Assembly (NCBI RefSeq): GCF_000013445.1
Contig: NC_007796.1
Span: 3,384,936 to 3,448,935, forward strand
Source: Methanospirillum hungatei JF-1
Lineage (GTDB): Archaea > Halobacteriota > Methanomicrobia > Methanomicrobiales > Methanospirillaceae
Length of the DNA: 64,000 nt
Direction of reading: 5' to 3'
The notes under the pieces were generated by a model. That model had not been told where the DNA came from. It searched no databases and saw nothing but the letters and a program-made list of their open reading frames with translations. The position numbers and the translations under genes were made by a program. Shown piece after piece: positions 1-64,000 of this stretch (the stretch's first letter is position 1; each line of letters starts with the position of its first letter).

Positions 1-2
1 CA

Positions 3-341
3 AAAAACATCATCAAATCCGGTGGATATCGTATCTCCCCCAATAAAATTGAAGAATTCATCTGTTCTATTGATGGAGTCAATGGTTGTGTAGTACTGGG
101 GCTGCCCGATGAAATTATGGGAGAGGCCGTAATCGCTGTTGTCCAACCAGGTAAAATCCCTGAATCATCCTTGAGGGAGCAGATCCTCACACGATGTACG
201 CAACATCTGCCATCTTATAAAATTCCAAAACAAATTTTCTTTATTCAAGAATTTCCTCTCAATGCCTCGAATAAAGTAGATAAAAAGACACTCGCTGCAA
301 TACTTGAGCGAAGAAAGGAGGTAAGAGAAGTTGCCAAATGA
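3..341 (+). CDS. AMP-forming acyl/aryl ligase, C-terminal part
   Basis: The reading frame is open from the window edge, so only the C-terminal swinging domain of an ANL-superfamily adenylating enzyme is present. It starts KNIIKSGGYRISP, the usual hinge and core A8 region, and it has NKVDKKTL near the end, where the family's A10 lysine (adenylation) lies. These enzymes activate a carboxylic acid with ATP and pass it to CoA or a carrier. The last 11 bases overlap the start of the LuxE-type gene, so the two are probably translationally coupled and belong to one acyl-activation operon. The substrate cannot be read from this fragment. Confidence 0.85.
   Translation, partial: KNIIKSGGYRISPNKIEEFICSIDGVNGCVVLGLPDEIMGEAVIAVVQPGKIPESSLREQILTRCTQHLPSYKIPKQIFFIQEFPLNASNKVDKKTLAAILERRKEVREVAK
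316..322 (+). promoter_or_regulatory. Shine-Dalgarno AGGAGGT for the LuxE-type gene
   Basis: A full AGGAGGT lies 8 bases before a TTG at 331. It fixes TTG as the start of the LuxE-type protein and lies inside the 3' end of the ligase gene, as expected for coupled translation. Confidence 0.75.
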
Positions 342-1464
342 TCTTACAACCCTATCTAAAGAGGCAGTAACTCGTGAGGAAATTGTAGCCCTAGCTCCAT
401 ACTCGCTCTCTGACCGGGATAAGAATGAATTTCTTTTATCGATTATTAAAGAACAACTGAAGGTTGCCAGGTGTAACAATACACACATTGATAATTATTT
501 CAATAAATGTGGCATCGATATCAATGCAATACAAAGACTGGAAGAGATACCTTATATCCCTGTTCAGATGTTTAAAGAATTTGATCTCAAAATCTGCCCT
601 GAACAGGAGATCGTTAAGATTCTAAACTCCAGTGGGACAACAGGTGGAATCCCCAGTAAAATTCCTCTGGACAAAGCCACAACTCTTAACCAGATAAAGG
701 CGTTAAAATCAATTCTTGCAGATTATCTGGGTAATAAACGAAGGATATTTCTTGTTATCGATCATGAAGGAATTAACAAACCAGAGATGGCCTTTTCTGC
801 ACGAACCGCCGGCGTTCGGGGATTAAGCATTTATGCAAAAAAAATCTTCTATCTCCTGAAAGAAGAAAACGGGAAACTTTCCCTGAATCTTCCTATTATT
901 GAAGATATCGTGAATAACTATTCATATGAAGACGTGTATGCTTTTGGATTTACTTATATTATTTGGACGATCTTTTTTGAAAAAATAAGACAGGGAAATA
1001 TCAGGTTTTTATTTAATGATTTCAGGTTGTTCCATGGGGGAGGATGGAAAAAGATGCATGATCTTGCTGTTTCTAAAGAGGTTTTTTCAGATAGAATTGC
1101 TGAAATCTTTTGTACCCAATCAAAGAACATCCTCGATTTTTACGGGATGGCCGAGCAGACAGGTATCATCTTTGTTGATTGTGAATGTGGCAACAAGCAT
1201 ATACCCGCTTTTTCACAAGTCATTATCCGTGATCCTTACACCCTTGATACCTGTGAAATTGGGAAGAATGGTCTCATAGAGGTGATGAGTATCCTCGCAG
1301 ATAGCTATTATGATCAGGCTGTTTTGACCGAAGATATTGGGGTCATGATAGGTGTAGATGACTGTCCCTGTGGGCGCAAAGGTCGATATTTCCGGTTTGT
1401 GTCACGGGTTGAAAAATCAGAACCTCGGGGATGTGGCGATACATTTCGGGAGTCTGACAGATGA
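331..1464 (+). CDS. LuxE-type acyl-protein synthetase
   Basis: 377 residues, TTG start chosen from the strong upstream Shine-Dalgarno. The adenylation loop SSGTTGG is at about residues 100-106. A second ANL-like motif, YGMAEQTG, lies in the C-terminal half, and the tail has CGRKGRYFRF and RGCGDTF, typical of the LuxE family. Known LuxE enzymes activate a fatty acid as acyl-AMP and hold it as a thioester for reduction by LuxC. No luxAB-like genes are seen, so bioluminescence is not implied. The gene overlaps the next by the 4-base ATGA, pointing to a tightly coupled unit. The likely role, by inference from the sugar and polysaccharide genes nearby, is making an acyl group or aldehyde for a glycan or lipid. 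Confidence 0.85.
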   Translation: MPNDLTTLSKEAVTREEIVALAPYSLSDRDKNEFLLSIIKEQLKVARCNNTHIDNYFNKCGIDINAIQRLEEIPYIPVQMFKEFDLKICPEQEIVKILNSSGTTGGIPSKIPLDKATTLNQIKALKSILADYLGNKRRIFLVIDHEGINKPEMAFSARTAGVRGLSIYAKKIFYLLKEENGKLSLNLPIIEDIVNNYSYEDVYAFGFTYIIWTIFFEKIRQGNIRFLFNDFRLFHGGGWKKMHDLAVSKEVFSDRIAEIFCTQSKNILDFYGMAEQTGIIFVDCECGNKHIPAFSQVIIRDPYTLDTCEIGKNGLIEVMSILADSYYDQAVLTEDIGVMIGVDDCPCGRKGRYFRFVSRVEKSEPRGCGDTFRESDR

Positions 1465-2750
1465 TCACCTGCCATCTCATGAACGGAAAATTTGAAACGC
1501 AAAACACTGAAAATTTTGACGAAATTTCTCATATTATAGAAAACAAGAGAAAAGCACTTGCCGCAATACCACTTGACGCCATCATAAAAATTCTCGATGT
1601 TCTGGGAAAGGGGATTCTTAAAAAACCTGAAATCAACACTCATCCCGGGGTCAGTTATATCTCACTATGGCTTCGACGCGAAAACCTTGATCTAATCTGC
1701 CGGGTTAATTATTCTAATAAAGGATACTTGGATGGTTTTTTACAAACCGAGACGAATTTTTTGATGATGGCCCAACCTCGTGGGATCGTATGCCATTGGA
1801 TTGCAGCAAATATGCCAACGCTGGGATTTTTTTCCATTGTTCAGGCCATTCTTTCAAAAAATGGCAACATTGTTAAAATGCCGGAAGTGTTTGTCCCCCT
1901 AATCCTTTCTATCCTCCGGGAACTCGTAAATATTTCAGTAAATTATAATGGTGTGACCTACTCTGGAAAGACTCTCCTTGATACGATAGCAATAGTGACC
2001 TTTGAAGGTAAATCTGCCCGCTTGAGTGAGAAATTTTCTCTTGCAGGAGATTGCCGGGTTATTTTTGGGGGGAGTAAAGCAGTTCGTGCAATATCTCTTT
2101 TACCCTGTAAGGATCATTGTGAAACTATTATTTTTGGACCGAAATATTCATTTGCTGTATTTGACAAGCAGTATATTGAATCTGACTCTTTTAAGAGTTC
2201 TCTCCCAATGATGGTAAAAGATATTGCAGTTTTCAATCAGATGGCCTGTTCTTCCCCCCATGTAGTGTTTATGGAAAAAAATAAGTACCCGATAATGACG
2301 ATTGCCTCGTGGATTCAGGATACCTTTAAAGATTTGCCTGAAACACTCCGCAATCAAGAGATCTCGACCGGTCACTCTTCGAAGATCATAAACACTCGGA
2401 CTCGTTACTTACTTTCTGATGAAAAGAACTGTATTGCTCCAAGTGATCTGAGTTGGACCATCCTCATTGATCAGGAGATCTGCCTTGAAGAACCAATACA
2501 AGGAAAATGCATATTCATCAAGGAGATAAATTCTATTAATGATGTAATCCCCCTGGTGAATCATAAGATTCAGGCAATATCAGTTGGAATTTTGAATCAG
2601 GAAAAACGAGAAGTTTTTGCCCGGGATATTACATCTCAAGGTGTGGATCGGATCGTAAATCCTGGCACGATGCATGACTTCACTCAGCCGTGGGATGGGA
2701 TAATGACTCTGAACCGTTTGGTGCGGTGGGTTATTTTAAGAAACAATTGA
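1461..2750 (+). CDS. LuxC-type acyl-CoA/acyl-protein reductase
   Basis: 429 residues, ATG overlapping the luxE-like stop codon (ATGA). The centre shows the aldehyde-dehydrogenase-like fold of the LuxC family. QMACSSP at residues 260-266 contains the expected nucleophile, Cys263. Family members reduce an acyl-CoA or enzyme-bound acyl thioester to an aldehyde with NAD(P)H. It sits between the LuxE-type synthetase and a FabG-type reductase with a 13-base gap to the latter. A second in-frame Met at residue 7 is a possible alternative start. The partner acid is unknown. Confidence 0.85.
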   Translation: MITCHLMNGKFETQNTENFDEISHIIENKRKALAAIPLDAIIKILDVLGKGILKKPEINTHPGVSYISLWLRRENLDLICRVNYSNKGYLDGFLQTETNFLMMAQPRGIVCHWIAANMPTLGFFSIVQAILSKNGNIVKMPEVFVPLILSILRELVNISVNYNGVTYSGKTLLDTIAIVTFEGKSARLSEKFSLAGDCRVIFGGSKAVRAISLLPCKDHCETIIFGPKYSFAVFDKQYIESDSFKSSLPMMVKDIAVFNQMACSSPHVVFMEKNKYPIMTIASWIQDTFKDLPETLRNQEISTGHSSKIINTRTRYLLSDEKNCIAPSDLSWTILIDQEICLEEPIQGKCIFIKEINSINDVIPLVNHKIQAISVGILNQEKREVFARDITSQGVDRIVNPGTMHDFTQPWDGIMTLNRLVRWVILRNN

Positions 2751-2763
2751 TGAGGTAAATTAC

Positions 2764-3296
2764 ATGCTCAATGGCAAAGTGATGTTAATAACCGGGGCCA
2801 GCAGAGGAATCGGACGAGCAACCGCTCTACTTGCTGGAGAAAATCATGCAAAGGTCATAGTGAATTATCATGTTAACAGCGAAGCAGCAGACGAGTTAGT
2901 TAATCTGATAAAACAGGATGGCGGCGAGGTAATAAGTATTCAGGCGGATATTTCAGACGGCGAAGATGTCAAGCGTATGTTCAGGATAATCAAAGAGATT
3001 TACGGCCATCTGGATATTCTTGTAAACAATGCCGGAATAATGAAGAATAATCTTCTTCTCATGACTCCATCAGAAGAATTTGATGAAATAATTGCAACAA
3101 ATTGCAAGGGTTCTTTTTTGTGTATGCAATATGCAGCAAAGATGATGATGAAGAAGAAATCCGGGAAAATTATTAATCTTTCTTCAATTGTTGGAGTCAA
3201 TGGAAGTGATGGTCAGATTGTCTATTCTGCCAGTAAAGCTTTTGTTATTGGGATGACAAAATCCGCAGCAAAAGAATTAGGAAAATTTGGAATAAC
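2764..3296 (+). pseudogene. fabG: FabG-type SDR reductase, 5' part (split by IS)
   Basis: This short-chain dehydrogenase/reductase has the cofactor motif TGASRGIG near residues 10-17, NNAG, and the catalytic Ser plus YSASK. All catalytic residues lie in this part. The true coding sequence stops being native at GKFGIT, where an IS1634-type element enters; the frame then runs about 25 foreign residues to a stop. The 3' part resumes at 6762. Joining the two across the 5-bp ATAAC duplication restores an uninterrupted GITVNAVAPGF. The intact enzyme would have reduced a 3-oxoacyl group to 3-hydroxyacyl, or a similar carbonyl. Without its C-terminus it is probably inactive. Confidence 0.9.
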
Positions 3297-3437
3297 CCCA
3301 CATTCGCCAGATCTTTTTTCAACTATAGAATTTTTCGTACTCCGGCCCAAGCAATCGCAATATCTTCAATAGTTCTCGATCCAAATTCTGGATAGATGAA
3401 TGGAGTGCATCATTGACAGAAATAATACATGACTTAA

Positions 3438-5179
3438 GAGGGTGTTGCACAACTCAGATCCCCCCATAATTTTTTAACTAAGGTCAATCAAAAGTACTTT
3501 ACCTTAGTACGTCCAACATATACTCAATGTATAATACGATAGGTCGGGATTTTGAACAACTTTACCTTCTCCCTGAGGATATTAGAGACTGGGTTCCGAG
3601 TGATGATTTCTGCCATATATTAATTGATTTAATCTCAATTCTCGACCTATCCCCATTATATAAGGAATACCGGGAAGACGGCCAAGGTGCGGCATTTTAT
3701 CATCCAGAAATAATGACTGGTTTGATCATTTACTCATATTTTAATGGAGTTCGTTCAAGCCGTCAAATAGAGAATAAATGCAGATACGATGTAGGATTTA
3801 GAATAGTAACCCGCAATTCTCTCCCAGACCATTCCACAATCTCGCGATTTATCAAGAAAAACAGTTCTTTTATTGGACAACTTTTCATTCCAGTATTGAC
3901 TCTCCTTAATGAAGCAGGATTAATCAATAACGTCCTTCTCGCCTTGGATGGAACAAAACTAAAGGCGAATGCTTCACTTGGATCGAACATGCCATATGAA
4001 AAGATTGAGGGAGAAATTCAAAAATATCTAAAGGAAGTCCAAGAAAAAGATGATGTCGAGGATCGTCTTTATGGCCCGGATAAATCAGGTAACGAGGTTC
4101 CCGATGATTTTAAGACTCACTCAAAAAGGATAAAACGATTCATTCAAGCAAAAGAACGACTTGAGGCTGAACATAAGGAGAAATCCCAAAAAAAGGAAGA
4201 GAAGATTGCCCAAAGGGAGGAAGAGGAGAGAGAGTCTGGAAAAAGGAAACGAGGTAGAAAACCTAAAAAGCCTGCAAAAAACCCTGATGAGCAAAGTCTT
4301 GCAAACACTACAGATCCTGATAGTTCAATAATGAAAAGTGGGCCTGGTTGTATTCAAGGATATAATGGCCAGATAATTGTAAACCAGGATGGCTATATTC
4401 TGGTTCCGTTTTTAAGTAATTCACCCGTTGATTACAGATTACTTCAACCATGTTATGAAAGATTAGAGGAAATTGCTCAATTAACCGGCTTATCGCTTGA
4501 ATATCTTAATTTACTTACTGATGCTGGTTATTGGAGCTATGAAAACTATCTGTATATGAAACAGCAGGATATTGGATTTCTCTGTTCTACATGCCATGAA
4601 CCAGATATTTTCAGTATTAGAGGCCTCGAGAGAAGTTTACTTGAACTTGAACGAATTTCCGATCAACTTTTTGATGGCATTTGCAGTATTCCAACGTTAG
4701 CATCTATTGGTGATTGGTGTACGAGAAATCTCATTCAAGATGATAATATTCCAACACCCGCTTCTATTGCTAAAGGGATTATGGAAGTGACAATGACTCC
4801 GTATGGTGCCAAAAAGACATATTCACAACGAAAAACGATTGTTGAACCCGCATTTGGATGGATTAAAGAAAATCGCAATTTAAGAAAATTGCAGAGAAGG
4901 GGAATATCACATTGTCAGGATGAATGGAGTTTGATTTGTTTAACACAGAATCTTCGGAAGGTCTGTTCAAGAGGGGAGTTGAAGAAATTCAGAGAACTGA
5001 TCCTGCAAAAGAAGCGGCATATTATCTGTAATAAGGGAGTGGGTATTAGAATACCTTATTCAATATTGTCCGATGCATTATCATCTTTGGGCAGAATGAT
5101 CGGAGACAATTTTCTAAAGATGTTGATAAGAAAAAGTACTTACCAAAAATTTTCCAAATTTTAGTCATGCAACACCCTC
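3438..5179. mobile_element. IS1182-type element A (nested)
   Basis: 1,742 bp bounded by the inverted repeat GAGGGTGTTGCA. It is flanked by a duplicated TTAA at 3434-3437 and 5180-5183. Removing it plus one TTAA restores the sequence of the other IS1634-type copy exactly at this point, which proves the boundaries. Its ends match the second IS1182-type element at 15226-16985 and the three 130-bp MITEs of the window. Confidence 0.92.
3527..5164 (+). CDS. IS1182-type transposase
   Basis: 545 residues, apparently intact. The N-terminus resembles the DUF772 region of IS1182 transposases (DFEQLYLLPEDIRDWVP), followed by RSSRQIE and DHSTISRF motifs. A lysine/glutamate-rich linker is at about residues 210-260, and the DDE core has LALDGTKL, LLTDAGYWS and VEPAFGWIKENR. 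It shares this plan with the 15293-16903 transposase but is clearly diverged from it. It lies within its own terminal repeats and may still be active, also on the related MITEs. Confidence 0.92.
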   Translation: MYNTIGRDFEQLYLLPEDIRDWVPSDDFCHILIDLISILDLSPLYKEYREDGQGAAFYHPEIMTGLIIYSYFNGVRSSRQIENKCRYDVGFRIVTRNSLPDHSTISRFIKKNSSFIGQLFIPVLTLLNEAGLINNVLLALDGTKLKANASLGSNMPYEKIEGEIQKYLKEVQEKDDVEDRLYGPDKSGNEVPDDFKTHSKRIKRFIQAKERLEAEHKEKSQKKEEKIAQREEEERESGKRKRGRKPKKPAKNPDEQSLANTTDPDSSIMKSGPGCIQGYNGQIIVNQDGYILVPFLSNSPVDYRLLQPCYERLEEIAQLTGLSLEYLNLLTDAGYWSYENYLYMKQQDIGFLCSTCHEPDIFSIRGLERSLLELERISDQLFDGICSIPTLASIGDWCTRNLIQDDNIPTPASIAKGIMEVTMTPYGAKKTYSQRKTIVEPAFGWIKENRNLRKLQRRGISHCQDEWSLICLTQNLRKVCSRGELKKFRELILQKKRHIICNKGVGIRIPYSILSDALSSLGRMIGDNFLKMLIRKSTYQKFSKF

Positions 5180-6684
5180 TTAATCTCTCTGAATTTAAAA
5201 AAAATCCATTTGAGCGTTGGACGAGAGGTAGGTTTCTTCTTCTGATTCAACACCGTTTCATCTTCTTCTTTCAGCCTTTTTCGCAGCAGCATTTCAGTAT
5301 ATGAGTAAACCATGAGGCAGAGAACCATAACCATACATAAAGCCTCGATCCTTTTTTCACTTTTCAGATAAACTTCAGCAACCCGGAATGATTTGTCCTT
5401 TAAAAACCGGAAACCTTTTTCGACAAGCATCTGTCCTTTATAGTGATTCAGAACCGTTTCAGAATCCAAACTCAAAACATTCGTTGCAAGAATAAATCTG
5501 CCCAGATACTGTTTTTCACTTTCAACGAAATCCTGAGCAAGTTCAACCCTTGCATCGATCGAATATTGTGGGATTAACGTTTCTCCTGCTTTTGGGCGCC
5601 CCTTCTTACCATTTTCCCGTTTATAACTGACCTTGATCCTTGAATCCACCAATTTTACTAAAGGTGTTTCATTAAGATAGCGTAAGAGAGCGTTATTGGC
5701 ATCTGTTTCACATGCATAGCATACTTTAGAAATCTGTTTTAACCCTTTTAATGCGGCTTTGAACCTCACAGGGAGGTTTTTCTCAAACGTCTTCAATTCT
5801 CGAGCTTTCATCTCTTCAGATGAGACAACAATCCATTTTTGAGGAACACCACCATAATGTGAGTCAACGCTACTGCAAGAATACCGTGGATCTGAGGTAG
5901 GAGTGAAGAGAAGATCAGATTTGAGTAACTCTGTCATCTCATTTATTGTGGCTGGGACATTTGATATCCACCTTGTTTCCGGACCGAGGGTTTTGATGTT
6001 TTTATCAGTATACAGGGCACTGTCACCCATGAAGATTACATCAGGATCAAATGTGAATGAATCTTGCAATGATAGGATTGTTTGCACAAGAACTTCCTTA
6101 TCTGATTCGTTGCCATCGTGTGCACGAGCAAAAATCGGTATCCCGTGTTGGTTAACCACCATACTTAAGGCAAATCTGTTTAAATCCCAGCGTTTGTCTT
6201 TTGGATGTCCCTTTGTAATTTTGATACATCCATCTCCGGATTCATTTCCATATTCACCATGAACACTGAAATTGGTTGTATCAACATGACAAAGCTGTAC
6301 TCCATCTTTGTAAACAGTAAACATCTGGGTGACAAGATCAGTAAAGAGCTTGCTGGGGCCATATGCATATATCGTATCCAAAAGGCGACCAATGACTGAT
6401 TCATTTAGATTTTTTGCAGAAATATCCGGACCTATGAGACGTTCCAAATCAAGATGCTTGCAGTATTCGGGAAAAAGATAGAGTCGTCTCTCTGTGAATC
6501 CAAGTCCGTTGAGAATGAGGGCTAATAAAATTTGAGAACTTGATATTTGATGTTGACCAATTTTAGGGATTGCCCGGTCAATTATAGGAGCTAAACCAAG
6601 CTTATGGAACGTGCCTGCAACGATTCCAAGATGATCAATGGTTTTTATGGAGTCTATTTCTAATGAAACATCCTCATCTTTCAT
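5180..6684 (-). pseudogene. IS1634-type transposase, C-terminus cut off by IS1182-type element
   Basis: The frame starts MKDEDVSLEI with an N-terminal DUF4277-like segment and a DDE domain (FMGDSALYT; KGQMLVEKGFRFLKD). The native sequence ends at KFREIK; the last few codons before the stop come from the inserted IS1182-type element. The missing tail of about 32 residues is found on the far side of the insertion at 3297-3437 and, intact, in the copy at 53582-54169. Loss of this tail probably inactivates the protein, though this has not been shown. Confidence 0.85.
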
Positions 6685-6761
6685 TAATTATAGTAATGGG
6701 GATCTTCTTAGTTATATAGTTTACTATTATATAAAATTGTAATAGATCTGACGAATATGGG

Positions 6762-6974
6762 ATAACAGTCAATGCGGTGGCACCTGGTTTTATTGACACA
6801 GATCTTACAAAAGATGTTAAGGAAGAAAAGAAGCAACGATTATTGAATAATATTAATCTTGGTCGTATTGGTACTGCAGAAGATATCGCAAAGGTAATTG
6901 TTTTCCTGAGTTCATCATCTGCTGATTATATCAGCGGGCAGATTATAGGTATTGATGGTTGCCAGATAATTTAA
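6762..6974 (+). pseudogene. fabG: FabG-type SDR reductase, 3' part
   Basis: This is the remainder of the split reductase: VNAVAPGFIDTDL, RIGTAEDIAKVIVFL and the typical SDR ending SGQIIGIDG. It begins directly after the right end of the IS1634-type element with the duplicated ATAAC and has no start of its own. It supplies the substrate-loop and C-terminal strand of the SDR fold, so its separation explains loss of function. Confidence 0.9.
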
Positions 6975-7011
6975 AATAAAAAATAAGCGGGATATTTTTT
7001 CCTGAATTCTA

Positions 7012-7740
7012 TCATTTTTTCTTTATTTCCATTAAAATGCTATTACTAAGTTCAGGGTATTCAATACCAACCTTACACATACCCATTAATATTTCTGATG
7101 ATAGTTCCAATTTTCGTATCTGTTGAGATGTGATAGGTTTTATAAAAATACCTTCGATTCTTGTGATTTTTAAGTTATGCGAATGGACGAAATCAGTAAG
7201 AGTTTTAACAGTAAAGTATCTCTGGTGACCGAACATCAAATCATCATTTGATAATTTAAACAAATCATTTAACAATCCTGCCTCATATCCAATCCTGCGA
7301 TGAAGTGATTCGGCATTAGGAACCACAATATAAATGGCACCCCCTGGGTTTAAAAAATCTGCATATTTTTTTAAAATGAGATCTGGATCTTTCACATGTT
7401 CAAGGATATAACCCATTATTATTAGATCCCATTTTTTTGGCGAATTAAAATCTTCAAAAAAACAATTATGAAAAATAATTTTTGATTCAGGATTTTCGAT
7501 TTGATATTTTTTAATGAAGAGCGATGAACCCTCAATCACTTCATAATCTCTAAAAAAATTATCAAAAAAATCAGTTGTTTTTCCATGACCCAACCCTAAG
7601 TCTAATAACGATTCATTACCAGTCGATGCAGAAATTTCAATTATTCTACGGGGATACCATTCCATAGAGAGTTGATTGTCAATCCAGTGTTGATTTGTTG
7701 TACTATATCCCTCTTCATATTCATCTAAATAATTATCCAT
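7012..7740 (-). CDS. Class I SAM-dependent methyltransferase
   Basis: 242 residues if started at the ATG at 7740, which has GGTGA a few bases upstream; an in-frame ATG at 7752 lacks such a site. Motif I is LLDLGLGHGKT, motif II-like FHNCFFEDF, and motif IV-like WDLIIMGYILEHVKDPD, then GGAIYIVVPNAESLHRR. This is the small-molecule/glycan methyltransferase pattern (Methyltransf_23/11). It is convergent with the fabG remnant and divergent from the glycan block at 8086, so it probably methylates a surface sugar. The acceptor is not known. Confidence 0.8.
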   Translation of the reverse strand: MDNYLDEYEEGYSTTNQHWIDNQLSMEWYPRRIIEISASTGNESLLDLGLGHGKTTDFFDNFFRDYEVIEGSSLFIKKYQIENPESKIIFHNCFFEDFNSPKKWDLIIMGYILEHVKDPDLILKKYADFLNPGGAIYIVVPNAESLHRRIGYEAGLLNDLFKLSNDDLMFGHQRYFTVKTLTDFVHSHNLKITRIEGIFIKPITSQQIRKLELSSEILMGMCKVGIEYPELSNSILMEIKKK

Positions 7741-8085
7741 AAATTCACCCATATCATTATTTTATTAACCAATTAATAATTTGTCTAAATATTCCGTCTT
7801 TTTTTAAGTCCAAAATTAAAATGTCCTTTTTTCTGAATACAGAATTTTTAAATTTAAATTGATCCACATTGACTAACAAGGTAGTTATTTACATACTTTT
7901 TCGCAACCAATATTTGATACCATATGAATTATATCTTATATAGATAAATCGGTTATTGACTTAAAATAAAATTTTTTGGATGGGAGACTAATATATGAAC
8001 GAAAATCTAAACGTATTTTTTCTCCAGTTTTTCCTATTTAACGCTCATTAGTAATTGAATCTTCATAAATGGAAAAGTGATTTCT
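7741..8085. promoter_or_regulatory. AT-rich divergent promoter region
   Basis: About 345 bases between divergent genes with no open frame of interest. CTTATATAG at 7935-7943 is a possible TATA box toward the NeuD-like gene, which would give a leader of roughly 115 bases. The opposite promoter was not resolved among many AT runs. Confidence 0.35.
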
Positions 8086-8745
8086 ATGGAAAAAGTGGTA
8101 ATTTTTGGGAATTCGTCCTTTGCTCAGTTGGTATATTATTATCTTTTGAACGATTCAGTTTTCGACATCATGGGTTTTACTGTGGATTCAGAGTATATCA
8201 AAGAAGATCAATTTTGTAATCTTCCAGTGTTTCCATATGAGAAAATTGAGGAACAATATCCACCATCTGAATATAAAATGTTTATCGCAATTGGTTATTC
8301 AGTAGTTAATACAATAAGAGCGCAAAAATATCATGATGCAAAGAAAAAGGGATATCAATTAATCTCCTATATTGGTTCAAAAGTTAATTATTGGCCAGAT
8401 TTAAAAATTGGAGAAAATTGTTTCATTCATGAGAATCCTACTATTCAACCATTTGTAGAAATTGGGAATAATGTAATAATAAATGGTTCGAGTTATATTG
8501 CTCATGATTCATTTATTAAAGATCATTGCTATATCGCGGGATCTGCGTGTATTGGAGGAATGGTAACAATTGAACCATATTGCTTTGTTGGGATGAATAC
8601 TACTATAAAAGATCATGTAATTATCCGAAAGATGGGAATAATCGGTCAGGGTTCTGTTGTAAATTCGGATACTGATGAAAAAGGGGTTTATAGTGGAAAT
8701 CCTGCAAAAAAAATTTATCATAACAGTTTAAAAGTCAAAATTTAA
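8086..8745 (+). CDS. NeuD/PglD-like hexapeptide-repeat O- or N-acyltransferase
   Basis: The N-terminus (EKVVIFGNSSFAQLVYY) is the small Rossmann-like domain of NeuD/PglD-type sugar acyltransferases. From about residue 95 the sequence becomes a left-handed beta-helix with I-G-x-x-x repeats and ends YSGNPAKKIY. Such enzymes acetylate a nucleotide sugar. The ATG at 8086 is preferred over a GTG three codons earlier because that GTG forms part of a GTGAT Shine-Dalgarno. It begins a run of five closely spaced plus-strand genes. Confidence 0.82.
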   Translation: MEKVVIFGNSSFAQLVYYYLLNDSVFDIMGFTVDSEYIKEDQFCNLPVFPYEKIEEQYPPSEYKMFIAIGYSVVNTIRAQKYHDAKKKGYQLISYIGSKVNYWPDLKIGENCFIHENPTIQPFVEIGNNVIINGSSYIAHDSFIKDHCYIAGSACIGGMVTIEPYCFVGMNTTIKDHVIIRKMGIIGQGSVVNSDTDEKGVYSGNPAKKIYHNSLKVKI

Positions 8746-8783
8746 TATTTTCCTAATTCAATTAATTAATAACGAATTCAAAA

Positions 8784-9479
8784 ATGAAAGCGGCAATTAT
8801 TCAATCAAACTATTTACCGTGGAAAGGTTATTTTGATATAATCCACGATGTGGACGTATTTGTTTTTCTTGAGGATGTTCAATATACAAAACAAGACTGG
8901 AGAAACCGAAATAGAATTAAAACACCTCATGGTCCGAAATGGATAATAGTCCCAGTTACAGGAGGGATTCATCAAAAAATTTTTGATGTCAAGATTGATT
9001 ATTCATCAAATTGGATCGAGAAACAAAAAAGACAAATTGAGCACTCATATTGTAAAGCTCATTATTATGAAAATTATAAAAAAGAGCTTTTAGATATTTT
9101 TATAAAAAATTTTGATTCTTTATCAGAATTGAATATATTTGCAATAAAAAAGATTTCAAAAATATTAGGAATAGAAACGAAATTTTCAAAATCAACAGAT
9201 CTAAACGTAGATGGAACAAAAGATGATAAGTTAATTGGAATTTGTCAAAAAATCGGAGCAAATTCATATATGTCTGGCCCTGCAGCAAAGAATTATATAA
9301 AAATAGACAAATTTTCTAATGCAAATATCGAACTTGAATTCAAGGACTACTCTGGTTACCCTGAATATCCTCAATTGTGGAACGGATTTGAACATTCGGT
9401 TTCTATTATTGATTTAATTTTCAACTGTGGAGATAAAGCACCGAATTATATTTGGGGGTGGAGGAATGGAAAACAATGA
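8784..9479 (+). CDS. WbqC-like family protein
   Basis: 231 residues starting MKAAIIQSNYLPWKGYFD, with VFLEDVQYTKQDWRNRNRI, SGPAAKNYI and WNGFEHSVSIIDLIFNCG; this is the PF08889 (WbqC) pattern. The family is found in O-antigen and other polysaccharide clusters, where an aminotransferase-linked or sugar-modifying role is suspected but unproven. Its 3' end overlaps the start of the glycosyltransferase by 14 bases. Confidence 0.88.
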   Translation: MKAAIIQSNYLPWKGYFDIIHDVDVFVFLEDVQYTKQDWRNRNRIKTPHGPKWIIVPVTGGIHQKIFDVKIDYSSNWIEKQKRQIEHSYCKAHYYENYKKELLDIFIKNFDSLSELNIFAIKKISKILGIETKFSKSTDLNVDGTKDDKLIGICQKIGANSYMSGPAAKNYIKIDKFSNANIELEFKDYSGYPEYPQLWNGFEHSVSIIDLIFNCGDKAPNYIWGWRNGKQ

Positions 9480-10413
9480 TGACTGTATTCAATATTCAAT
9501 CGTCATTCCAGTATACAATAGTGAAAAATCTCTTGAGGAGTTAGTCAATAGAATTCTTTCCTCAATGTTTTTAATAACCGAACAATTTGAAATTATTTTG
9601 ATTGATGATTGTAGTTATGATGATAGTTGGAATTTATTAAAAAAACTTCATCAAACGACAAATAAGCTAAAAATTATCCACCTCCTTAAAAATTTTGGTC
9701 AGCATAATGCTTTGCTTTGTGGTTTTTCTTACGCTAAAGGTGAATATATTATTGTAATGGATGATGACCTCCAAAATTCTCCAGAAGATATTCCGATATT
9801 AATTGATAAAATTTGGGAGGGATATTCTGTTGTTTTTGGTAAATATAAAGTTAAATATCATAGTTCGATTGAAAATTTTTTTAGCAGGAGATACCAAGGA
9901 TTTATACACCATATTCTGGATATTCCTACAGACATATTTATTTCCAGTTTCGTAATACTAAAAAGGGATGTGGTAAAAAATATGATTTCGATCAAATCCT
10001 CATATATTTTTTTACCTGCATTGATGCAAAAAAGCGTTCCAACAAGAAAAATTACTAACGTTGAGGTAACCCATAACCCAAGAAAATATGGAAAGTCAAA
10101 CTACAATATCCGAAAATATTTATCACTCTCACTAAATCTCATAATAAACTATTCTACACTCCCATTAGTAATGATTGGACTCTTCGGAATCTTCATCAGT
10201 CTTTTTAGCCTTGGTTACGGATTATCGATAATTGGCAGGTATATTATTGATCCATCATATGGAGTAATGGGATGGAATTCCCTTATGGTCGCCTTATCAT
10301 TTCTAGGAGGGACTATTTTATTTTCCATCGCAATAATTGGTGAATACCTTCGCAGAATCCTTATGGAAGTTTCATACGGGCAGCAATATGTAATTGATGA
10401 AATTGAACTTTAA
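9466..10413 (+). CDS. GT2 glycosyltransferase, ArnC/dolichol-phosphate-mannose-synthase type
   Basis: A GT-A family 2 enzyme: YSIVIPVYNSEKSLEELV at the start, IDDCSYDDSW, and the metal-binding VMDDDLQNSPED. At the C-terminus there are two membrane helices (about residues 233-260 and 275-300). The plan matches enzymes that load a sugar on a polyprenyl phosphate at the cytoplasmic face. The ATG at 9466 is chosen because GGGGGTG/GGAGG lies just before it; an upstream in-frame start would extend into the WbqC-like gene. Two SMR-like proteins follow, as in ArnC-ArnEF arrangements. Confidence 0.85.
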   Translation: MENNDDCIQYSIVIPVYNSEKSLEELVNRILSSMFLITEQFEIILIDDCSYDDSWNLLKKLHQTTNKLKIIHLLKNFGQHNALLCGFSYAKGEYIIVMDDDLQNSPEDIPILIDKIWEGYSVVFGKYKVKYHSSIENFFSRRYQGFIHHILDIPTDIFISSFVILKRDVVKNMISIKSSYIFLPALMQKSVPTRKITNVEVTHNPRKYGKSNYNIRKYLSLSLNLIINYSTLPLVMIGLFGIFISLFSLGYGLSIIGRYIIDPSYGVMGWNSLMVALSFLGGTILFSIAIIGEYLRRILMEVSYGQQYVIDEIEL

Positions 10414-10780
10414 AATGAAAACGGGTCTAAATTTCTCTTTTATCATTCTTTCGATATTATTCCAGTCCGCTAGTGGAATTATTGGGAAATATGCAACACT
10501 ATCTCTGTCTTCAAATCCTTCTCTAATTGAAATATTGACAAATATCTTTTATATTCTCGGACTTCTTTGCCTGGTTCTTCAAGCTATTGTATGGCAGCAG
10601 GCGTTACGCTTTTTTTCGTTATCATTCGCGTATCCTTTCATGGGTCTGGTAAATTTTTTTGTACTCTTATATTCGGCAGTTTTTTTTCATGAAGGAGTGA
10701 CGTTTTTCAATATTGCCGGTTTGATCTTTATTTTATTTGGGATACTTGTTCTGTCACAAGAAATGGAAAATGCATCATGA
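10397..10780 (+). CDS. SMR/EamA-like small membrane protein 1 (ArnE-like)
   Basis: About 122-128 residues and four predicted membrane helices (SFIILSILFQSASGIIGKY; IFYILGLLCLVLQAIVW; FAYPFMGLVNFFVLLYS; IAGLIFILFGILVLS). It overlaps the glycosyltransferase and is joined to the next gene by ATGA. By position and size the pair could form a heterodimeric flippase for the polyprenyl-phosphate sugar, as ArnE/ArnF do. The start could also be the ATG at 10415; no Shine-Dalgarno decides it. Confidence 0.7.
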   Translation: MKLNFKMKTGLNFSFIILSILFQSASGIIGKYATLSLSSNPSLIEILTNIFYILGLLCLVLQAIVWQQALRFFSLSFAYPFMGLVNFFVLLYSAVFFHEGVTFFNIAGLIFILFGILVLSQEMENAS

Positions 10781-11127
10781 CATTCATCTTCTTACTCTTG
10801 TTCCTTACTGTTTTTTTTACAGGCATTGGTCAAGTATTGCTAAAGATTGGAGCAATGTATAAGGGAAATAAGAATGATTCTATTTTCACCGCATATTTTA
10901 ATCCATACACTATTATTGCATATGGATCAATTTTACTAGTTACAATAATAAATGTATATATTTTGAAAATAATACCTTTAAAATTATTATATGCAATTGC
11001 ATCACTTAACCTTGTAGTTATAGTGTTGTTTTCATGGCTTTTATTGCATGAGAAAGTGACATTAAAAAAGATTGGAGCATGTATACTTATTTTTTTAGGG
11101 ATTATCATTTTTAATATCCCTTGGTAA
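10777..11127 (+). CDS. SMR/EamA-like small membrane protein 2 (ArnF-like)
   Basis: 116 residues, four helices, beginning MTFIFLLLFLTVFFTGIGQVLLKIGA and ending IGACILIFLGIIIFNIPW, the classic SMR pattern with a conserved LHEKVT loop. It overlaps the preceding small membrane protein by 4 bases, which argues for equimolar synthesis and a heterodimer. It ends the plus-strand glycan operon; the next gene is convergent. Confidence 0.75.
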   Translation: MTFIFLLLFLTVFFTGIGQVLLKIGAMYKGNKNDSIFTAYFNPYTIIAYGSILLVTIINVYILKIIPLKLLYAIASLNLVVIVLFSWLLLHEKVTLKKIGACILIFLGIIIFNIPW

Positions 11128-11188
11128 TGCAAAAATTGGTACAATTCAGGGGTAATATCATATAGAAAAACCCCGAAATGGAAAATGA

Positions 11189-11981
11189 CTATACCCAGTT
11201 ACCGGATACCGGATACCAGTCTGATGTACCATAAATAAAGGTTTTATCGATTGATGCATCCCAGACATTGTTTCCGTCCATATCCAGATACCACGTATTA
11301 CCATTGACAACTCCTATTTCGGTAATACCATCACTGTTCCAGTCTCCGGTAAACGGAAGCCAGCCAGTTAGACCAAAGACAGAACTCGCATCCAGAGATG
11401 GTTCCCAGATATTATTTCCGTTCAGGTCCAGATACCAGGTCTTGCCGTCTGATATTCCGATCTCACTTTTACCATCTCCGTTCCAGTCACCAGCGACAGG
11501 TTTCCACCCGGATGCTCCAAATTTAAATGTTTTGTCTGTTGATGCATCCCAGACCGCATTGCCGTTCAGATCAAGATACCAGGTATCCCCATTTACAACG
11601 CCGATATCGGTTGTTCCATCGCCGTCCCAGTCACCACTGACCGGAAACCAGCCGGTAAGACCAAAGATGCTGGTTTTGTCTATGGATGGATCCCAGACAT
11701 TATTCCCATCAAGGTCAAAATACCAGGTCTTGCCATCTGATATACCCAGTTCGGTGATCCCATCGCCATTCCAGTCCCCAGACACAGCTTTCCACCCGGC
11801 GGAACCGAAGATGGCAGAAAGGTCACTCGAAGAGTCCCAGACATTGTTTCCGTTCAGATCAAGGTGCCAGGTCTTGCCATCTGACATACCGATCTTACTT
11901 TGAGTCCCGGATCTGGTGATTCTAAATCCGTTTGTCAGACTGCCGGATTCCATGTTCGTATTGGTGACCGTGATATTCCAG
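11189..11981 (-). pseudogene. Secreted FG-GAP/VCBS-like repeat protein, 5'-truncated
   Basis: The remaining frame is a chain of about five units of some 47 residues. Each has a calcium-loop-like DWNGDGxxE (for example GDWDGDGTTDIGV), DGKTWYLDLNGN and VWDASxDKT. Such repeats build beta-propeller or adhesion domains on exported proteins. The 5' end is lost: the frame runs into the IS701-type element at 11982 and no signal peptide is left. Codon composition is GC-richer than in the adjacent AT-rich glycan genes. Function beyond a surface or adhesion role is unknown. Confidence 0.8.
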
Positions 11982-13063
11982 TAGGAGTTACGCAGAACAA
12001 CCTCTAAAAAATTTATAGCGCATATTTTGGGTTCTGAATATATTCTGAAATTCCAACTTTTATGATTTGCCATTGAGCATCGTACGGAGTAACACCATTC
12101 AAAAATTTATTGACTTCGAATCGTAAATATGCCCGAAGTGAGCAATTAATATGATTTCGTTGGATAATTCCCTTTCTAGCTTGGCATTTTTCGACACCAC
12201 ATAGTTCTTTGATAGCCCTATGATAATTCTCGATTGTCCAGCAAATAGATTGTAAAACCAGCCTATCTTCATTATTCATCGGCAAAAAATTGGTTGCCCA
12301 ATATCTACTTACACCTTTACGATTTAGTGAGTGAAAAAGACGAATAAATCCATATTTCTTTAAATGGACTTCTAATCCCTCCTCTGGTATATTTAATGAT
12401 GACACTTGAACATTACCTTGGGCATCGGGATTGACCATACGATTTTTCTTAACTCGTGTGAAATAAAACCATCCAAGACGGTTAATCAACTTCAAATTTT
12501 CATTTCCGGAATACCAACTATCAAACATGACAAAGGCAGGAGTAAATCCTCTTTTGAAAGCTGTCAAGGCCATTTCTTGGAGATGATCATTTTTGGTCTT
12601 ATCATCAACATCCTTATCATAAATTCGATAATCAATTGGAAATGAAGTGATTCCATCTGTCCAAATTAAGGTAATCAATCCTATTCCTTTGATTACTTTG
12701 TGCTCTTTTCCACTCCACTGGTAATATGTACATTCGATTTTTTTGGAATGTTTTTTATCTAGAATAGTGTCATCCAGAACCAACCAGCCCCTTTTTCTGT
12801 CAACATATGCCTCAACTTCAGCCCACAACGTCTCAGGAGTTAGAGACTGTCTTGTTAGGAATCGATTGAAGGTATCATGTGATATCGAGAATTCAGACGT
12901 CGAATAACAATCAGCGACTTTTACACAAGAAACGTCGCATCGAGCTGCGATGAGGTAATTGATATAATCTACATCTGAAGGCTGCTTCGTTATAGGCACG
13001 TATATTATAGGCGTTGTCAATATATATAGATCTTTCTATAATAAAAGTTAACTGCGTAACTCC
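11982..13063. mobile_element. IS701-type element
   Basis: About 1,082 bp bounded by TAGGAGTTACGCAG at 11982-11995 and its exact inverse at 13050-13063, enclosing one minus-strand transposase. No direct repeat flanks it: the left side is the repeat-protein fragment and the right side is the intron RT. This suggests an IS-mediated deletion after insertion. Confidence 0.8.
12013..13020 (-). CDS. IS701-family transposase
   Basis: 335 residues, complete from its ATG near the right inverted repeat to its stop near the left one. The DDE core is visible as WLVLDDTILDKKHS, FDSWYSG and CWTIENYHRAIKELCG, the last being the glutamate segment. It looks intact. The family assignment comes from this motif set and length; no database check was possible. 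Confidence 0.85.
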   Translation of the reverse strand: MTTPIIYVPITKQPSDVDYINYLIAARCDVSCVKVADCYSTSEFSISHDTFNRFLTRQSLTPETLWAEVEAYVDRKRGWLVLDDTILDKKHSKKIECTYYQWSGKEHKVIKGIGLITLIWTDGITSFPIDYRIYDKDVDDKTKNDHLQEMALTAFKRGFTPAFVMFDSWYSGNENLKLINRLGWFYFTRVKKNRMVNPDAQGNVQVSSLNIPEEGLEVHLKKYGFIRLFHSLNRKGVSRYWATNFLPMNNEDRLVLQSICWTIENYHRAIKELCGVEKCQARKGIIQRNHINCSLRAYLRFEVNKFLNGVTPYDAQWQIIKVGISEYIQNPKYAL

Positions 13064-14383
13064 TATAAGAGTAGAGGTTCTAAAGACCTGTTTTCTGGTA
13101 AGTGTTGGGTGCCAGTATTTTCTGGCAATCCATCTCTTCCCTTTATTATTATGACGGCGCTTTGCCCATCTCCACAACATATTTCGGACAACCCAGTCAA
13201 GTTTCCCAAAGGTCATACTTGCAGAAACCGTCCGGTGATACATTGCCCATCCCTTAATTACGGGATTTAGGGCTTTGATAAGGTCTTCCTGTTTCCAGGC
13301 CTTCGCCGACTTAATGATTACCCTTACTTTATCAATGATTGCGGCAATAGCTTTCTTCGAAGGTTGTATCAGGAATTTGCCTTTGAATTTTCTGAAATTC
13401 CAGCCCAGGAAATCGAACCCCTCGTTGATATGAACGATTTTGGTCTTTTCCTCAGAGAGTTCAAGCCCTCGTTCATGAAGAAATTCAGTGATGAGTTCCT
13501 TGCACTGGAGTGCCGTTTCCTGTGAGTCTGCCGTTACGAGAAAATCATCTGCAAACCGTATGAGATGAACCTTATTTCCGGGAAAGTGTTCTTTCAACAT
13601 TCTTTCCATGCCGTCAAGAGCCATGTTAGCCAATAAGGGGGAAATTAAGCCGCCTTGGGGCGTACCTGACTTGTTACGGTAGAGTATTCCATCATAAATA
13701 TAGCCGGCTTTCAGGAATTGGTTAAGGATTCTTTGGTCAAGAGGGATGTTATCAAGCATCCATTGGTGTGCGAAATTATCGAAGCACCCGCGGATATCAC
13801 CTTCTAATATCCATTGACCTGAAGTCTTTCTGCTTAAGCACTGAAAAGTGTATGAAGCAGCATCCTGTGCATTTCGCTTCATTCGGAATCCGAATGATGT
13901 CTTGTCTGCTGTGGTCTCAGCCCAAGGCATAAGAGCCATTGCATACAAAGCTTGCATAGCACGGTCATACATGGTTGGAATCGAAAGAGGTCGCATTTTA
14001 CTCGATTGCGGTTTAGGGATGTAGATTCTCCGGAGAGGTTTTGCCCGATAGCCCTTGTCCGAAAGCGTTAATGCTGCTTTCATTTTCTGTTCAGGGGTGG
14101 TCCATTTTTCCCCATCTACTCCTGCACTTCTTTTACCTCTGTTTTTGGTTACTCGTTGTACTGCCAACATTTTTGCATAAAACGAATGTGTAAGCAGATA
14201 CTGGAGTCGTCTTGCAAGTCGATATTGGCCGTTCTTCACTGCTTTTGCGATACGTGTCTGAAGTCGCTTTACATAATCTCTTGCTTTAGCAAATGGAAAT
14301 TTCTTCCATTGTTTTGCAAGTTTTCTGTCCGAGATGTCCTCGCTTTTATGCGTAATTGAACTTATCCCGTTCATTGAAACCAT
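13064..14383 (-). pseudogene. Group II intron reverse transcriptase/maturase, C-terminus lost
   Basis: The protein has the RT core: RRIYIPKPQ, RPLSIPTMYDRAMQ, LEGDIRGCFDN, GTPQGGLISPLLAN and the catalytic FADD (FADDFLVTA), then a thumb/maturase domain X (WAMYHRTVSASMTF; WRWAKRRHNNKG). The frame should go on into an HNH endonuclease but stops being native at KQVFRTSTL, where the IS701-type element begins. ATG at 14383 is a likely start; the open frame reaches 14419. Splicing or mobility from this copy is unlikely. Confidence 0.85.
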
Positions 14384-14533
14384 CCTGTTCGCCGTGAAAA
14401 ACCAGCTGCACGTCGGCACCCTTTCAGGTCAGGGCAAAGTTTGAACCCCTATCCACAGCCATTACAGCCGGGCATTCGCGTTTTGCAGCCTCCTACTCCC
14501 ACTACGCATGTGGTTCCTCTCACAAGGTTCTTA

Positions 14534-14558
14534 CCTAAAAAAAATTTTTTTTTTTAGG
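14534..14558. other. A-tract/T-tract palindrome inside the intron leader
   Basis: CCTA, then A8 followed by T11 ending in AGG, forms an almost pure A/T stem inside the intron 5' region. It may be a hairpin arm of domain I/II in the intron RNA, or a homopolymer expansion. Read alone it could also act as a terminator-like hairpin. Confidence 0.4.
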
Positions 14559-15225
14559 AGCGTATTGGGTTTTCCAAGTTCAATAAATCGGATAATTGTG
14601 GTATTTTAGGACCCGCCCATAGACCGGAATCAGCTTCGTCCATTCGTACCAGCATAATTCAAACTACTGATACCGTGATTCTCCCTCAGTGGGGACAGGG
14701 GCAAATCTCTTTCCTCCTGATATAATTAACGATCCTGCAGCGGTTCAACGTTTGTTTGTCCATGATACCTTTCCCTGGCAGCTTATCCAAATGAGACTAT
14801 GGGAATCACCACGTATGTTCCTGCAGCTTCGCACCCGTTTATTACTAAACACGCACGTGCAGGTAGGGACGCCCAGAATGGATTGGGTGGCGTTACCGGT
14901 TTTAAGCCGGGTTCGCAATCCGATTTACTGCTTCTTGTCGCACTTAATTGTATTCAATTCATTAGAGGGATTAAAACGAACCAAGTCTCCGGTAGAAGTT
15001 TTTTCTACATTTGGAGAAACTGACAAAATATCTTGAGAAATTGAACCAAATAATTGCTCTTCAGTAGATTTTTTTGTAAGTGACTGAGAATTATTTAAAA
15101 GAAGATACGATTGATATGCTGTCGTTTTATCTGAATTTGCGCATGATTTTGACAGAATTTTTTGAGACCCAGTACCTAAATCAACCTGAACATCAGCCAT
15201 AACTAAAGAATTGATAAGGATAACA

Positions 15226-16985
15226 GAGGGTGTTGCACCAATGATCAATATCATGCAGGATCACAAATGATCGATCTCTACCCCTTAAGCTATCAACCAA
15301 AATAGACTAATTGATGTATGAACCTGCATGTATCAATTCCCACTTTACATACTGTGTTTGCAAAAATATAGGAAAAACCTGAACCTCTTGACGGTTTTAT
15401 AATATTCGTAGCAAATTCTTTAATTTTAACTATACCCTCAAATCTGATAAGTTTTTTTATATTATGCACTAATGCAGCTAAAAAGAATTCTCCCTCGCAA
15501 TTCTCTTTCCCTTTTTGAGAGAAACTCCTAAACCTCATATTATGTTTCATATTACCAAAAACTGGTTCGACCATGTATTTTCGTTTTCGATATAACTCTC
15601 TACCAGTGGGGGATTTCACACGTACTTCCATAACTCGTTTACAAATTTCCTGAGTTGTTGCTTGTTTCTCTCTGTTCATAAAAGATTGCCAAACAAACGT
15701 CCCGATACTTTGCAATTCCGGAAATGTGATTATTTCTCCCATACAAATCGCCCGACATATCATTTCCATTCGTGAGATATACCCATCATTATCTGAATAT
15801 TCTGGAATTTTTCTTTCTTTAGAAGGAGGGATGATGAGTTGAATGCCATAATCCAATTCTGCTAAAGAATTCGGGTATGAGAAATAACCTGCATCAGATA
15901 GTAGTATATTAGGCGAAATTGATGGATGAATACCCGTAAAAAGGTCTTCGAGTTCATTTAGCATAGGTATTAATAATTTTTTATCGTTTTGCTCATCTGA
16001 TATCATTGCAGCGAGGATAAATTGATTTTCAGAAACGATAATCTGCCCATTATACCCTTGAATCCAGCCATTGGTGGTTGACATTATCTGACTTTCAGGA
16101 TCAGTGAGATTTACTTTTGAATCTGAAGATGGCTCTTTTTTAGGCTCTAAAGGCTTTCTACCTCGTTTCTTTTTACCCGATTCTAATTCTTCTTTTTCGC
16201 GGTCCAGAATCTTTTCTTCTTGTTTTTTAGATTCGATATCATGTCGTTCAATTAATTTCTCTTTAGCCCGATTAAGAACTTCCTTTCGTTTTTCTTTTGT
16301 TGAAAGATGCTCAGGTAGTCGGTTAATCTCCATATCCTGAATATTTATATCATCGTTTTCTAACTCATCAATTTCCTGTGATTCATCAAAAAGCCGACCT
16401 AGCTCTGCTTCAAGGTATTTTAATTTTTTATTGGCTGATAAAGAGGCATTACAGCCAAATTTTGATCCATCGAGGGCTAGGACACCGATTCTTGCTATCC
16501 CGGATTCTACGATAATTTGAGATAATTGTTTAAAAAGGGATTTGATTTCTTTTGAATTATTCTTCTTGAAACGATAGATCGTTGTATGGTCAGGTGTAAG
16601 ATTATTGGCGACGATCCGATATCCAATATCATAATGGCAGCACATCTCAATTTTTCTGCTAGATTTTTCTCCACGAATCATTGAATAAATTATTATTCCA
16701 AGCATTGAACGAGGATCAAAAAAGGCAGAACCGCGACCATCGTCACGATATTTATTAATAAATGGACTAATATCGAGAATCGAAAGAATTTCTAATATGC
16801 CATAAGTAATATCATTTTCAGATAGCCAGTCCATCGCATTGACAGGGAGTAAAAATTGTTGTTCATTACCATATCCTCTAATCATGTTATAGCGATGAGA
16901 CATATAATATATTGATCTTAATAATATATATAATTAAGCTTTAATAATTTATATTAAGCTTTTTTTGTGTTTGTGCAACAGCCTC
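15226..16985. mobile_element. IS1182-type element B
   Basis: 1,760 bp with ends GAGGGTGTTGCACC on the left and GAGGCTGTTGCACA read inward from the right. AACA is duplicated at 15222-15225 and 16986-16989. The ends match element A (3438-5179) and the three MITEs. It interrupts the signal-peptide codons of a small secreted protein. Confidence 0.9.
15293..16903 (-). CDS. IS1182-type transposase (second type)
   Basis: 536 residues, same plan as the 3527-5164 protein: QFLLPVNAMDWLSENDI, SSRKIE, PDHTTIYRFKKN, LALDGSKFGCNAS, LLSDAGYFS and VEPVFGNMKHNMRFR. A glutamate/lysine-rich linker lies between the N-terminal and catalytic parts. The frame is uninterrupted and within terminal repeats, so it may be active. 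Sequence divergence from element A shows that two subtypes share nearly the same ends. Confidence 0.9.
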   Translation of the reverse strand: MSHRYNMIRGYGNEQQFLLPVNAMDWLSENDITYGILEILSILDISPFINKYRDDGRGSAFFDPRSMLGIIIYSMIRGEKSSRKIEMCCHYDIGYRIVANNLTPDHTTIYRFKKNNSKEIKSLFKQLSQIIVESGIARIGVLALDGSKFGCNASLSANKKLKYLEAELGRLFDESQEIDELENDDINIQDMEINRLPEHLSTKEKRKEVLNRAKEKLIERHDIESKKQEEKILDREKEELESGKKKRGRKPLEPKKEPSSDSKVNLTDPESQIMSTTNGWIQGYNGQIIVSENQFILAAMISDEQNDKKLLIPMLNELEDLFTGIHPSISPNILLSDAGYFSYPNSLAELDYGIQLIIPPSKERKIPEYSDNDGYISRMEMICRAICMGEIITFPELQSIGTFVWQSFMNREKQATTQEICKRVMEVRVKSPTGRELYRKRKYMVEPVFGNMKHNMRFRSFSQKGKENCEGEFFLAALVHNIKKLIRFEGIVKIKEFATNIIKPSRGSGFSYIFANTVCKVGIDTCRFIHQLVYFG

Positions 16986-17272
16986 AACAATTAAAAAAAT
17001 TAGGAAAAAAATATTCTTTTGAACCATTTTAACAATCCATGAAGAGAATATGGAGAATTGAAATCCTCCCTATCCTTCTAATCTATAAAAAAAAAGATTT
17101 GTGCACCACATATAAAGGAGTATCGAAAATATATATTGAGAGCATAATATAGAAGCGAGAATATGAAAGGTGCAATAATAATTTTCTTTACTTTTTCCCA
17201 TGAAAAAACCGGATCTTCTAGAGAGTATAGCCCTCAAATCAGATCAGGATCTGGTATTTCATGGAAAAATAG

Positions 17273-20200
17273 TTATGAAATCCATTCTATTCCAGGTTCA
17301 GCGGCAACATATGGTCTGACCCTGATATTATCATAGAATGCCTGACCTCCGGTTGTCCAGCCAACCAGACCTAGTCGGTCAGTGGTTGTTGTACCATAAT
17401 ACGCCCAATCAGTGCCGATTTTCACTCCATTGACATATGCATCATAATATCCGTTCCCCTTTAGATCAAGCCGGACAGTATACCACTGATTTGCAGTATA
17501 ACTGGTGAAATATGCCCAGGAAGGAGTTGCAGAACCGAATTTACCATTATTTGCAGCATAGAACCATGCACCTTTGATTCCAGAGGCATGACCGGAAAAC
17601 GCTGAAACAGTATGATACGCAGTGGTCTGGGCAGGTTTGATGGAATATTCAATAATTCCAGAACCAGCAGTCCAGGATTTATACGCTCCGCTACCGGCAA
17701 CACCGTTTGAAGTAAACCGCCCAACCTTGTTTGAACCCTCAGTTACCTGACTCATCGTAACACCGGAGTCCAGAGTCCAGCTGGATAAAACACTCTCTTC
17801 GAAGTCTTCAAAGACGGAGAAGATAGAACTTCCATCAGACTGACTTGTTGCTCCAGCACAGTTATAATATATACTGAATTGAGTTCCGGTACTGCTGATA
17901 CTTGAGGGTTTTATCCAGACAACTGCAACTCCATCACTGACGGATTCTATCCAATATGGAATTTGTGAACCTCCGGAATCAGTAAACCGGATATCACCAA
18001 AGTCTGAACGAACTGAACTACCAAGGTACACAGTATTCCCACTATCTGTCCCGCTTGTCCGGTAAAGGGTGAGTTTGAATGGAGTGTTGGTAACTGTTGA
18101 GCCTGTTCCAGATGAGACGATAAAGATCTTTTGATTCTGCCAGTCAGCAGGGAAACTGGGAGGAGCAGAGACTACAATCGTTTTTGTGATTGAACTGGGT
18201 GATTGTCCATAGGTAGAACTGACCGTGAGGGTGACAGAGTAGGTATTCGCACCGGTGAACGTGTGAGACGGGTTTTGTTCGGTAGAACTACCACTGTCAC
18301 CAAAGTCCCAGCTACGAGAAGTGATAGGTCCAGTGGACAGATCGGTGAAGGTGACATTGAGTGGATACTGACCGCTTGTCGGAGTGAAACTAAAATCGGC
18401 CATGAGAGGAGTGCTGGGATCTATCCATTCGATTCCCGGTTCAGTTGAAACATAAGGCCTGACGCGGATGTTATCATAGAATGCCTGACCTCCGGTTGTC
18501 CAGCCAACCAGACCTAGTCGGTCAGTGGTTGTTGTACCATAATACGCCCAATCAGTGCCGATTTTCACTCCATTGACATATGCATCATAATATCCGTTCC
18601 CCTTTAGATCAAGCCGGACAGTATACCACTGATTTGCAGTATAACTGGTGAAATATGCCCAGGAAGGAGTTGCAGAACCGAATTTACCATTATTTGCAGC
18701 ATAGAACCATGCACCTTTGATTCCAGAGGCATGACCGGAAAACGCTGAAACAGTATGATACGCAGTGGTCTGGGCAGGTTTGATGGAATATTCAATAATT
18801 CCAGAACCAGCAGTCCAGGATTTATACGCTCCGCTACCGGCAACACCGTTTGAAGTAAACCGCCCAACCTTGTTTGAACCCTCAGTTACCTGACTCATCG
18901 TAACACCGGAGTCCAGAGTCCAGCTGGATAAAACACTCTCTTCGAAGTCTTCAAAGACGGAGAAGATAGAACTTCCATCAGACTGACTTGTTGCTCCAGC
19001 ACAGTTATAATATATACTGAATTGAGTTCCGGTACTGCTGATACTTGAGGGTTTTATCCAGACAACTGCAACTCCATCACTGACGGATTCTATCCAATAT
19101 GGAATTTGTGAACCTCCGGAATCAGTAAACCGGATATCACCAAAGTCTGAACGAACTGAACTACCAAGGTACACAGTATTCCCACTATCTGTCCCGCTTG
19201 TCCGGTAAAGGGTGAGTTTGAATGGAGTGTTGGTAACTGTTGAGCCTGTTCCAGATGAGACGATAAAGATCTTTTGATTCTGCCAGTCAGCAGGGAAACT
19301 GGGAGGAGCAGAGACTACAATCGTTTTTGTGATTGAACTGGGTGATTGTCCATAGGTAGAACTGACCGTGAGGGTGACAGAGTAGGTATTCGCACCGGTG
19401 AACGTGTGAGACGGGTTTTGTTCGGTAGAACTACCACTGTCACCAAAGTCCCAGCTACGAGAAGTGATAGGTCCAGTGGACAGATCGGTGAAGGTGACAT
19501 TGAGTGGATACTGACCGCTTGTCGGAGTGAAACTAAAATCGGCCGCCAATTGTTCAGTTGTAACTCCACTTAACCATCCTCCATGAACAGGTCTGGTATT
19601 TGTAAACTTTCTGACACGGATGTTATCATAGTATGCCTGACCTCCGGTTGTCCACCCGACAAGACCTAGACGGTCAGTAGTGGTTGCACCATAATATGCC
19701 CAATCGGCCCCAATTTTCACTCCATTGACATAAGCATCATAATATCCGTTCCCCTTTAGATCAAGCCGGACAGTATACCACTGATTTGCAACATAACTGG
19801 TGAAATATGCCCAGGAAGGAGTTGCAGAGCCGAATTTACCAATATTTGCAGCAAAGAACCACGCACCTTTTACCCCGGAGGCATGGCCGGAAAACGCTGA
19901 AACAGTATGATACGCAGTGGTCTGGGCAGGTTTGATGGAATATTCAATAATTCCGGAACCAGCAGTCCAGGATTTATACGCTCCGCTACCGGCAACACCG
20001 TTTGAAGTAAACCGCCCAACCTTGTTTGAACCCTCAGTTACCTGACTGACGGTTACACCGGAATCCAGAGTCCAACCGTTTAACACACTCTCTTCAAAAT
20101 CCTCAAAGACATTAAAAACAGCACTCCCCGAGCTCTCACTCACTGCACTCCGATTCCCATAATACATCACAATCTGCGTCCCAGCCCTTGGAATACTCGG

Positions 20201-20761
20201 AACCTTCACCCACACAACCGCAGCGGTCGCATTTACCGACTCAATCCAGTAGGGTATCTGGGCACCAGCAACCGTAGTAAACCGGAGATCGCCATAATCT
20301 TCCCGGACATTGGTTCCAACATACACATTCTCCCCGGAATCAGTCCCGGTCGTTCGCCAGACTACAAACCGCATCTGATAATTCGTCAAATCCCCATCCG
20401 GACTCCCACCAATCGCATGAATCTTTCGATAACTCCATCCACTCAAAAACGCTGGAGGACCTGAAACCACGGTCACCGTGCTACTCACATAACCTAACGA
20501 CTCAAGATTTATTTCACTCATATTGACCGGCGTCTCGGAAAGTACAGACGTACCATCCGAATGCACCACACCCGTCGGACCAGGCGGAGCAACAACAGGC
20601 CCACTCACTGATGGGACCACTATCGGGGGACGGACAGACTCGGCCCCGGCAATTCCACTACAGGAAACCAGAAGAAGAGCGACGGTAATAATTAACAACA
20701 GAACAGTATACCCTATCCCGGAAGTATATGATCGGGTTTGACGAAGCGCGTTTGATCTCAT
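17273..20761 (-). CDS. Secreted DUF2341 / PKD-domain surface protein
   Basis: 1,162 residues. A signal peptide lies at about 1-41 (hydrophobic YTVLLLIITVALLLVSC, then GIAGA). Then come three modules of a DUF2341 domain (GWSYRKI; RxDFGDIRFT; IPYWIES; VWIK; YYGN/YYNC) plus a LamG-like segment (FEDFEES..WTLDSGVT), at roughly 100-400, 490-785 and 870-1162. Two PKD domains with WDFGDSGSSTEQNPSHTF lie between them (about 405-485 and 789-866). No C-terminal anchor is seen. The start is fixed by GAGGAGG 8 bases upstream. Promoter at 20952-21024. The role is probably glycan binding or cell-surface structure. Confidence 0.88.
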   Translation of the reverse strand: MRSNALRQTRSYTSGIGYTVLLLIITVALLLVSCSGIAGAESVRPPIVVPSVSGPVVAPPGPTGVVHSDGTSVLSETPVNMSEINLESLGYVSSTVTVVSGPPAFLSGWSYRKIHAIGGSPDGDLTNYQMRFVVWRTTGTDSGENVYVGTNVREDYGDLRFTTVAGAQIPYWIESVNATAAVVWVKVPSIPRAGTQIVMYYGNRSAVSESSGSAVFNVFEDFEESVLNGWTLDSGVTVSQVTEGSNKVGRFTSNGVAGSGAYKSWTAGSGIIEYSIKPAQTTAYHTVSAFSGHASGVKGAWFFAANIGKFGSATPSWAYFTSYVANQWYTVRLDLKGNGYYDAYVNGVKIGADWAYYGATTTDRLGLVGWTTGGQAYYDNIRVRKFTNTRPVHGGWLSGVTTEQLAADFSFTPTSGQYPLNVTFTDLSTGPITSRSWDFGDSGSSTEQNPSHTFTGANTYSVTLTVSSTYGQSPSSITKTIVVSAPPSFPADWQNQKIFIVSSGTGSTVTNTPFKLTLYRTSGTDSGNTVYLGSSVRSDFGDIRFTDSGGSQIPYWIESVSDGVAVVWIKPSSISSTGTQFSIYYNCAGATSQSDGSSIFSVFEDFEESVLSSWTLDSGVTMSQVTEGSNKVGRFTSNGVAGSGAYKSWTAGSGIIEYSIKPAQTTAYHTVSAFSGHASGIKGAWFYAANNGKFGSATPSWAYFTSYTANQWYTVRLDLKGNGYYDAYVNGVKIGTDWAYYGTTTTDRLGLVGWTTGGQAFYDNIRVRPYVSTEPGIEWIDPSTPLMADFSFTPTSGQYPLNVTFTDLSTGPITSRSWDFGDSGSSTEQNPSHTFTGANTYSVTLTVSSTYGQSPSSITKTIVVSAPPSFPADWQNQKIFIVSSGTGSTVTNTPFKLTLYRTSGTDSGNTVYLGSSVRSDFGDIRFTDSGGSQIPYWIESVSDGVAVVWIKPSSISSTGTQFSIYYNCAGATSQSDGSSIFSVFEDFEESVLSSWTLDSGVTMSQVTEGSNKVGRFTSNGVAGSGAYKSWTAGSGIIEYSIKPAQTTAYHTVSAFSGHASGIKGAWFYAANNGKFGSATPSWAYFTSYTANQWYTVRLDLKGNGYYDAYVNGVKIGTDWAYYGTTTTDRLGLVGWTTGGQAFYDNIRVRPYVAAEPGIEWIS
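17328..18401 (-). repeat. Internal direct repeat, copy A (period 1,143 bp)
   Basis: This 1,074-base stretch matches 18471-19544 with no difference that I could see. It covers a PKD domain, a DUF2341 domain and the following LamG-like segment. The period of 1,143 bases is 381 codons, so the frame is kept. Confidence 0.85.
18471..19544 (-). repeat. Internal direct repeat, copy B (period 1,143 bp)
   Basis: Second copy of the 17328-18401 unit. The first module of the protein (above 19545) has the same domains but is diverged over much of its length, so only units A and B reflect a recent duplication or gene conversion. Confidence 0.85.
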
Positions 20762-20951
20762 GATTTTTCCTCCTCTAATACAAGACCTTGAGCGAAATAT
20801 GGCGTTGGACGAAGGTATAGCCAGGGATAGAGCACCCGTGGATTGATACCTGACATACGAAGGAACCGGAAAACGAATTCAATAATATAAGTATATGTAG
20901 ACATCATAGTATGAAATCACTTCAGTAATCCTAATGCAATAATACACAATC

Positions 20952-20963
20952 ATTATATAAAAT
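20952..20963 (-). promoter_or_regulatory. TATA box of the DUF2341/PKD gene
   Basis: ATTATATAAAAT lies 49 bases downstream (minus strand) of the CCTATTAGG palindrome core at 21013. The spacing matches the two protease genes. A start site about 25 bases beyond it would leave a leader near 170 bases, much longer than for the proteases. Confidence 0.6.
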
Positions 20964-21011
20964 CAGATCTGTGCGCAAGAACTCATAAATAGAATAAAAT
21001 ATTGCGAAACA

Positions 21012-21024
21012 GCCTATTAGGCAA
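21012..21024 (-). promoter_or_regulatory. Shared palindromic operator GCCTATTAGGCAA (site 1)
   Basis: GCCTA-T-TAGGC is a perfect 5+1+5 palindrome followed by AA. The same element stands 48-49 bases from the TATA box at 29201-29213 and 32788-32800. This makes it a likely activator or repressor site common to three exported-protein genes. Confidence 0.65.
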
Positions 21025-21074
21025 CCAACCCCTCCAATACCTTATATAGATTATATCCTCTGGCGGAACAACAG

Positions 21075-21565
21075 TATTAGTGCCACTCGATTGACCGCAG
21101 AAATCCGGTACCAATTCCCCTTTCCTCCGCAGTTCCAGAGACCGCACTACCACCCATACTGACAGTCACCCCGTCACTGACAGTACGGGAGACATCATAT
21201 GTCCCCGTTGTCTCATAGGTATAGGTTGTATTCTATTCTGCAGATGATGTTCCATCACCAAAAGTCCAACTCCGGGAGGCAGGAGAATTAGCGGATATCA
21301 CGTAAAAGTTTTCGGAATGGAAATCATTTCGACATCAGGTACTTCACAGGATTTTCAAATGTCCGGATCAATAACTCGCCTCATGATCGTACATCAATTT
21401 TTCATGTACCATATCGCCCATTTGGAGCAGTATCCACGACATTCCATCTTCCAGGCATATATCCCTTGACTGGGATTGTGCAGGTGATCTCTGTTGAATT
21501 ACCTATGACATTAGTTGCATTGACATCAACATAACCGGAGTGTATCAGTATTATTATTGCACCTG
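21075..21565 (-). pseudogene. Decayed PKD-domain surface protein remnant
   Basis: On the minus strand, 21405-21565 reads SGYVDVNATNVIGNSTEIT...KGYMPGRWNVVD, and 21078-21305 reads SRSWTFGDGTSS, then a stop, then NTTYTYETTGTYDVSRTVSDGV, a clear PKD domain. Several stops and frame changes lie between. The remnant sits upstream of the DUF2341/PKD gene and shows that an older relative existed here. The rest of 20762-21799 holds the promoter and no other gene that I can see. Confidence 0.6.
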
Positions 21566-21799
21566 AAAGAAAACCAATACGGAGAGAATTTAAATCCTAA
21601 AACGACCTCGATTTTGAACCGTTGAAGATATAATTCGGGTAATTTTATTTTAATTATATAATTAGCCTTCAAAAGATAACTGTCAGTAAGGTACCAGGTA
21701 GCCCCACAATCGGGGTTTAGTCAAATGAATATTCTAACCCTCATCAATTAGACGAGCCTTGAATAGATATTTCGCATTATACCGACAATATATCCTGAT

Positions 21800-22486
21800 A
21801 TGGTTCCATCCTCAAAGACAAATTCATCTCCACCAGCTGACACTGAATCTATCAACAGCCCCCTTTCATTCGAAAAAGTATGGCTTATGTTTCAGGAAAC
21901 GGATAAAAGATTCAAAGAGACGGATAAAATACTGACGGAAAAATTTCAGGAGACTGACAGATTATTAACAGAAAAGTTTCAGGAAACTGACAGAATATTA
22001 ACAGAAAAGTTCCAGGAAACGGATAATAAATTTAAAGAGACAGATAAAAAACTCAACAAACTCGAGCAATTATTCACCTCACAATGGGGCAAACTTGTGG
22101 AGTCCCTGGTAGAAGGAGACGTAATTAAAATTCTGAATGAACGAGGGATAGAAGTTACTGATACCCTGAGGCGACGAACGGGACGACGTGATGGAATAGA
22201 CTACGAATTTGATATTATCGCAATAAATGGGACAGATATCGTAATCATTGAGGTAAAGACAACCTTAAGACCAGGAGATGTTCGTGATTTTTTGAAAAAA
22301 CTGAAGCAGGCAAAAAACTGGATGCCGGAATATTCAGATAAAAATATTTACGGGGCGATGGCATTCATATCCGAAGATGCAGGCACAGCAGCAATGGCAG
22401 AGAAAAAGGGACTTTTTGTCATACGAGCAACGGGAGATAGTGCAAGTATCATCAACCAGGAAAACTTTCAGCCGAAGATATGGTAA
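21800..22486 (+). CDS. Coiled-coil PD-(D/E)XK nuclease-like protein, tandem copy 1
   Basis: 228 residues. A short Ser/Pro-rich start is followed at 28-90 by a charged coiled coil made of 7- and 11-residue units (FKETDKK; KFQETDRLLTE). A globular domain follows: WGKLVESLVEGDVIKIL, then DGIDYEFDII and IVIIEVKTT, with Asp138, Glu151 and Lys153 fitting the PD-(D/E)XK core. This is the DUF3782-like class common in archaea and cyanobacteria; its function is unproven and it may not cut DNA. No signal peptide, so cytoplasmic. It is the first of three near-identical genes, differing in the number of coiled-coil units. Confidence 0.8.
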   Translation: MVPSSKTNSSPPADTESINSPLSFEKVWLMFQETDKRFKETDKILTEKFQETDRLLTEKFQETDRILTEKFQETDNKFKETDKKLNKLEQLFTSQWGKLVESLVEGDVIKILNERGIEVTDTLRRRTGRRDGIDYEFDIIAINGTDIVIIEVKTTLRPGDVRDFLKKLKQAKNWMPEYSDKNIYGAMAFISEDAGTAAMAEKKGLFVIRATGDSASIINQENFQPKIW

Positions 22487-22639
22487 TTCACCATATGGAC
22501 CTGGAATAAAATCCCCTTACTTGTACTCTATCAAAGCTTAAAATCAGTTAGTTCCAAGTGCTTTTATTCATGCTTCAACTTCATCAGATAGAAAAACTTT
22601 GAATAGATATTTCGCATTATACCGACAATATATCCTGAT

Positions 22640-23347
22640 ATGGTTCCATCCTCAAAGACAAATTCATCCCCACCAGCTGACACCGAATCTATCAATAGCC
22701 CCCTTTCATTCGAAAAAGTATGGCTTATGTTTCAGGAGACGGATAAAAGATTCAAAGAGACTGATAAAAAATTCAAAGAGACGGATAAAATACTGACGGA
22801 AAAGTTTCAGGAGACTGACAGATTATTAACAGAAAAGTTCCAGGAAACTGACAGAATATTAACAGAAAAGTTCCAGGAAACGGATAATAAATTTAAAGAG
22901 ACAGATAAAAAACTCAACAAACTCGAGCAATTATTCACCTCACAATGGGGCAAACTTGTGGAGTCCCTGGTAGAAGGAGACGTAATTAAAATTCTGAATG
23001 AACGAGGGATAGAAGTTACTGATACCCTGAGGCGACGAACGGGACGACGTGATGGAATAGACTACGAATTTGATATTATCGCAATAAATGGGACAGATAT
23101 CGTAATCATTGAGGTAAAGACAACCTTAAGACCAGGAGATGTTCGTGATTTTTTGAAAAAACTGAAGCAGGCAAAAAACTGGATGCCGGAATATTCAGAT
23201 AAAAATATTTACGGGGCGATGGCATTCATATCCGAAGATGCAGGCACAGCAGCAATGGCAGAGAAAAAGGGACTTTTTGTCATACGAGCAACGGGAGATA
23301 GTGCAAGTATCATCAACCAGGAAAACTTTCAGCCGAAGATATGGTAA
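22640..23347 (+). CDS. Coiled-coil PD-(D/E)XK nuclease-like protein, tandem copy 2
   Basis: 235 residues. Identical to copy 1 except for one extra 7-residue unit (KFKETDK) near residue 40; the nuclease-like domain is the same. Several silent changes near the 5' end (for example at the codons for the Ser-Pro start) are shared with copy 3 and not copy 1, so copies 2 and 3 separated last. The intergenic spacer upstream is duplicated with the gene, so each copy should have the same promoter. Confidence 0.8.
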   Translation: MVPSSKTNSSPPADTESINSPLSFEKVWLMFQETDKRFKETDKKFKETDKILTEKFQETDRLLTEKFQETDRILTEKFQETDNKFKETDKKLNKLEQLFTSQWGKLVESLVEGDVIKILNERGIEVTDTLRRRTGRRDGIDYEFDIIAINGTDIVIIEVKTTLRPGDVRDFLKKLKQAKNWMPEYSDKNIYGAMAFISEDAGTAAMAEKKGLFVIRATGDSASIINQENFQPKIW

Positions 23348-23500
23348 TTCACCATATGGACCTGGAATAAAATCCCCTTACTTGTACTCTATCAAAGCTT
23401 AAAATCAGTTAGTTCCAAGTGCTTTTATTCATGCTTCAACTTCATCAGATAGAAAAACTTTGAATAGATATTTCGCATTATACCGACAATATATCCTGAT

Positions 23501-24175
23501 ATGGTTCCATCCTCAAAGACAAATTCATCCCCACCAGCTGACACCGAATCTATCAATAGCCCCCTTTCATTCGAAAAAGTATGGCTTATGTTTCAGGAGA
23601 CGGATAAAAGATTCAAAGAGACTGATAAAAAATTCAAAGAGACGGATAAAATACTGACTGAAAAGTTTCAGGAGACTGACAGATTATTAACAGAAAAGTT
23701 CCAGGAAACGGATAATAAATTTAAAGAGACGGATAAAAAACTCAACAAACTCGAGCAATTATTCACCTCACAATGGGGCAAACTTGTGGAATCCCTGGTA
23801 GAAGGAGACGTAATTAAAATTCTGAATGAACGAGGGATAGAAGTTACTGATACCCTGAGGCGACGAACGGGACGACGTGATGGAATAGACTACGAATTTG
23901 ATATTATCGCAATAAATGGGACAGATATCGTAATCATTGAGGTAAAGACAACCTTAAGACCAGGAGATGTTCGTGATTTTTTGAAAAAACTGAAGCAGGC
24001 AAAAAACTGGATGCCGGAATATTCAGATAAAAATATTTACGGGGCGATGGCATTCATATCCGAAGATGCAGGCACAGCAGCAATGGCAGAGAAAAAGGGA
24101 CTTTTTGTCATACGAGCAACGGGAGATAGTGCAAGTATCATCAACCAGGAAAACTTTCAGCCGAAGATATGGTAA
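23501..24175 (+). CDS. Coiled-coil PD-(D/E)XK nuclease-like protein, tandem copy 3
   Basis: 224 residues. It has the extra 7-residue unit of copy 2 but lacks one 11-residue unit (RILTEKFQETD). The rest is identical. The sequence after its stop differs from that after copies 1 and 2, which marks the outer edge of the repeat array. Three different coiled-coil lengths on one unchanged catalytic domain point to slippage or unequal recombination in the coil repeats. Confidence 0.8.
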   Translation: MVPSSKTNSSPPADTESINSPLSFEKVWLMFQETDKRFKETDKKFKETDKILTEKFQETDRLLTEKFQETDNKFKETDKKLNKLEQLFTSQWGKLVESLVEGDVIKILNERGIEVTDTLRRRTGRRDGIDYEFDIIAINGTDIVIIEVKTTLRPGDVRDFLKKLKQAKNWMPEYSDKNIYGAMAFISEDAGTAAMAEKKGLFVIRATGDSASIINQENFQPKIW

Positions 24176-24183
24176 TTCACCAT

Positions 24184-24737
24184 ACATACCGGGAATAAAT
24201 TCCTCTTTATTTTACTCAATCAAAGCTGGTGTTGCTGCATGAAGAGACCTCATCATCCTCTCCAAAAGAGTACAAACCCAACTGCCCTTTGCCTTGAATT
24301 CAGGAGTTTAACAGTTTTCCAGGAGATTTTGCCCATTCCAGTACTTCATGAGCATTCCGGATCTTAATAACCAGATGACGAACAGAATACTGAAGACAAT
24401 CGAATTAATGGTTATTGAATCACTCTTTTTTAAATATTACGCGGAAAGGAAGGCCATATGGATACGGACCCGGTGTTGTATGTATACGCGAAGATCATAG
24501 TATACAACCCGAATCGATCCTCTGCTATCAATTCGGTCAGCTCCTCTATGTGCAGTATCATGCCATTCTCCAGCCAGAATACGAGATCTAAAACTTATCC
24601 CGGGTATCAACCCGGCATATTCATTTTGTAACACACCAGTTATCCTTGGAAGGTCCAGACCCGGAAAATCAAGAGTTCAGTATTATCAGAGGTTTCTTGA
24701 ACGTATTCGGGAAAATTTATTTTATTTGCTCATTAGT
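24184..24737. other. No recognisable gene
   Basis: Only short frames with stops. A minus-strand 65-codon frame at 24437-24634 has no family resemblance or ribosome site. The stretch looks like decayed spacer. Confidence 0.4.
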
Positions 24738-24867
24738 GAGGTTGTTGCACAACTAAAATGTCATTTCCTCAAGAGCACAATTTCCATTCGGTTGGAACGT
24801 TAATTGGCAATGAAATTTATGAACTTTGCCTCATTGTACTATCGGTTTAGAGTTATGCAACAGCCTC
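24738..24867. mobile_element. MITE 1 (IS1182-related)
   Basis: 130 bases with ends GAGGTTGTTGCACAACT and GAGGCTGTTGCATAACT (read inward), flanked by duplicated TAGT (24734-24737, 24868-24871). No coding capacity. Inner sequence shares long identity with MITE 2, in inverse orientation. The terminal repeats match the two IS1182-type elements here, whose transposases are the likely mobilisers. Confidence 0.9.
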
Positions 24868-25497
24868 TAGTATAATTTTGAATTTCTCCAAAAAATGAAG
24901 ATGTAAACATCAGAAAGGCGAATCAAATAAAGATACACCAGAATACTCCTTCACCGAAGGAAGAAATCATGGGCCTGTGATAATCCCTTTTTAGCGTTGA
25001 TTTGCCCGCACCATTCCTGCAGAAAATACCCGGGATCTCTCCACTGCGGACCAAAACCGGACATCCGGGCATACACAGAACCGGCCTAAAGTCATTGGCT
25101 TTGTAAACCTGAAGAAGAACCAGTTTTGGATCCTCTCCCTCCGAAGCCCTGCCCGAAAAAAATCGACTCCAATCAAACCTCTGACGTGATTCGAGAGATA
25201 ATCTTAAAATTTAAAATTAAACTTGAGGTGGGGTTAAATAAATATAAGTATATTACTCATATTCCCAATTTTGCATTACATAAATACGGGTATATTACCA
25301 TCTATTCAGAAAATTACGCGACAAAGGGATCGAATTAGATTTAATATCAGAACTAACCTCAATTAACAGTCTGTTTGCCTAAAATCCGAATAATAATAAG
25401 CATATAGAGGCACGCTATCATTACAGGATTCGCCACCTGGAATTCCACGATGAGAAAGAGATCCGGACATAGCGACAGCCTATGAAAGAGGTCTACT
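24868..25497. other. No confident gene
   Basis: Several AT-rich runs with TATA-like sequences near 25235-25275. On the minus strand 25359-25559 a frame ends with a hydrophobic stretch like a membrane anchor (VANPVMIACLYMLIII). It may be the tail of a decayed exported protein together with the frame at 25498-25806, but this is not secure. Confidence 0.3.
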
Positions 25498-25806
25498 CTA
25501 TCCAAAAATGCTATCAATATCAATTTTGAGTGGATAAAATCTATGTTCTGACCTGGCAAAAACCCCAGATTTAACCTTATAGGTCCGGATCACATCCTCC
25601 AAGCCCGAATCATCAACACCGATGCGATAGACATCACAATAAAAAAAAGGTTCGCGATTTGAATACAAGGATTTTTTCCGAATAAGATATTTGACTTCTA
25701 TTAATTGTTTTTCTCCGTTCTTCAAACCTCTATCCCCTCTGCATTCCAATACGATGTGAGTTCGCCACAAAAAGGTTGCTTTATCCAGGCATTCAAAATT
25801 CATCAA
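25498..25806 (-). CDS. Hypothetical protein, possibly a fragment
   Basis: About 102 residues with no recognised family: NFECLDKATFLWRTH, then KNGEKQLIEVKYLIRKK, then RTYKVKSGVFARSEHRF. The open frame extends upstream of the first ATG without a clear start, and GGAGG occurs near the stop of the protease gene, so a start farther up is possible. It lies 38 bases downstream of the protease gene on the same strand. It could equally be the remnant of a larger exported protein, since a membrane-anchor-like frame follows in another phase. Confidence 0.35.
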   Translation of the reverse strand: MMNFECLDKATFLWRTHIVLECRGDRGLKNGEKQLIEVKYLIRKKSLYSNREPFFYCDVYRIGVDDSGLEDVIRTYKVKSGVFARSEHRFYPLKIDIDSIFG

Positions 25807-25844
25807 ATTATTACTGATATCAACCTCCAGGAAATAAAAGGGAC

Positions 25845-28800
25845 TTAGAGCCCCCCGACCTCGTTCGAAACTGAGCTTACTCCTTGAACTCCATTACTGA
25901 CCTGCAATGTGACGGTGTAGGTCTGCGGATTATAAAACGTATGAACCGGGTTCTGAACCGTGGAGGTGTTCCCATCACCAAAGTTCCAGGTCCGGGATGC
26001 CACTGATCCCTCTGATACATCATAAAACCTGATAGTCAGAGGATAAACCACCGTTTCCGGCACCCCATAGAATTTCGCGAGAACCTGGGACACCGCACGA
26101 ACGCTGGTATATGCATTGACCCGGCCCCCGGTCACACATTTCCCGGATAAACCGCTCTTTACATCCACACCATTCATGATTGCTGTCTTTATCTGATCCA
26201 TTGTCAGCGCAGGATTTGCTGCCTTAAGTAATGCCGCAACACCAGCAACATGGGGAGTTGCCATCGAGGTCCCGGACATGGTAGTATATCGATTCCCCGG
26301 ATAGGTGCTGTAAATACTCACACCAGGAGCTGCAACATCAACCGTGCTTGCTCCATAATTTGAGAACGAAGCGAGTACATCGCGTGAGTCGGTTGCTGCA
26401 ACGGTGAGGATATTCGCATTTGGCAGTGAACCGGGTGAGTGTGGATTTGTATCAGTATTGAGTGCACTGTTCCCCGCTGCACAGATAAACAGAGCATCCG
26501 GCATACTGCTGATAGAATCCTGAAGAGCGGTATCAATTCCGCTTCCACCCCATGAATTTGAGAAGATTCTCACTCCTCGGGAGTATCCCCAGGCAAAGGC
26601 CTCAATCGCATCACTGGTATATCCTGACCCGGATGAATCAAGGAACTTGAGTGGCATGATCTTCACATTCCAGTTCACACCAGCGACCCCAATACCATTG
26701 TTCCCGACCGCTCCTATTGTACCCGCACAATGGGTCCCATGACCGTGATCATCCATCGGATTACTATCATTATTCCGGGTATCATACCCGGCAATCATAT
26801 TTGCTGCTAAATCCGGATGATTATAGTCAACCCCGGTATCCACCACAGCAACAATGACATCAGATGACCCGGTCACATAGGACCAGGCTTCAGGGGCATC
26901 AATATCTGCATCAGCAGTTCCCCCCGTCTGTCCGGTATTATGGAGACCATACAGGGAAGAGAACGAAGGATCATTTGGAATGACCTGGCCCCCTGGTGAA
27001 ACAGCAGTCATCGTTGCACTGACGGGTGTCGTTTGACCTGAAGTGACCGACACACTCTGTGACCAGTCCTGATACCCGGTTTTGGTCAGCCTGATCGTAT
27101 GAGTTCCTGCCGGAACATCACTCAAAGTGGTAGGAGTGGTAACTCCCTTTGCCTCACTATCCAGATACACGGCCGCACCAGTCGGATTTGAACTTATTGA
27201 TATCGATCCTTTTGGAACTGCAGTAAGAGTGGCCGATACTGTCGCAGTCCCACCGGATGGAACTGTAACCGAGGTAGAATAATCTGTATACCCGGTCAGT
27301 TTCACCGTGACGGTATGGGATGTTGCAGTCACGGATGTGAGGGTATTCGGAGTTACCTTCCCCGTATTGGCCCCGTCAAGCCAGATCTGGGCCCCGGACG
27401 GACTGGAGGATACACTTATTGATCCAGTCTGGGCAGTTATCCCGTAGTTGATGTTGAAGATTGAAAAGTAATGATTCTGGTACCCCTGGGACGACTTTCC
27501 GCTGTAGTCCATGTTCATCTTAAGTCTGAAAAGACCATTCGGGCGCTTAGAATTGCTGCCCCAGCTGTTCAGGACTAACCAGTACCGCTGGTTTGGATCA
27601 CTGCTGGTATCATCATAACCGACTATGACAACCGCATGACCACCTCCGGATGATCCATAAGCGATATTGTTATACGGATCCGGATTCCAGAGAGTCGATT
27701 CGGTCTGATATGCCCAAAATGAATTAAATGCAGACCACGATGAACTGTCCGGAAGGAAAAACGCCCACCAGACCGCTTTGTTTGCATCGATCTGTGCCTT
27801 GATATTGGCAATAGCCTGTGCTTGTGAGACTCCGTTTGTCGATATCCAGCTGGTGGAAATGCTGGTTATCGGGTAGTTCGGAGAGGTTGCAATACTTGAG
27901 GCAGGGGTCTGTGCCCCGCATCCATATGAGCAGGCATACCGGTCATTGTAATAGGCATTGGTATTTGACCAGGGGATAACCTGTTTAAATCCGGAGGTGC
28001 TGTGGAAATTTGCAAACGTGCTGGCCCATCCGCCATTGCATGCACCGGTTATTGCACTTCCGCCATTATAATTCGAATCAAAATATTGTATTGACAGTCG
28101 ATCCTTTATCCCATTCTGAACGGTCAGGGCATTCTCGATAACCCCGGTTGAAGCCCATACCCAGCAGTTCCCACAGTTCCCCTGGTTCCGCTCCGATGGG
28201 GTGTACTGGATATTGGAAAGAAGGCTTTTACTCCCCAACGTGGTAGAGAGAGGCGCATTTTCCACCTTAACAGCGGCATTGTAATCGCTCTGGATCTGTG
28301 CAATATCTTCAAGAGACAACCGCATGTATCCAAATCCTTCCGTCTCATTCATCGTAGAAATGGCACCAGCAGATACACTGGATGGAGGTGCCGAGGGATG
28401 GTCATTCTGATCAGAGGGTGCGGGAGATGGCCCTCCAGAGGGGGTACTCACCTTACCCTGAACAATAGAATCACGGTATGAAACGGCATTCTGATTTACA
28501 TTCACGGGGATGTGGATCTTTTCAACCGGATATGCCTGATACACATAATCCGGCTGTGCATACTCAACCATCGGGTTCATCCGGTACAGCTCGATTGCTT
28601 TCATGGTCCCGGTAGAGTTTGGAACACTGACGACCTGCATACCCTCCACGCCAAGAGTTTTTGAATCAGCTATCACCGTGGCACCCATGGCTGCATGTGC
28701 TTCTGCCTGTACCTGGCTTAAGGATGACTTTTCAGAGCCTAAAGCAGATTTAAACTTAACAATAACCCGGTCAGGTGCATATTCAGGGCTCTCCAACGAA

Positions 28801-29102
28801 TTATTAAGAGTATTATTCATGGACAATCCACTCTGCTCTGTTGGCGTCAGACCTGACATTGTACTGCTCATCACTGGGGACTGGACAATGCTCATAACTG
28901 GTCTACTAACCGGTGGGCCAGCCACTTGCGGTACCGGACCGACTATCGATGGCGGGGAATGATATGTTGGAACTCCCACATCTGGAGGTTTGACCACCGT
29001 CGATAGAACGGGAGTAAATGGATCTGAAGTCGCCGCAACCGTATGTAAACCCATACTGATAATCAAGAGAGAAATGAAAATGAATGTTAGTTGTTTCATC
29101 AT
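25845..29102 (-). CDS. Secreted double protease 1: papain-type plus subtilisin-type
   Basis: 1,085 residues. Signal peptide about 1-24. A subtilisin-type propeptide lies at about 108-190 (DRVIVKFK; MNPMVEYAQPDYVYQ). A C1A papain-like domain, about 295-550, has Gln307, Cys313 (QGNCGNCW), His489 (GGGHAVVIVG) and Asn512 (LNSWG). Two PEGA domains follow at about 560-630 and 631-700. An S8 subtilisin domain, about 705-1000, has Asp755 (VVDTGVD), His788 (HGHGTHCAG), Asn878 and Ser946 (GTSMATPHVAG). A PKD domain closes the chain at about 1005-1085. All key residues of both proteases are present. The start is supported by GAGGGTGATC 4 bases upstream. Substrate unknown; likely surface maturation or external protein digestion. 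Confidence 0.92.
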   Translation of the reverse strand: MMKQLTFIFISLLIISMGLHTVAATSDPFTPVLSTVVKPPDVGVPTYHSPPSIVGPVPQVAGPPVSRPVMSIVQSPVMSSTMSGLTPTEQSGLSMNNTLNNSLESPEYAPDRVIVKFKSALGSEKSSLSQVQAEAHAAMGATVIADSKTLGVEGMQVVSVPNSTGTMKAIELYRMNPMVEYAQPDYVYQAYPVEKIHIPVNVNQNAVSYRDSIVQGKVSTPSGGPSPAPSDQNDHPSAPPSSVSAGAISTMNETEGFGYMRLSLEDIAQIQSDYNAAVKVENAPLSTTLGSKSLLSNIQYTPSERNQGNCGNCWVWASTGVIENALTVQNGIKDRLSIQYFDSNYNGGSAITGACNGGWASTFANFHSTSGFKQVIPWSNTNAYYNDRYACSYGCGAQTPASSIATSPNYPITSISTSWISTNGVSQAQAIANIKAQIDANKAVWWAFFLPDSSSWSAFNSFWAYQTESTLWNPDPYNNIAYGSSGGGHAVVIVGYDDTSSDPNQRYWLVLNSWGSNSKRPNGLFRLKMNMDYSGKSSQGYQNHYFSIFNINYGITAQTGSISVSSSPSGAQIWLDGANTGKVTPNTLTSVTATSHTVTVKLTGYTDYSTSVTVPSGGTATVSATLTAVPKGSISISSNPTGAAVYLDSEAKGVTTPTTLSDVPAGTHTIRLTKTGYQDWSQSVSVTSGQTTPVSATMTAVSPGGQVIPNDPSFSSLYGLHNTGQTGGTADADIDAPEAWSYVTGSSDVIVAVVDTGVDYNHPDLAANMIAGYDTRNNDSNPMDDHGHGTHCAGTIGAVGNNGIGVAGVNWNVKIMPLKFLDSSGSGYTSDAIEAFAWGYSRGVRIFSNSWGGSGIDTALQDSISSMPDALFICAAGNSALNTDTNPHSPGSLPNANILTVAATDSRDVLASFSNYGASTVDVAAPGVSIYSTYPGNRYTTMSGTSMATPHVAGVAALLKAANPALTMDQIKTAIMNGVDVKSGLSGKCVTGGRVNAYTSVRAVSQVLAKFYGVPETVVYPLTIRFYDVSEGSVASRTWNFGDGNTSTVQNPVHTFYNPQTYTVTLQVSNGVQGVSSVSNEVGGL

Positions 29103-29141
29103 GATTGATCACCCTCGAAAGTTAAGAATTAATACGCAATT

Positions 29142-29153
29142 ATTATATATAAT
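29142..29153 (-). promoter_or_regulatory. TATA box of double protease 1
   Basis: ATTATATATAAT, identical to the box of protease 2. Transcription would start about 18-20 bases before the ATG. Confidence 0.7.
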
Positions 29154-29200
29154 AGTGTGCATGCGCTTCATGTTTTATATGCCAAGAAAGATTAGAGACA

Positions 29201-29213
29201 TCCTATTAGGCAA
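29201..29213 (-). promoter_or_regulatory. Shared palindromic operator TCCTATTAGGCAA (site 2)
   Basis: Matches site 1 and site 3 at 12 of 13 positions. Its CCTATTAGG core is 48 bases upstream of the TATA box in the direction of transcription. Confidence 0.68.
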
Positions 29214-29396
29214 CGCCCATACGAATAGATTAAATACCGTCACAGATTTTACAATGATATCCTTCTGTTTTATTCGAAGGATGGTAACCAATATCTTCCA
29301 TTTTTTCAGAATACTATCAAATAATTACATAGCTAATCCGGATTTCACTGCTATACCTCTGCTCGGAAAAAAACAAATTTTGGAAGAATAATGAAA

Positions 29397-32300
29397 TCAA
29401 CCTCCCTGTATCTCCAGCACAGAGGCATGAGTACCAACACCGTCATTTACCTGAAGCGTGACAGTATAGATGCCTGGATTATAATAGGTGTGCGATGGAT
29501 TAACTTCACCAGTAGTATTTCCATCCCCAAAGTTCCAGAGTCTTGAGGAGATTATCCCTTCAGAGACATCATAGAACCGGATTCGAAGAGGTTTGATTGT
29601 TGTATCAGGAACCCCGTAAAACTTTGCCTTAAGTGGAAGGGAGGAGGCCAGACTGGCGAACGCATTGATCCGACCTCCGGTAACACATCTACCAGATAGT
29701 CCGGATTTGAGATCAACATTATTCATTATGGCGGATTTTATCTGGGATGCTGAATATGAAGGGTTCTGTGCCTTTATGAGGGCTGCAACACCTGCCACAT
29801 GCGGGGTCGCCATAGAGGTCCCGCTCATGGTGCCATAGGAGTTGCCTTTGGTAGTACTCATGATAGACACACCCGGTGCAGCAACATCAACCGTTGTCGC
29901 ACCATAATTTGCCCAGGAAGCTCTTTGATCATATCGGTTTGTTGCTGTTACAGAGAGAATATTCACATTAGCCAGCGATGATGGAGAATGGGGATATGAA
30001 TCAGTATTATAGGGATTTCCATATATATCGCCATTTCCGGCCGCACATACAAAGAGTGCATCGGGATAGAGATTAATGGAATCACGAAGAGCATAATCGA
30101 TACCATAGGCTCCCCATGAGTTTGAGAAAATTCTCGCTCCCTTTGCATATCCCCAGGCAAAAGCCTCAATCGCATCACTTGTAGAGCCATACCCGTCAGC
30201 TCCAAGGAACCGAAGAGGCATAATTTTCACATTCCAGTTCACCCCGGTCACACCAATCCCATTATTTCCGACTGCTCCAATCGTCCCGGCACAATGAGTC
30301 CCATGACCATGTTCATCCATGGGATTTGGATCATTAGAACCATAGAAATCATACCCGGGAGTATTTGTTACCGGATCCCTCCAGATATTTGCGACCAGAT
30401 CTGGGTGATTGTAATCCACACCGGTATCAACAACCGCGACAATAACCCCTAGTGAACCGGTGGTTATGCTCCATGCTTCCGGAGCATCTATATCGGCATC
30501 ACCTGTTCCTCCACTCTGTCCGGTATTATGAAGTCCCCACAGACTGCTAAATGAAGGATCATTCGGAAGAACCTGGGTGCCAGGGTTAATTTGATTCAAA
30601 GTTCCGGAGACTATACTTGTCTGACCCTCATGAACCATCACAACGGTCGAATATGAATTATATCCAGAGAGAACCAGTGATACAGCATGTGAACCAATCG
30701 GCACGGAAGATAACGTCGCAGGTGTGCTCTTTGTGGTATCAACCCCGTCAAGCCAGATCCGTGCACCGGAAGGAGTTGAACTAACTGCAATACTCCCGGT
30801 AGGTATTGGTGAAAGGGTGGCAGATATGACAGTTGTCTGTCCTGAAGTTACAGATACCGAACGAGTATACTCCTGGTACCCGCTGAGTTTCAAGGTCACC
30901 GAATAGGTTCCGATTGGAACTGATGTTTGAGTATAGGGAGTAACCTGACCGGTGTTCACCCCATCAATCCAGATTTGGGCCCCGGATGGATTAGAATTGA
31001 AAGCAATCGTCCCGCCAGAAGGATTTGAGGCTGTATATTTAAAATATGCAGCACCTTCCCCGATACGGAGCCTTCCTGAGAAAATTCTAAACCACCCTGA
31101 TTCGCCCCAGGATGTCCCCCAACTGTTCTTACAAATCCAGTAAGTCCGGCCATTTAACGTTCCCCATCCCACAATAATAATTGCATGATTTGCATAGGAT
31201 GCACTGGACGTACTGTCAAGTATACCTGATCGATATGAATCAAAGGTGCTCTCTGCATAGACTCCGGCGGCAACCGGACCATAGAGATAAATCGCCGTCT
31301 TTATCGCATCATCAGATGGGATACTCCACTCATTCCCTCCACCGACATACCCCCAGGTCTCTCCTGCGGCCGTATCTACCGAATACCTGGTATACCCGGA
31401 CAGACTCTTACACGTACCATCCGAACCGGTATAGGGATAGTTCGCCTCGGTAACCGTCCCGACTCCACCACTCAAACCCGCCTTATTTACAAAGTATGCC
31501 ATTGCCGTGAAGAGTCCGCCATTACATCCACGCTGATCACCTGCACAGTTCACCAGGTACTGCTCAGCATAATCAGGGTTCATACCCGGATTTCCGGATT
31601 TTATCTCTTTATATGATTCAAAGGCACCGGTTGTTGCAAATGCCCAGCAACTCCCGCAACTTCCCTGATTCTTAATAGGGGTGGTATAATCTCCACCATT
31701 GTTCCGCCAGTCAAACGAAGTGGGAAGTCCTTCCATTGGTGTGATACCGGCGCCACTCACTATCGTGCTGCTTTTCAGATCATGCCGGAGTCCTTTCAGA
31801 TGTTCACGCTCTTCTGGACTCATGAGCATGATTGGATTTACCGCTGCAGTCCAGGAGAGATTATGTTCTTTCACATAGGCATTTATGTCATCCACTTCTG
31901 CTTGTGCTGCATTATATCGCTCTTCTTCGCTCAACGGATCTTCAAATCCTACTACCCCGCTCTGATATCCCGATGATAAACAGGTCGACCAGGAAGGCGG
32001 TGATGATGGAGGAGGAACATTCGGAACCTGAACTGTAGACGGTTTTACCTGAATAGTTTCAGGATAGGGGACTGTCTGCTGATTTACAGACACCGGAGGA
32101 TCAATAATTGTTGAATTTATAGAATACAGGTAATCCGGCTGGGCATACTCGACCATCGGGTTCATCCGATATAGTTCAATCGCTTTCATGGTCCCGGTAG
32201 TGTTGGGAACACTGACAACCTGCATTCCCTCAACACCCAGAGTGGATGGGTCTGCAAGAACCGTTGCGCCCATGGCTGCGTGTGCCTCTGCCTGAATCTG

Positions 32301-32687
32301 ATTTACAGAAGATAAGGGAGAAAAGTGGTCTGTCTTAAACTTTACAATAACCCGGTCAGGAATATATGCTTGTGCACATACAGAACTATTTTGTGTAATG
32401 TTTGTAGAAGGGAGTAATTGTTCAGGTTCCACCTTGGAGGATATTATACCTGACAGAACTGGTGACTGTACAATGCCTGATACCGGCCCATCTCCTTGTA
32501 AAGTTGACTTTGGAGTGACTGGGATTACAATCGACGGCAGGGAATATGGAGGAGCGACACCACTATCAGGAGGTTTCATCACCGCCTGTGAACCGGGCAA
32601 TATCGTAACTGATGTTGCCGCTCCCGACTCTAAACCGATACTTATGAGCAATATCAGAATGAATATTAATACTATTGGCTTGGACAT
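29397..32687 (-). CDS. Secreted double protease 2: papain-type plus subtilisin-type
   Basis: 1,096 residues and the same order as protease 1. Signal peptide about 1-24; S8 propeptide about 108-190. An added segment at 245-305 (EEERYNAAQAEVDDINAY) may serve as the papain propeptide. The C1A domain, 320-555, is more papain-like: Gln341, Cys347 (QGSCGSCWAF), RGCNGG, His501, Asn521 (KNSWGTSWGE). PEGA domains are at 560-630 and 631-700. The S8 domain has Asp754, His795, Asn885 and Ser958, and a PKD domain lies at 1020-1096. The S8 domains and propeptides of the two paralogs are very similar, while their papain domains have diverged strongly. Promoter at 32728-32800. Confidence 0.92.
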   Translation of the reverse strand: MSKPIVLIFILILLISIGLESGAATSVTILPGSQAVMKPPDSGVAPPYSLPSIVIPVTPKSTLQGDGPVSGIVQSPVLSGIISSKVEPEQLLPSTNITQNSSVCAQAYIPDRVIVKFKTDHFSPLSSVNQIQAEAHAAMGATVLADPSTLGVEGMQVVSVPNTTGTMKAIELYRMNPMVEYAQPDYLYSINSTIIDPPVSVNQQTVPYPETIQVKPSTVQVPNVPPPSSPPSWSTCLSSGYQSGVVGFEDPLSEEERYNAAQAEVDDINAYVKEHNLSWTAAVNPIMLMSPEEREHLKGLRHDLKSSTIVSGAGITPMEGLPTSFDWRNNGGDYTTPIKNQGSCGSCWAFATTGAFESYKEIKSGNPGMNPDYAEQYLVNCAGDQRGCNGGLFTAMAYFVNKAGLSGGVGTVTEANYPYTGSDGTCKSLSGYTRYSVDTAAGETWGYVGGGNEWSIPSDDAIKTAIYLYGPVAAGVYAESTFDSYRSGILDSTSSASYANHAIIIVGWGTLNGRTYWICKNSWGTSWGESGWFRIFSGRLRIGEGAAYFKYTASNPSGGTIAFNSNPSGAQIWIDGVNTGQVTPYTQTSVPIGTYSVTLKLSGYQEYTRSVSVTSGQTTVISATLSPIPTGSIAVSSTPSGARIWLDGVDTTKSTPATLSSVPIGSHAVSLVLSGYNSYSTVVMVHEGQTSIVSGTLNQINPGTQVLPNDPSFSSLWGLHNTGQSGGTGDADIDAPEAWSITTGSLGVIVAVVDTGVDYNHPDLVANIWRDPVTNTPGYDFYGSNDPNPMDEHGHGTHCAGTIGAVGNNGIGVTGVNWNVKIMPLRFLGADGYGSTSDAIEAFAWGYAKGARIFSNSWGAYGIDYALRDSINLYPDALFVCAAGNGDIYGNPYNTDSYPHSPSSLANVNILSVTATNRYDQRASWANYGATTVDVAAPGVSIMSTTKGNSYGTMSGTSMATPHVAGVAALIKAQNPSYSASQIKSAIMNNVDLKSGLSGRCVTGGRINAFASLASSLPLKAKFYGVPDTTIKPLRIRFYDVSEGIISSRLWNFGDGNTTGEVNPSHTYYNPGIYTVTLQVNDGVGTHASVLEIQGG

Positions 32688-32727
32688 GAAAAGTACCTCG
32701 AAAAAATATGATCCCTATTACACAACT

Positions 32728-32739
32728 ATTATATATAAT
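32728..32739 (-). promoter_or_regulatory. TATA box of double protease 2
   Basis: ATTATATATAAT, predicted start about 20 bases before the ATG at 32687. Same sequence and nearly the same spacing to the operator as in protease 1. Confidence 0.7.
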
Positions 32740-32787
32740 TCTGGTTAAGCGCTATTTGATTTATATTGTAAAAGTGGTTTTTAATCT

Positions 32788-32800
32788 GCCTATTAGGCAA
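32788..32800 (-). promoter_or_regulatory. Shared palindromic operator GCCTATTAGGCAA (site 3)
   Basis: Identical to site 1. The core is 49 bases upstream of the TATA box. A further similarity (AGATTATAAAT-like) lies about 15 bases beyond the palindrome here and at site 2. Confidence 0.68.
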
Positions 32801-32950
32801 GACCCCCAGACAGATTATAAATATTGAAGTTGCTATGAACAGTGACTGGGAGAGTATTTAAAAAGTTCTTAAAATTTTGGTATATACTTTCAAAAATGGG
32901 AAAACAGGGTCAAATGTTATATATCAACAGGAAAAAATAAAAGAAAATAG

Positions 32951-33355
32951 TTATTTCTTCTTCTTATCCATCGCCTGCTGCTTGACCAGGTTTCGGATCC
33001 TATCCGCAGTGCTCCCCTTGAAATCCACAAGGTCCCGTTCATGCACAGTCATGGTCGTTTCAGATGAAGGTACATCGGTGATTGCATCCGCTAACACATG
33101 ATCCAGTTTCTTCGCCCGTTCCCAGCATTCGAGCGCCTCCTCATTTCTCCCCAGGCCACCGGAGAGTGTGATGGCCTTAAATGCCCAGAGATCAGGGTTG
33201 GACGGATATATTGCGAGCGCCTGATCATATTTGTCCACCGCTTCCTCGTACTTCCCCTGGTATGCCAGTTGATCTGCCTCCAATGCAAATGCATCAGCCT
33301 TATTGAGGAGAACATCACGCTTGCTAAGGAATTTGTGGGTTGAATTTTCTGCCAT
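32951..33355 (-). CDS. Small TPR-repeat protein
   Basis: 134 residues. Two or three TPR units are visible: KADAFALEADQLAYQGKYEEAVDKYDQALAIYPSNPDLW and a degenerate one with NEEALECWERAKKLD. The C-terminus is basic (QQAMDKKKK). No signal peptide. It probably acts as a cytoplasmic adaptor; partner unknown. It lies downstream of the protease promoter region on the same strand as the split AAA gene, with a MITE between. Confidence 0.75.
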   Translation of the reverse strand: MAENSTHKFLSKRDVLLNKADAFALEADQLAYQGKYEEAVDKYDQALAIYPSNPDLWAFKAITLSGGLGRNEEALECWERAKKLDHVLADAITDVPSSETTMTVHERDLVDFKGSTADRIRNLVKQQAMDKKKK

Positions 33356-33581
33356 ATTTCTGATTCTTTCACATTAGGTGGGGACAGTATTTATGCTTTC
33401 ACCCAAAAAATCCCAGACCATCATTTCACTGATTGAATCGTATTCACCGTTTGTCGAATATACTGCCTAGATTAATGGGCAACTCCGAAATTTGGAACAG
33501 CAGTCGGTGTCGCGGATGTGAGCAGGAACCCAATCTTCGGAGAACAGAATCAGCCCGCTCCAGAAATAACTGAAAATTTAT

Positions 33582-33711
33582 GAGGCTGTTGCATAACTCT
33601 AAACCAATAGTACAATGAGGCAAAGCCCATAAATTTCATTGCCAATTAACGTTCCAACCGAATGGAAATTGTGCTCTTGAGGAAACGACATTTTAGTTGT
33701 GCAACAACCTC
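33582..33711. mobile_element. MITE 2 (IS1182-related)
   Basis: 130 bases, ends GAGGCTGTTGCATAACT and GAGGTTGTTGCACAACT (read inward), flanked by duplicated TTAT (33578-33581 and 33712-33715). It is nearly the reverse complement of MITE 1. It inserted exactly at the stop codon of the AAA/DUF4143 gene, and the target duplication keeps the TAA intact. Confidence 0.9.
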
Positions 33712-34254
33712 TTATATATATGACTCTTCGGTGAGGAGCCAGAACCAGAGGGGAAAATACGTAATTTTCCGGTCCTGAAAGATCTCTTCATCTAATATAT
33801 CAGAAGTAATAATAATCCCCTCACCAATCTCAAAATAATTCATTGCGGAAATCAGCCCTATTTTTTCTCTTTCACGGGTCATCGGATCTGAAATATCAAC
33901 AGAGACCTGAATAAGCCGAATGGAGTCATCCCTGGATTTTATGACAAAATCGACCTCAAATCCTTTTTCATCCTGCCAATAGTATATCTCTTTACCCTGA
34001 CGAAGCAGGGCTATGTATACAATATTTTCAAATATTCTCCCAATATCATTTGAAAACCAAAAAGAGACTGCCTGCATCATCCCATGGTCGATGCAATAGA
34101 GCTTTTTGGGCTTTTGTATTTGTCTTTTTAACGACGTATCGTAGTGATTGACAGAAAAAAGCAGAAATGCGTCTTCCAGGTATGAGAGATATCTAATTAT
34201 TGCATCAGTACTCAGGCTCTGGTAATCAGAAAAGAGCCTTTTCAAAGAATTATA

Positions 34255-36070
34255 CTCACCGTTCGCTGATCTTAAATTCAGATTCCTGAATTGATCCCAA
34301 TTGAGTATAAACACTAATATCAACATTCATCAGATTTAAAATCTCTCGATGCTTTTGATTTATCCCAGTAATTGTGTAAAAAACCTGTTCACCATAAAAT
34401 GAAACTAACAAATAAATCTCTTTGAAAAACTCAATAATTCTTTCAGTTTTAGGATTATTTACTATTTTCGTTGGATTATATTCGAAAAGACCACTCAAAC
34501 CCTGACCTCTACTTTTCAGCGAATCCCTGACTTTTTTCTCAATAATAACAAGTGGTCTCATTACAATAGTCAAAAACTTCACTAAACCATCAATTCTGTC
34601 ATCTCGTTGAATAAACATTGGGGCAAGTGAAAGTGCCTTTCCCTTCAGCCGATGAAATTGATGCTCTATGATATACTGATCACGGTAAGTCAGAACAACA
34701 TCTTGCATCGATAATTCATTTTCTGGTTTATTTGTTACATATACCCTCCATCCTGATAATTCCTGCGCTTGTTGAAGGGCTTGCAAGTTAATAGTTGGTT
34801 TAACCTCAATTCTCGTCGATTGTTCAATTCTGGCGGGATTGTTTCCGTATTTTCGTTTTGGAGTATTACTAATATGCTCGATATACTCAACTTCGAATAC
34901 CGCTGTTAATCCCTTATCTCCAAGAATAGCATGTACTTTTTCTTTTGCTTCCTCGATTGTTCGGTAAATTTTCTTTCCCTTTCCTCTTTTATTCATTGAA
35001 TTTATCTCAAAGAAAGCTTTTTTTACTTGCTCTTCAAGTGATAATCTGAATTTATTTGCATGAGCAAATGATTTTGCGTAGATTAGCCGTTCCTCCCAGG
35101 TTATGATTTTCCCCTCATATTCCATTGAATGAGATATTTTTTTCTCAAATCCTTCGGCTATAATCGCATCGCTTCCATCATAGTACGATCGTGAAACTTG
35201 TGTGAAGGAAAGATTAGACTCCTGATGTGCTATGATTGCAGAATAAATTTCCTGAGTAGGATGAGAGACTTCTGATAACGGGCATAAATAAAAGTCATTA
35301 TTGATAGTCGTATACAAACGAGTTGCTATGGCACCCATTTTGCAATCTCCCACAAAAAGTAATCCAGATTGTCCCGTAGATTTTTTCACCTTTTCCATTG
35401 CAGGGATATAGAGAGGATCATCAGCACAATTTCCAGGGACTACACTAACGGTGAGGGGCAAACCCAGCACATCAAGCACTGAAAGTACGATTTTTATTTG
35501 AGGGAGGGAGGCGTCATCTTTTGAGTTGCCAAATTGTATTAATCCGTTTTTATCGATAATTCCATTGCTGTTTACTGTTGTCATATCAAGACGGACGATG
35601 TTTTCATCCGTTAAACCATATATACGCAGTGTAGAACGATTTAATTCAGATTCAAATCGGTTCCAAAGTTCATTATTGTGCAATAGAGATAATATACGAG
35701 CCAAATGGTCATCAGTAAAGCATTTTGGACTAAATTGAAAACCAATCAATTTTTCCAGTAAATTTTTTTTGGTAGTAACCCACTTCTCCAAGGGACACAT
35801 ACGATGATCATTTTCGGTCAGGCAGTAGCAGATCCAAATGGCAATCGTTTCACCAATCGGCAAACCCACCCAGTTTCTGTGAGGCGAATATACCTCATTC
35901 AAAATTCGTATGATTTGAAGTTCTTTTAATGTTTCAAAGATATATGGGATTCCGCCGATGTGTTCAATTTGATGTGTCGGAGCGATCATCCCATATATAT
36001 GTACACTTCTCAGATATAAAGTTAAGCTTTATAATTTAACATTTACCTTATAAGATCAGCGAAAGGTAAG
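34255..36070. mobile_element. IS1634-like element (second type)
   Basis: 1,816 bp with ends CTCACCGTTCGCTGATC and CTTACCTTTCGCTGATC (read inward) and duplicated TTATA at 34250-34254 and 36071-36075, inside the AAA/DUF4143 gene. One transposase on the minus strand; its stop codon overlaps the left terminal repeat. Confidence 0.88.
34256..35989 (-). CDS. IS1634-like transposase (second type)
   Basis: 577 residues: DUF4277-like start (HQIEHIGGIPYIFETLKEL), then VRLDMTTVNSNG, LLFVGDCKMG, and YRDQYIIEHQFHRLKGKALSLAP, the glutamate segment of the DDE core. Uninterrupted. It is related in plan but not close in sequence to the IS1634-type protein at 5180-6684. Family assignment rests on architecture and the 5-bp target duplication. 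Confidence 0.83.
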   Translation of the reverse strand: MIAPTHQIEHIGGIPYIFETLKELQIIRILNEVYSPHRNWVGLPIGETIAIWICYCLTENDHRMCPLEKWVTTKKNLLEKLIGFQFSPKCFTDDHLARILSLLHNNELWNRFESELNRSTLRIYGLTDENIVRLDMTTVNSNGIIDKNGLIQFGNSKDDASLPQIKIVLSVLDVLGLPLTVSVVPGNCADDPLYIPAMEKVKKSTGQSGLLFVGDCKMGAIATRLYTTINNDFYLCPLSEVSHPTQEIYSAIIAHQESNLSFTQVSRSYYDGSDAIIAEGFEKKISHSMEYEGKIITWEERLIYAKSFAHANKFRLSLEEQVKKAFFEINSMNKRGKGKKIYRTIEEAKEKVHAILGDKGLTAVFEVEYIEHISNTPKRKYGNNPARIEQSTRIEVKPTINLQALQQAQELSGWRVYVTNKPENELSMQDVVLTYRDQYIIEHQFHRLKGKALSLAPMFIQRDDRIDGLVKFLTIVMRPLVIIEKKVRDSLKSRGQGLSGLFEYNPTKIVNNPKTERIIEFFKEIYLLVSFYGEQVFYTITGINQKHREILNLMNVDISVYTQLGSIQESEFKISER

Positions 36071-36884
36071 TTATAGGTATGAGGTTTCGCAATATTGGAC
36101 ACACAGAAAAGAGCTAGTTCTTTGAATATTTTCGGATTTCGCACTCCATGTCGCGACACGATATCCCGGTATATGATATCATCAAAATAAGATTGGAGCA
36201 ATGTAATGTGATCTCCTGCAGGATAGATAATTACTTCAGGAAATCCTCCCCGAACAAGATATTCATTGAAAATCCTTTTTATCTCGATCTTCTTATCAGA
36301 ATATGCGATTGTTTTCAGATCAAACGAGATGTTTTTATATTTCAGGAATTCGAAAAAACTGAACGGAAACATTCTGGTGGTAATGTGCCTTCCAGTCAGC
36401 CGGGAAGAGATTTCTTCTGACAAAAGTGAGGCATTTGAGCCACTTATTACAAATTTTATATTTTTTCTTTTATCGTAGATTCCTTTTAACCATTTTTCCC
36501 ATAAAGGAAAATTTTGTATCTCATCCAAAAAAAAATAGAGTTTCTGATCATCCGATGAGGCATACAGTTCCCGAAATGTATCTATTAATTGAGATAACTC
36601 ATCTCCCTGAATAGGCTGCAATCGGTCATCATCAAGGTTCAGATAGAGAACAGATGACTTTGGAACACCGTGCATGAGCAGGTCTGAAATTAACTGATAC
36701 ATAAAATAGGTCTTCCCACAGCGTCTCACACCAATAATGTCATGTATATGAGGAAGATCCATCTGAATCGGGCGATTTCTAATGTGCACAAAAGGCAATG
36801 CACTCTCCTGCCATTCAACAATCGCAGTTTTTAGTTTTGCCCGGGTATCCATGCAAAGAGATTGAATATACAAGGAGATATGTC

Positions 36885-36902
36885 TATCGCATATAGACGA
36901 TA
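36885..36902. promoter_or_regulatory. Palindromic operator-like site, proximal
   Basis: TATCGCATATAGACGATA: inverted TATCG/CGATA arms with an ATATA centre. It matches the distal site at 36917 in 16 of 18 positions. It lies over the expected transcription start of the AAA/DUF4143 gene. Confidence 0.6.
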
Positions 36903-36916
36903 AATTCTAAATAAAT

Positions 36917-36934
36917 TATCGGATATAAACGATA
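36917..36934. promoter_or_regulatory. Palindromic operator-like site, distal, over the TATA box
   Basis: TATCGGATATAAACGATA, start-to-start distance 32 bp from the proximal site (about three helical turns). On the minus strand it contains TTTATAT, the best TATA candidate for the AAA gene. A bound regulator would cover the promoter, so repression is the simplest reading. Confidence 0.6.
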
Positions 36935-37097
36935 GTTATCCCGATGAAAATTCTGCAGAAACATGAGATTTAAAACCTATATTCATTGCTTATAAAATAC
37001 CTCATTTGTTTTGATTATAAACAATGAAGTGGCCTCATTACCTTTCTGTTATTTGTGAAAATATTTACGATCCTGATACGAAATAATCAATCATATT

Positions 37098-37733
37098 ATG
37101 ACTACAATAAAAAATAAAATCATCATTCAGGGACCAAAAGTTCACGATGTGGGATATAGAGTTTTTCTCTTAAATCGTGCACTCCAATCAGGACTTATTG
37201 GCTTTTCTGCATTTAATCATACTTTGCCAGATAATATACAGCAGATTGAGATCTGCATAGAAGGAGATACTGAATCCATTGAAGAGTTTACCACAGATCT
37301 GCATGATAATATCCCCGTTCATGCCATCGTTGATACAATTTCCATTGAGCCATACGGTAAGCGGGTAATCACGATAATGGACTATATGCACCTTGTCCAG
37401 GTTGAACAACTGGATAAAGGAATTCCTGCGATTTTAAGTATTCAATCATCACAGGAAAAAATGTTGGAGAAACAGGATCGGATGCTCGAGAAACAGGATC
37501 AAATGCTCGAGAAACAAGATGTGATGATTGGTAAACAGGATCAGATGCTGGAAAAACAGGACCAAATGTTGGGAAAACAAGATCTGATGATTGACACCCA
37601 GAAACTGACCAACAAAGAGATACAAACATTACGATATGACTTAAAAACCGAAATGAATGAACGTTTCAATAAAATTGAGCATGAATTGCAGGAGGTAAAG
37701 AATGCTCTCCATAAACACGGAATCATGGCATAA
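37098..37733 (+). CDS. Acylphosphatase-like domain fused to a heptad-repeat coiled coil
   Basis: 211 residues. Residues 5-95 are an acylphosphatase fold: the motif VHDVGYR with Arg21 and a downstream GFSAFN with Asn40 as the likely catalytic pair; the loop is one residue longer than usual (GWVRN). Residues 115-165 are seven-residue units of the type EKQDQML, repeated about seven times, followed by a further coiled coil (TEMNERFNKIEHELQEVKNAL). Acylphosphatases are normally near 90 residues and free-standing. The coil suggests an oligomer or scaffold. Monocistronic; no signal peptide. Confidence 0.85.
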   Translation: MTTIKNKIIIQGPKVHDVGYRVFLLNRALQSGLIGFSAFNHTLPDNIQQIEICIEGDTESIEEFTTDLHDNIPVHAIVDTISIEPYGKRVITIMDYMHLVQVEQLDKGIPAILSIQSSQEKMLEKQDRMLEKQDQMLEKQDVMIGKQDQMLEKQDQMLGKQDLMIDTQKLTNKEIQTLRYDLKTEMNERFNKIEHELQEVKNALHKHGIMA

Positions 37734-38342
37734 AATATTTAGGAGATCCCGGAAAGAACTGCAGAAAAACCTATGCGAAATATTGGTTATTATCAATTAA
37801 ATTTAAGGTGTAAATATTTTAACTTGCAGAATGTTTTAAAAAACTTATGGAGGGTTCGCCTCAACCCAGACCGATAAAAAATTACCATGCTCCCCCTCAA
37901 AATCCAGACGGTCCCGTACATACATACGCAATGAAAGTTTCAGAGGAGGAACCAGGTGTGATTTCATCTGCAAGAATGCTTCCCCAGTTTTTCCTGTTCA
38001 CAGCACATAAGCACCTCAATATTTCTCCCCGGGAACTTCGGCAATATCTTTAAATGTCAGGTGGGAGGGCATATCTGGGGATTGAGAACCTTTGATTTAT
38101 GTGTATCAACTTTTTATTCGTCTATTCCATAAATCTACCAACTTTCGCCCTTTCGATGCGAATGTTCAGCCCAAGTAAAGAGACTATCACACATGCGAAG
38201 CCCTGTACGGATCGATGTACCCGCCATACCTCTGATTCCTTCACCCCTTGAAGAAACACGACTCATGCCTTCACTCACATGAATCATGACCATCATATCG
38301 CTGCCGTCAAATACGATGATGACCAAATAACTCGATGAGTTC
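37734..38342. other. Intergenic stretch with two doubtful small frames
   Basis: On the plus strand 37847-38053 could encode 68 residues (MEGSPQPRPIKNYHAPP...), without ribosome site. On the minus strand 38135-38344 could encode 69 residues whose start codon overlaps the next gene's ATG in CATG. Neither resembles a family known to me, and both may be chance. Confidence 0.3.
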
Positions 38343-39323
38343 ATGGAAAATAAGTACGAGATATCATCATCCCTTCAGTCACTTCTCGACCATATTGAGG
38401 AACAGCTGGGAACAACGATACATCTCTCACGAAAACAGGAAGCCCCACGAAAAGGGATACTGCTTGATCAATATACCTACCAGGGATCACGGAATGTCAT
38501 CGCATTTTCCAACCAGCAGATCGGTATGCTCAAGGACTTTGTCATCGCGCAGAATGCAATCAAGCTCCTGCTTCGGGGTATTGCAGCAAAGAACAATGGC
38601 TATAAAGTCCTCTCCTTTGATGCGAAATCTGCTACCTCCGGTATGGAACAGATCTACCTTGATGTCCTGAAAGATGAAAAGACACGCCACCTGGACTTCT
38701 GGATCAAGAAAAAACTGATGTTTTACCTGTACATGCTCTTTCATGAATCCATCATCGAACTTCCGTGGACTCTGCTCTCAAATGTGGTGGTTGCAAAACT
38801 CTGTCCGGTCATGCGAAACGCGCAGGTCTACTACCTCATGAAAGAGAGCATGCGTGACATGCATGATCTGGTCTCATTCAAGGATTATATCCCCAGGCGA
38901 TATTTTGTCATGCATAACGGGATGTTCTTTGCCCGAGACCTGATGCTCGGAGAGGTCATGAGCGAGATGAAGTTGAACCCGATGATTAATATTCCTGAAC
39001 TGAAGAAGTTCAAAAATCTGAATCTCATGGAGATGCTTACCCACCGGTGGCAGAAAAATCCATGGTACCAGACCAAACTTGTTGGTGATGCCATGGTCAA
39101 TATCTTAAAGGAACTCAAGGTCGCCTCGGTCTGTGAGCATCCCCGTCCGGAGACGTATTATCAGATATACCAGGTGGGAGAGGAGATAACAAACCGGTGG
39201 ATACGGCTCATGCAGATTGAGAAATATTACTTCTGGGATACTCCTGCCCATCAGGCTGCGGCGCTCAAGAATCAGGAAGAGTACGAGAAAGAAGCGCGGA
39301 TGGCGATATTCGGGGAAGTATAA
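38343..39323 (+). CDS. Uncharacterised protein
   Basis: 326 residues, soluble, no signal peptide. Sequence is dense in Met, Lys and aromatic residues; features include DFWIKKKLMFYLYMLFHE, MLTHRWQKNPWYQTKLV and ETYYQIYQVGEEI. I do not recognise a family. Codon use is typical of well-expressed genes here, with GC-rich third positions, and the frame is long and clean, so it is a real gene. It stands 23 bases before the HEAT-repeat gene and may be in the same transcript. Confidence 0.8.
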   Translation: MENKYEISSSLQSLLDHIEEQLGTTIHLSRKQEAPRKGILLDQYTYQGSRNVIAFSNQQIGMLKDFVIAQNAIKLLLRGIAAKNNGYKVLSFDAKSATSGMEQIYLDVLKDEKTRHLDFWIKKKLMFYLYMLFHESIIELPWTLLSNVVVAKLCPVMRNAQVYYLMKESMRDMHDLVSFKDYIPRRYFVMHNGMFFARDLMLGEVMSEMKLNPMINIPELKKFKNLNLMEMLTHRWQKNPWYQTKLVGDAMVNILKELKVASVCEHPRPETYYQIYQVGEEITNRWIRLMQIEKYYFWDTPAHQAAALKNQEEYEKEARMAIFGEV

Positions 39324-39346
39324 TTTTTGTTGACGGGGTCAGGATT

Positions 39347-40459
39347 ATGCTTGAGAAAATCCTGTCAATGATTCATCGTCACCGGGGATATATTGAGACA
39401 GGAAAGATACTCTTCATTGCTCTTCTGGCTCTTCTTGCATTATTTGTCTCGATATATGTCTTGTGGGAGAGCCCGTGGACCGGCTTTCGGTTTATTTATG
39501 TCTTCATACCACACCTCTATCTGATTCCAATAGTTCTCCTGGCCCTCTGGTACCCGAAATCAGGGTTGAGGTTGTTGGGGGTTATTCTCCTGTCTATTGT
39601 TGCTTTTTGGATCTTTTCAGATATTTTTGGGTATCAGTTCAGTATTGCCTTTGTCATGCTTTATACGGGTCTTGACCTGGCAACTATCATGGTCCTTTTG
39701 TTATATGTGAAGGATCGCAGATTGGTTGAGGCGGTAATATCTGATCTTATCGAACGGGGGGGAAGAAACAAGGATGAGAAAGTATCAAAATTCGGCGGAG
39801 ATTTTGATGCAATTATCACGGCCTTGGGGAGCGGAGATGAGCATGAACGGGAGGATGCTGTCGAAGCTTTATCTGAACTGTCTGATCCCAGGATAGTACT
39901 TCCCCTGATTAGGACATTAACGGATGAAAGTCCGTTTGTCAGAAGAATGGCTGTAGAAGCACTCGGGAAGACAGGTTCTTTGAAAGCGGTGCAACCACTT
40001 ATGAGGGCACTGGCAGACGATGATCGGTATGTCCGGGAAGCTGCCGCTGAGTCGTTAGGGCGTCTTGGTGAGGTAGCTATTCCTGATTTGGTGAGGGGGG
40101 TTCAGGAGAAAGACTGGAGAATCCGGGTCGGATCTCTCATTGCTCTCCGTGTCTCATCCGGAGTGATCCCTACCCTTGATCCTATTCTTGAGCGGTTATA
40201 TGATGAGTCGCCCTATGTCAGGCGTGAAGCAGTCAAGACACTTGGACGTATTGGCAACTCTCTGATTGTTCCGTATATTATCCAGGCGACAAAAGATCAG
40301 GATGCGGGTGTCAGAATTCGGGCGATTACTGCTTTAGGAAAAATTGGTGAGAGAGAAGAGGTTATCCCGGTAATAAGCCGATGTATGAATGATCCCAATA
40401 GTGCAGTCAGGGTCAGGGCAAGGGAAGAATTGGAAAAATTGAGAGGAGAATCTAATTGA
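39347..40459 (+). CDS. Membrane protein with C-terminal HEAT/PBS-lyase repeats
   Basis: 370 residues. Four predicted membrane helices occupy about 20-125 (ILFIALLALLALFVSIYVLW; FIPHLYLIPIVLLALWY; LLGVILLSIVAFWIFSD; IAFVMLYTGLDLATIMVLLLY). From about 160 follow six HEAT repeats of some 31 residues, for example PLIRTLTDESPFVRRMAVEALGKTG and VREAAAESLGRLG. HEAT arrays bind proteins, so this could be a membrane platform. Its stop overlaps the TTG start of the AglB-like gene, an argument for a link with glycosylation. Confidence 0.85.
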   Translation: MLEKILSMIHRHRGYIETGKILFIALLALLALFVSIYVLWESPWTGFRFIYVFIPHLYLIPIVLLALWYPKSGLRLLGVILLSIVAFWIFSDIFGYQFSIAFVMLYTGLDLATIMVLLLYVKDRRLVEAVISDLIERGGRNKDEKVSKFGGDFDAIITALGSGDEHEREDAVEALSELSDPRIVLPLIRTLTDESPFVRRMAVEALGKTGSLKAVQPLMRALADDDRYVREAAAESLGRLGEVAIPDLVRGVQEKDWRIRVGSLIALRVSSGVIPTLDPILERLYDESPYVRREAVKTLGRIGNSLIVPYIIQATKDQDAGVRIRAITALGKIGEREEVIPVISRCMNDPNSAVRVRAREELEKLRGESN

Positions 40460-42762
40460 GAAAATCATTTGAGTCGCATAAATATTTTATTTTAATTTAT
40501 TTTGCTATCCTTTTTTCAGCATTAATCGGCGTATCTGTTCGTCTGATCCCCTTTGGCATTATTATCAGTAATCACCCACGACTTGAAGGACTATGCGATA
40601 CATGGTTTCTTCTCACACAAACAGAACTCGTGGCACATAATTATCCAATGTATTCGTGGTTCTATCCTTCTATTGGATTCCCGCAGGGATTAGAGACTAT
40701 AGAAATGAATCCTCTCCTTCCTTTGATTGCTGCTACCATCCTGCTCCTTACGAGTGGAAGTGGAGAGGTAACGAATATTTCGATAATTTCATTTATCCCA
40801 TTCTTTTCCTCTTTACTTCTTATTCCAATAACGTATTATTTCGGAAAGATGATGCATGGGAAATTTGCAGGGATAGCTGCAGCAGCTCTTGTGTGTGTTA
40901 TTCCTTCTATTCTTATAAGGACAACTCTTGGATATCTGGATCATCATTGTTTTGAAATTCTTTTTTCAGCTGGTTTTTGTTATTACTTTGTAAAGTTGAT
41001 TCCGGAGATTTTTCCAGAAAAAACCGTCGAAAAGATCTCGAATGGCGAAATTTTCATACGATTACCACTTTCTGCAATAATCTTATCAGCATTATTTTTC
41101 ACGCTGGGAATACTCAATGTAATCACAATGATGGTCTTTTTTGCTATTGTAATGATTGTCCTAACCATAGCTTCCTTATTTGTAGATTCATTAATAATCA
41201 ACAAAAAGAGACTCATTTTAATTTATTATTTAATCTTTCTGCCATCGACGTTTATTTTAATTCTATTAAGTATTATAAGTCAATCATCCGTAATCTTTCG
41301 CACGTTTAATCTTCTTGCTTTGGCACTGTTGGGCGGAGGCATCTGGTTATGGATAATTTTTTCAATTCCAGAGGTTTTTCAAAGACTATCATTAAAACGA
41401 TTTTTTATTTTATTTCTTATTTTCCTATCCGGATTATTAATTGCAATAACGAATTTATTTCTACCACAATCCTGGGAACTCATCAATTATTTTTTTGCTT
41501 ATCCATATACTTTAAATCTTGAATGGACTCCGCTCACAATTGATGGATTTTTGAAGATGTATGGTATTGCTCTCTTTCCCATATCAATAGGCCTTATTTA
41601 TAGCATTCATCAGATATGGAAATTGAAAAACATACAATGGATCTTTATCTTATTTTGGTTCTCTTTTTTCCTTTTCGCTGCATTTCAGCATCAACGTCAT
41701 TTATATTATCTGGATTATCCATTTGTGATACTTGCAGGTGCTGGTCTGAATGAAATCTGGATAAACGGAGGTAAATTTATCAGAACATTCAAACTATATA
41801 CCAGCCAAAATACTGATAGTCTGATTCAGGATAATGCTGATTTACCTTATGGGAAAAGTATACCACCAAGCTTTTTTCAAAAAAATTCAATCCCGTTATC
41901 CGATTGGCTTGGAAGAATTTTGGCGATTTTCATTTTTTTCTGTATCATCCTGCAATTCAGCAGCGTATCATATGAATGGGTAAAAGATGACTTTAAAAAC
42001 GATGTTCTCAATCAGGACTTTATTGATGCAATGATTTGGCTGCAGAATAACAGCCCGGATACCGGGATTAATCCGAGCCAGATATATTTAGCAAATCATT
42101 ATGAAGTACCATCTGATGGATATTCTCTTATTACTCCATGGGTCTATGGATATGCTGCTCATTATTGGGCAAAGCGCCCAGTCAGTACAAGCGGGAATAA
42201 AGAGACAAACGGTGCCCTGATTGAATCATTATATGGATCCCGGAATCAGTCATTTACAGATGAGGTGATGAAATCACTCGGGGGGAGATATCTTATTGTT
42301 ACTGCAGATTTTTTAAATGATGAATTGCCCATGTATCTGTATCGTGGCAGTCAGATACCGCCCATAATAAGTATTGATGAATATCTGAGTTTTCTTACAG
42401 ATACAGACATTACAGGGGAGGAGAAATTCTATCCTGAATTTTACCAGCCATTCTACGAAACTCTTGCCATTCATCTCTATCTTTTTAACGGAAGTCATGT
42501 GCAGGGGAAATTTACAGTAAGAAATGCTAAACAGGGATCAGAATCAATTCTTTCTCCCCCATATGACCTTGATGAATTACACCATTTCAGACTAGTATAC
42601 GAATCAAATACAACCGTTACCCCGTATACCGGACCAGTTCAGGATTCATTAAAACTGTTTGATGTGGAATCGTCTCCCTCAAAAGAGACCGCGCTGGATA
42701 AGATACCTCGGGTAAAAATCTTCGAATACAAGAACATTACTGAAATCCAGGAGAAGGGCTGA
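40456..42762 (+). CDS. STT3/AglB-type oligosaccharyltransferase, divergent
   Basis: 768 residues, TTG start preceded by AGGAG and overlapping the HEAT gene stop. About a dozen membrane helices lie in the first 480 residues. The first external loop has the acidic Asp48 (LCDTW), and GYLDHH supplies the second acidic motif. LNLEW may be the SVSE/TIXE-like glutamate. In the periplasm-side domain the family signature WWDYG is replaced by PWVYG at 561-565, with the surroundings (GYSLITP before, YAAHYWAKRP after) still alignable. The enzyme transfers a lipid-linked glycan to Asn in the family; whether this one is active is open. Confidence 0.85.
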   Translation: MRKSFESHKYFILIYFAILFSALIGVSVRLIPFGIIISNHPRLEGLCDTWFLLTQTELVAHNYPMYSWFYPSIGFPQGLETIEMNPLLPLIAATILLLTSGSGEVTNISIISFIPFFSSLLLIPITYYFGKMMHGKFAGIAAAALVCVIPSILIRTTLGYLDHHCFEILFSAGFCYYFVKLIPEIFPEKTVEKISNGEIFIRLPLSAIILSALFFTLGILNVITMMVFFAIVMIVLTIASLFVDSLIINKKRLILIYYLIFLPSTFILILLSIISQSSVIFRTFNLLALALLGGGIWLWIIFSIPEVFQRLSLKRFFILFLIFLSGLLIAITNLFLPQSWELINYFFAYPYTLNLEWTPLTIDGFLKMYGIALFPISIGLIYSIHQIWKLKNIQWIFILFWFSFFLFAAFQHQRHLYYLDYPFVILAGAGLNEIWINGGKFIRTFKLYTSQNTDSLIQDNADLPYGKSIPPSFFQKNSIPLSDWLGRILAIFIFFCIILQFSSVSYEWVKDDFKNDVLNQDFIDAMIWLQNNSPDTGINPSQIYLANHYEVPSDGYSLITPWVYGYAAHYWAKRPVSTSGNKETNGALIESLYGSRNQSFTDEVMKSLGGRYLIVTADFLNDELPMYLYRGSQIPPIISIDEYLSFLTDTDITGEEKFYPEFYQPFYETLAIHLYLFNGSHVQGKFTVRNAKQGSESILSPPYDLDELHHFRLVYESNTTVTPYTGPVQDSLKLFDVESSPSKETALDKIPRVKIFEYKNITEIQEKG

Positions 42763-43011
42763 TTGAAACTCCTTTAATAATCTATCAGGGCAGGGATTTT
42801 GGGTATATAAAAAAGTGCCAATGAAGTTTCATTAATCTTTTATCCTTTGTGAAAAAGGCTTAATTTTTTTACTGGTGCAAATTTCACAAACTTGTAAAGA
42901 AAAAACCATTTTAATTACGCTAGGTGAATGGAGAGTATTGATTTTTAAAAGAAAAACTTTCATGATGCCATCACCATAATACTTTAATTAGTATGATCAA
43001 AAAGGGATTAT
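42763..43011. promoter_or_regulatory. Archaellin upstream region
   Basis: AT-rich, no gene. An imperfect inverted repeat ATACTTTAATTAGTAT lies about 20 bases before the archaellin ATG. TATA candidates are several and I could not choose one. Confidence 0.3.
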
Positions 43012-43551
43012 ATGAATAATGAGGATGGGTTTTCTGGACTTGAAGCTATGATTGTTCTGATTGCCTTTGTGGTTGTTGCAGCAGTTTTTGCGTATGCAAC
43101 GCTCGGATCTGGATTCTTTGTCGCCGACAAAGCCCAGCTATCAGTTCATGAAGGAACAAAAACCGCTGCTGCATCAGTTTATCAAGAAGGGGGAATATAT
43201 GGGACAATGCATGAAACAACTCATCAGCTCGATAAACTTTCTTTTACCATATATGTCCCGGATGAAGGTTTAGATCAGGATCTGAAGCAGATGATCATCT
43301 CATATACCCAGAGTGACATTTCAAATCCAAAAGATTATACCTGGAGCGCAACTGTAGCAGATAATTCACACTTTTTTGCACAAGGGCTTGATTTACTTAA
43401 AGAGGGACAAAATGTCCGCATTGATCTAGCAGATGTCAAGGGGCCGACGAATGGGGGGTGGTTTGCTGTTGAGATCCGGCCAAAACAGGGATCCACATTA
43501 TTAATAAAACGGTGGTTAAGCGAAGGGTATAATGGAGGAGTAATTATATAA
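43012..43551 (+). CDS. flaB: Archaellin (major archaellum filament protein family), copy 1
   Basis: 179 residues. A very short class III leader (MNNEDG) is followed by FSGLEAMIVLIAFVVVAAVFAYATLGSGFF, the archaellin core helix, cleaved by the FlaK-type peptidase before or near Phe7. The rest is the beta-rich outer domain ending SEGYNGGVII, shared with copy 2. The protein would be inserted at the filament base by the FlaI/FlaJ motor, which is not in this window. It contains no Asn-X-Ser/Thr sequon. Confidence 0.9.
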   Translation: MNNEDGFSGLEAMIVLIAFVVVAAVFAYATLGSGFFVADKAQLSVHEGTKTAAASVYQEGGIYGTMHETTHQLDKLSFTIYVPDEGLDQDLKQMIISYTQSDISNPKDYTWSATVADNSHFFAQGLDLLKEGQNVRIDLADVKGPTNGGWFAVEIRPKQGSTLLIKRWLSEGYNGGVII

Positions 43552-43640
43552 TATTTTTTTAGGGTTGAACTATTTATTCACTTATGCTAATCTTTATTAC
43601 CAATTGTGTAGAATATAATCTTCGTTCCGGGTGATCCGGA

Positions 43641-43646
43641 AAGGAG
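43641..43646 (+). promoter_or_regulatory. Shine-Dalgarno AAGGAG of archaellin copy 2
   Basis: It stands 8 bases before the ATG at 43655 and shows that the longer frame from GTG at 43631 is not the real start. Confidence 0.7.
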
Positions 43647-43654
43647 TATCGTAT

Positions 43655-44167
43655 ATGAGAAAAGAAACAGCATTTTCCGGCCTTGAAGCAGCGATTGTGC
43701 TTATTGCATTCGTTGTAGTCGCCGCAGTGTTCTCCTATGTGATGCTGGGTGCAGGGTTCTTCGCAACTCAGAAGTCACAAGAAGTAACCTACTCAGGAAT
43801 GAAACAGGCAACATCAAACCTGATACTTGATGGTATGATCTACGGGTCATATTCTAAAGGTGGCAGTGGGTTAGCGCAACTTTATTTCTATGTGAAGGTT
43901 CCCGAAGGCGGAGAGACTCAGGATCTTAAATATGTCACCTATCTCTGGACTAAGGAGAACAAAGCCGTTACAACCTTGACGAGTATAACTCCAACTAATC
44001 AACAATTAAACCCTGGTGCTCGTGTTAAGGTAACAATTACTGCACCAACAGGATACAAACCAATTGCAGGACAGAAATTTGTTCTGGAAATTAAACCGAA
44101 GACTGGAGCATCAACGATTGTAACAAGAACTTTAAGCGATGGATATAATGGCGGAGTTATTATCTAA
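43655..44167 (+). CDS. flaB: Archaellin, copy 2 (FlaB3-like)
   Basis: 170 residues from the ATG with a good ribosome site. Leader MRKET, then AFSGLEAAIVLIAFVVVAAVFSYVM and a beta-rich domain (GLAQLYFYVKVPEGG; GYKPIAGQKFVLEIKPK) ending SDGYNGGVII. From memory the sequence is very close to the archaellin that builds the Methanospirillum hungatei filament; this is the main pointer to the organism. Like copy 1 it has no Asn-X-Ser/Thr sequon. Separate leader sequences suggest its own strong promoter. Confidence 0.92.
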   Translation: MRKETAFSGLEAAIVLIAFVVVAAVFSYVMLGAGFFATQKSQEVTYSGMKQATSNLILDGMIYGSYSKGGSGLAQLYFYVKVPEGGETQDLKYVTYLWTKENKAVTTLTSITPTNQQLNPGARVKVTITAPTGYKPIAGQKFVLEIKPKTGASTIVTRTLSDGYNGGVII

Positions 44168-44232
44168 CTTCCTTTTTTTTCGAAACGTATTTTTATCAGT
44201 TTTTAGCACATCAATCAATTTATACAATTATA

Positions 44233-44363
44233 GAGGCTTTTGCATAACTAAAATGTCATTTCCGCAAGAAGATAATTTCCATTCGAGTGGAACCTAAAAT
44301 CAGCGATAAAAAATCTGGTTTTTTCCTCATTGTACCAGCGGTTTAAAGTTATGCAACAACCTC
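44233..44363. mobile_element. MITE 3 (IS1182-related)
   Basis: 131 bases with ends GAGGCTTTTGCATAACT and GAGGTTGTTGCATAACT (read inward). The flanks TATA and TGTA are an imperfect duplication. The inner part is diverged from MITEs 1 and 2, so it is an older copy. It lies downstream of the archaellins; 44364-44525 holds no gene. Confidence 0.82.
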
Positions 44364-44525
44364 TGTATTAACCCATGTTCTTTTCTACACAATATTTAAT
44401 CACCTCTGAAAACCAATGCGAACGGACAAAGGAGGATAAATAGTAATTTCATGAATTTAAACCGGGTACATACCCTTATGATTGTTTTATTTAGGTGGGA
44501 CCCTAAAAAATAAAATAAAAAACAA

Positions 44526-45479
44526 TTATCTACGATAAATCGCACATCCACACATAATAAAAATTATTACTAGAATAAATATTGTGAGGTTATCTGAAAG
44601 TCGTCCAAAGATCAATTCATTCGGTGTGGATTGATTATCACTTTCATACACACTTAAAAATTCTTTATACATCTGTTTGGAGGGATTAATGTCGATTGCT
44701 TTTCGTAAAGCTCGTATTGATTCATTATTTCTGGCATTATCATGCAGTGATTTGGCATAAAAAAACCAACCCAGATCATCCTCCGGGGCGAGAGCAGTAT
44801 AATTTTCTAATGCTTTAATGGCTAAAGTATCATTACCAAATGACTGGAAAATTCTTCCTTTAAAAAACCATGGTTTTTCATATTGGGGGTCAATATTGAT
44901 TGCCTGATCATACGCTTTCACAGCCAAATCAAATTTTTTTATCTGTTCATATGACATCCCTAGATTAAACAAAGTTGCTGAATCATTCGGGTTTAACATA
45001 GAAGCATTATGTAGCAGTTCAACAGCTTCATTGTAAGAACCAAGAGCATATTTTACTAGTCCTGAATAAAAAAACAAGTCAAATGAAGAGGTGTTACATG
45101 CCCTTGCTTTCGAGAAATATTCATCGGCTTCCTCCATATTACTCAAGTAAAAAGAGGTGAGACCAAGGTTATAATAGAGAGGAGCGTGATTGTCCGAAAA
45201 CTCAAGTGCCTTGAGAAAATTAGTCTGAGCGCCCTTATGGTCACCCGTATTCATCTGGATTAGACCCTTGATATTCAGGGCAGATGCATTTTCACCATTA
45301 AAAATCAGATATCGATCTATTATTTCTTTTGAAGCATTATATTTTCCATCAGAATATAATTCAATTGCCTGAAATAATAAGTCATCCTGAAGATCATCAG
45401 TTATTTCTGTGCCAATAGAAACCCCGGGAAATAGGAAAGTGGAGATTATGAGAAGACAGACAATTCGTCCTAACTGCAT
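44526..45479 (-). CDS. Exported, membrane-anchored TPR protein
   Basis: 317 residues. Signal peptide about 1-23 (GRIVCLLIISTFLFPGVSIG), then six to seven TPR units between 30 and 270 (for example ASALNIKGLIQMNTGDHKGA and EKPWFFKGRIFQSFGND). A C-terminal membrane helix (TIFILVIIFIMCGCAIYRR) follows. The TPR domain is therefore outside the cell membrane, where it could hold surface-layer or archaellum proteins. Five or more Asn-X-Ser/Thr sites are visible. It is divergent from the membrane protein at 45566. Confidence 0.85.
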   Translation of the reverse strand: MQLGRIVCLLIISTFLFPGVSIGTEITDDLQDDLLFQAIELYSDGKYNASKEIIDRYLIFNGENASALNIKGLIQMNTGDHKGAQTNFLKALEFSDNHAPLYYNLGLTSFYLSNMEEADEYFSKARACNTSSFDLFFYSGLVKYALGSYNEAVELLHNASMLNPNDSATLFNLGMSYEQIKKFDLAVKAYDQAINIDPQYEKPWFFKGRIFQSFGNDTLAIKALENYTALAPEDDLGWFFYAKSLHDNARNNESIRALRKAIDINPSKQMYKEFLSVYESDNQSTPNELIFGRLSDNLTIFILVIIFIMCGCAIYRR

Positions 45480-45565
45480 ACCTAGTTATTATTCTTCAAT
45501 ATTGATAGTTCGTACTGAAAGGTATGAAGGATACTTATGTATGAAAAATTAACTTGATACTGGAT

Positions 45566-47377
45566 ATGGCCCAGATCACAAAAGATGATATTATTATTAT
45601 GCTTGTTCTAGCAGGCTTCTCATTTTGCATATGTTTTGGGATTTCTTCACCCTCTCTCTATATGAATGATGAATGGATTACTACCAATCAATTGAATCAA
45701 CTCTTCACCGGGAACCAGTTTATTGAAAATGAAGGGAAGTACGGAAAACTATTTACAGGAGAAATGGGCGCATATTTCACAACACGGGATAATTATCTGG
45801 CATACAGCCTAATGCTTCCCGTTATTTCAACCCCAAGTCTCTTTTTAATATACACTGCTGGTGATTCATTCAGACTACTTTTCCTTGTTTTTTGGTTCTT
45901 GGTTGGGACCGGAACGATTCTGACCTGTGTGCGAATTGCTTCAGACTATAAAAGAAAAAATATTGAACGGATATTTTTGATCATTCTATTCGCCTTTTTT
46001 GGATTATTCTTACTTAATATTTATTTTTACCAGCCATTTGAGAGTACATGGGCGGATAGCCCGATAGAATCAGCCGCAATAATTTTTACAAACACTATCT
46101 TGTTCAGTTTCATTCCATCTATGATTTATATAATCTTCCGATATATTCAGATGTCACGGATTGTCTCTATATTCGGATCACTATCAGTGATTTGTTGCTC
46201 ATCATATCTTTTCTGGGCTGGATCAGCAAAGGATCATCTTCTGATTGCCTTTTTGATCACTTTTTTAGTGTATGTTTTTACTATCTATCAGGTGAAAAGC
46301 TCCTATCTTCATGTCTTTTCTCTCTTTGTGGTGGGAGGTCTCATTTGTTGGGCCAGACCCGAATATGGATCTTTCATTCTTGGGGGTCTGGTGATTTGGG
46401 AATTTGGGTCATTGTATAAACGAAAGAAAGATACAAAACTGAAATTATTACATCTTTTTCAAGAGAAGGAGATATATGCGTGCATATCAGGAATTTTTAT
46501 TGGCCTTGTTCCATTTTTTCTAAATAATATTCTTATCACAAAAAATCCTCTTATACCCCCCCAGTATCTCTACGTTGCAAATAGCCGAACAAATGTTACT
46601 TCCATCATTCAGGATGTAAATTCGGAAAATGTCGACGTTATTTCTCAGGGATTTTATTACCTTAATCAGATCTTTACATTTTTTTCCCCGGGAATAGAAG
46701 AAATATTAGATCTATACAGGCTATTCTGGATTTCACCAAATGGGAGTCTAGGCATACTTTTAATATGTCCAATAATAATTCCTGCACTTATTTATGGGAT
46801 TAGAGCCAAGAAAAACAATAATAAATACTTTTCGAAAGAAACCGTGAGTATATTGCTCTTCTCTTTCTTCATCATAGTATTAACTGTACTTGCATATGCC
46901 CGGGTGATTCATGGATCAACTGTCAGTGAGGGCAGTTTACCAGATATGAGATACTTTTCCCCTCTATACATCCCGATGGGGATTATTTCTGTTATCCTTT
47001 TATCCCCGCAGATATCTTTGAATCAACAACGCTGGCTGAATTATTCATTATTTTCAGTATTTATCATCAGCCCGTTGTTAATAATTGCATATCAAAGCAT
47101 ATTTTTAGATGGATTTTCTCTTTACATACACTTTTCGCTGATGATTAAAATATTGTTAATTGTATACCTATCCATTGCAGTATGCGCAACAATATACCCT
47201 GGATTCTGGGACTCAAAAAATATTTTCCCAACATTATATGCAATCATGTTGGGGATCCCATCATCGATCCAATTGATGATTATCCTCATCTATTCACATG
47301 TAAAGATGAACGGATATCCCTTTTGGCAACCGGTTTTGCAATACCTCTTCACATATGTAATCCAGATTGTGAATTAA
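45566..47377 (+). CDS. Polytopic membrane protein, GT-C glycosyltransferase-like
   Basis: About 603 residues from the ATG at 45566 (a TTG four codons earlier is in frame). At least twelve membrane helices, with a first extracellular loop bearing an acidic pair (LYMNDEW), as in polyprenyl-sugar-dependent GT-C enzymes. A large loop with a conserved-looking ARPEYGSF lies in the middle. No close family is recognised. By topology and place among glycan genes it probably transfers a lipid-linked sugar on the outer face. Confidence 0.7.
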   Translation: MAQITKDDIIIMLVLAGFSFCICFGISSPSLYMNDEWITTNQLNQLFTGNQFIENEGKYGKLFTGEMGAYFTTRDNYLAYSLMLPVISTPSLFLIYTAGDSFRLLFLVFWFLVGTGTILTCVRIASDYKRKNIERIFLIILFAFFGLFLLNIYFYQPFESTWADSPIESAAIIFTNTILFSFIPSMIYIIFRYIQMSRIVSIFGSLSVICCSSYLFWAGSAKDHLLIAFLITFLVYVFTIYQVKSSYLHVFSLFVVGGLICWARPEYGSFILGGLVIWEFGSLYKRKKDTKLKLLHLFQEKEIYACISGIFIGLVPFFLNNILITKNPLIPPQYLYVANSRTNVTSIIQDVNSENVDVISQGFYYLNQIFTFFSPGIEEILDLYRLFWISPNGSLGILLICPIIIPALIYGIRAKKNNNKYFSKETVSILLFSFFIIVLTVLAYARVIHGSTVSEGSLPDMRYFSPLYIPMGIISVILLSPQISLNQQRWLNYSLFSVFIISPLLIIAYQSIFLDGFSLYIHFSLMIKILLIVYLSIAVCATIYPGFWDSKNIFPTLYAIMLGIPSSIQLMIILIYSHVKMNGYPFWQPVLQYLFTYVIQIVN

Positions 47378-47385
47378 GGTAAAAA

Positions 47386-47407
47386 AACCTCTGATTTTTG
47401 AGAGGTT
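47386..47407. terminator. Hairpin between convergent genes
   Basis: AACCTCT and AGAGGTT form a 7-bp stem with a T-rich 8-base loop just after the stop at 47377. It may end transcription of the membrane protein gene. Confidence 0.35.
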
Positions 47408-47491
47408 AGGCTCATCAAAAAAATTGACAATTACAACTCATGAACAAAGAATAAAATATTTTTTGAAATACGGTGTTCTCAAAATATTTCA

Positions 47492-48142
47492 TCACTTTTT
47501 ACCGGTTACTAAATAATTAATGATTAAATATTTTTCACAGCGATAAACCTTATCAGATAATCCACCTACAATGTTAGAGATTAACCATAAAATTCGTTTC
47601 CCAAATGGTAAAACAGATATATATAAATTTATTAATTGAAAGAGACATAATATCGCCCCGCCATTACATATAACATGAACGTCCGAAAACTTTGCAAATA
47701 ATAATTGAAGGCCTGAATCAGTCCATCTCCAATAATCAGTCTTTCCATGCTTACTCCATACCCCATGTGTAGAGAGAAAAATAACCCCATTTTTTTGTAA
47801 TATTCTATATCCCTCACTTATCACAGAATCTGGTTTTTGAACATGTTCTAGAACCTGCGTTGAAATTACAATAGTAAATGAATCATCTTTAAATGGAAGA
47901 TAAGCAGCATCACAAATAATATCGGTACCAGGATTTTTTTCAATATCAATACCGATGTAAAACTTAGTAAGATGTTTGAATAACTTATAATATGGTTTTG
48001 TGCCACATCCGATGTCTAAAATTACATTATCTTTTTTTTCAGGAGGTATTTCGGATATTATCGACATCTTTAGAGATTTCGCTAGTTCTGTTAAAACCAG
48101 ATATGATTTATCCCAGATCCTGGGATTTAATATTGGATCCAT
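47492..48142 (-). CDS. SAM-dependent methyltransferase
   Basis: 216 residues. Motif I ILDIGCGTKPY, motif II IGIDIEKNPG, DAAYLPFKDDSF, then VISTQVLEHVQKPD: a Methyltransf_11 enzyme. The C-terminal third has hydrophobic stretches that may touch the membrane. It is third in a minus-strand operon, after a GT4 glycosyltransferase and another methyltransferase with a 6-base gap, so the substrate is probably the glycan built there. Confidence 0.85.
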   Translation of the reverse strand: MDPILNPRIWDKSYLVLTELAKSLKMSIISEIPPEKKDNVILDIGCGTKPYYKLFKHLTKFYIGIDIEKNPGTDIICDAAYLPFKDDSFTIVISTQVLEHVQKPDSVISEGYRILQKNGVIFLSTHGVWSKHGKTDYWRWTDSGLQLLFAKFSDVHVICNGGAILCLFQLINLYISVLPFGKRILWLISNIVGGLSDKVYRCEKYLIINYLVTGKK

Positions 48143-48148
48143 AATAAT

Positions 48149-48907
48149 TTATTTGTCTTCTTTTACTTTAACAATCATTATCAGGGAGTGTTGTAATGTT
48201 GGGAATAAGCGGAAGAAAATTTTTTGCAGATAAAATGAATTTTTAAGAATTTTCTGTCCAAGAGTGATTTGATAATTTGGTTTCGACTGGCAGAACCAGT
48301 ACCGATCAACGGTCATTCCAGCTTGGTAAACAATTTTTGAGAGAGAATATATGGTGAAATTATATCTGTGATCAGTATTGACATATTCTCTATTAAATAA
48401 TGCATAAAAAATATTGAATCCAGATAATGCATTTGGAACGCTGATTAGTAATTTATCAACACATTGCGAATAATTTTCACAAATCTTTTTTAAGAAATCA
48501 CATGGATTATCGACATGTTCCAAAATATCTCCTAGAACAAAATAATCCCAATTTTCTTCAAGAATAAATTTCTCAGGAGTATTGGTAATGTCCGCACAAA
48601 AAACATCATCATATCCCTTTGAATTTTTTAAATAATCAATGCCATTTCTATTTATGTCAATACCAATACACTTTTGGCACCACTCGCACAAACGGGCATG
48701 AAGCCATGTATGGTGGCGCATTTTTAAATCAATTAGCGGGAGATGATCACAGCATCCTATGTGGATAATCTTTTTATTACATACAATCTCTTCGATTAAT
48801 TGAAATTTTTCCTTAAATACCTCTTTTCTTGAGTAAATATGAATAGAAGTCCCATTAGAGAACTTTTCTCCACGAAGATATGCTAAAATCGTTGAATCGG
48901 GTTTCAT
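48149..48907 (-). CDS. SAM-dependent methyltransferase
   Basis: About 252 residues from MKPDSTI; the ATG overlaps the stop of the preceding glycosyltransferase (ATGA), which decides the start over a longer frame. Motifs: IIHIGCCDHLPL, IGIDINRNGIDYL, and WDYFVLGDILEHVDNPCDFL. Cys-rich around CEWCQKC. Resembles glycan-cluster methyltransferases of the Methyltransf_23 type. Confidence 0.82.
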   Translation of the reverse strand: MKPDSTILAYLRGEKFSNGTSIHIYSRKEVFKEKFQLIEEIVCNKKIIHIGCCDHLPLIDLKMRHHTWLHARLCEWCQKCIGIDINRNGIDYLKNSKGYDDVFCADITNTPEKFILEENWDYFVLGDILEHVDNPCDFLKKICENYSQCVDKLLISVPNALSGFNIFYALFNREYVNTDHRYNFTIYSLSKIVYQAGMTVDRYWFCQSKPNYQITLGQKILKNSFYLQKIFFRLFPTLQHSLIMIVKVKEDK

Positions 48908-50139
48908 TTTTTCATTCCATTTAATTGTGACAGATAGGATTGTGAAATATTTTCCCAATCATACATTTTACTTGATTTTTTCGCTTCATTTCCTAGTTTT
49001 TCCCTTAAAACAGGATCCTTCATGAGCATTAGGATTGCCATCGCTATCTGATGCGAATTTCTCGCCTGAACTAATAAGCCATTAAAATTTGTCTGAATAA
49101 CATCCCTCACTCCACTGACATCACTTGCAATAATCGGCAAACCAGCAGCCATACCTTCAAGAACAACCACAGGCATTCCTTCCGTTTCCCCATTATCCAG
49201 AACTATAGAGGGAACAACAAGAACATCAGCAATTGATAACAATTCGATTTTTTCTTTCTCGGTAATATACCCCAAAAATGAGACGAAATTATTGAGAACT
49301 AAGTTATCTGCCTTATCCAATAAAATTTCATGTAAAGGCCCATTTCCACAAATAAGTAAGTGTATGTTTGCATCATATTGGATGACCTCATAGAGGGATT
49401 CAATTAGATATTCTACTCCTTTTTTATCAGTAAGTCGGCCTATGAATAGCAGTATAAATTTATTTTCAACACAATATTTTTTCCTGATAGGAATTATTTT
49501 TTTATCCAGTTCAAAGCGACTTACATGAACCCCCATCGGTAGAATGGAATATTTTTTACTTAAAATTTCAGAATCTTTTGAAGACAATTGATTGTTAACT
49601 GCATTAAATACATAATTACTCACAATAAAAAAATGATTGGTATTTCTTATTATGAACTTCAATAGATATTTATGGAAGAATAATTTTCTCAGTAAAAAAA
49701 TATCCGCGGCATGAATCGTGCAGATATGTGGTTTTTTTAGAACGAATGAAATAATTGCACCCACAAAACCTTGAGGCACTATCCAATGTGAATGGACATA
49801 GTCTATTTGGTTTTTTAAAACTAAAATGAAAGTAAAAAATATTTCAGATAGTAATAATAATGGTATCTGAATTACTGATAATATGCTTGTCTGAATATTT
49901 TTTGCAATGCCAGTTCCATCTGCAAGTTTTTGAAATGAAAATGGAATAAAATAGGGAAATCTATACACCAGTATCCCCTTTGCATTTTCAAAAAATTTTG
50001 CTTTATAGTTATGAGGACACAATATGACAACATTTACACCTTTTTCAGATATCGCTGCTGATAGATCAAATACAAAATTACCTTGAAATTTTTCGCAGTG
50101 ATCTGGAAGACTACTGCTCAATACAATTAAATTTTTCAT
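48904..50139 (-). CDS. GT4-family glycosyltransferase (GT-B fold)
   Basis: About 411 residues from MKNLIVLSSSLPDHCEKFQGNF; an in-frame ATG 16 codons earlier gives a non-typical extension. The donor half has LLFIGRLTDKKGVEYLIESL, and the E-x7-E signature is in ETEGMPVVVLEGMAAGLP. The acceptor half has VHSHWIVPQG and CTIHAADIF. It probably adds a hexose to a lipid-linked glycan in the cytoplasm, with the two methyltransferases downstream acting on the product. Confidence 0.87.
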   Translation of the reverse strand: MKNLIVLSSSLPDHCEKFQGNFVFDLSAAISEKGVNVVILCPHNYKAKFFENAKGILVYRFPYFIPFSFQKLADGTGIAKNIQTSILSVIQIPLLLLSEIFFTFILVLKNQIDYVHSHWIVPQGFVGAIISFVLKKPHICTIHAADIFLLRKLFFHKYLLKFIIRNTNHFFIVSNYVFNAVNNQLSSKDSEILSKKYSILPMGVHVSRFELDKKIIPIRKKYCVENKFILLFIGRLTDKKGVEYLIESLYEVIQYDANIHLLICGNGPLHEILLDKADNLVLNNFVSFLGYITEKEKIELLSIADVLVVPSIVLDNGETEGMPVVVLEGMAAGLPIIASDVSGVRDVIQTNFNGLLVQARNSHQIAMAILMLMKDPVLREKLGNEAKKSSKMYDWENISQSYLSQLNGMKK

Positions 50140-50475
50140 ATATAAAAATAAATTCGATGAGCCCTTCCAACTCTTTGGCAGTCCCATAATGGTTAGATTT
50201 AATCATATCTCAATTTTCATTTTGAATAAAGGGCGAATGTCAATAAATAATATATCATTATCCATTTATTATATCACTTTGCTCAATACGAAATATTAGA
50301 AATACATCATATACCCATCTCAATAACAATTCATGTAAGACAGCTTTATGACCTGATACCTAACTAAGCAAAAATCAGTGTTACTGAGCAAGAATACAAT
50401 TCCAACCTTAAATCGATACCTTTATATATTTTCGGCGCCGCCCTACGGTGAGCACCGTCGGGCGACCTAAAGAAT
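50140..50475. promoter_or_regulatory. Divergent region: glycosyltransferase promoter and IS4-type left end
   Basis: AT-rich. TTTATATAT at 50421-50429 is a TATA candidate for the transposase. A stem-loop at 50439-50464 (CGCCCTACGGTG, AG, CACCGTCGGGCG; 11 of 12 pairs) lies over the expected transcript start and ends 11 bases before the first start codon. The left end of the IS was not defined. Confidence 0.45.
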
Positions 50476-51811
50476 ATGAAGAAGCCTTCTTCTAAGGGTC
50501 AAAAAAATCTAAAATCTTGGGTATTTCAGAAATTTACCTTTGATTTTATAGAAAAAAACTCGGGAAACGGGATTTATGCAGAGAAAACGGAAACTCGATC
50601 CTGTCCTTTTGATATTTTCCCTCATTTTTGGAGTCAGCAGTCATCTAAAACCCACATTAGAGGAGATTCATCGTCATTATGTTGATCTTGATGATAATCC
50701 AAAGATTGAAACCTCAATTCGTAACCAAAGTTTCAGGAAACGGTTTAATTATAAATTAGTAGATTTTTTGAAATCCCTGATGGATCATTATATCGATCAA
50801 ATAGTTCATCAGTCCCCTGCTCATTTAAAGGGAATTGTTGAGGATTTCAAAGATATTTTAGTTCAAGACAGCAGCATTATTCGAATTAGTAAAAAGCTCT
50901 ACGATTTGCATCCCGCAGCACGTTCCCGTGACGATTCTGCAGGATTAAAGATCCATGCAGTTTACAGTGTTGTTTACCATTCTGTAAAAAATGCAATAAT
51001 TACAACAGAAAGAGTTCATGACTATAAGATGCTAAAAATTGGACCTGATGTTGAAAATATTCTCCTGATTAACGATCTGGGATACTATTCTCTGAAAACA
51101 TTCTCTAAAATTCAAGAATATGGAGGTTTTTTTGCTAGTAGAGTAAAAAGCAATGCCGTTTTTAAGGTTGTTTCAATTAATTCAGGCCCTCCAGAAATAA
51201 CATCAATTGTAGATCATAATTGCTTTAAAAGCATAAATGGTGATGATTTTTTAGATAGAATGCCAAAGAAAGGTGTTTATGATCTCATCTGTTCATTTCA
51301 TATTGGAGACAAGCATATTAACAAAATTAAAACTCCAATATTTCAAGAATTCAGGGTAATTTGTTCTTGGAATCCTCTCACTGAAAAATGGCATCTCTAC
51401 ATCACAAATCTCGGAAAAGAGGTTTTTTCTGCTGATGATATTTATGAGTTATACCGATTTCGCTGGGTGATTGAACTTATTTTCAAGGAATTGAAAGGGG
51501 ATTACGACCTTGGAAAAATGTTACTCAATAATGAACCAATGGCGTTTATTCACATTTATTCCATGTTGCTACGGTTTATTATTAGCAGAGATCTGTTTAC
51601 CTGGATTGTATCTACGACTCGAAAAAATGATAAAGGAAAATATACTCAGATGCTATGGTCAAAAGTATTTTCAGAGAAAGGATTGGAGTTTTTGAGCATA
51701 TTGAATCAAAATTTATTTGGCACAGGCAATGTTAAGAAACGATGGGATAAATTAGAAAGATCACTGCGGCACCTTGGCAAAACCGCAACAATAACGAAAC
51801 TCTCACCTTGA
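50476..51811 (+). pseudogene. IS4-type transposase with a frameshift near its N-terminus
   Basis: The first frame (MKKPSSKGQKNLKSW...FDFIEK) is left after a run of seven A at about 50551-50557. The main frame goes on from KTRETGFMQRKRKLDP for about 415 residues. One A fewer would join them into one protein. The DDE core is clear: ILVQDSSIIRI, LLINDLGYYS, and YRFRWVIELIFKELKGD (the Y-x2-R-W-x-I-E-L-x-F-K motif of IS4). The ORF starting at the internal ATG 50576 lacks the N-terminal domain. No matching terminal repeats or target duplication were found, so the element is probably worn. Confidence 0.78.
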
Positions 51812-52163
51812 AATTTTCAGAAATTCAATAGGGTCTTATCTTCGGATAAATGACCCGATGGAGGGTTAGGTACTACTGGCTATCGGTAAAAAATCAGGAA
51901 AAACTCGTAATTCTTCCTTTTTTCTCTAGTGCCTATACGAAGCTTCAATGTTTTTAGTTTAGACCGCTATAGTGACACATTAGCGCGTACGAGTAGTAGA
52001 ATAAAGTGGGAGAGGTATCTCGAGGTTTATGTATGAGACATATTTGATATTACGGAAAGTTGAAAAATTATGTCGCCGAATCTGGATCTATCTCCAAAGC
52101 TGTCTTACATGAATAACAATTATATCATTTAGTATAGCATATATCATAATTGGATACTTATAA
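51812..52163. other. No gene seen; right flank of IS4-type element and flippase promoter
   Basis: The first part is probably IS tail. GTTAGGTACTA near 51865 resembles GATACCTAAC near 50355 in inverse, but only over 8 bases. CATATATCA near 52139 may be the TATA box of the flippase gene. Confidence 0.35.
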
Positions 52164-53591
52164 GTGAAATTCCCCCTAGTTATTCGGAATATTTCTAGCA
52201 TAACTTTATCTCAATTAATAATTGTTTTATCAGGAATAATTTTAATCTCCCATCTTGGAACAACATTAGGCCCGAAAAACTTCGGAATTTATAGTTCGGC
52301 TATTTCCATTTATGGAGTCTCTATTGCCATTGTTGATCTTGGACTATCTATGTATGGGATTCGATATATCGCCTCAAAAAAAGCTGCCACCTTAAATTTA
52401 ATAAAAAAAATTACCCGAATTAAAATTTTTCTGGCAATATTGGTAATTGCATTTTCAGGGATTATCTTCCTATACATAAATCCCGAGAGTATTTTTGTCG
52501 CGATTTGCTGGTTATTTTTTACATCTCTCATTCCTTACGCTTTTAATCTCGAATGGGTTTTTACCGGTCTGGAAAAAATGGAAATACGGGCATTTTTACG
52601 AACCATAACATCAATAGGGGTATTGTTATTATGCATTTTTTTTATTCACTTTCAAAACGATATTATTTGGGTACCAATTATTTATTTCATCATTGCAAGC
52701 ATAGTTGCAATAGTATCATTGATATTGACACATCTTTTGAGTGAAAAACCATTTTTTGAAACAGGAGTACTTTTAGAGGATAAAACCCTTATAATTTCCA
52801 GTTTCCCCATAGGATTAACCCAAATATTGTCTCTTTTTTTGATTAATGCAGATCTTATTGTATTAGCCTTTTTTATTTCTCCGGAAAATTTGGGAGAATA
52901 TGCAGCTGTATCTAGGATTTTATCGACATTAATATCAATTATAGGAATGATTTTCATCCCATTATTTCCCGCTTTCTGTAGAAAAAGTAGAGATTATCGA
53001 ATTGATCACGAGAATATACTTGAGTTTGTAATTGTTTTTATTTTTGCCCTATCAATTCCCATTATCTGTTGTGTAGAATTATTTACTCCTTCTTTAATAA
53101 GCATTTTATACAGTTCACACTATTTTAGGAGTATCATGATAATGCAAATATTAATATGGTATGTACCAATTGCAATAATGATTACAATTCTGTCATGGTT
53201 TGTATTATCAAAAAACGAGGACAACTCATATCTACAGTTTGTAATATTTATGATAACCCAATTGGTAATTTTCATGATTATCGGGACGAATTTGTGTGGA
53301 ATAAAGGGCACCGCATTTTCGGTAGTGATTTCATATGTAATTTCAATTTTTATCTTACTAGAGTGGGTCAAAAATCATCTTGGATCTAACTTAAAGAGAA
53401 TCATACAATTCATTACAGTTTTTATATGTCTCGGGTTCTGTTGCACGACGATTAGTATCAATTTAGAGACTTCAATGGTATATGTAGTTATAAGCGTGAT
53501 TTTTATATATTCAATTTTTATTTTAAAATATTCCTTAATAAGGTTCAACGACATTAGAACCCACATTCGCCAGATCTTTTTTCAACAATAG
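52164..53591 (+). CDS. Wzx/RfbX-type polysaccharide flippase, last codons from an IS
   Basis: 475 residues with about 12-14 membrane helices. Starts VIRNISSITLSQLIIVLSGIILISHLGTTLGPKNFGIYSSA, the polysaccharide-biosynthesis (MOP) flippase pattern. Moves lipid-linked oligosaccharide across the membrane. GTG start, no alternative nearby. From codon 466 on, the sequence is that of the IS1634-type element (53560 onward), so the native C-terminus is replaced by about ten foreign residues. The length is close to normal, and the protein may still work. Confidence 0.85.
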   Translation: MKFPLVIRNISSITLSQLIIVLSGIILISHLGTTLGPKNFGIYSSAISIYGVSIAIVDLGLSMYGIRYIASKKAATLNLIKKITRIKIFLAILVIAFSGIIFLYINPESIFVAICWLFFTSLIPYAFNLEWVFTGLEKMEIRAFLRTITSIGVLLLCIFFIHFQNDIIWVPIIYFIIASIVAIVSLILTHLLSEKPFFETGVLLEDKTLIISSFPIGLTQILSLFLINADLIVLAFFISPENLGEYAAVSRILSTLISIIGMIFIPLFPAFCRKSRDYRIDHENILEFVIVFIFALSIPIICCVELFTPSLISILYSSHYFRSIMIMQILIWYVPIAIMITILSWFVLSKNEDNSYLQFVIFMITQLVIFMIIGTNLCGIKGTAFSVVISYVISIFILLEWVKNHLGSNLKRIIQFITVFICLGFCCTTISINLETSMVYVVISVIFIYSIFILKYSLIRFNDIRTHIRQIFFQQ

Positions 53592-55277
53592 AATTTTTCG
53601 TACTCCGGCCCAAGCAATCGCAATATCTTCAATAGTTCTCGATCCAAATTCTGGATAGATGAATGGAGTGCATCATTGACTGAAATAATACATGACTTAA
53701 TCTCTCTGAATTTAAAAAAAATCCATTTGAGCGTTGGACGAGAGGTAGGTTTCTTCTTCTGATTCAACACCGTTTCATCTTCTTCTTTCAGCCTTTTTCG
53801 CAGCAGCATTTCAGTATATGAGTAAACCATGAGGCAGAGAACCATAACCATACATAAAGCCTCGATCCTTTTTTCACTTTTCAGATAAACTTCAGCAACC
53901 CGGAATGATTTGTCCTTTAAAAACCGGAAACCTTTTTCGACAAGCATCTGTCCTTTATAGTGATTCAGAACCGTTTCAGAATCCAAACTCAAAACATTCG
54001 TTGCAAGAATAAATCTGCCCAGATACTTTTTTTCACTTTCAACGAAATCCTGAGCAAGTTCAACCCTTGCATCGATCGAATATTGTGGGATTAACGTTTC
54101 TCCTGCTTTTGGGCGCCCCTTCTTACCATTTTCCCGTTTATAACTGACCTTGATCCTTGAATCCACCAATTTTCTAAAGGTGTTTCATTAAGATAGCGTA
54201 AGAGAGCGTTATTGGCATCTGTTTCACATGCATAGCATACTTTAGAAATCTGTTTTAACCCTTTTAATGCGGCTTTGAACCTCACAGGGAGGTTTTTCTG
54301 AAACGTCTTCAATTCTCGAGCTTTCATCTCTTCAGATGAGACAACAATCCATTTTTGAGGAACACCACCATAATGTGAGTCAACGCTACTGCAAGAATAC
54401 CGTGGATCTGAGGTAGGAGTGAAGAGAAGATCAGATTTGAGTAACTCTGTCATCTCATTTATTGTGGCTGGGACATTTGATATCCACCTTGTTTCCGGAC
54501 CGAGGGTTTTGATGTTTTTATCAGTATACAGGGCACTGTCACCCATGAAGATTACATCAGGATCAAATGTGAATGAATCTTGCAATGATAGGATTGTTTG
54601 CACAAGAACTTCCTTATCTGATTCGTTGCCATCGTGTGCACGAGCAAAAATCGGTATCCCGTGTTGGTTAACCACCATACTTAAGGCAAATCTGTTTAAA
54701 TCCCAGCGTTTGTCTTTTGGATGTCCCTTTGTAATTTTGATACATCCATCTCCGGATTCATTTCCATATTCACCATGAACACTGAAATTGGTTGTATCAA
54801 CATGACAAAGCTGTACTCCATCTTTGTAAACAATAAACATCTGGGTGACAAGATCAGTAAAGAGCTTGCTGGGGCCATATGCATATATCTTATCCAAAAG
54901 GCGACCAATGACTGATTCATTTAGATTTTTTGCAGAAATATCCGGACCTATGAGACGTTCCAAATCAAGATGCTTGCAGTATTCGGGAAAAAGATAGAGT
55001 CGTCTCTCTGTGAATCCAAGTCCGTTGAGAATGAGGACTAATAAAATTTGAGAACTTGATAGGTGATGTTGACCGATTTTAGGGATTGCCCGGTCAATTA
55101 TAGGAGCTAAACCAAGCTTATGGAACGTGCCTGCAACGATTCCAAGATGATCAATGGTTTTTATGGAGTCTATTTCTAATGAAACATCCTCATCTTTCAT
55201 TAATTATAGTAATGGAGATCTTCTTAGTTATATAGTTTACTATTATATAAAATTGTAATAGATCTGACGAATATGGG
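53560..55277. mobile_element. IS1634-type element copy 2
   Basis: 1,718 bp, ends CCCACATTCGCC and CCCATATTCGTC, nearly identical to copy 1 without the nested element. The 5-base flanks differ (TAGAA and TTATA), so no target duplication is left. That suggests recombination between copies or a deletion next to one end. Confidence 0.88.
53582..55200 (-). pseudogene. IS1634-type transposase with a one-base deletion
   Basis: Two overlapping frames: 54171-55200 (N-terminal two thirds) and 53582-54169. Compared with copy 1, one A is missing in AATTTT(A)CTAAAGG near 54174. Apart from this the sequence differs from copy 1 at only a few positions, and this copy retains the full C-terminal tail lost there. 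Neither copy in the window encodes a full transposase. Confidence 0.88.
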
Positions 55278-55474
55278 TTATATAACCTATTGTCAATAAA
55301 TCCCAACACCAGCACCTTCTTCATCGCAAAGAGGGCCCTAAAAATACAATAATGCATCTTTCAGGTCGATCTAATTAAAAAAAAGAGGGGGATTTCCACG
55401 ACAAATAAACTGGTGAACCAAACCTTTCCAGAATTATTAATCTGTAAAAGTCAATTTCTAGTACAGGCATAGTC
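55278..55474. promoter_or_regulatory. aglB upstream region
   Basis: No gene. The region begins right after the IS and holds the promoter of the canonical aglB; no single TATA box stands out. Confidence 0.3.
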
Positions 55475-57901
55475 ATGAACATGAAACTAAACTCAGTCAT
55501 CATTTTTATTTTAATTCTAATTTCAATGATCATCACACTTATCCTTCATGCACAAACATTTTCTCTTCTCACATCCGGACAATCGCCTCAGGTTCTGACA
55601 CCGGATCCCTGGTATATTATCAGGCAGACAGAACTTGCTGCTCATTCATTCCCCTCCTATACTTGGTTTGATCCTTTCACCCATTTCCCGGATGGTGCAA
55701 TAATTTTCTGGGGCCCGTTCCTCCCCCTGCTCGGTGGATTACTCACCCAAATTTCAGGATCAGGAAATGAAAAAGCAATGATCCTTTTCGTCTCCTGGAT
55801 ACCGGTACTAGCTGCAATACTGACTATTCCCCTTACATATTGTTTTGGAAAAGAGATCAAAGGAGAATGGTGTGGAGTTGCGGCAGCACTTCTTATAGCA
55901 GTTATGCCTGGAAGTTACCTGATTCGGTCTATGTATGGATACGTAGACCACCATATCTTCGAATCTTTTTTCATGCTTGCATATTCCCTCTTCCTCGTAA
56001 TTTCCTTCAATCGCCTTTATTCTGGTGAAGGGGGACCAAAATTTAAAGTCGCAATCCTTGGAGGGGGGATCACCGGGTTGATGCTCGGACTTGGTATGAT
56101 CAATGCACCAACAATGGTTATTGCGGCAGGTATCACCACGTGCTTTGTAATCCTTGCTGGATATCAACTTATAAAGCTGACAAAAACTCTCCTGCCTTTT
56201 AGTATCTTAATAGGTATCTCATCATGTATGGGAGCAATAATAACTCTCCAGTTCTTTACACCAGATAAGACCGGAGAGGTTCCATTCATCTTGGATCCGG
56301 TTTCTCTTGCATCATTTCTTTTTATTCCCGTATTATTCGGAGTTTTCCTTCTGGCCATTCAGATAGTCATTCAAAAGACACATCTCTCCCATCAAAAAAT
56401 TTTTGTAGCTGTTTTCTTGCCAGTATTAACCTTAGCAATTCTGCTTTTCCTCCTCATCCCCGGTTATGCAACCAAGATACTAAATGGAGTACAGGATTTT
56501 TTTTCCTCCACCCCGACAAACTTTGCGATTGCAGAGTACCACCCGCTCAATTTAGATGTTGCTTTTTTTAATTACCATGTTATGCTTTTCCTGCTCATAC
56601 CCGCCCTAATACTCCTGCTCATTACCGGAATACGCAAACATAATAGTAATATAGTCTATCTTCTTCTTTGGACCGGATTTGTCGGAGTTTTAACTATTAT
56701 CAACATCAGGTTTGAGATTCTTTTTGCTGTGCCTTTAACACTGACATCTGCTTATTTCCTGGACTGGCTCTTCCATTTTAATGACCAAAGAACTGAAATT
56801 TACAATGAAGAATCTTGCCAAAACTCTACCTATAAGATAATTAATTGGAAAAAGCGACCAGTTGCACTTATCGCTCTTGTTCTTCTCATTGGAGCTGTTG
56901 GAATATCCTTATGTATATCAAGTATAATTGCAACAGCAGATTATAACTATCAACCATACATCGCATCAGAAGATTGGGTTGAGGGATTACTCTGGATGAA
57001 AAATGAAACGCCTGATCCGGGTGTGGATTACTACCAGGTATACCACGCCGATTCATTCAGATACCCGGATTCATCATACGGAGTTCTTTCCTGGTGGGAT
57101 TATGGACACTGGATCACTACGATAGCCCACCGGATGGCAGTCACAAATCCATTCCAGGCAAATCTGGATATGGCCGCACAATTCTTCATGAGCCGGTCAG
57201 AAAAACCTGCAGACCTAATAACCTCAGAAAATTCTATCAAATATATCATCACCGATGCAGACATGCTCTTTGATACCATGCAGATGATGATGCGGGTTTA
57301 TTCACGTGATGCAACTCCCGGACAATATATGGGATTAATCTCCATAAATGACACAGCAACCGGAAAGCCGGTAAGTTCAATTGGCTACCGCCAGCCATTC
57401 TACGAAAGCATGGTAACCAGGCTCCATGTTTTCGATGGATCCAGCATGCGAGGTGAGCGGAAAATTCTTGAACAGGAAGGAACACCAGTCCCGGGTACTG
57501 ATATGCTTGTCATCTTCCCGGGTGGTCCGGATCCGGAAATTTCTGAATCCATAACCCGTCCGCTCAAGGATATTGAAGCTCTTCAGCATTATCGTCTTAT
57601 CTGGGAATCCAGTACTTCATTATCAACGACTGATGAGCATGATATCCGGAAGGTCAAGATATTTGAGCGTGTTCCTGGTGCTACCATCCAGGGAGAAGGG
57701 ACGATTGAGCTGCCAATGATCACAAACCGGGGGAGAGAATTCACGTACCGGCAGCAGAGTATAAACGGATCATTTATTCTTCCATACTCCACCAATCAGA
57801 CAGCCTGGCCTGTTCATGCAACTGGACCATATCGGATAAAAGAAACTGGGAAGGTGATTGAGGTGAACGAGGAGATGATTCAGGGGCCCTCTTTATCGTA
57901 G
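55475..57901 (+). CDS. aglB: Oligosaccharyltransferase AglB (STT3 family), canonical
   Basis: 808 residues with about 12-13 membrane helices in the first 490. Key sites: Asp44 in the first loop (TPDPWYIIRQTEL), GYVDHHIFE for the second acidic motif, IAEYHP as a TIXE-like glutamate, and WWDYGH at 540-545 for binding of the +2 Ser/Thr. AglB transfers the glycan from dolichyl phosphate to Asn-X-Ser/Thr on the outer side of the membrane. It is the intact partner to the divergent copy at 40456 and stands alone, between an IS and a long spacer. Confidence 0.93.
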   Translation: MNMKLNSVIIFILILISMIITLILHAQTFSLLTSGQSPQVLTPDPWYIIRQTELAAHSFPSYTWFDPFTHFPDGAIIFWGPFLPLLGGLLTQISGSGNEKAMILFVSWIPVLAAILTIPLTYCFGKEIKGEWCGVAAALLIAVMPGSYLIRSMYGYVDHHIFESFFMLAYSLFLVISFNRLYSGEGGPKFKVAILGGGITGLMLGLGMINAPTMVIAAGITTCFVILAGYQLIKLTKTLLPFSILIGISSCMGAIITLQFFTPDKTGEVPFILDPVSLASFLFIPVLFGVFLLAIQIVIQKTHLSHQKIFVAVFLPVLTLAILLFLLIPGYATKILNGVQDFFSSTPTNFAIAEYHPLNLDVAFFNYHVMLFLLIPALILLLITGIRKHNSNIVYLLLWTGFVGVLTIINIRFEILFAVPLTLTSAYFLDWLFHFNDQRTEIYNEESCQNSTYKIINWKKRPVALIALVLLIGAVGISLCISSIIATADYNYQPYIASEDWVEGLLWMKNETPDPGVDYYQVYHADSFRYPDSSYGVLSWWDYGHWITTIAHRMAVTNPFQANLDMAAQFFMSRSEKPADLITSENSIKYIITDADMLFDTMQMMMRVYSRDATPGQYMGLISINDTATGKPVSSIGYRQPFYESMVTRLHVFDGSSMRGERKILEQEGTPVPGTDMLVIFPGGPDPEISESITRPLKDIEALQHYRLIWESSTSLSTTDEHDIRKVKIFERVPGATIQGEGTIELPMITNRGREFTYRQQSINGSFILPYSTNQTAWPVHATGPYRIKETGKVIEVNEEMIQGPSLS

Positions 57902-58558
57902 ATTCGAAAGGGAATCCCCCAAAGATCATTGAAAACAAACGTCCCCAGCATTCAGTTCGTCGCCTGATCATCGTGGGTGAGTCGGATGATGAACTGCCAG
58001 AGTATATCAGCGCTACTGATATATCCATAAAAACTCTTATATGGTATCGGTTTAGGAATGATAATGGTTGCATCTACCGCATGCTCTTCATCTAATGAAA
58101 AACAAAATTTTCAAACATACAATTTCGGCAAGTATATATAAAAGCCCAACATGGCACCCATGATCTCCATTGGAGCACAAATTAAAACCTTTTAGAGAGA
58201 AAATACCCGAATTGACTTCTTCTCAAGCGATAGTCTGCGTCGCTGTAGAGTTAGGATATATAAACTAACTTTGGCACTTTGACTTTATACAATCAACGAG
58301 ATCGCTCACTATCATGATCAAAATTTTTTAGATTTTCATCGAGAAATGAAATTTGACAGGCGGGTTTTTTCGACTAAAATTTCTGTAGTGGCCTTCCATG
58401 TGAATGACCTAAATTAGAAAAATTGGGATAGGGTTAGTCAAAAGGGCATGATTGAATAATCTTTCTAGAATAACGATTATTAAGGGCATCTCCTCTGGAA
58501 ATATTCCTAGAAATCATTTGTTGCAGTGCATGAATACGCCATTCAAAATGTTTTTTTA
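57902..58558. other. Long spacer, one small frame of uncertain value
   Basis: A plus-strand frame from about 57892 to 58095 reads FIVDSKGNPPKIIENKRPQ...YRMLFI without a start codon; it may be the end of a lost gene. AGTATATATAAAAGC at 58129-58143 is a strong TATA-like sequence with no gene after it that I can identify. The rest holds nothing recognisable. Confidence 0.35.
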
Positions 58559-60109
58559 TCACCCAACTTCCCATGTCACAATATTCCGACTTTCAGGATC
58601 AAAAACAATTCCGATCTCATATACTTTCCGTCCATCTGCACGATATTTTTCAGCATACCCTCGTTCCCTGATCTGAGCGAGTGGACCTTGATCCTTACAG
58701 CCCTCGGATCGTTGAACTTTGAACTCAAAAATCCAGATACCTGTACGAGTCATAACTGTCAAATTAATACGCCCTTTGTTCGTAGTATCTTCAGGGATGA
58801 CCTCATACCCAAGGCTGGCAAAGTAGGCATATACGATACTGGCATAATATCCCTCAAACCCGGATAGTTTATTCTTACGATACCAGTCATGAGGTATTGA
58901 GGCAAAAAAGGAGTGGAAAACATCACGTAGCCGATTGGGATCACCGGCATTCAGAATTGAATCAAGGCCGATTTGATTCATAGAGATATCCGCGGATCCA
59001 CCAAGGATACTGAGCATTAGGCTTGAAAATGCGCTTTTTACCTCAAGGTTAGGGAATCCTACAGAATAGAAGAGTTTCTCTCCAACCCGTGATTCACCCT
59101 TTATCGTTAGATACCCCGTCTGAAACAAGAGAGTTTCTGGCAAAATTTTTTCTATGAGAAACGACCCCAGGAGTTCTTCACTTGCCAGAAAAGAATCAAG
59201 AACTGGCAGAGAACGGGGATTTTCAGAAAGCAGTTTGATAAGGAAGGAAGGTGTTCCGGTCTCAAACCAATACGATTTAAACTCTCCTTTAGAAAAAAGA
59301 AGAAGTATATCGAACGGGTTATAGACTGATTCACCGACCCACGAATAACCATTATACCATCTCCTGACATCATCCTGATTAAACCTACTCATCCATGATC
59401 TAAAGGTCCTGGAGAGATCCATTTCAGTGTAACCACAAATCGGAGAATAGGATCTGTCCATGGTTATATCATTGAGATTATTCAATCCTGAGAATATCCC
59501 CGTCTTAGCAAATTTTGAAACCCCGGTCAGGAAAACAAACTTTAGATAATTATCCAAAGGCTTGATAGCCCCATAAAAATCCTTCAGTATATCACGCATT
59601 CGAGTGGAAAGAGCCGGATCTCCCAGATTATCCAGGATGGGCTTGTCATACTCATCAATTAGGATAACAACCTGGTTGTCTAATCTCTCGACAATCATTG
59701 AGATGAGGGAAATAAGTCGTTCTCCAGGAGATCCTTCAGTCTTATGTAGATCAAATCTGGCTTCCCATCGTGTAAGGAGCCGATCGAACCATTGCTCGAG
59801 ATCTATCGTGGATCGAAGAGCTGACCCGGAAAAATCAACCCGCAATATCGGATACAGCGTTTCAAAATCCCAACATACCTCCGGTTGAGAAAGATAGAGT
59901 CCATGAAATAATTCTTTTTTCCCGGAGAAAGCGCAGTCAAGCGTATCTACAAACAGGCTTTTACCAAACCGACGAGGACGGGAAAGAAAGTAATACTTCC
60001 CAGAGTCAACAAGAGACGCAACAAAGGCTGTCTTATCTACATAGGCATAACCTCGTGTCCTGATTTCAGTAAAAGACTGGATTCCAATGGGCAGTTTATC
60101 TGAACTCAT
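58559..60109 (-). CDS. AAA-ATPase-like / PD-(D/E)XK nuclease-superfamily protein
   Basis: 516 residues. The N-terminus (LPIGIQSFTEIRTRGYAYVDKT) and SRPRRFGKSLFVDTL form the family's typical P-loop, which lacks the first Gly of Walker A. Walker B is VVILIDEYDKPI. FVFLTGVSKFAKTGIFSGLNNL follows, and the C-terminus has the DUF1703 nuclease-like core INLTVMTRTGIWIFEFKV. This is the PF09820/PF08011 arrangement, widespread in anaerobes and often in many copies. Function unproven. A full-length, clean frame on the minus strand. Confidence 0.88.
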   Translation of the reverse strand: MSSDKLPIGIQSFTEIRTRGYAYVDKTAFVASLVDSGKYYFLSRPRRFGKSLFVDTLDCAFSGKKELFHGLYLSQPEVCWDFETLYPILRVDFSGSALRSTIDLEQWFDRLLTRWEARFDLHKTEGSPGERLISLISMIVERLDNQVVILIDEYDKPILDNLGDPALSTRMRDILKDFYGAIKPLDNYLKFVFLTGVSKFAKTGIFSGLNNLNDITMDRSYSPICGYTEMDLSRTFRSWMSRFNQDDVRRWYNGYSWVGESVYNPFDILLLFSKGEFKSYWFETGTPSFLIKLLSENPRSLPVLDSFLASEELLGSFLIEKILPETLLFQTGYLTIKGESRVGEKLFYSVGFPNLEVKSAFSSLMLSILGGSADISMNQIGLDSILNAGDPNRLRDVFHSFFASIPHDWYRKNKLSGFEGYYASIVYAYFASLGYEVIPEDTTNKGRINLTVMTRTGIWIFEFKVQRSEGCKDQGPLAQIRERGYAEKYRADGRKVYEIGIVFDPESRNIVTWEVG

Positions 60110-60504
60110 ACCAAGAATAAGTTACATATATGATCTAATCATTTCTTTTTTCCCGCGTGTTAGAGGAGAGAACCTCCTGCATGTACCTGAAAACTTATAC
60201 AATATCTCATGTCCTCAAAAGCAGAAAACCATTACTCCTTATAAAAAACCTATGGACATGTGAAATACACATCTCCTGAAAGATAGAGGTCGAAAATTCA
60301 GGAGAAGTTTAAGGGGTGTAAAAAGGGGAACAAACCATATTTGAAACTATAGGAAAATCAACTACGGAACGGCCCGTGATGAATGTAAAATTCAATATAA
60401 TGACAGCATAGATGACCGACAAACAATGCTGATAATATCCATAAGAAAACTTCTTATTTACATTTGACTGAAGTTCCGGATCGATATGAAAGGGGATTTG
60501 GCAT
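60110..60504. other. No gene seen
   Basis: About 395 bases of spacer. The part next to 60109 should hold the promoter of the AAA-like gene, but I could not assign a TATA box with confidence. Confidence 0.35.
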
Positions 60505-61277
60505 TCATATCAGATCTGCAAAATAATACTCCGTTTTCTTCAGATAAATCGCTCCCACAATAAAAACCATAATACTGATCCCAAAAGCCACGAATAATCC
60601 TGCCCAGTCAAAAACCACATGACCAAGCGTACAAGCACGGTCTGCATCAAGAAATCCGGTCATGGGATTCATATATAAGAGCCATTGAAGGTGCTCCTGA
60701 ATAATACTGACCGGGTAGATGACTGGTGATGCAAACATGGCGAGTTGAATGAAGAACGGCAGGGCAAACTGTACATCCCGGTACTTTACATAGACTGAAG
60801 AGAGAAAACATCCAAGTCCTGTTGCAAACAGCATCGTGCCCAGAATGATAACTGGCAATATCGGTATTAAAAGGGTGGGAATGAAACCATACCACCCCAT
60901 TAGTAAGAAAAGAACAATTAAAGCGATGAAATAATCCAATAGTCCGGAAATTTAGGTGCTGCATGGAAAAATATACGTGGAAAATAGACCTTGGAAAGCA
61001 TGTGAGCGTTACTCACAAGGCTTATTAACGCATCAGAAAGTACTCCACTAAAAAATATCCATAGAATGAGTCCTGAATAGGAGAAAAGCGAATATGGAAT
61101 TCCATTCGAGGGCATTCTGGCAAGTCTTCCAAAAAGCAACGAAAAAAATATCATCGGAAAGAGAGGTTGTAAAATCGCCCAGCTGGCGCCCATAATTGTC
61201 TGTTTATAACGAATTTTTACCTCTCTCGATGTTATGTAGAATAATTCTTGATAAGCCCAGAGTCCGGAAAGTTCCAA
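60505..61277 (-). pseudogene. ABC-2 type (Wzm-like) polysaccharide export permease, frameshifted
   Basis: The N-terminal half (61277 to about 60950: LWAYQELFYITSREVKIRYKQTIMGASWAILQP) and C-terminal half (60939 to 60505: DYFIALIVLFLLMGWYG...KTEYYFADLI) are in different frames. One T missing from a T run near 60950 explains this: with TTTT the sequence would read APKFSGLLDYFIAL without a break. The family exports polysaccharide with a Wzt-type ATPase, which is absent on both sides. It is probably a dead gene of a former export locus. Confidence 0.85.
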
Positions 61278-61609
61278 TTTATTCCTCTACCAGGTGGACG
61301 AATGATCCGATGGTGACGAGATGATGTTTCCATTATTATCCCAATTGCGGAAAATGAATATATAAATTATTAACCAAATCCTATATGTATTCGATTGATC
61401 AAAAATCCCAAGTCATGAGTATATGAATCATTCACCAATGTCTAATTTATATGAATCATACGAAATCACATGAACGATTATTTCGATGCTGACATTTTTT
61501 GCAATATTTCTTCCATCTTAATTCATTGAATAGCATCACCGGGTAAAAAAAGCGAAAATCGATCGCATTCAGGTAAAATAAAGCAACAGCCGTATAAATA
61601 ATACTCAAA
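61278..61609. other. Divergent intergenic region, no gene seen
   Basis: About 330 bases, AT-rich, with repeated ATGAATCA-like words near 61420-61460 and TATAAATAATAC at 61595-61606 just before the acyltransferase ATG. Confidence 0.35.
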
Positions 61610-62272
61610 ATGCAAATTAATAGATTATTAATAAGAAAATTTGACCATATAAGTAAAAGAATTTGGCTAGTGAGGTCTTTTTTATTTTTACTATTTTATA
61701 TTTATAATATCTATGGATCCGCTATTCTGCGCCTCCATAAAAAAACCAAACAGACAAAAATACACCCCACTGCCCAAATACATCCATCAGCATGCATATC
61801 TCCTTGGGGAGTTGTAATTGACAAAAATGTGAAAATCGGGAAAAAAACCGTTATAAAACCTCATACCACCATAAATTCCGGAGTTATTATCCAAGACCAG
61901 TGTGTAATTGGTGACTCAGGCTATCAAATCTATCGATACAAAACAAAACGATTGCCAATTATTCATACGGGAAGAGTTTTAATTTCTGATGATGTATATA
62001 TCGGACCCAATACTTGCATTGACAGAGGCCTGTTTGGAAAAAATACATATATTGGCCCTCGATCAAAGATAGGAGAACATGTTCATATTGGACATAACAT
62101 TTGGATCGGACCAGACAGTATTATAGGAAATAAAGTCACTATCGGGGGTAACACTCTCATCGGTGAAAAAGTGCACATTGGAAATAATTCCGTGATATCC
62201 AACCGAATCAATATCTCTTCTCACTCTGTTCTGAAACCGGAAACTATTGCAACACGCGGTATATCAGGATAA
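61610..62272 (+). CDS. LpxD/LpxA-like left-handed beta-helix acyltransferase 1
   Basis: 220 residues. An N-terminal basic and hydrophobic segment (WLVRSFLFLLFYIYNIYGSAILRL) may tie it to the membrane. From residue 50 on, hexapeptide repeats (KIHPTAQIHPSACIS; IGKKTVIKPHTTI; YIGPNTCIDRG; HVHIGHNIWIGPDSIIG) form a beta-helix with the LpxD-like HIGHN histidine motif. LpxD adds a 3-hydroxyacyl chain to a UDP-amino sugar in bacteria. In an archaeon the acceptor is likely a glycan amino sugar. It is followed 6 bases later by a second such gene. Confidence 0.8.
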   Translation: MQINRLLIRKFDHISKRIWLVRSFLFLLFYIYNIYGSAILRLHKKTKQTKIHPTAQIHPSACISPWGVVIDKNVKIGKKTVIKPHTTINSGVIIQDQCVIGDSGYQIYRYKTKRLPIIHTGRVLISDDVYIGPNTCIDRGLFGKNTYIGPRSKIGEHVHIGHNIWIGPDSIIGNKVTIGGNTLIGEKVHIGNNSVISNRINISSHSVLKPETIATRGISG

Positions 62273-62278
62273 TCAATT

Positions 62279-63145
62279 ATGAAGATTTCAGATTTTGCCG
62301 AATTAGAGAATAAAATAACCAATGATGCGAACTTTTCAACTATTGGTCATCTACATGGAAAAGGAGAAAAAAGGCTTGTTCCAATTAATTCAGAGCAGGA
62401 TTTTCAATATGCCGTACTGTCAGAAACCATTGCAGGTTTCATAATTCCAATGACTATTCTTCTCCCAATTGATACAGAAAAAGGCTTATTAATCTCCCCA
62501 AATCCTCTGAAAACAGCACTATTTATTCAAAAAGAGATTTACCAGAAATCCGGAGAAAGCAAAAAACCGACTAAAATACATCCCTCTGCAAGCATACACC
62601 CTACTGCAATCATCTCTGAAAACGATGTAAGTATCGGTAAAAAAGTACAGATATATGAACATGTAATTATTCATGAAGGTTCAATAATTGAAGATAACTC
62701 CATTATCGGACCAAATACTCTAATCGGTTCAATCCCTCAATCAGATGATTCAGATCAATCATTAAAAGAATATCATCTATTTGGATCGGTCCATATCAAA
62801 CAGGATGTTGTTATCCACGCAAATTGTTGTATAGAGAAACCATGGTTTCAGGATACAACTATCATAGGTAAAAGATGCCATATCGACAATCTGGTCACTA
62901 TCAGACAGGGAGCCGTTGTCAATGATTGTTCCCTTATCACAGCAAATTCTGAGATCGGAGAGTATGTAACTATCGGAAAAAACTGCTGGATAGGGCTTCG
63001 AGCCACCATCCACCCTGGAGTGAACATTGGAGACTCCTGTTATGTTACATTAGGATCCAGGGTCACGAAAAATATTGGTCCTGGAATGGTGGTAAAGGAT
63101 AATTGGACAATAAAACGTGAACGATTTAAAGGGATAATTACCTGA
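62279..63145 (+). CDS. LpxD-like left-handed beta-helix acyltransferase 2
   Basis: 288 residues. The first 95 form an LpxD-type uridine-binding-like domain (ITNDANFSTIGHLHGKG; VLSETIAGFIIPM), the rest hexapeptide repeats (KIHPSASIHPTAIIS; IIGKRCHIDNLVTIRQ; IGKNCWIGLRATIHPGVNIG), with CHIDN in place of the HxxHN site. The pair may form a hetero-oligomer or act in sequence. It converges with the deacetylase-like gene and the two stops overlap by 8 bases. Confidence 0.82.
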   Translation: MKISDFAELENKITNDANFSTIGHLHGKGEKRLVPINSEQDFQYAVLSETIAGFIIPMTILLPIDTEKGLLISPNPLKTALFIQKEIYQKSGESKKPTKIHPSASIHPTAIISENDVSIGKKVQIYEHVIIHEGSIIEDNSIIGPNTLIGSIPQSDDSDQSLKEYHLFGSVHIKQDVVIHANCCIEKPWFQDTTIIGKRCHIDNLVTIRQGAVVNDCSLITANSEIGEYVTIGKNCWIGLRATIHPGVNIGDSCYVTLGSRVTKNIGPGMVVKDNWTIKRERFKGIIT

Positions 63146-63896
63146 TACAACTCAGTACCTTTTTCCCTGCATTTACGACAGTATCCACTCCCCCTAAATA
63201 TATCCATTCCCCGGATGAACCTGCCCATCGTTCCGGATGAGTCAGAATATACACAATATGGGGTTTATTATCATCAATAGCCCGGATAAGATCCCATGTC
63301 GAATGCACATCTTCAGATGAACTATTTATCTGGTTCTGCAATCTATCCCGTATTTTATGAGTATTACTCCAGGTTCGGCCGGTATCTGAATAATAATACA
63401 CACAATTTATCGACAGGTAGGCTTCACCTAAAAGGTCAAATTCTTCAAAGGAATAATGATTCCAGAAATCACGGTTATCATATTTTGATAATGGAGCACC
63501 ATGCATACAAACAGTTTTAACTGGAAAATATTTTCTAAAGTCATTTAATTCCTGTTGAAATAACTTACCCGCCAGATCAGGATCGCCATCAGCTTTACTT
63601 ATTACTTCATAATGATAACCGATTTCATGACCCATATCTCTGACTTTTTGAATGACTGGAGGCTGAAAAGTATACGGATGCCGGAAATAATACGTTGCAC
63701 GGATACCTAAATCACGTTCAATATGTGCAAAATCAACTGCTTTGTAAATCCGGCGGTCAATATCATGTCTCATGATTACCGTATTCCGGGCATCATTGCT
63801 CCCGGAAAGATAATCATCAACTGAACATATCGTATATCCGGAGGTTAAAAAAAACCGTACCAACTCCCTATACATTTCAAGGGTAAAATCTTTCAT
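63138..63896 (-). CDS. Polysaccharide deacetylase-like (NodB-related) protein
   Basis: 252 residues. VIMRHDIDRRIYKA is the metal-binding Asp motif; ATYYFRHPYTFQPP, DMGHEIGYHYEVI and a late HPERW complete the pattern of NodB-related enzymes that cut acyl groups from amino sugars. Divergent from the classic HSxxHP site, which here is GYHYEV, so activity is not certain. It follows a FabG-type gene by 22 bases on the same strand, likely the same operon. Confidence 0.75.
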   Translation of the reverse strand: MKDFTLEMYRELVRFFLTSGYTICSVDDYLSGSNDARNTVIMRHDIDRRIYKAVDFAHIERDLGIRATYYFRHPYTFQPPVIQKVRDMGHEIGYHYEVISKADGDPDLAGKLFQQELNDFRKYFPVKTVCMHGAPLSKYDNRDFWNHYSFEEFDLLGEAYLSINCVYYYSDTGRTWSNTHKIRDRLQNQINSSSEDVHSTWDLIRAIDDNKPHIVYILTHPERWAGSSGEWIYLGGVDTVVNAGKKVLSCIR

Positions 63897-63918
63897 ATTA
63901 TTGTCAACTTAAAAATAA

Positions 63919-64000
63919 TCAGATCACCTGACCGCCATCAACCCCAAGAATCTGGCCATTCACATATGAGCCAAGATCTGATGCAAGGAAGACTACGGCT
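63919..64000 (-). CDS. FabG-type SDR reductase, 3' end (partial)
   Basis: The last 26 codons read AVVFLASDLGSYVNGQILGVDGG and end at a TGA at 63919-63921. This is the typical SDR C-terminus and close to the end of the split fabG at 6974. The gene runs out of the window. It may belong to an intact counterpart of the acyl operon at the window start. Confidence 0.82.
   Translation of the reverse strand, partial: AVVFLASDLGSYVNGQILGVDGGQVI

Follow-up and report, generated by a model that had tools for sequence, protein, structure and literature searches.

A tandem array of stalked PD-(D/E)XK genes in Methanospirillum hungatei JF-1 and the probable crossover origin of its middle copy

In a 64,000-nucleotide stretch of the Methanospirillum hungatei JF-1 genome (hereafter the window; all positions are window positions on the plus strand unless another contig is named), three open reading frames of 228, 235, and 224 amino acids lie head to tail. 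The locus is probably a recent tandem array of genes for a stalked nuclease, with a putatively oligomerizing stalk and a predicted DNA-cutting domain, in which the middle gene (copy 2) would have arisen by unequal crossover.

Layout and surroundings of the array

Copy 1 (21800 to 22486; 228 aa), copy 2 (22640 to 23347; 235 aa), and copy 3 (23501 to 24175; 224 aa) were delimited as open reading frames, and their description draws further on a family alignment (A1) for copy 1, on ordered variable sites with an outgroup for copy 2, and on a flank alignment to the M. hungatei M59 metagenome-assembled genome (MAG) for copy 3. They bear out the initial annotation, which described three near-identical tandem genes whose catalytic domain and spacers are constant and whose coils contain different sets of 7- and 11-residue units. 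The catalytic parts of the three proteins are identical at 141/141 amino acids, with 0, 1, and 1 nucleotide differences per 423, and their PD-(D/E)XK domains occupy positions 22070 to 22483 in copy 1, 22931 to 23344 in copy 2, and 23759 to 24172 in copy 3. The two 153-nt spacers (spacer 1, 22487 to 22639; spacer 2, 23348 to 23500) are the same at 153/153 positions. Each start codon is preceded by a 40-nt leader (21760 to 21799, 22600 to 22639, and 23461 to 23500 for copies 1, 2, and 3) that is the same in all three copies and almost identical in the M59 locus, and upstream of this leader JF-1 and M59 align poorly. Copy 3 retains the ancestral 3′ flank, which is identical to that of the M59 locus at 130 of 166 aligned positions; the first ~54 nt of spacer 1 are a diverged copy of this same flank (~75% identity).

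The differences among the copies amount to one in-frame 21-nt unit, one in-frame 33-nt unit, and silent changes. The stalk measures 59 aa in copy 1 (21893 to 22069; unit spacings 7-11-11-11-7), 66 aa in copy 2 (22733 to 22930; 7-7-11-11-11-7), and 55 aa in copy 3 (23594 to 23758; 7-7-11-11-7). The extra 21-nt unit of copy 2 (7 aa; 22750 to 22770) is present in copy 3 and absent from copy 1 and M59, and its extra 33-nt unit (11 aa; 22824 to 22856) is present in copy 1 (21963 to 21995) and absent from copy 3 and M59. In a DNA alignment, copies 1 and 3 are separated by nine point differences, every one silent; the synonymous-to-nonsynonymous count for this pair is distorted by the alignment of coil units.

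On the 3′ side of the array (24738 to 24870) lies a dispersed repeat of ~130 bp that looks like a MITE, with imperfect terminal inverted repeats (GAGGTTGTTGCACAACT / GAGGCTGTTGCATAACT) and more than 12 other JF-1 matches at up to 97% identity; elsewhere in the window it is found at about 33582 to 33711 and 44227 to 44368. The gene at 17273 to 20761 encodes a 1,162-aa protein, PKD domain-like by eye, with an internal direct duplication of ~1.15 kb (a 1,693-nt self-match at 94.9%), so tandem amplification has occurred in this neighboring gene too. Adjacent paralogues with papain-like and subtilisin-like segments (by eye) at 25845 to 29102 and 29397 to 32687 make up a second tandem duplication beside the array. 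At 37098 to 37733, an acylphosphatase-like start is followed by MLEKQDQ heptad repeats (by eye), and a similar gene sits 3′ of a tandem pair of family genes in M. stamsii (L033:7679-8131). Elsewhere in JF-1, the family has solitary genes at 1,997 kb and 505 kb, a copy near 3,378 kb with its N-terminal region out of frame, and, at ~724 kb, a decayed copy with eight stop codons (L007, G000:C1:723997-724353). Sigma-70 promoter and terminator scans, which are unsuited to archaea, gave results at or below chance.

Mosaic structure of copy 2

Variable sites were polarized with the syntenic gene of the M59 MAG (L035), whose flanking protease gene is 87% identical to that of JF-1. In the M59 copy, which is frameshifted, both extra units are missing and the stalk, counted in the same way, is the shortest at 48 aa, so that relative to this outgroup copy 1 carries one extra unit of 33 nt (11 aa), copy 3 one of 21 nt (7 aa), and copy 2 both. 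Taken in order along the gene, the sites at which copies 2 and 3 agree are 21829, 21844, 21856, 21898, the 21-nt insert, and 21943; then come the 33-nt insert, 22042, and 22102, where copy 2 agrees with copy 1. On the 5′ side of the middle of the coil, copies 2 and 3 match at all variable sites except one, and 3′ of it, copies 1 and 2 match at every variable site. Both agreements include states that are derived with respect to M59, namely, 21856, 21943, and the 21-nt insert for copies 2 and 3, and the 33-nt insert and 22102 for copies 1 and 2.

On these sequence comparisons, copy 2 is a mosaic in which the 5′ part of copy 3 is joined within the coil to the 3′ part of copy 1. The inferred crossover interval (22840 to 22849) comprises the ~8 shared nucleotides between the last copy 3-like and the first copy 1-like site and falls inside the second 11-residue unit. 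The original claim that the split between copies 2 and 3 was the last one is therefore only half right: it holds in the 5′ half of the gene and is contradicted in the 3′ half, where copy 2 equals copy 1 and the two have the derived 33-nt insert and the derived base at 22102 in common. The order of the internal sites fits a crossover at 9 of 10 sites (permutation P = 0.095 with either orientation counted, which is borderline alone), and site 21937 is out of order, for which the crossover reading needs a private change in copy 3. Because the sites are few and their order alone is borderline, the case for a crossover rests also on the spacers and on the two polarized inserts.

At the start there would have been two copies, the upstream one with the additional 11-aa unit and the downstream one with the additional 7-aa unit, and a single unequal crossover inside the repetitive coil would then have generated a third, hybrid gene. 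One such event accounts for the length of copy 2 (235 = 228 + 7 = 224 + 11) with no further event required, and the orientation of the hybrid and the duplicated spacer match the signature expected of unequal crossover in a two-copy array. Against this account, the start of the spacer, at ~75% identity, stands beside near-identical coding DNA, so that gene conversion before the crossover is needed as well, by which the older pair was probably homogenized.

The near identity of copies 2 and 3 in the 5′ half, together with a site order that is only borderline significant by itself, could also be reconciled with a simple serial duplication, in which these two copies were the last to form, as duplicates of a single gene, and independent gains and losses of coil units followed, with no hybrid involved. 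We think this unlikely, given that copy 3 must then have lost the 33-nt unit and position 22102 must be homoplasious, each polarized by M59, and it is the less parsimonious account once that outgroup is applied. We attach scarcely any probability to the locus being an assembly artifact or a set of decaying duplicates without function: although the related M59 locus carries a frameshift and the JF-1 copy at 724 kb has decayed, there are no nonsynonymous changes between copies 1 and 2 or between copies 2 and 3. The JF-1 genome was finished with Sanger reads at 14.5× coverage (PMC4704411) and each copy has distinct silent changes, on which grounds an assembly artifact was rejected; for the same reasons, chance is very unlikely.

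Predicted nuclease domain and modular stalk

Within the C-terminal domain, D145, E158, and K160 (copy 2 numbering) are invariant in 51 homologues, and E108 is nearly so. The AF2 model, a single-chain prediction (pLDDT of 84), consists of one long helix (residues 24 to 121) followed by a PD-(D/E)XK domain, and the nearest PDB folds recovered with Foldseek are EndoMS/NucS, AF1548, and Can2 (probability of 1.00; E values of 3e-4 to 8e-3 for EndoMS and Can2), with identities of only 11 to 19% in the best fold matches. A sequence search for a solved homologue returned nothing above chance-like coiled-coil matches. The invariant D, E, and K residues and the fold make the first description of the domain as PD-(D/E)XK-like a fair one, and the likeliest reading of sequence and model is that the JF-1 proteins are oligomeric, stalk-mounted DNA nucleases.

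In catalytic fold and D...ExK residues, the JF-1 proteins are like EndoMS/NucS, Hjc, and Can2/Card1-type nucleases, but unlike Can2 and EndoMS/NucS they have neither a CARF nor a NucS N-terminal domain. PADLOC matches to Csx1/CARF models (E value of 2e-7) cover the coil plus nuclease only (model positions 160 to 283 of 320), and a CARF nuclease of the Can2/Card1 type was ruled out, there being no CARF domain in the AF2 model. The Pfam model of Hjc (PF01870) scores 22.1 against a cutoff of 21.1, over model positions 3 to 50 of 93 only, a similarity to about half of the model that leaves membership in Hjc doubtful; the NCBIfam Hjc model (NF040854) is unlisted for copy 2, and a relative (L036) scores 15.5 against its cutoff of 70. 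Neither a kinase nor an immunity domain was seen in the JF-1 proteins.

According to Hartmann et al. (eLife 2016, PMC4786415), DUF3782 represents the coiled-coil stalks of prokaryotic PD-(D/E)XK endonucleases, and the structure of a DUF3782-related coil from Thermosinus was solved in that study of trimeric alpha/beta coiled coils. Like the DUF3782 proteins described there (PMC4786415), the JF-1 copies join a coiled-coil stalk, at the N terminus, to a PD-(D/E)XK domain, an architecture present in the AF2 model. The DUF3782 model (PF12644) scores the three copies at 12.5, 12.5, and 13.3 bits versus a gathering cutoff of 24.4, which a distant relative from the same search (L079) passes with 28.2 bits. 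“DUF3782-like,” as the initial annotation had it, is thus fair as a description of the kind of protein but does not extend to membership, as the copies fall under the Pfam cutoff. Unlike the stalks of the crenarchaeal DUF3782 members, which have nonads and beta-layers (PMC4786415), the JF-1 stalk is built of ETD heptads and hendecads, and tandem stalk-length variants, a feature of JF-1, are not mentioned for DUF3782 in the passages of PMC4786415 consulted.

Family-wide, the spacing between ETD boxes is 7 in 108 cases, 11 in 24, and 14, 18, 21, or 32 in the other seven; every spacing is therefore 7, 11, or a sum of 7s and 11s, and no nonad spacing occurs in the family stalks. Seven residues correspond to about two turns of a helix and 11 to about three, and because both unit sizes hold the helix on one face, the stalk can change in length without breaking the coil. 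At the DNA level, the units are near-identical 21- and 33-nt repeats that are gained or lost whole. In the set used for the spacing analysis (family alignment A1, with 51 members), stalks are 12 to 86 aa long and catalytic domains 133 to 142 aa, with one of 154 aa in a C-terminally frameshifted gene (L019). Of the 70 pairs of members whose catalytic parts are at least 65% identical, 65 have catalytic domains of equal length and 8 have stalks of equal length. Stalk length may be a tolerated, possibly tuned, variable in proteins that the stalk would oligomerize and whose C-terminal domain would cut DNA, probably in genome maintenance or defense.

Relatives in Methanospirillum and its near relatives were found in 8 of 232 genomes of the order, and more distant ones are spread patchily over Bacteroidota, Chlorobiota/Ignavibacteria, Kapabacteria, Spirochaetes, Desulfobacterota, and others; solitary members with a single stalk length are common. 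No conserved partner gene or operon was found across 78 family loci, and searches of viral contigs, phages, and plasmids for the family as phage or plasmid cargo yielded no match.

Recurrence and possible roles of stalk-length variants

Comparison with related loci, which the initial annotation had proposed, uncovered tandem stalk-length variants in M. stamsii, a Desulfatirhabdium MAG, and a Bacteroides MAG. M. stamsii Pt1 has two tandem copies that are 93% identical in DNA and exactly one heptad (7 aa) apart. The Desulfatirhabdium MAG contains about 14 family matches, and four subfamilies there each have near-identical catalytic domains on different stalks (differences of 3 to 98 aa). Over the N terminus plus stalk, pair A differs by 28 aa, the four B genes measure 57, 68, 54, and 43 aa, pair C is 7 aa apart across the shared part, and the D genes measure 67, 74, and 165 aa, the differences of 91 and 98 aa from the last being 13 × 7 and 14 × 7. 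That 165-aa N-terminal and stalk region (L146:249-1229) contains several kinds of seven-residue-based repeats and is by far the longest stalk found. The catalytic DNA of D1 and D2 differs at 1 of 220 positions in the first half versus 11 of 221 in the second (Fisher P = 0.006), a skew that hints at recombination there too. A 9,863-bp contig (L142, G238:C115) has near-identical family genes with different stalks at its two ends; the gene may have broken the assembly there or served as a site of recombination. In the Bacteroides MAG (labeled Bacteroides fragilis), a tandem pair is 7 aa apart, and the second gene has an in-frame TAG. The Desulfatirhabdium and Bacteroides data come from MAGs, in which repeat assembly may contain errors.

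Over these sets, 16 of 16 within-set pairs (3 from JF-1, 1 from M. stamsii, 11 from Desulfatirhabdium, and 1 from Bacteroides) have stalks of unequal length and catalytic domains of equal length; pairs from the same set are not independent of one another. Synonymous-to-nonsynonymous counts are 6:0 for JF-1 copies 1 and 2, 3:0 for copies 2 and 3, 30:16 for the M. stamsii pair, and 34:5 for Desulfatirhabdium pair A, such that purifying selection is strong in all three tandem sets measured. Substitutions within tandem sets are mostly silent, and the proteins are therefore maintained while stalk length shifts. The mosaic copy 2 and the recurrence of whole-unit stalk changes in other lineages favor recombination-driven variation, the first of two explanations offered at the outset; the hybrid origin of copy 2 and recombination-driven variation of the stalk are both supported at the sequence level.

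Similar designs are known elsewhere. The Spok meiotic drivers of Podospora combine a variable-number coiled-coil repeat, with a suggested role in self-recognition, and a PD-(D/E)XK nuclease (PMC6660238). The JF-1 proteins resemble them in their N-terminal coil with a variable repeat number, PD-(D/E)XK domain, patchy spread, and duplication, but Spok additionally contains a kinase and one more domain, and the likeness is an analogy only, with no homology shown (PMC6660238). The head-to-tail BG genes of chicken, in which unequal crossing-over produces hybrids and copy number variation and in which heptad-repeat coils vary in length, exemplify the same evolutionary process as the JF-1 array (PMC5938342), again by analogy and not homology; unlike the JF-1 genes, they encode vertebrate receptors and have 21-nt exons (PMC5938342). 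A nonexhaustive search of the open-access literature found no earlier report of tandem stalk-length variants in this prokaryotic family.

Stalk length could itself serve as an assembly code, with different unit numbers giving separate, mutually insulated homo-oligomers or a Spok-like self-recognition, in which case the difference in length would be what is selected. The difference in stalk length at equal catalytic length in every tandem pair, the strong purifying selection in the three measured sets, and the equal coil repeat length of the mutually resistant Spok1 and Spok4 (PMC6660238) are in its favor; however, repeat instability alone would also separate close copies, the 16 of 16 is a raw count from pairs that are not independent within a set, and no conserved partner or immunity gene lies beside the family, and we judge such a code unlikely. 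In its broadest form, a widespread family of prokaryotic nucleases would use the length of the stalk as a modular address, so that each tandem copy assembles with its own kind alone, and crossovers in the coil would mint new lengths without new mutations; this prokaryotic parallel to the self-recognition by length proposed for fungal killer proteins is, in our estimation, distinctly unlikely. The second explanation offered at the outset, in which copies with unlike stalks combine into hetero-oligomers of differing reach on DNA, strikes us as quite improbable: identical N termini and catalytic domains would not prevent mixing, and the 11-aa unit that separates copies 2 and 3 is arithmetically ~1.6 nm of helix, but the sequence does not require mixing, nothing found favors it, and family members on their own with one stalk length are common.

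With copy 2 read as the product of a single unequal crossover, the origin of the three lengths is well explained, and the observation itself is real and recurrent. A one-locus curiosity becomes a pattern that recurs in archaea, Desulfobacterota, and Bacteroidota, in which near-identical nuclease domains are mounted on stalks that vary by whole coiled-coil units and the rest of the protein is held almost constant by selection. With stalks of 55, 59, and 66 aa on one catalytic domain, the JF-1 array offers natural variants for studying how the length of the coil affects assembly, reach, and specificity, and it documents how a single crossover in a repetitive coil can yield a new length.
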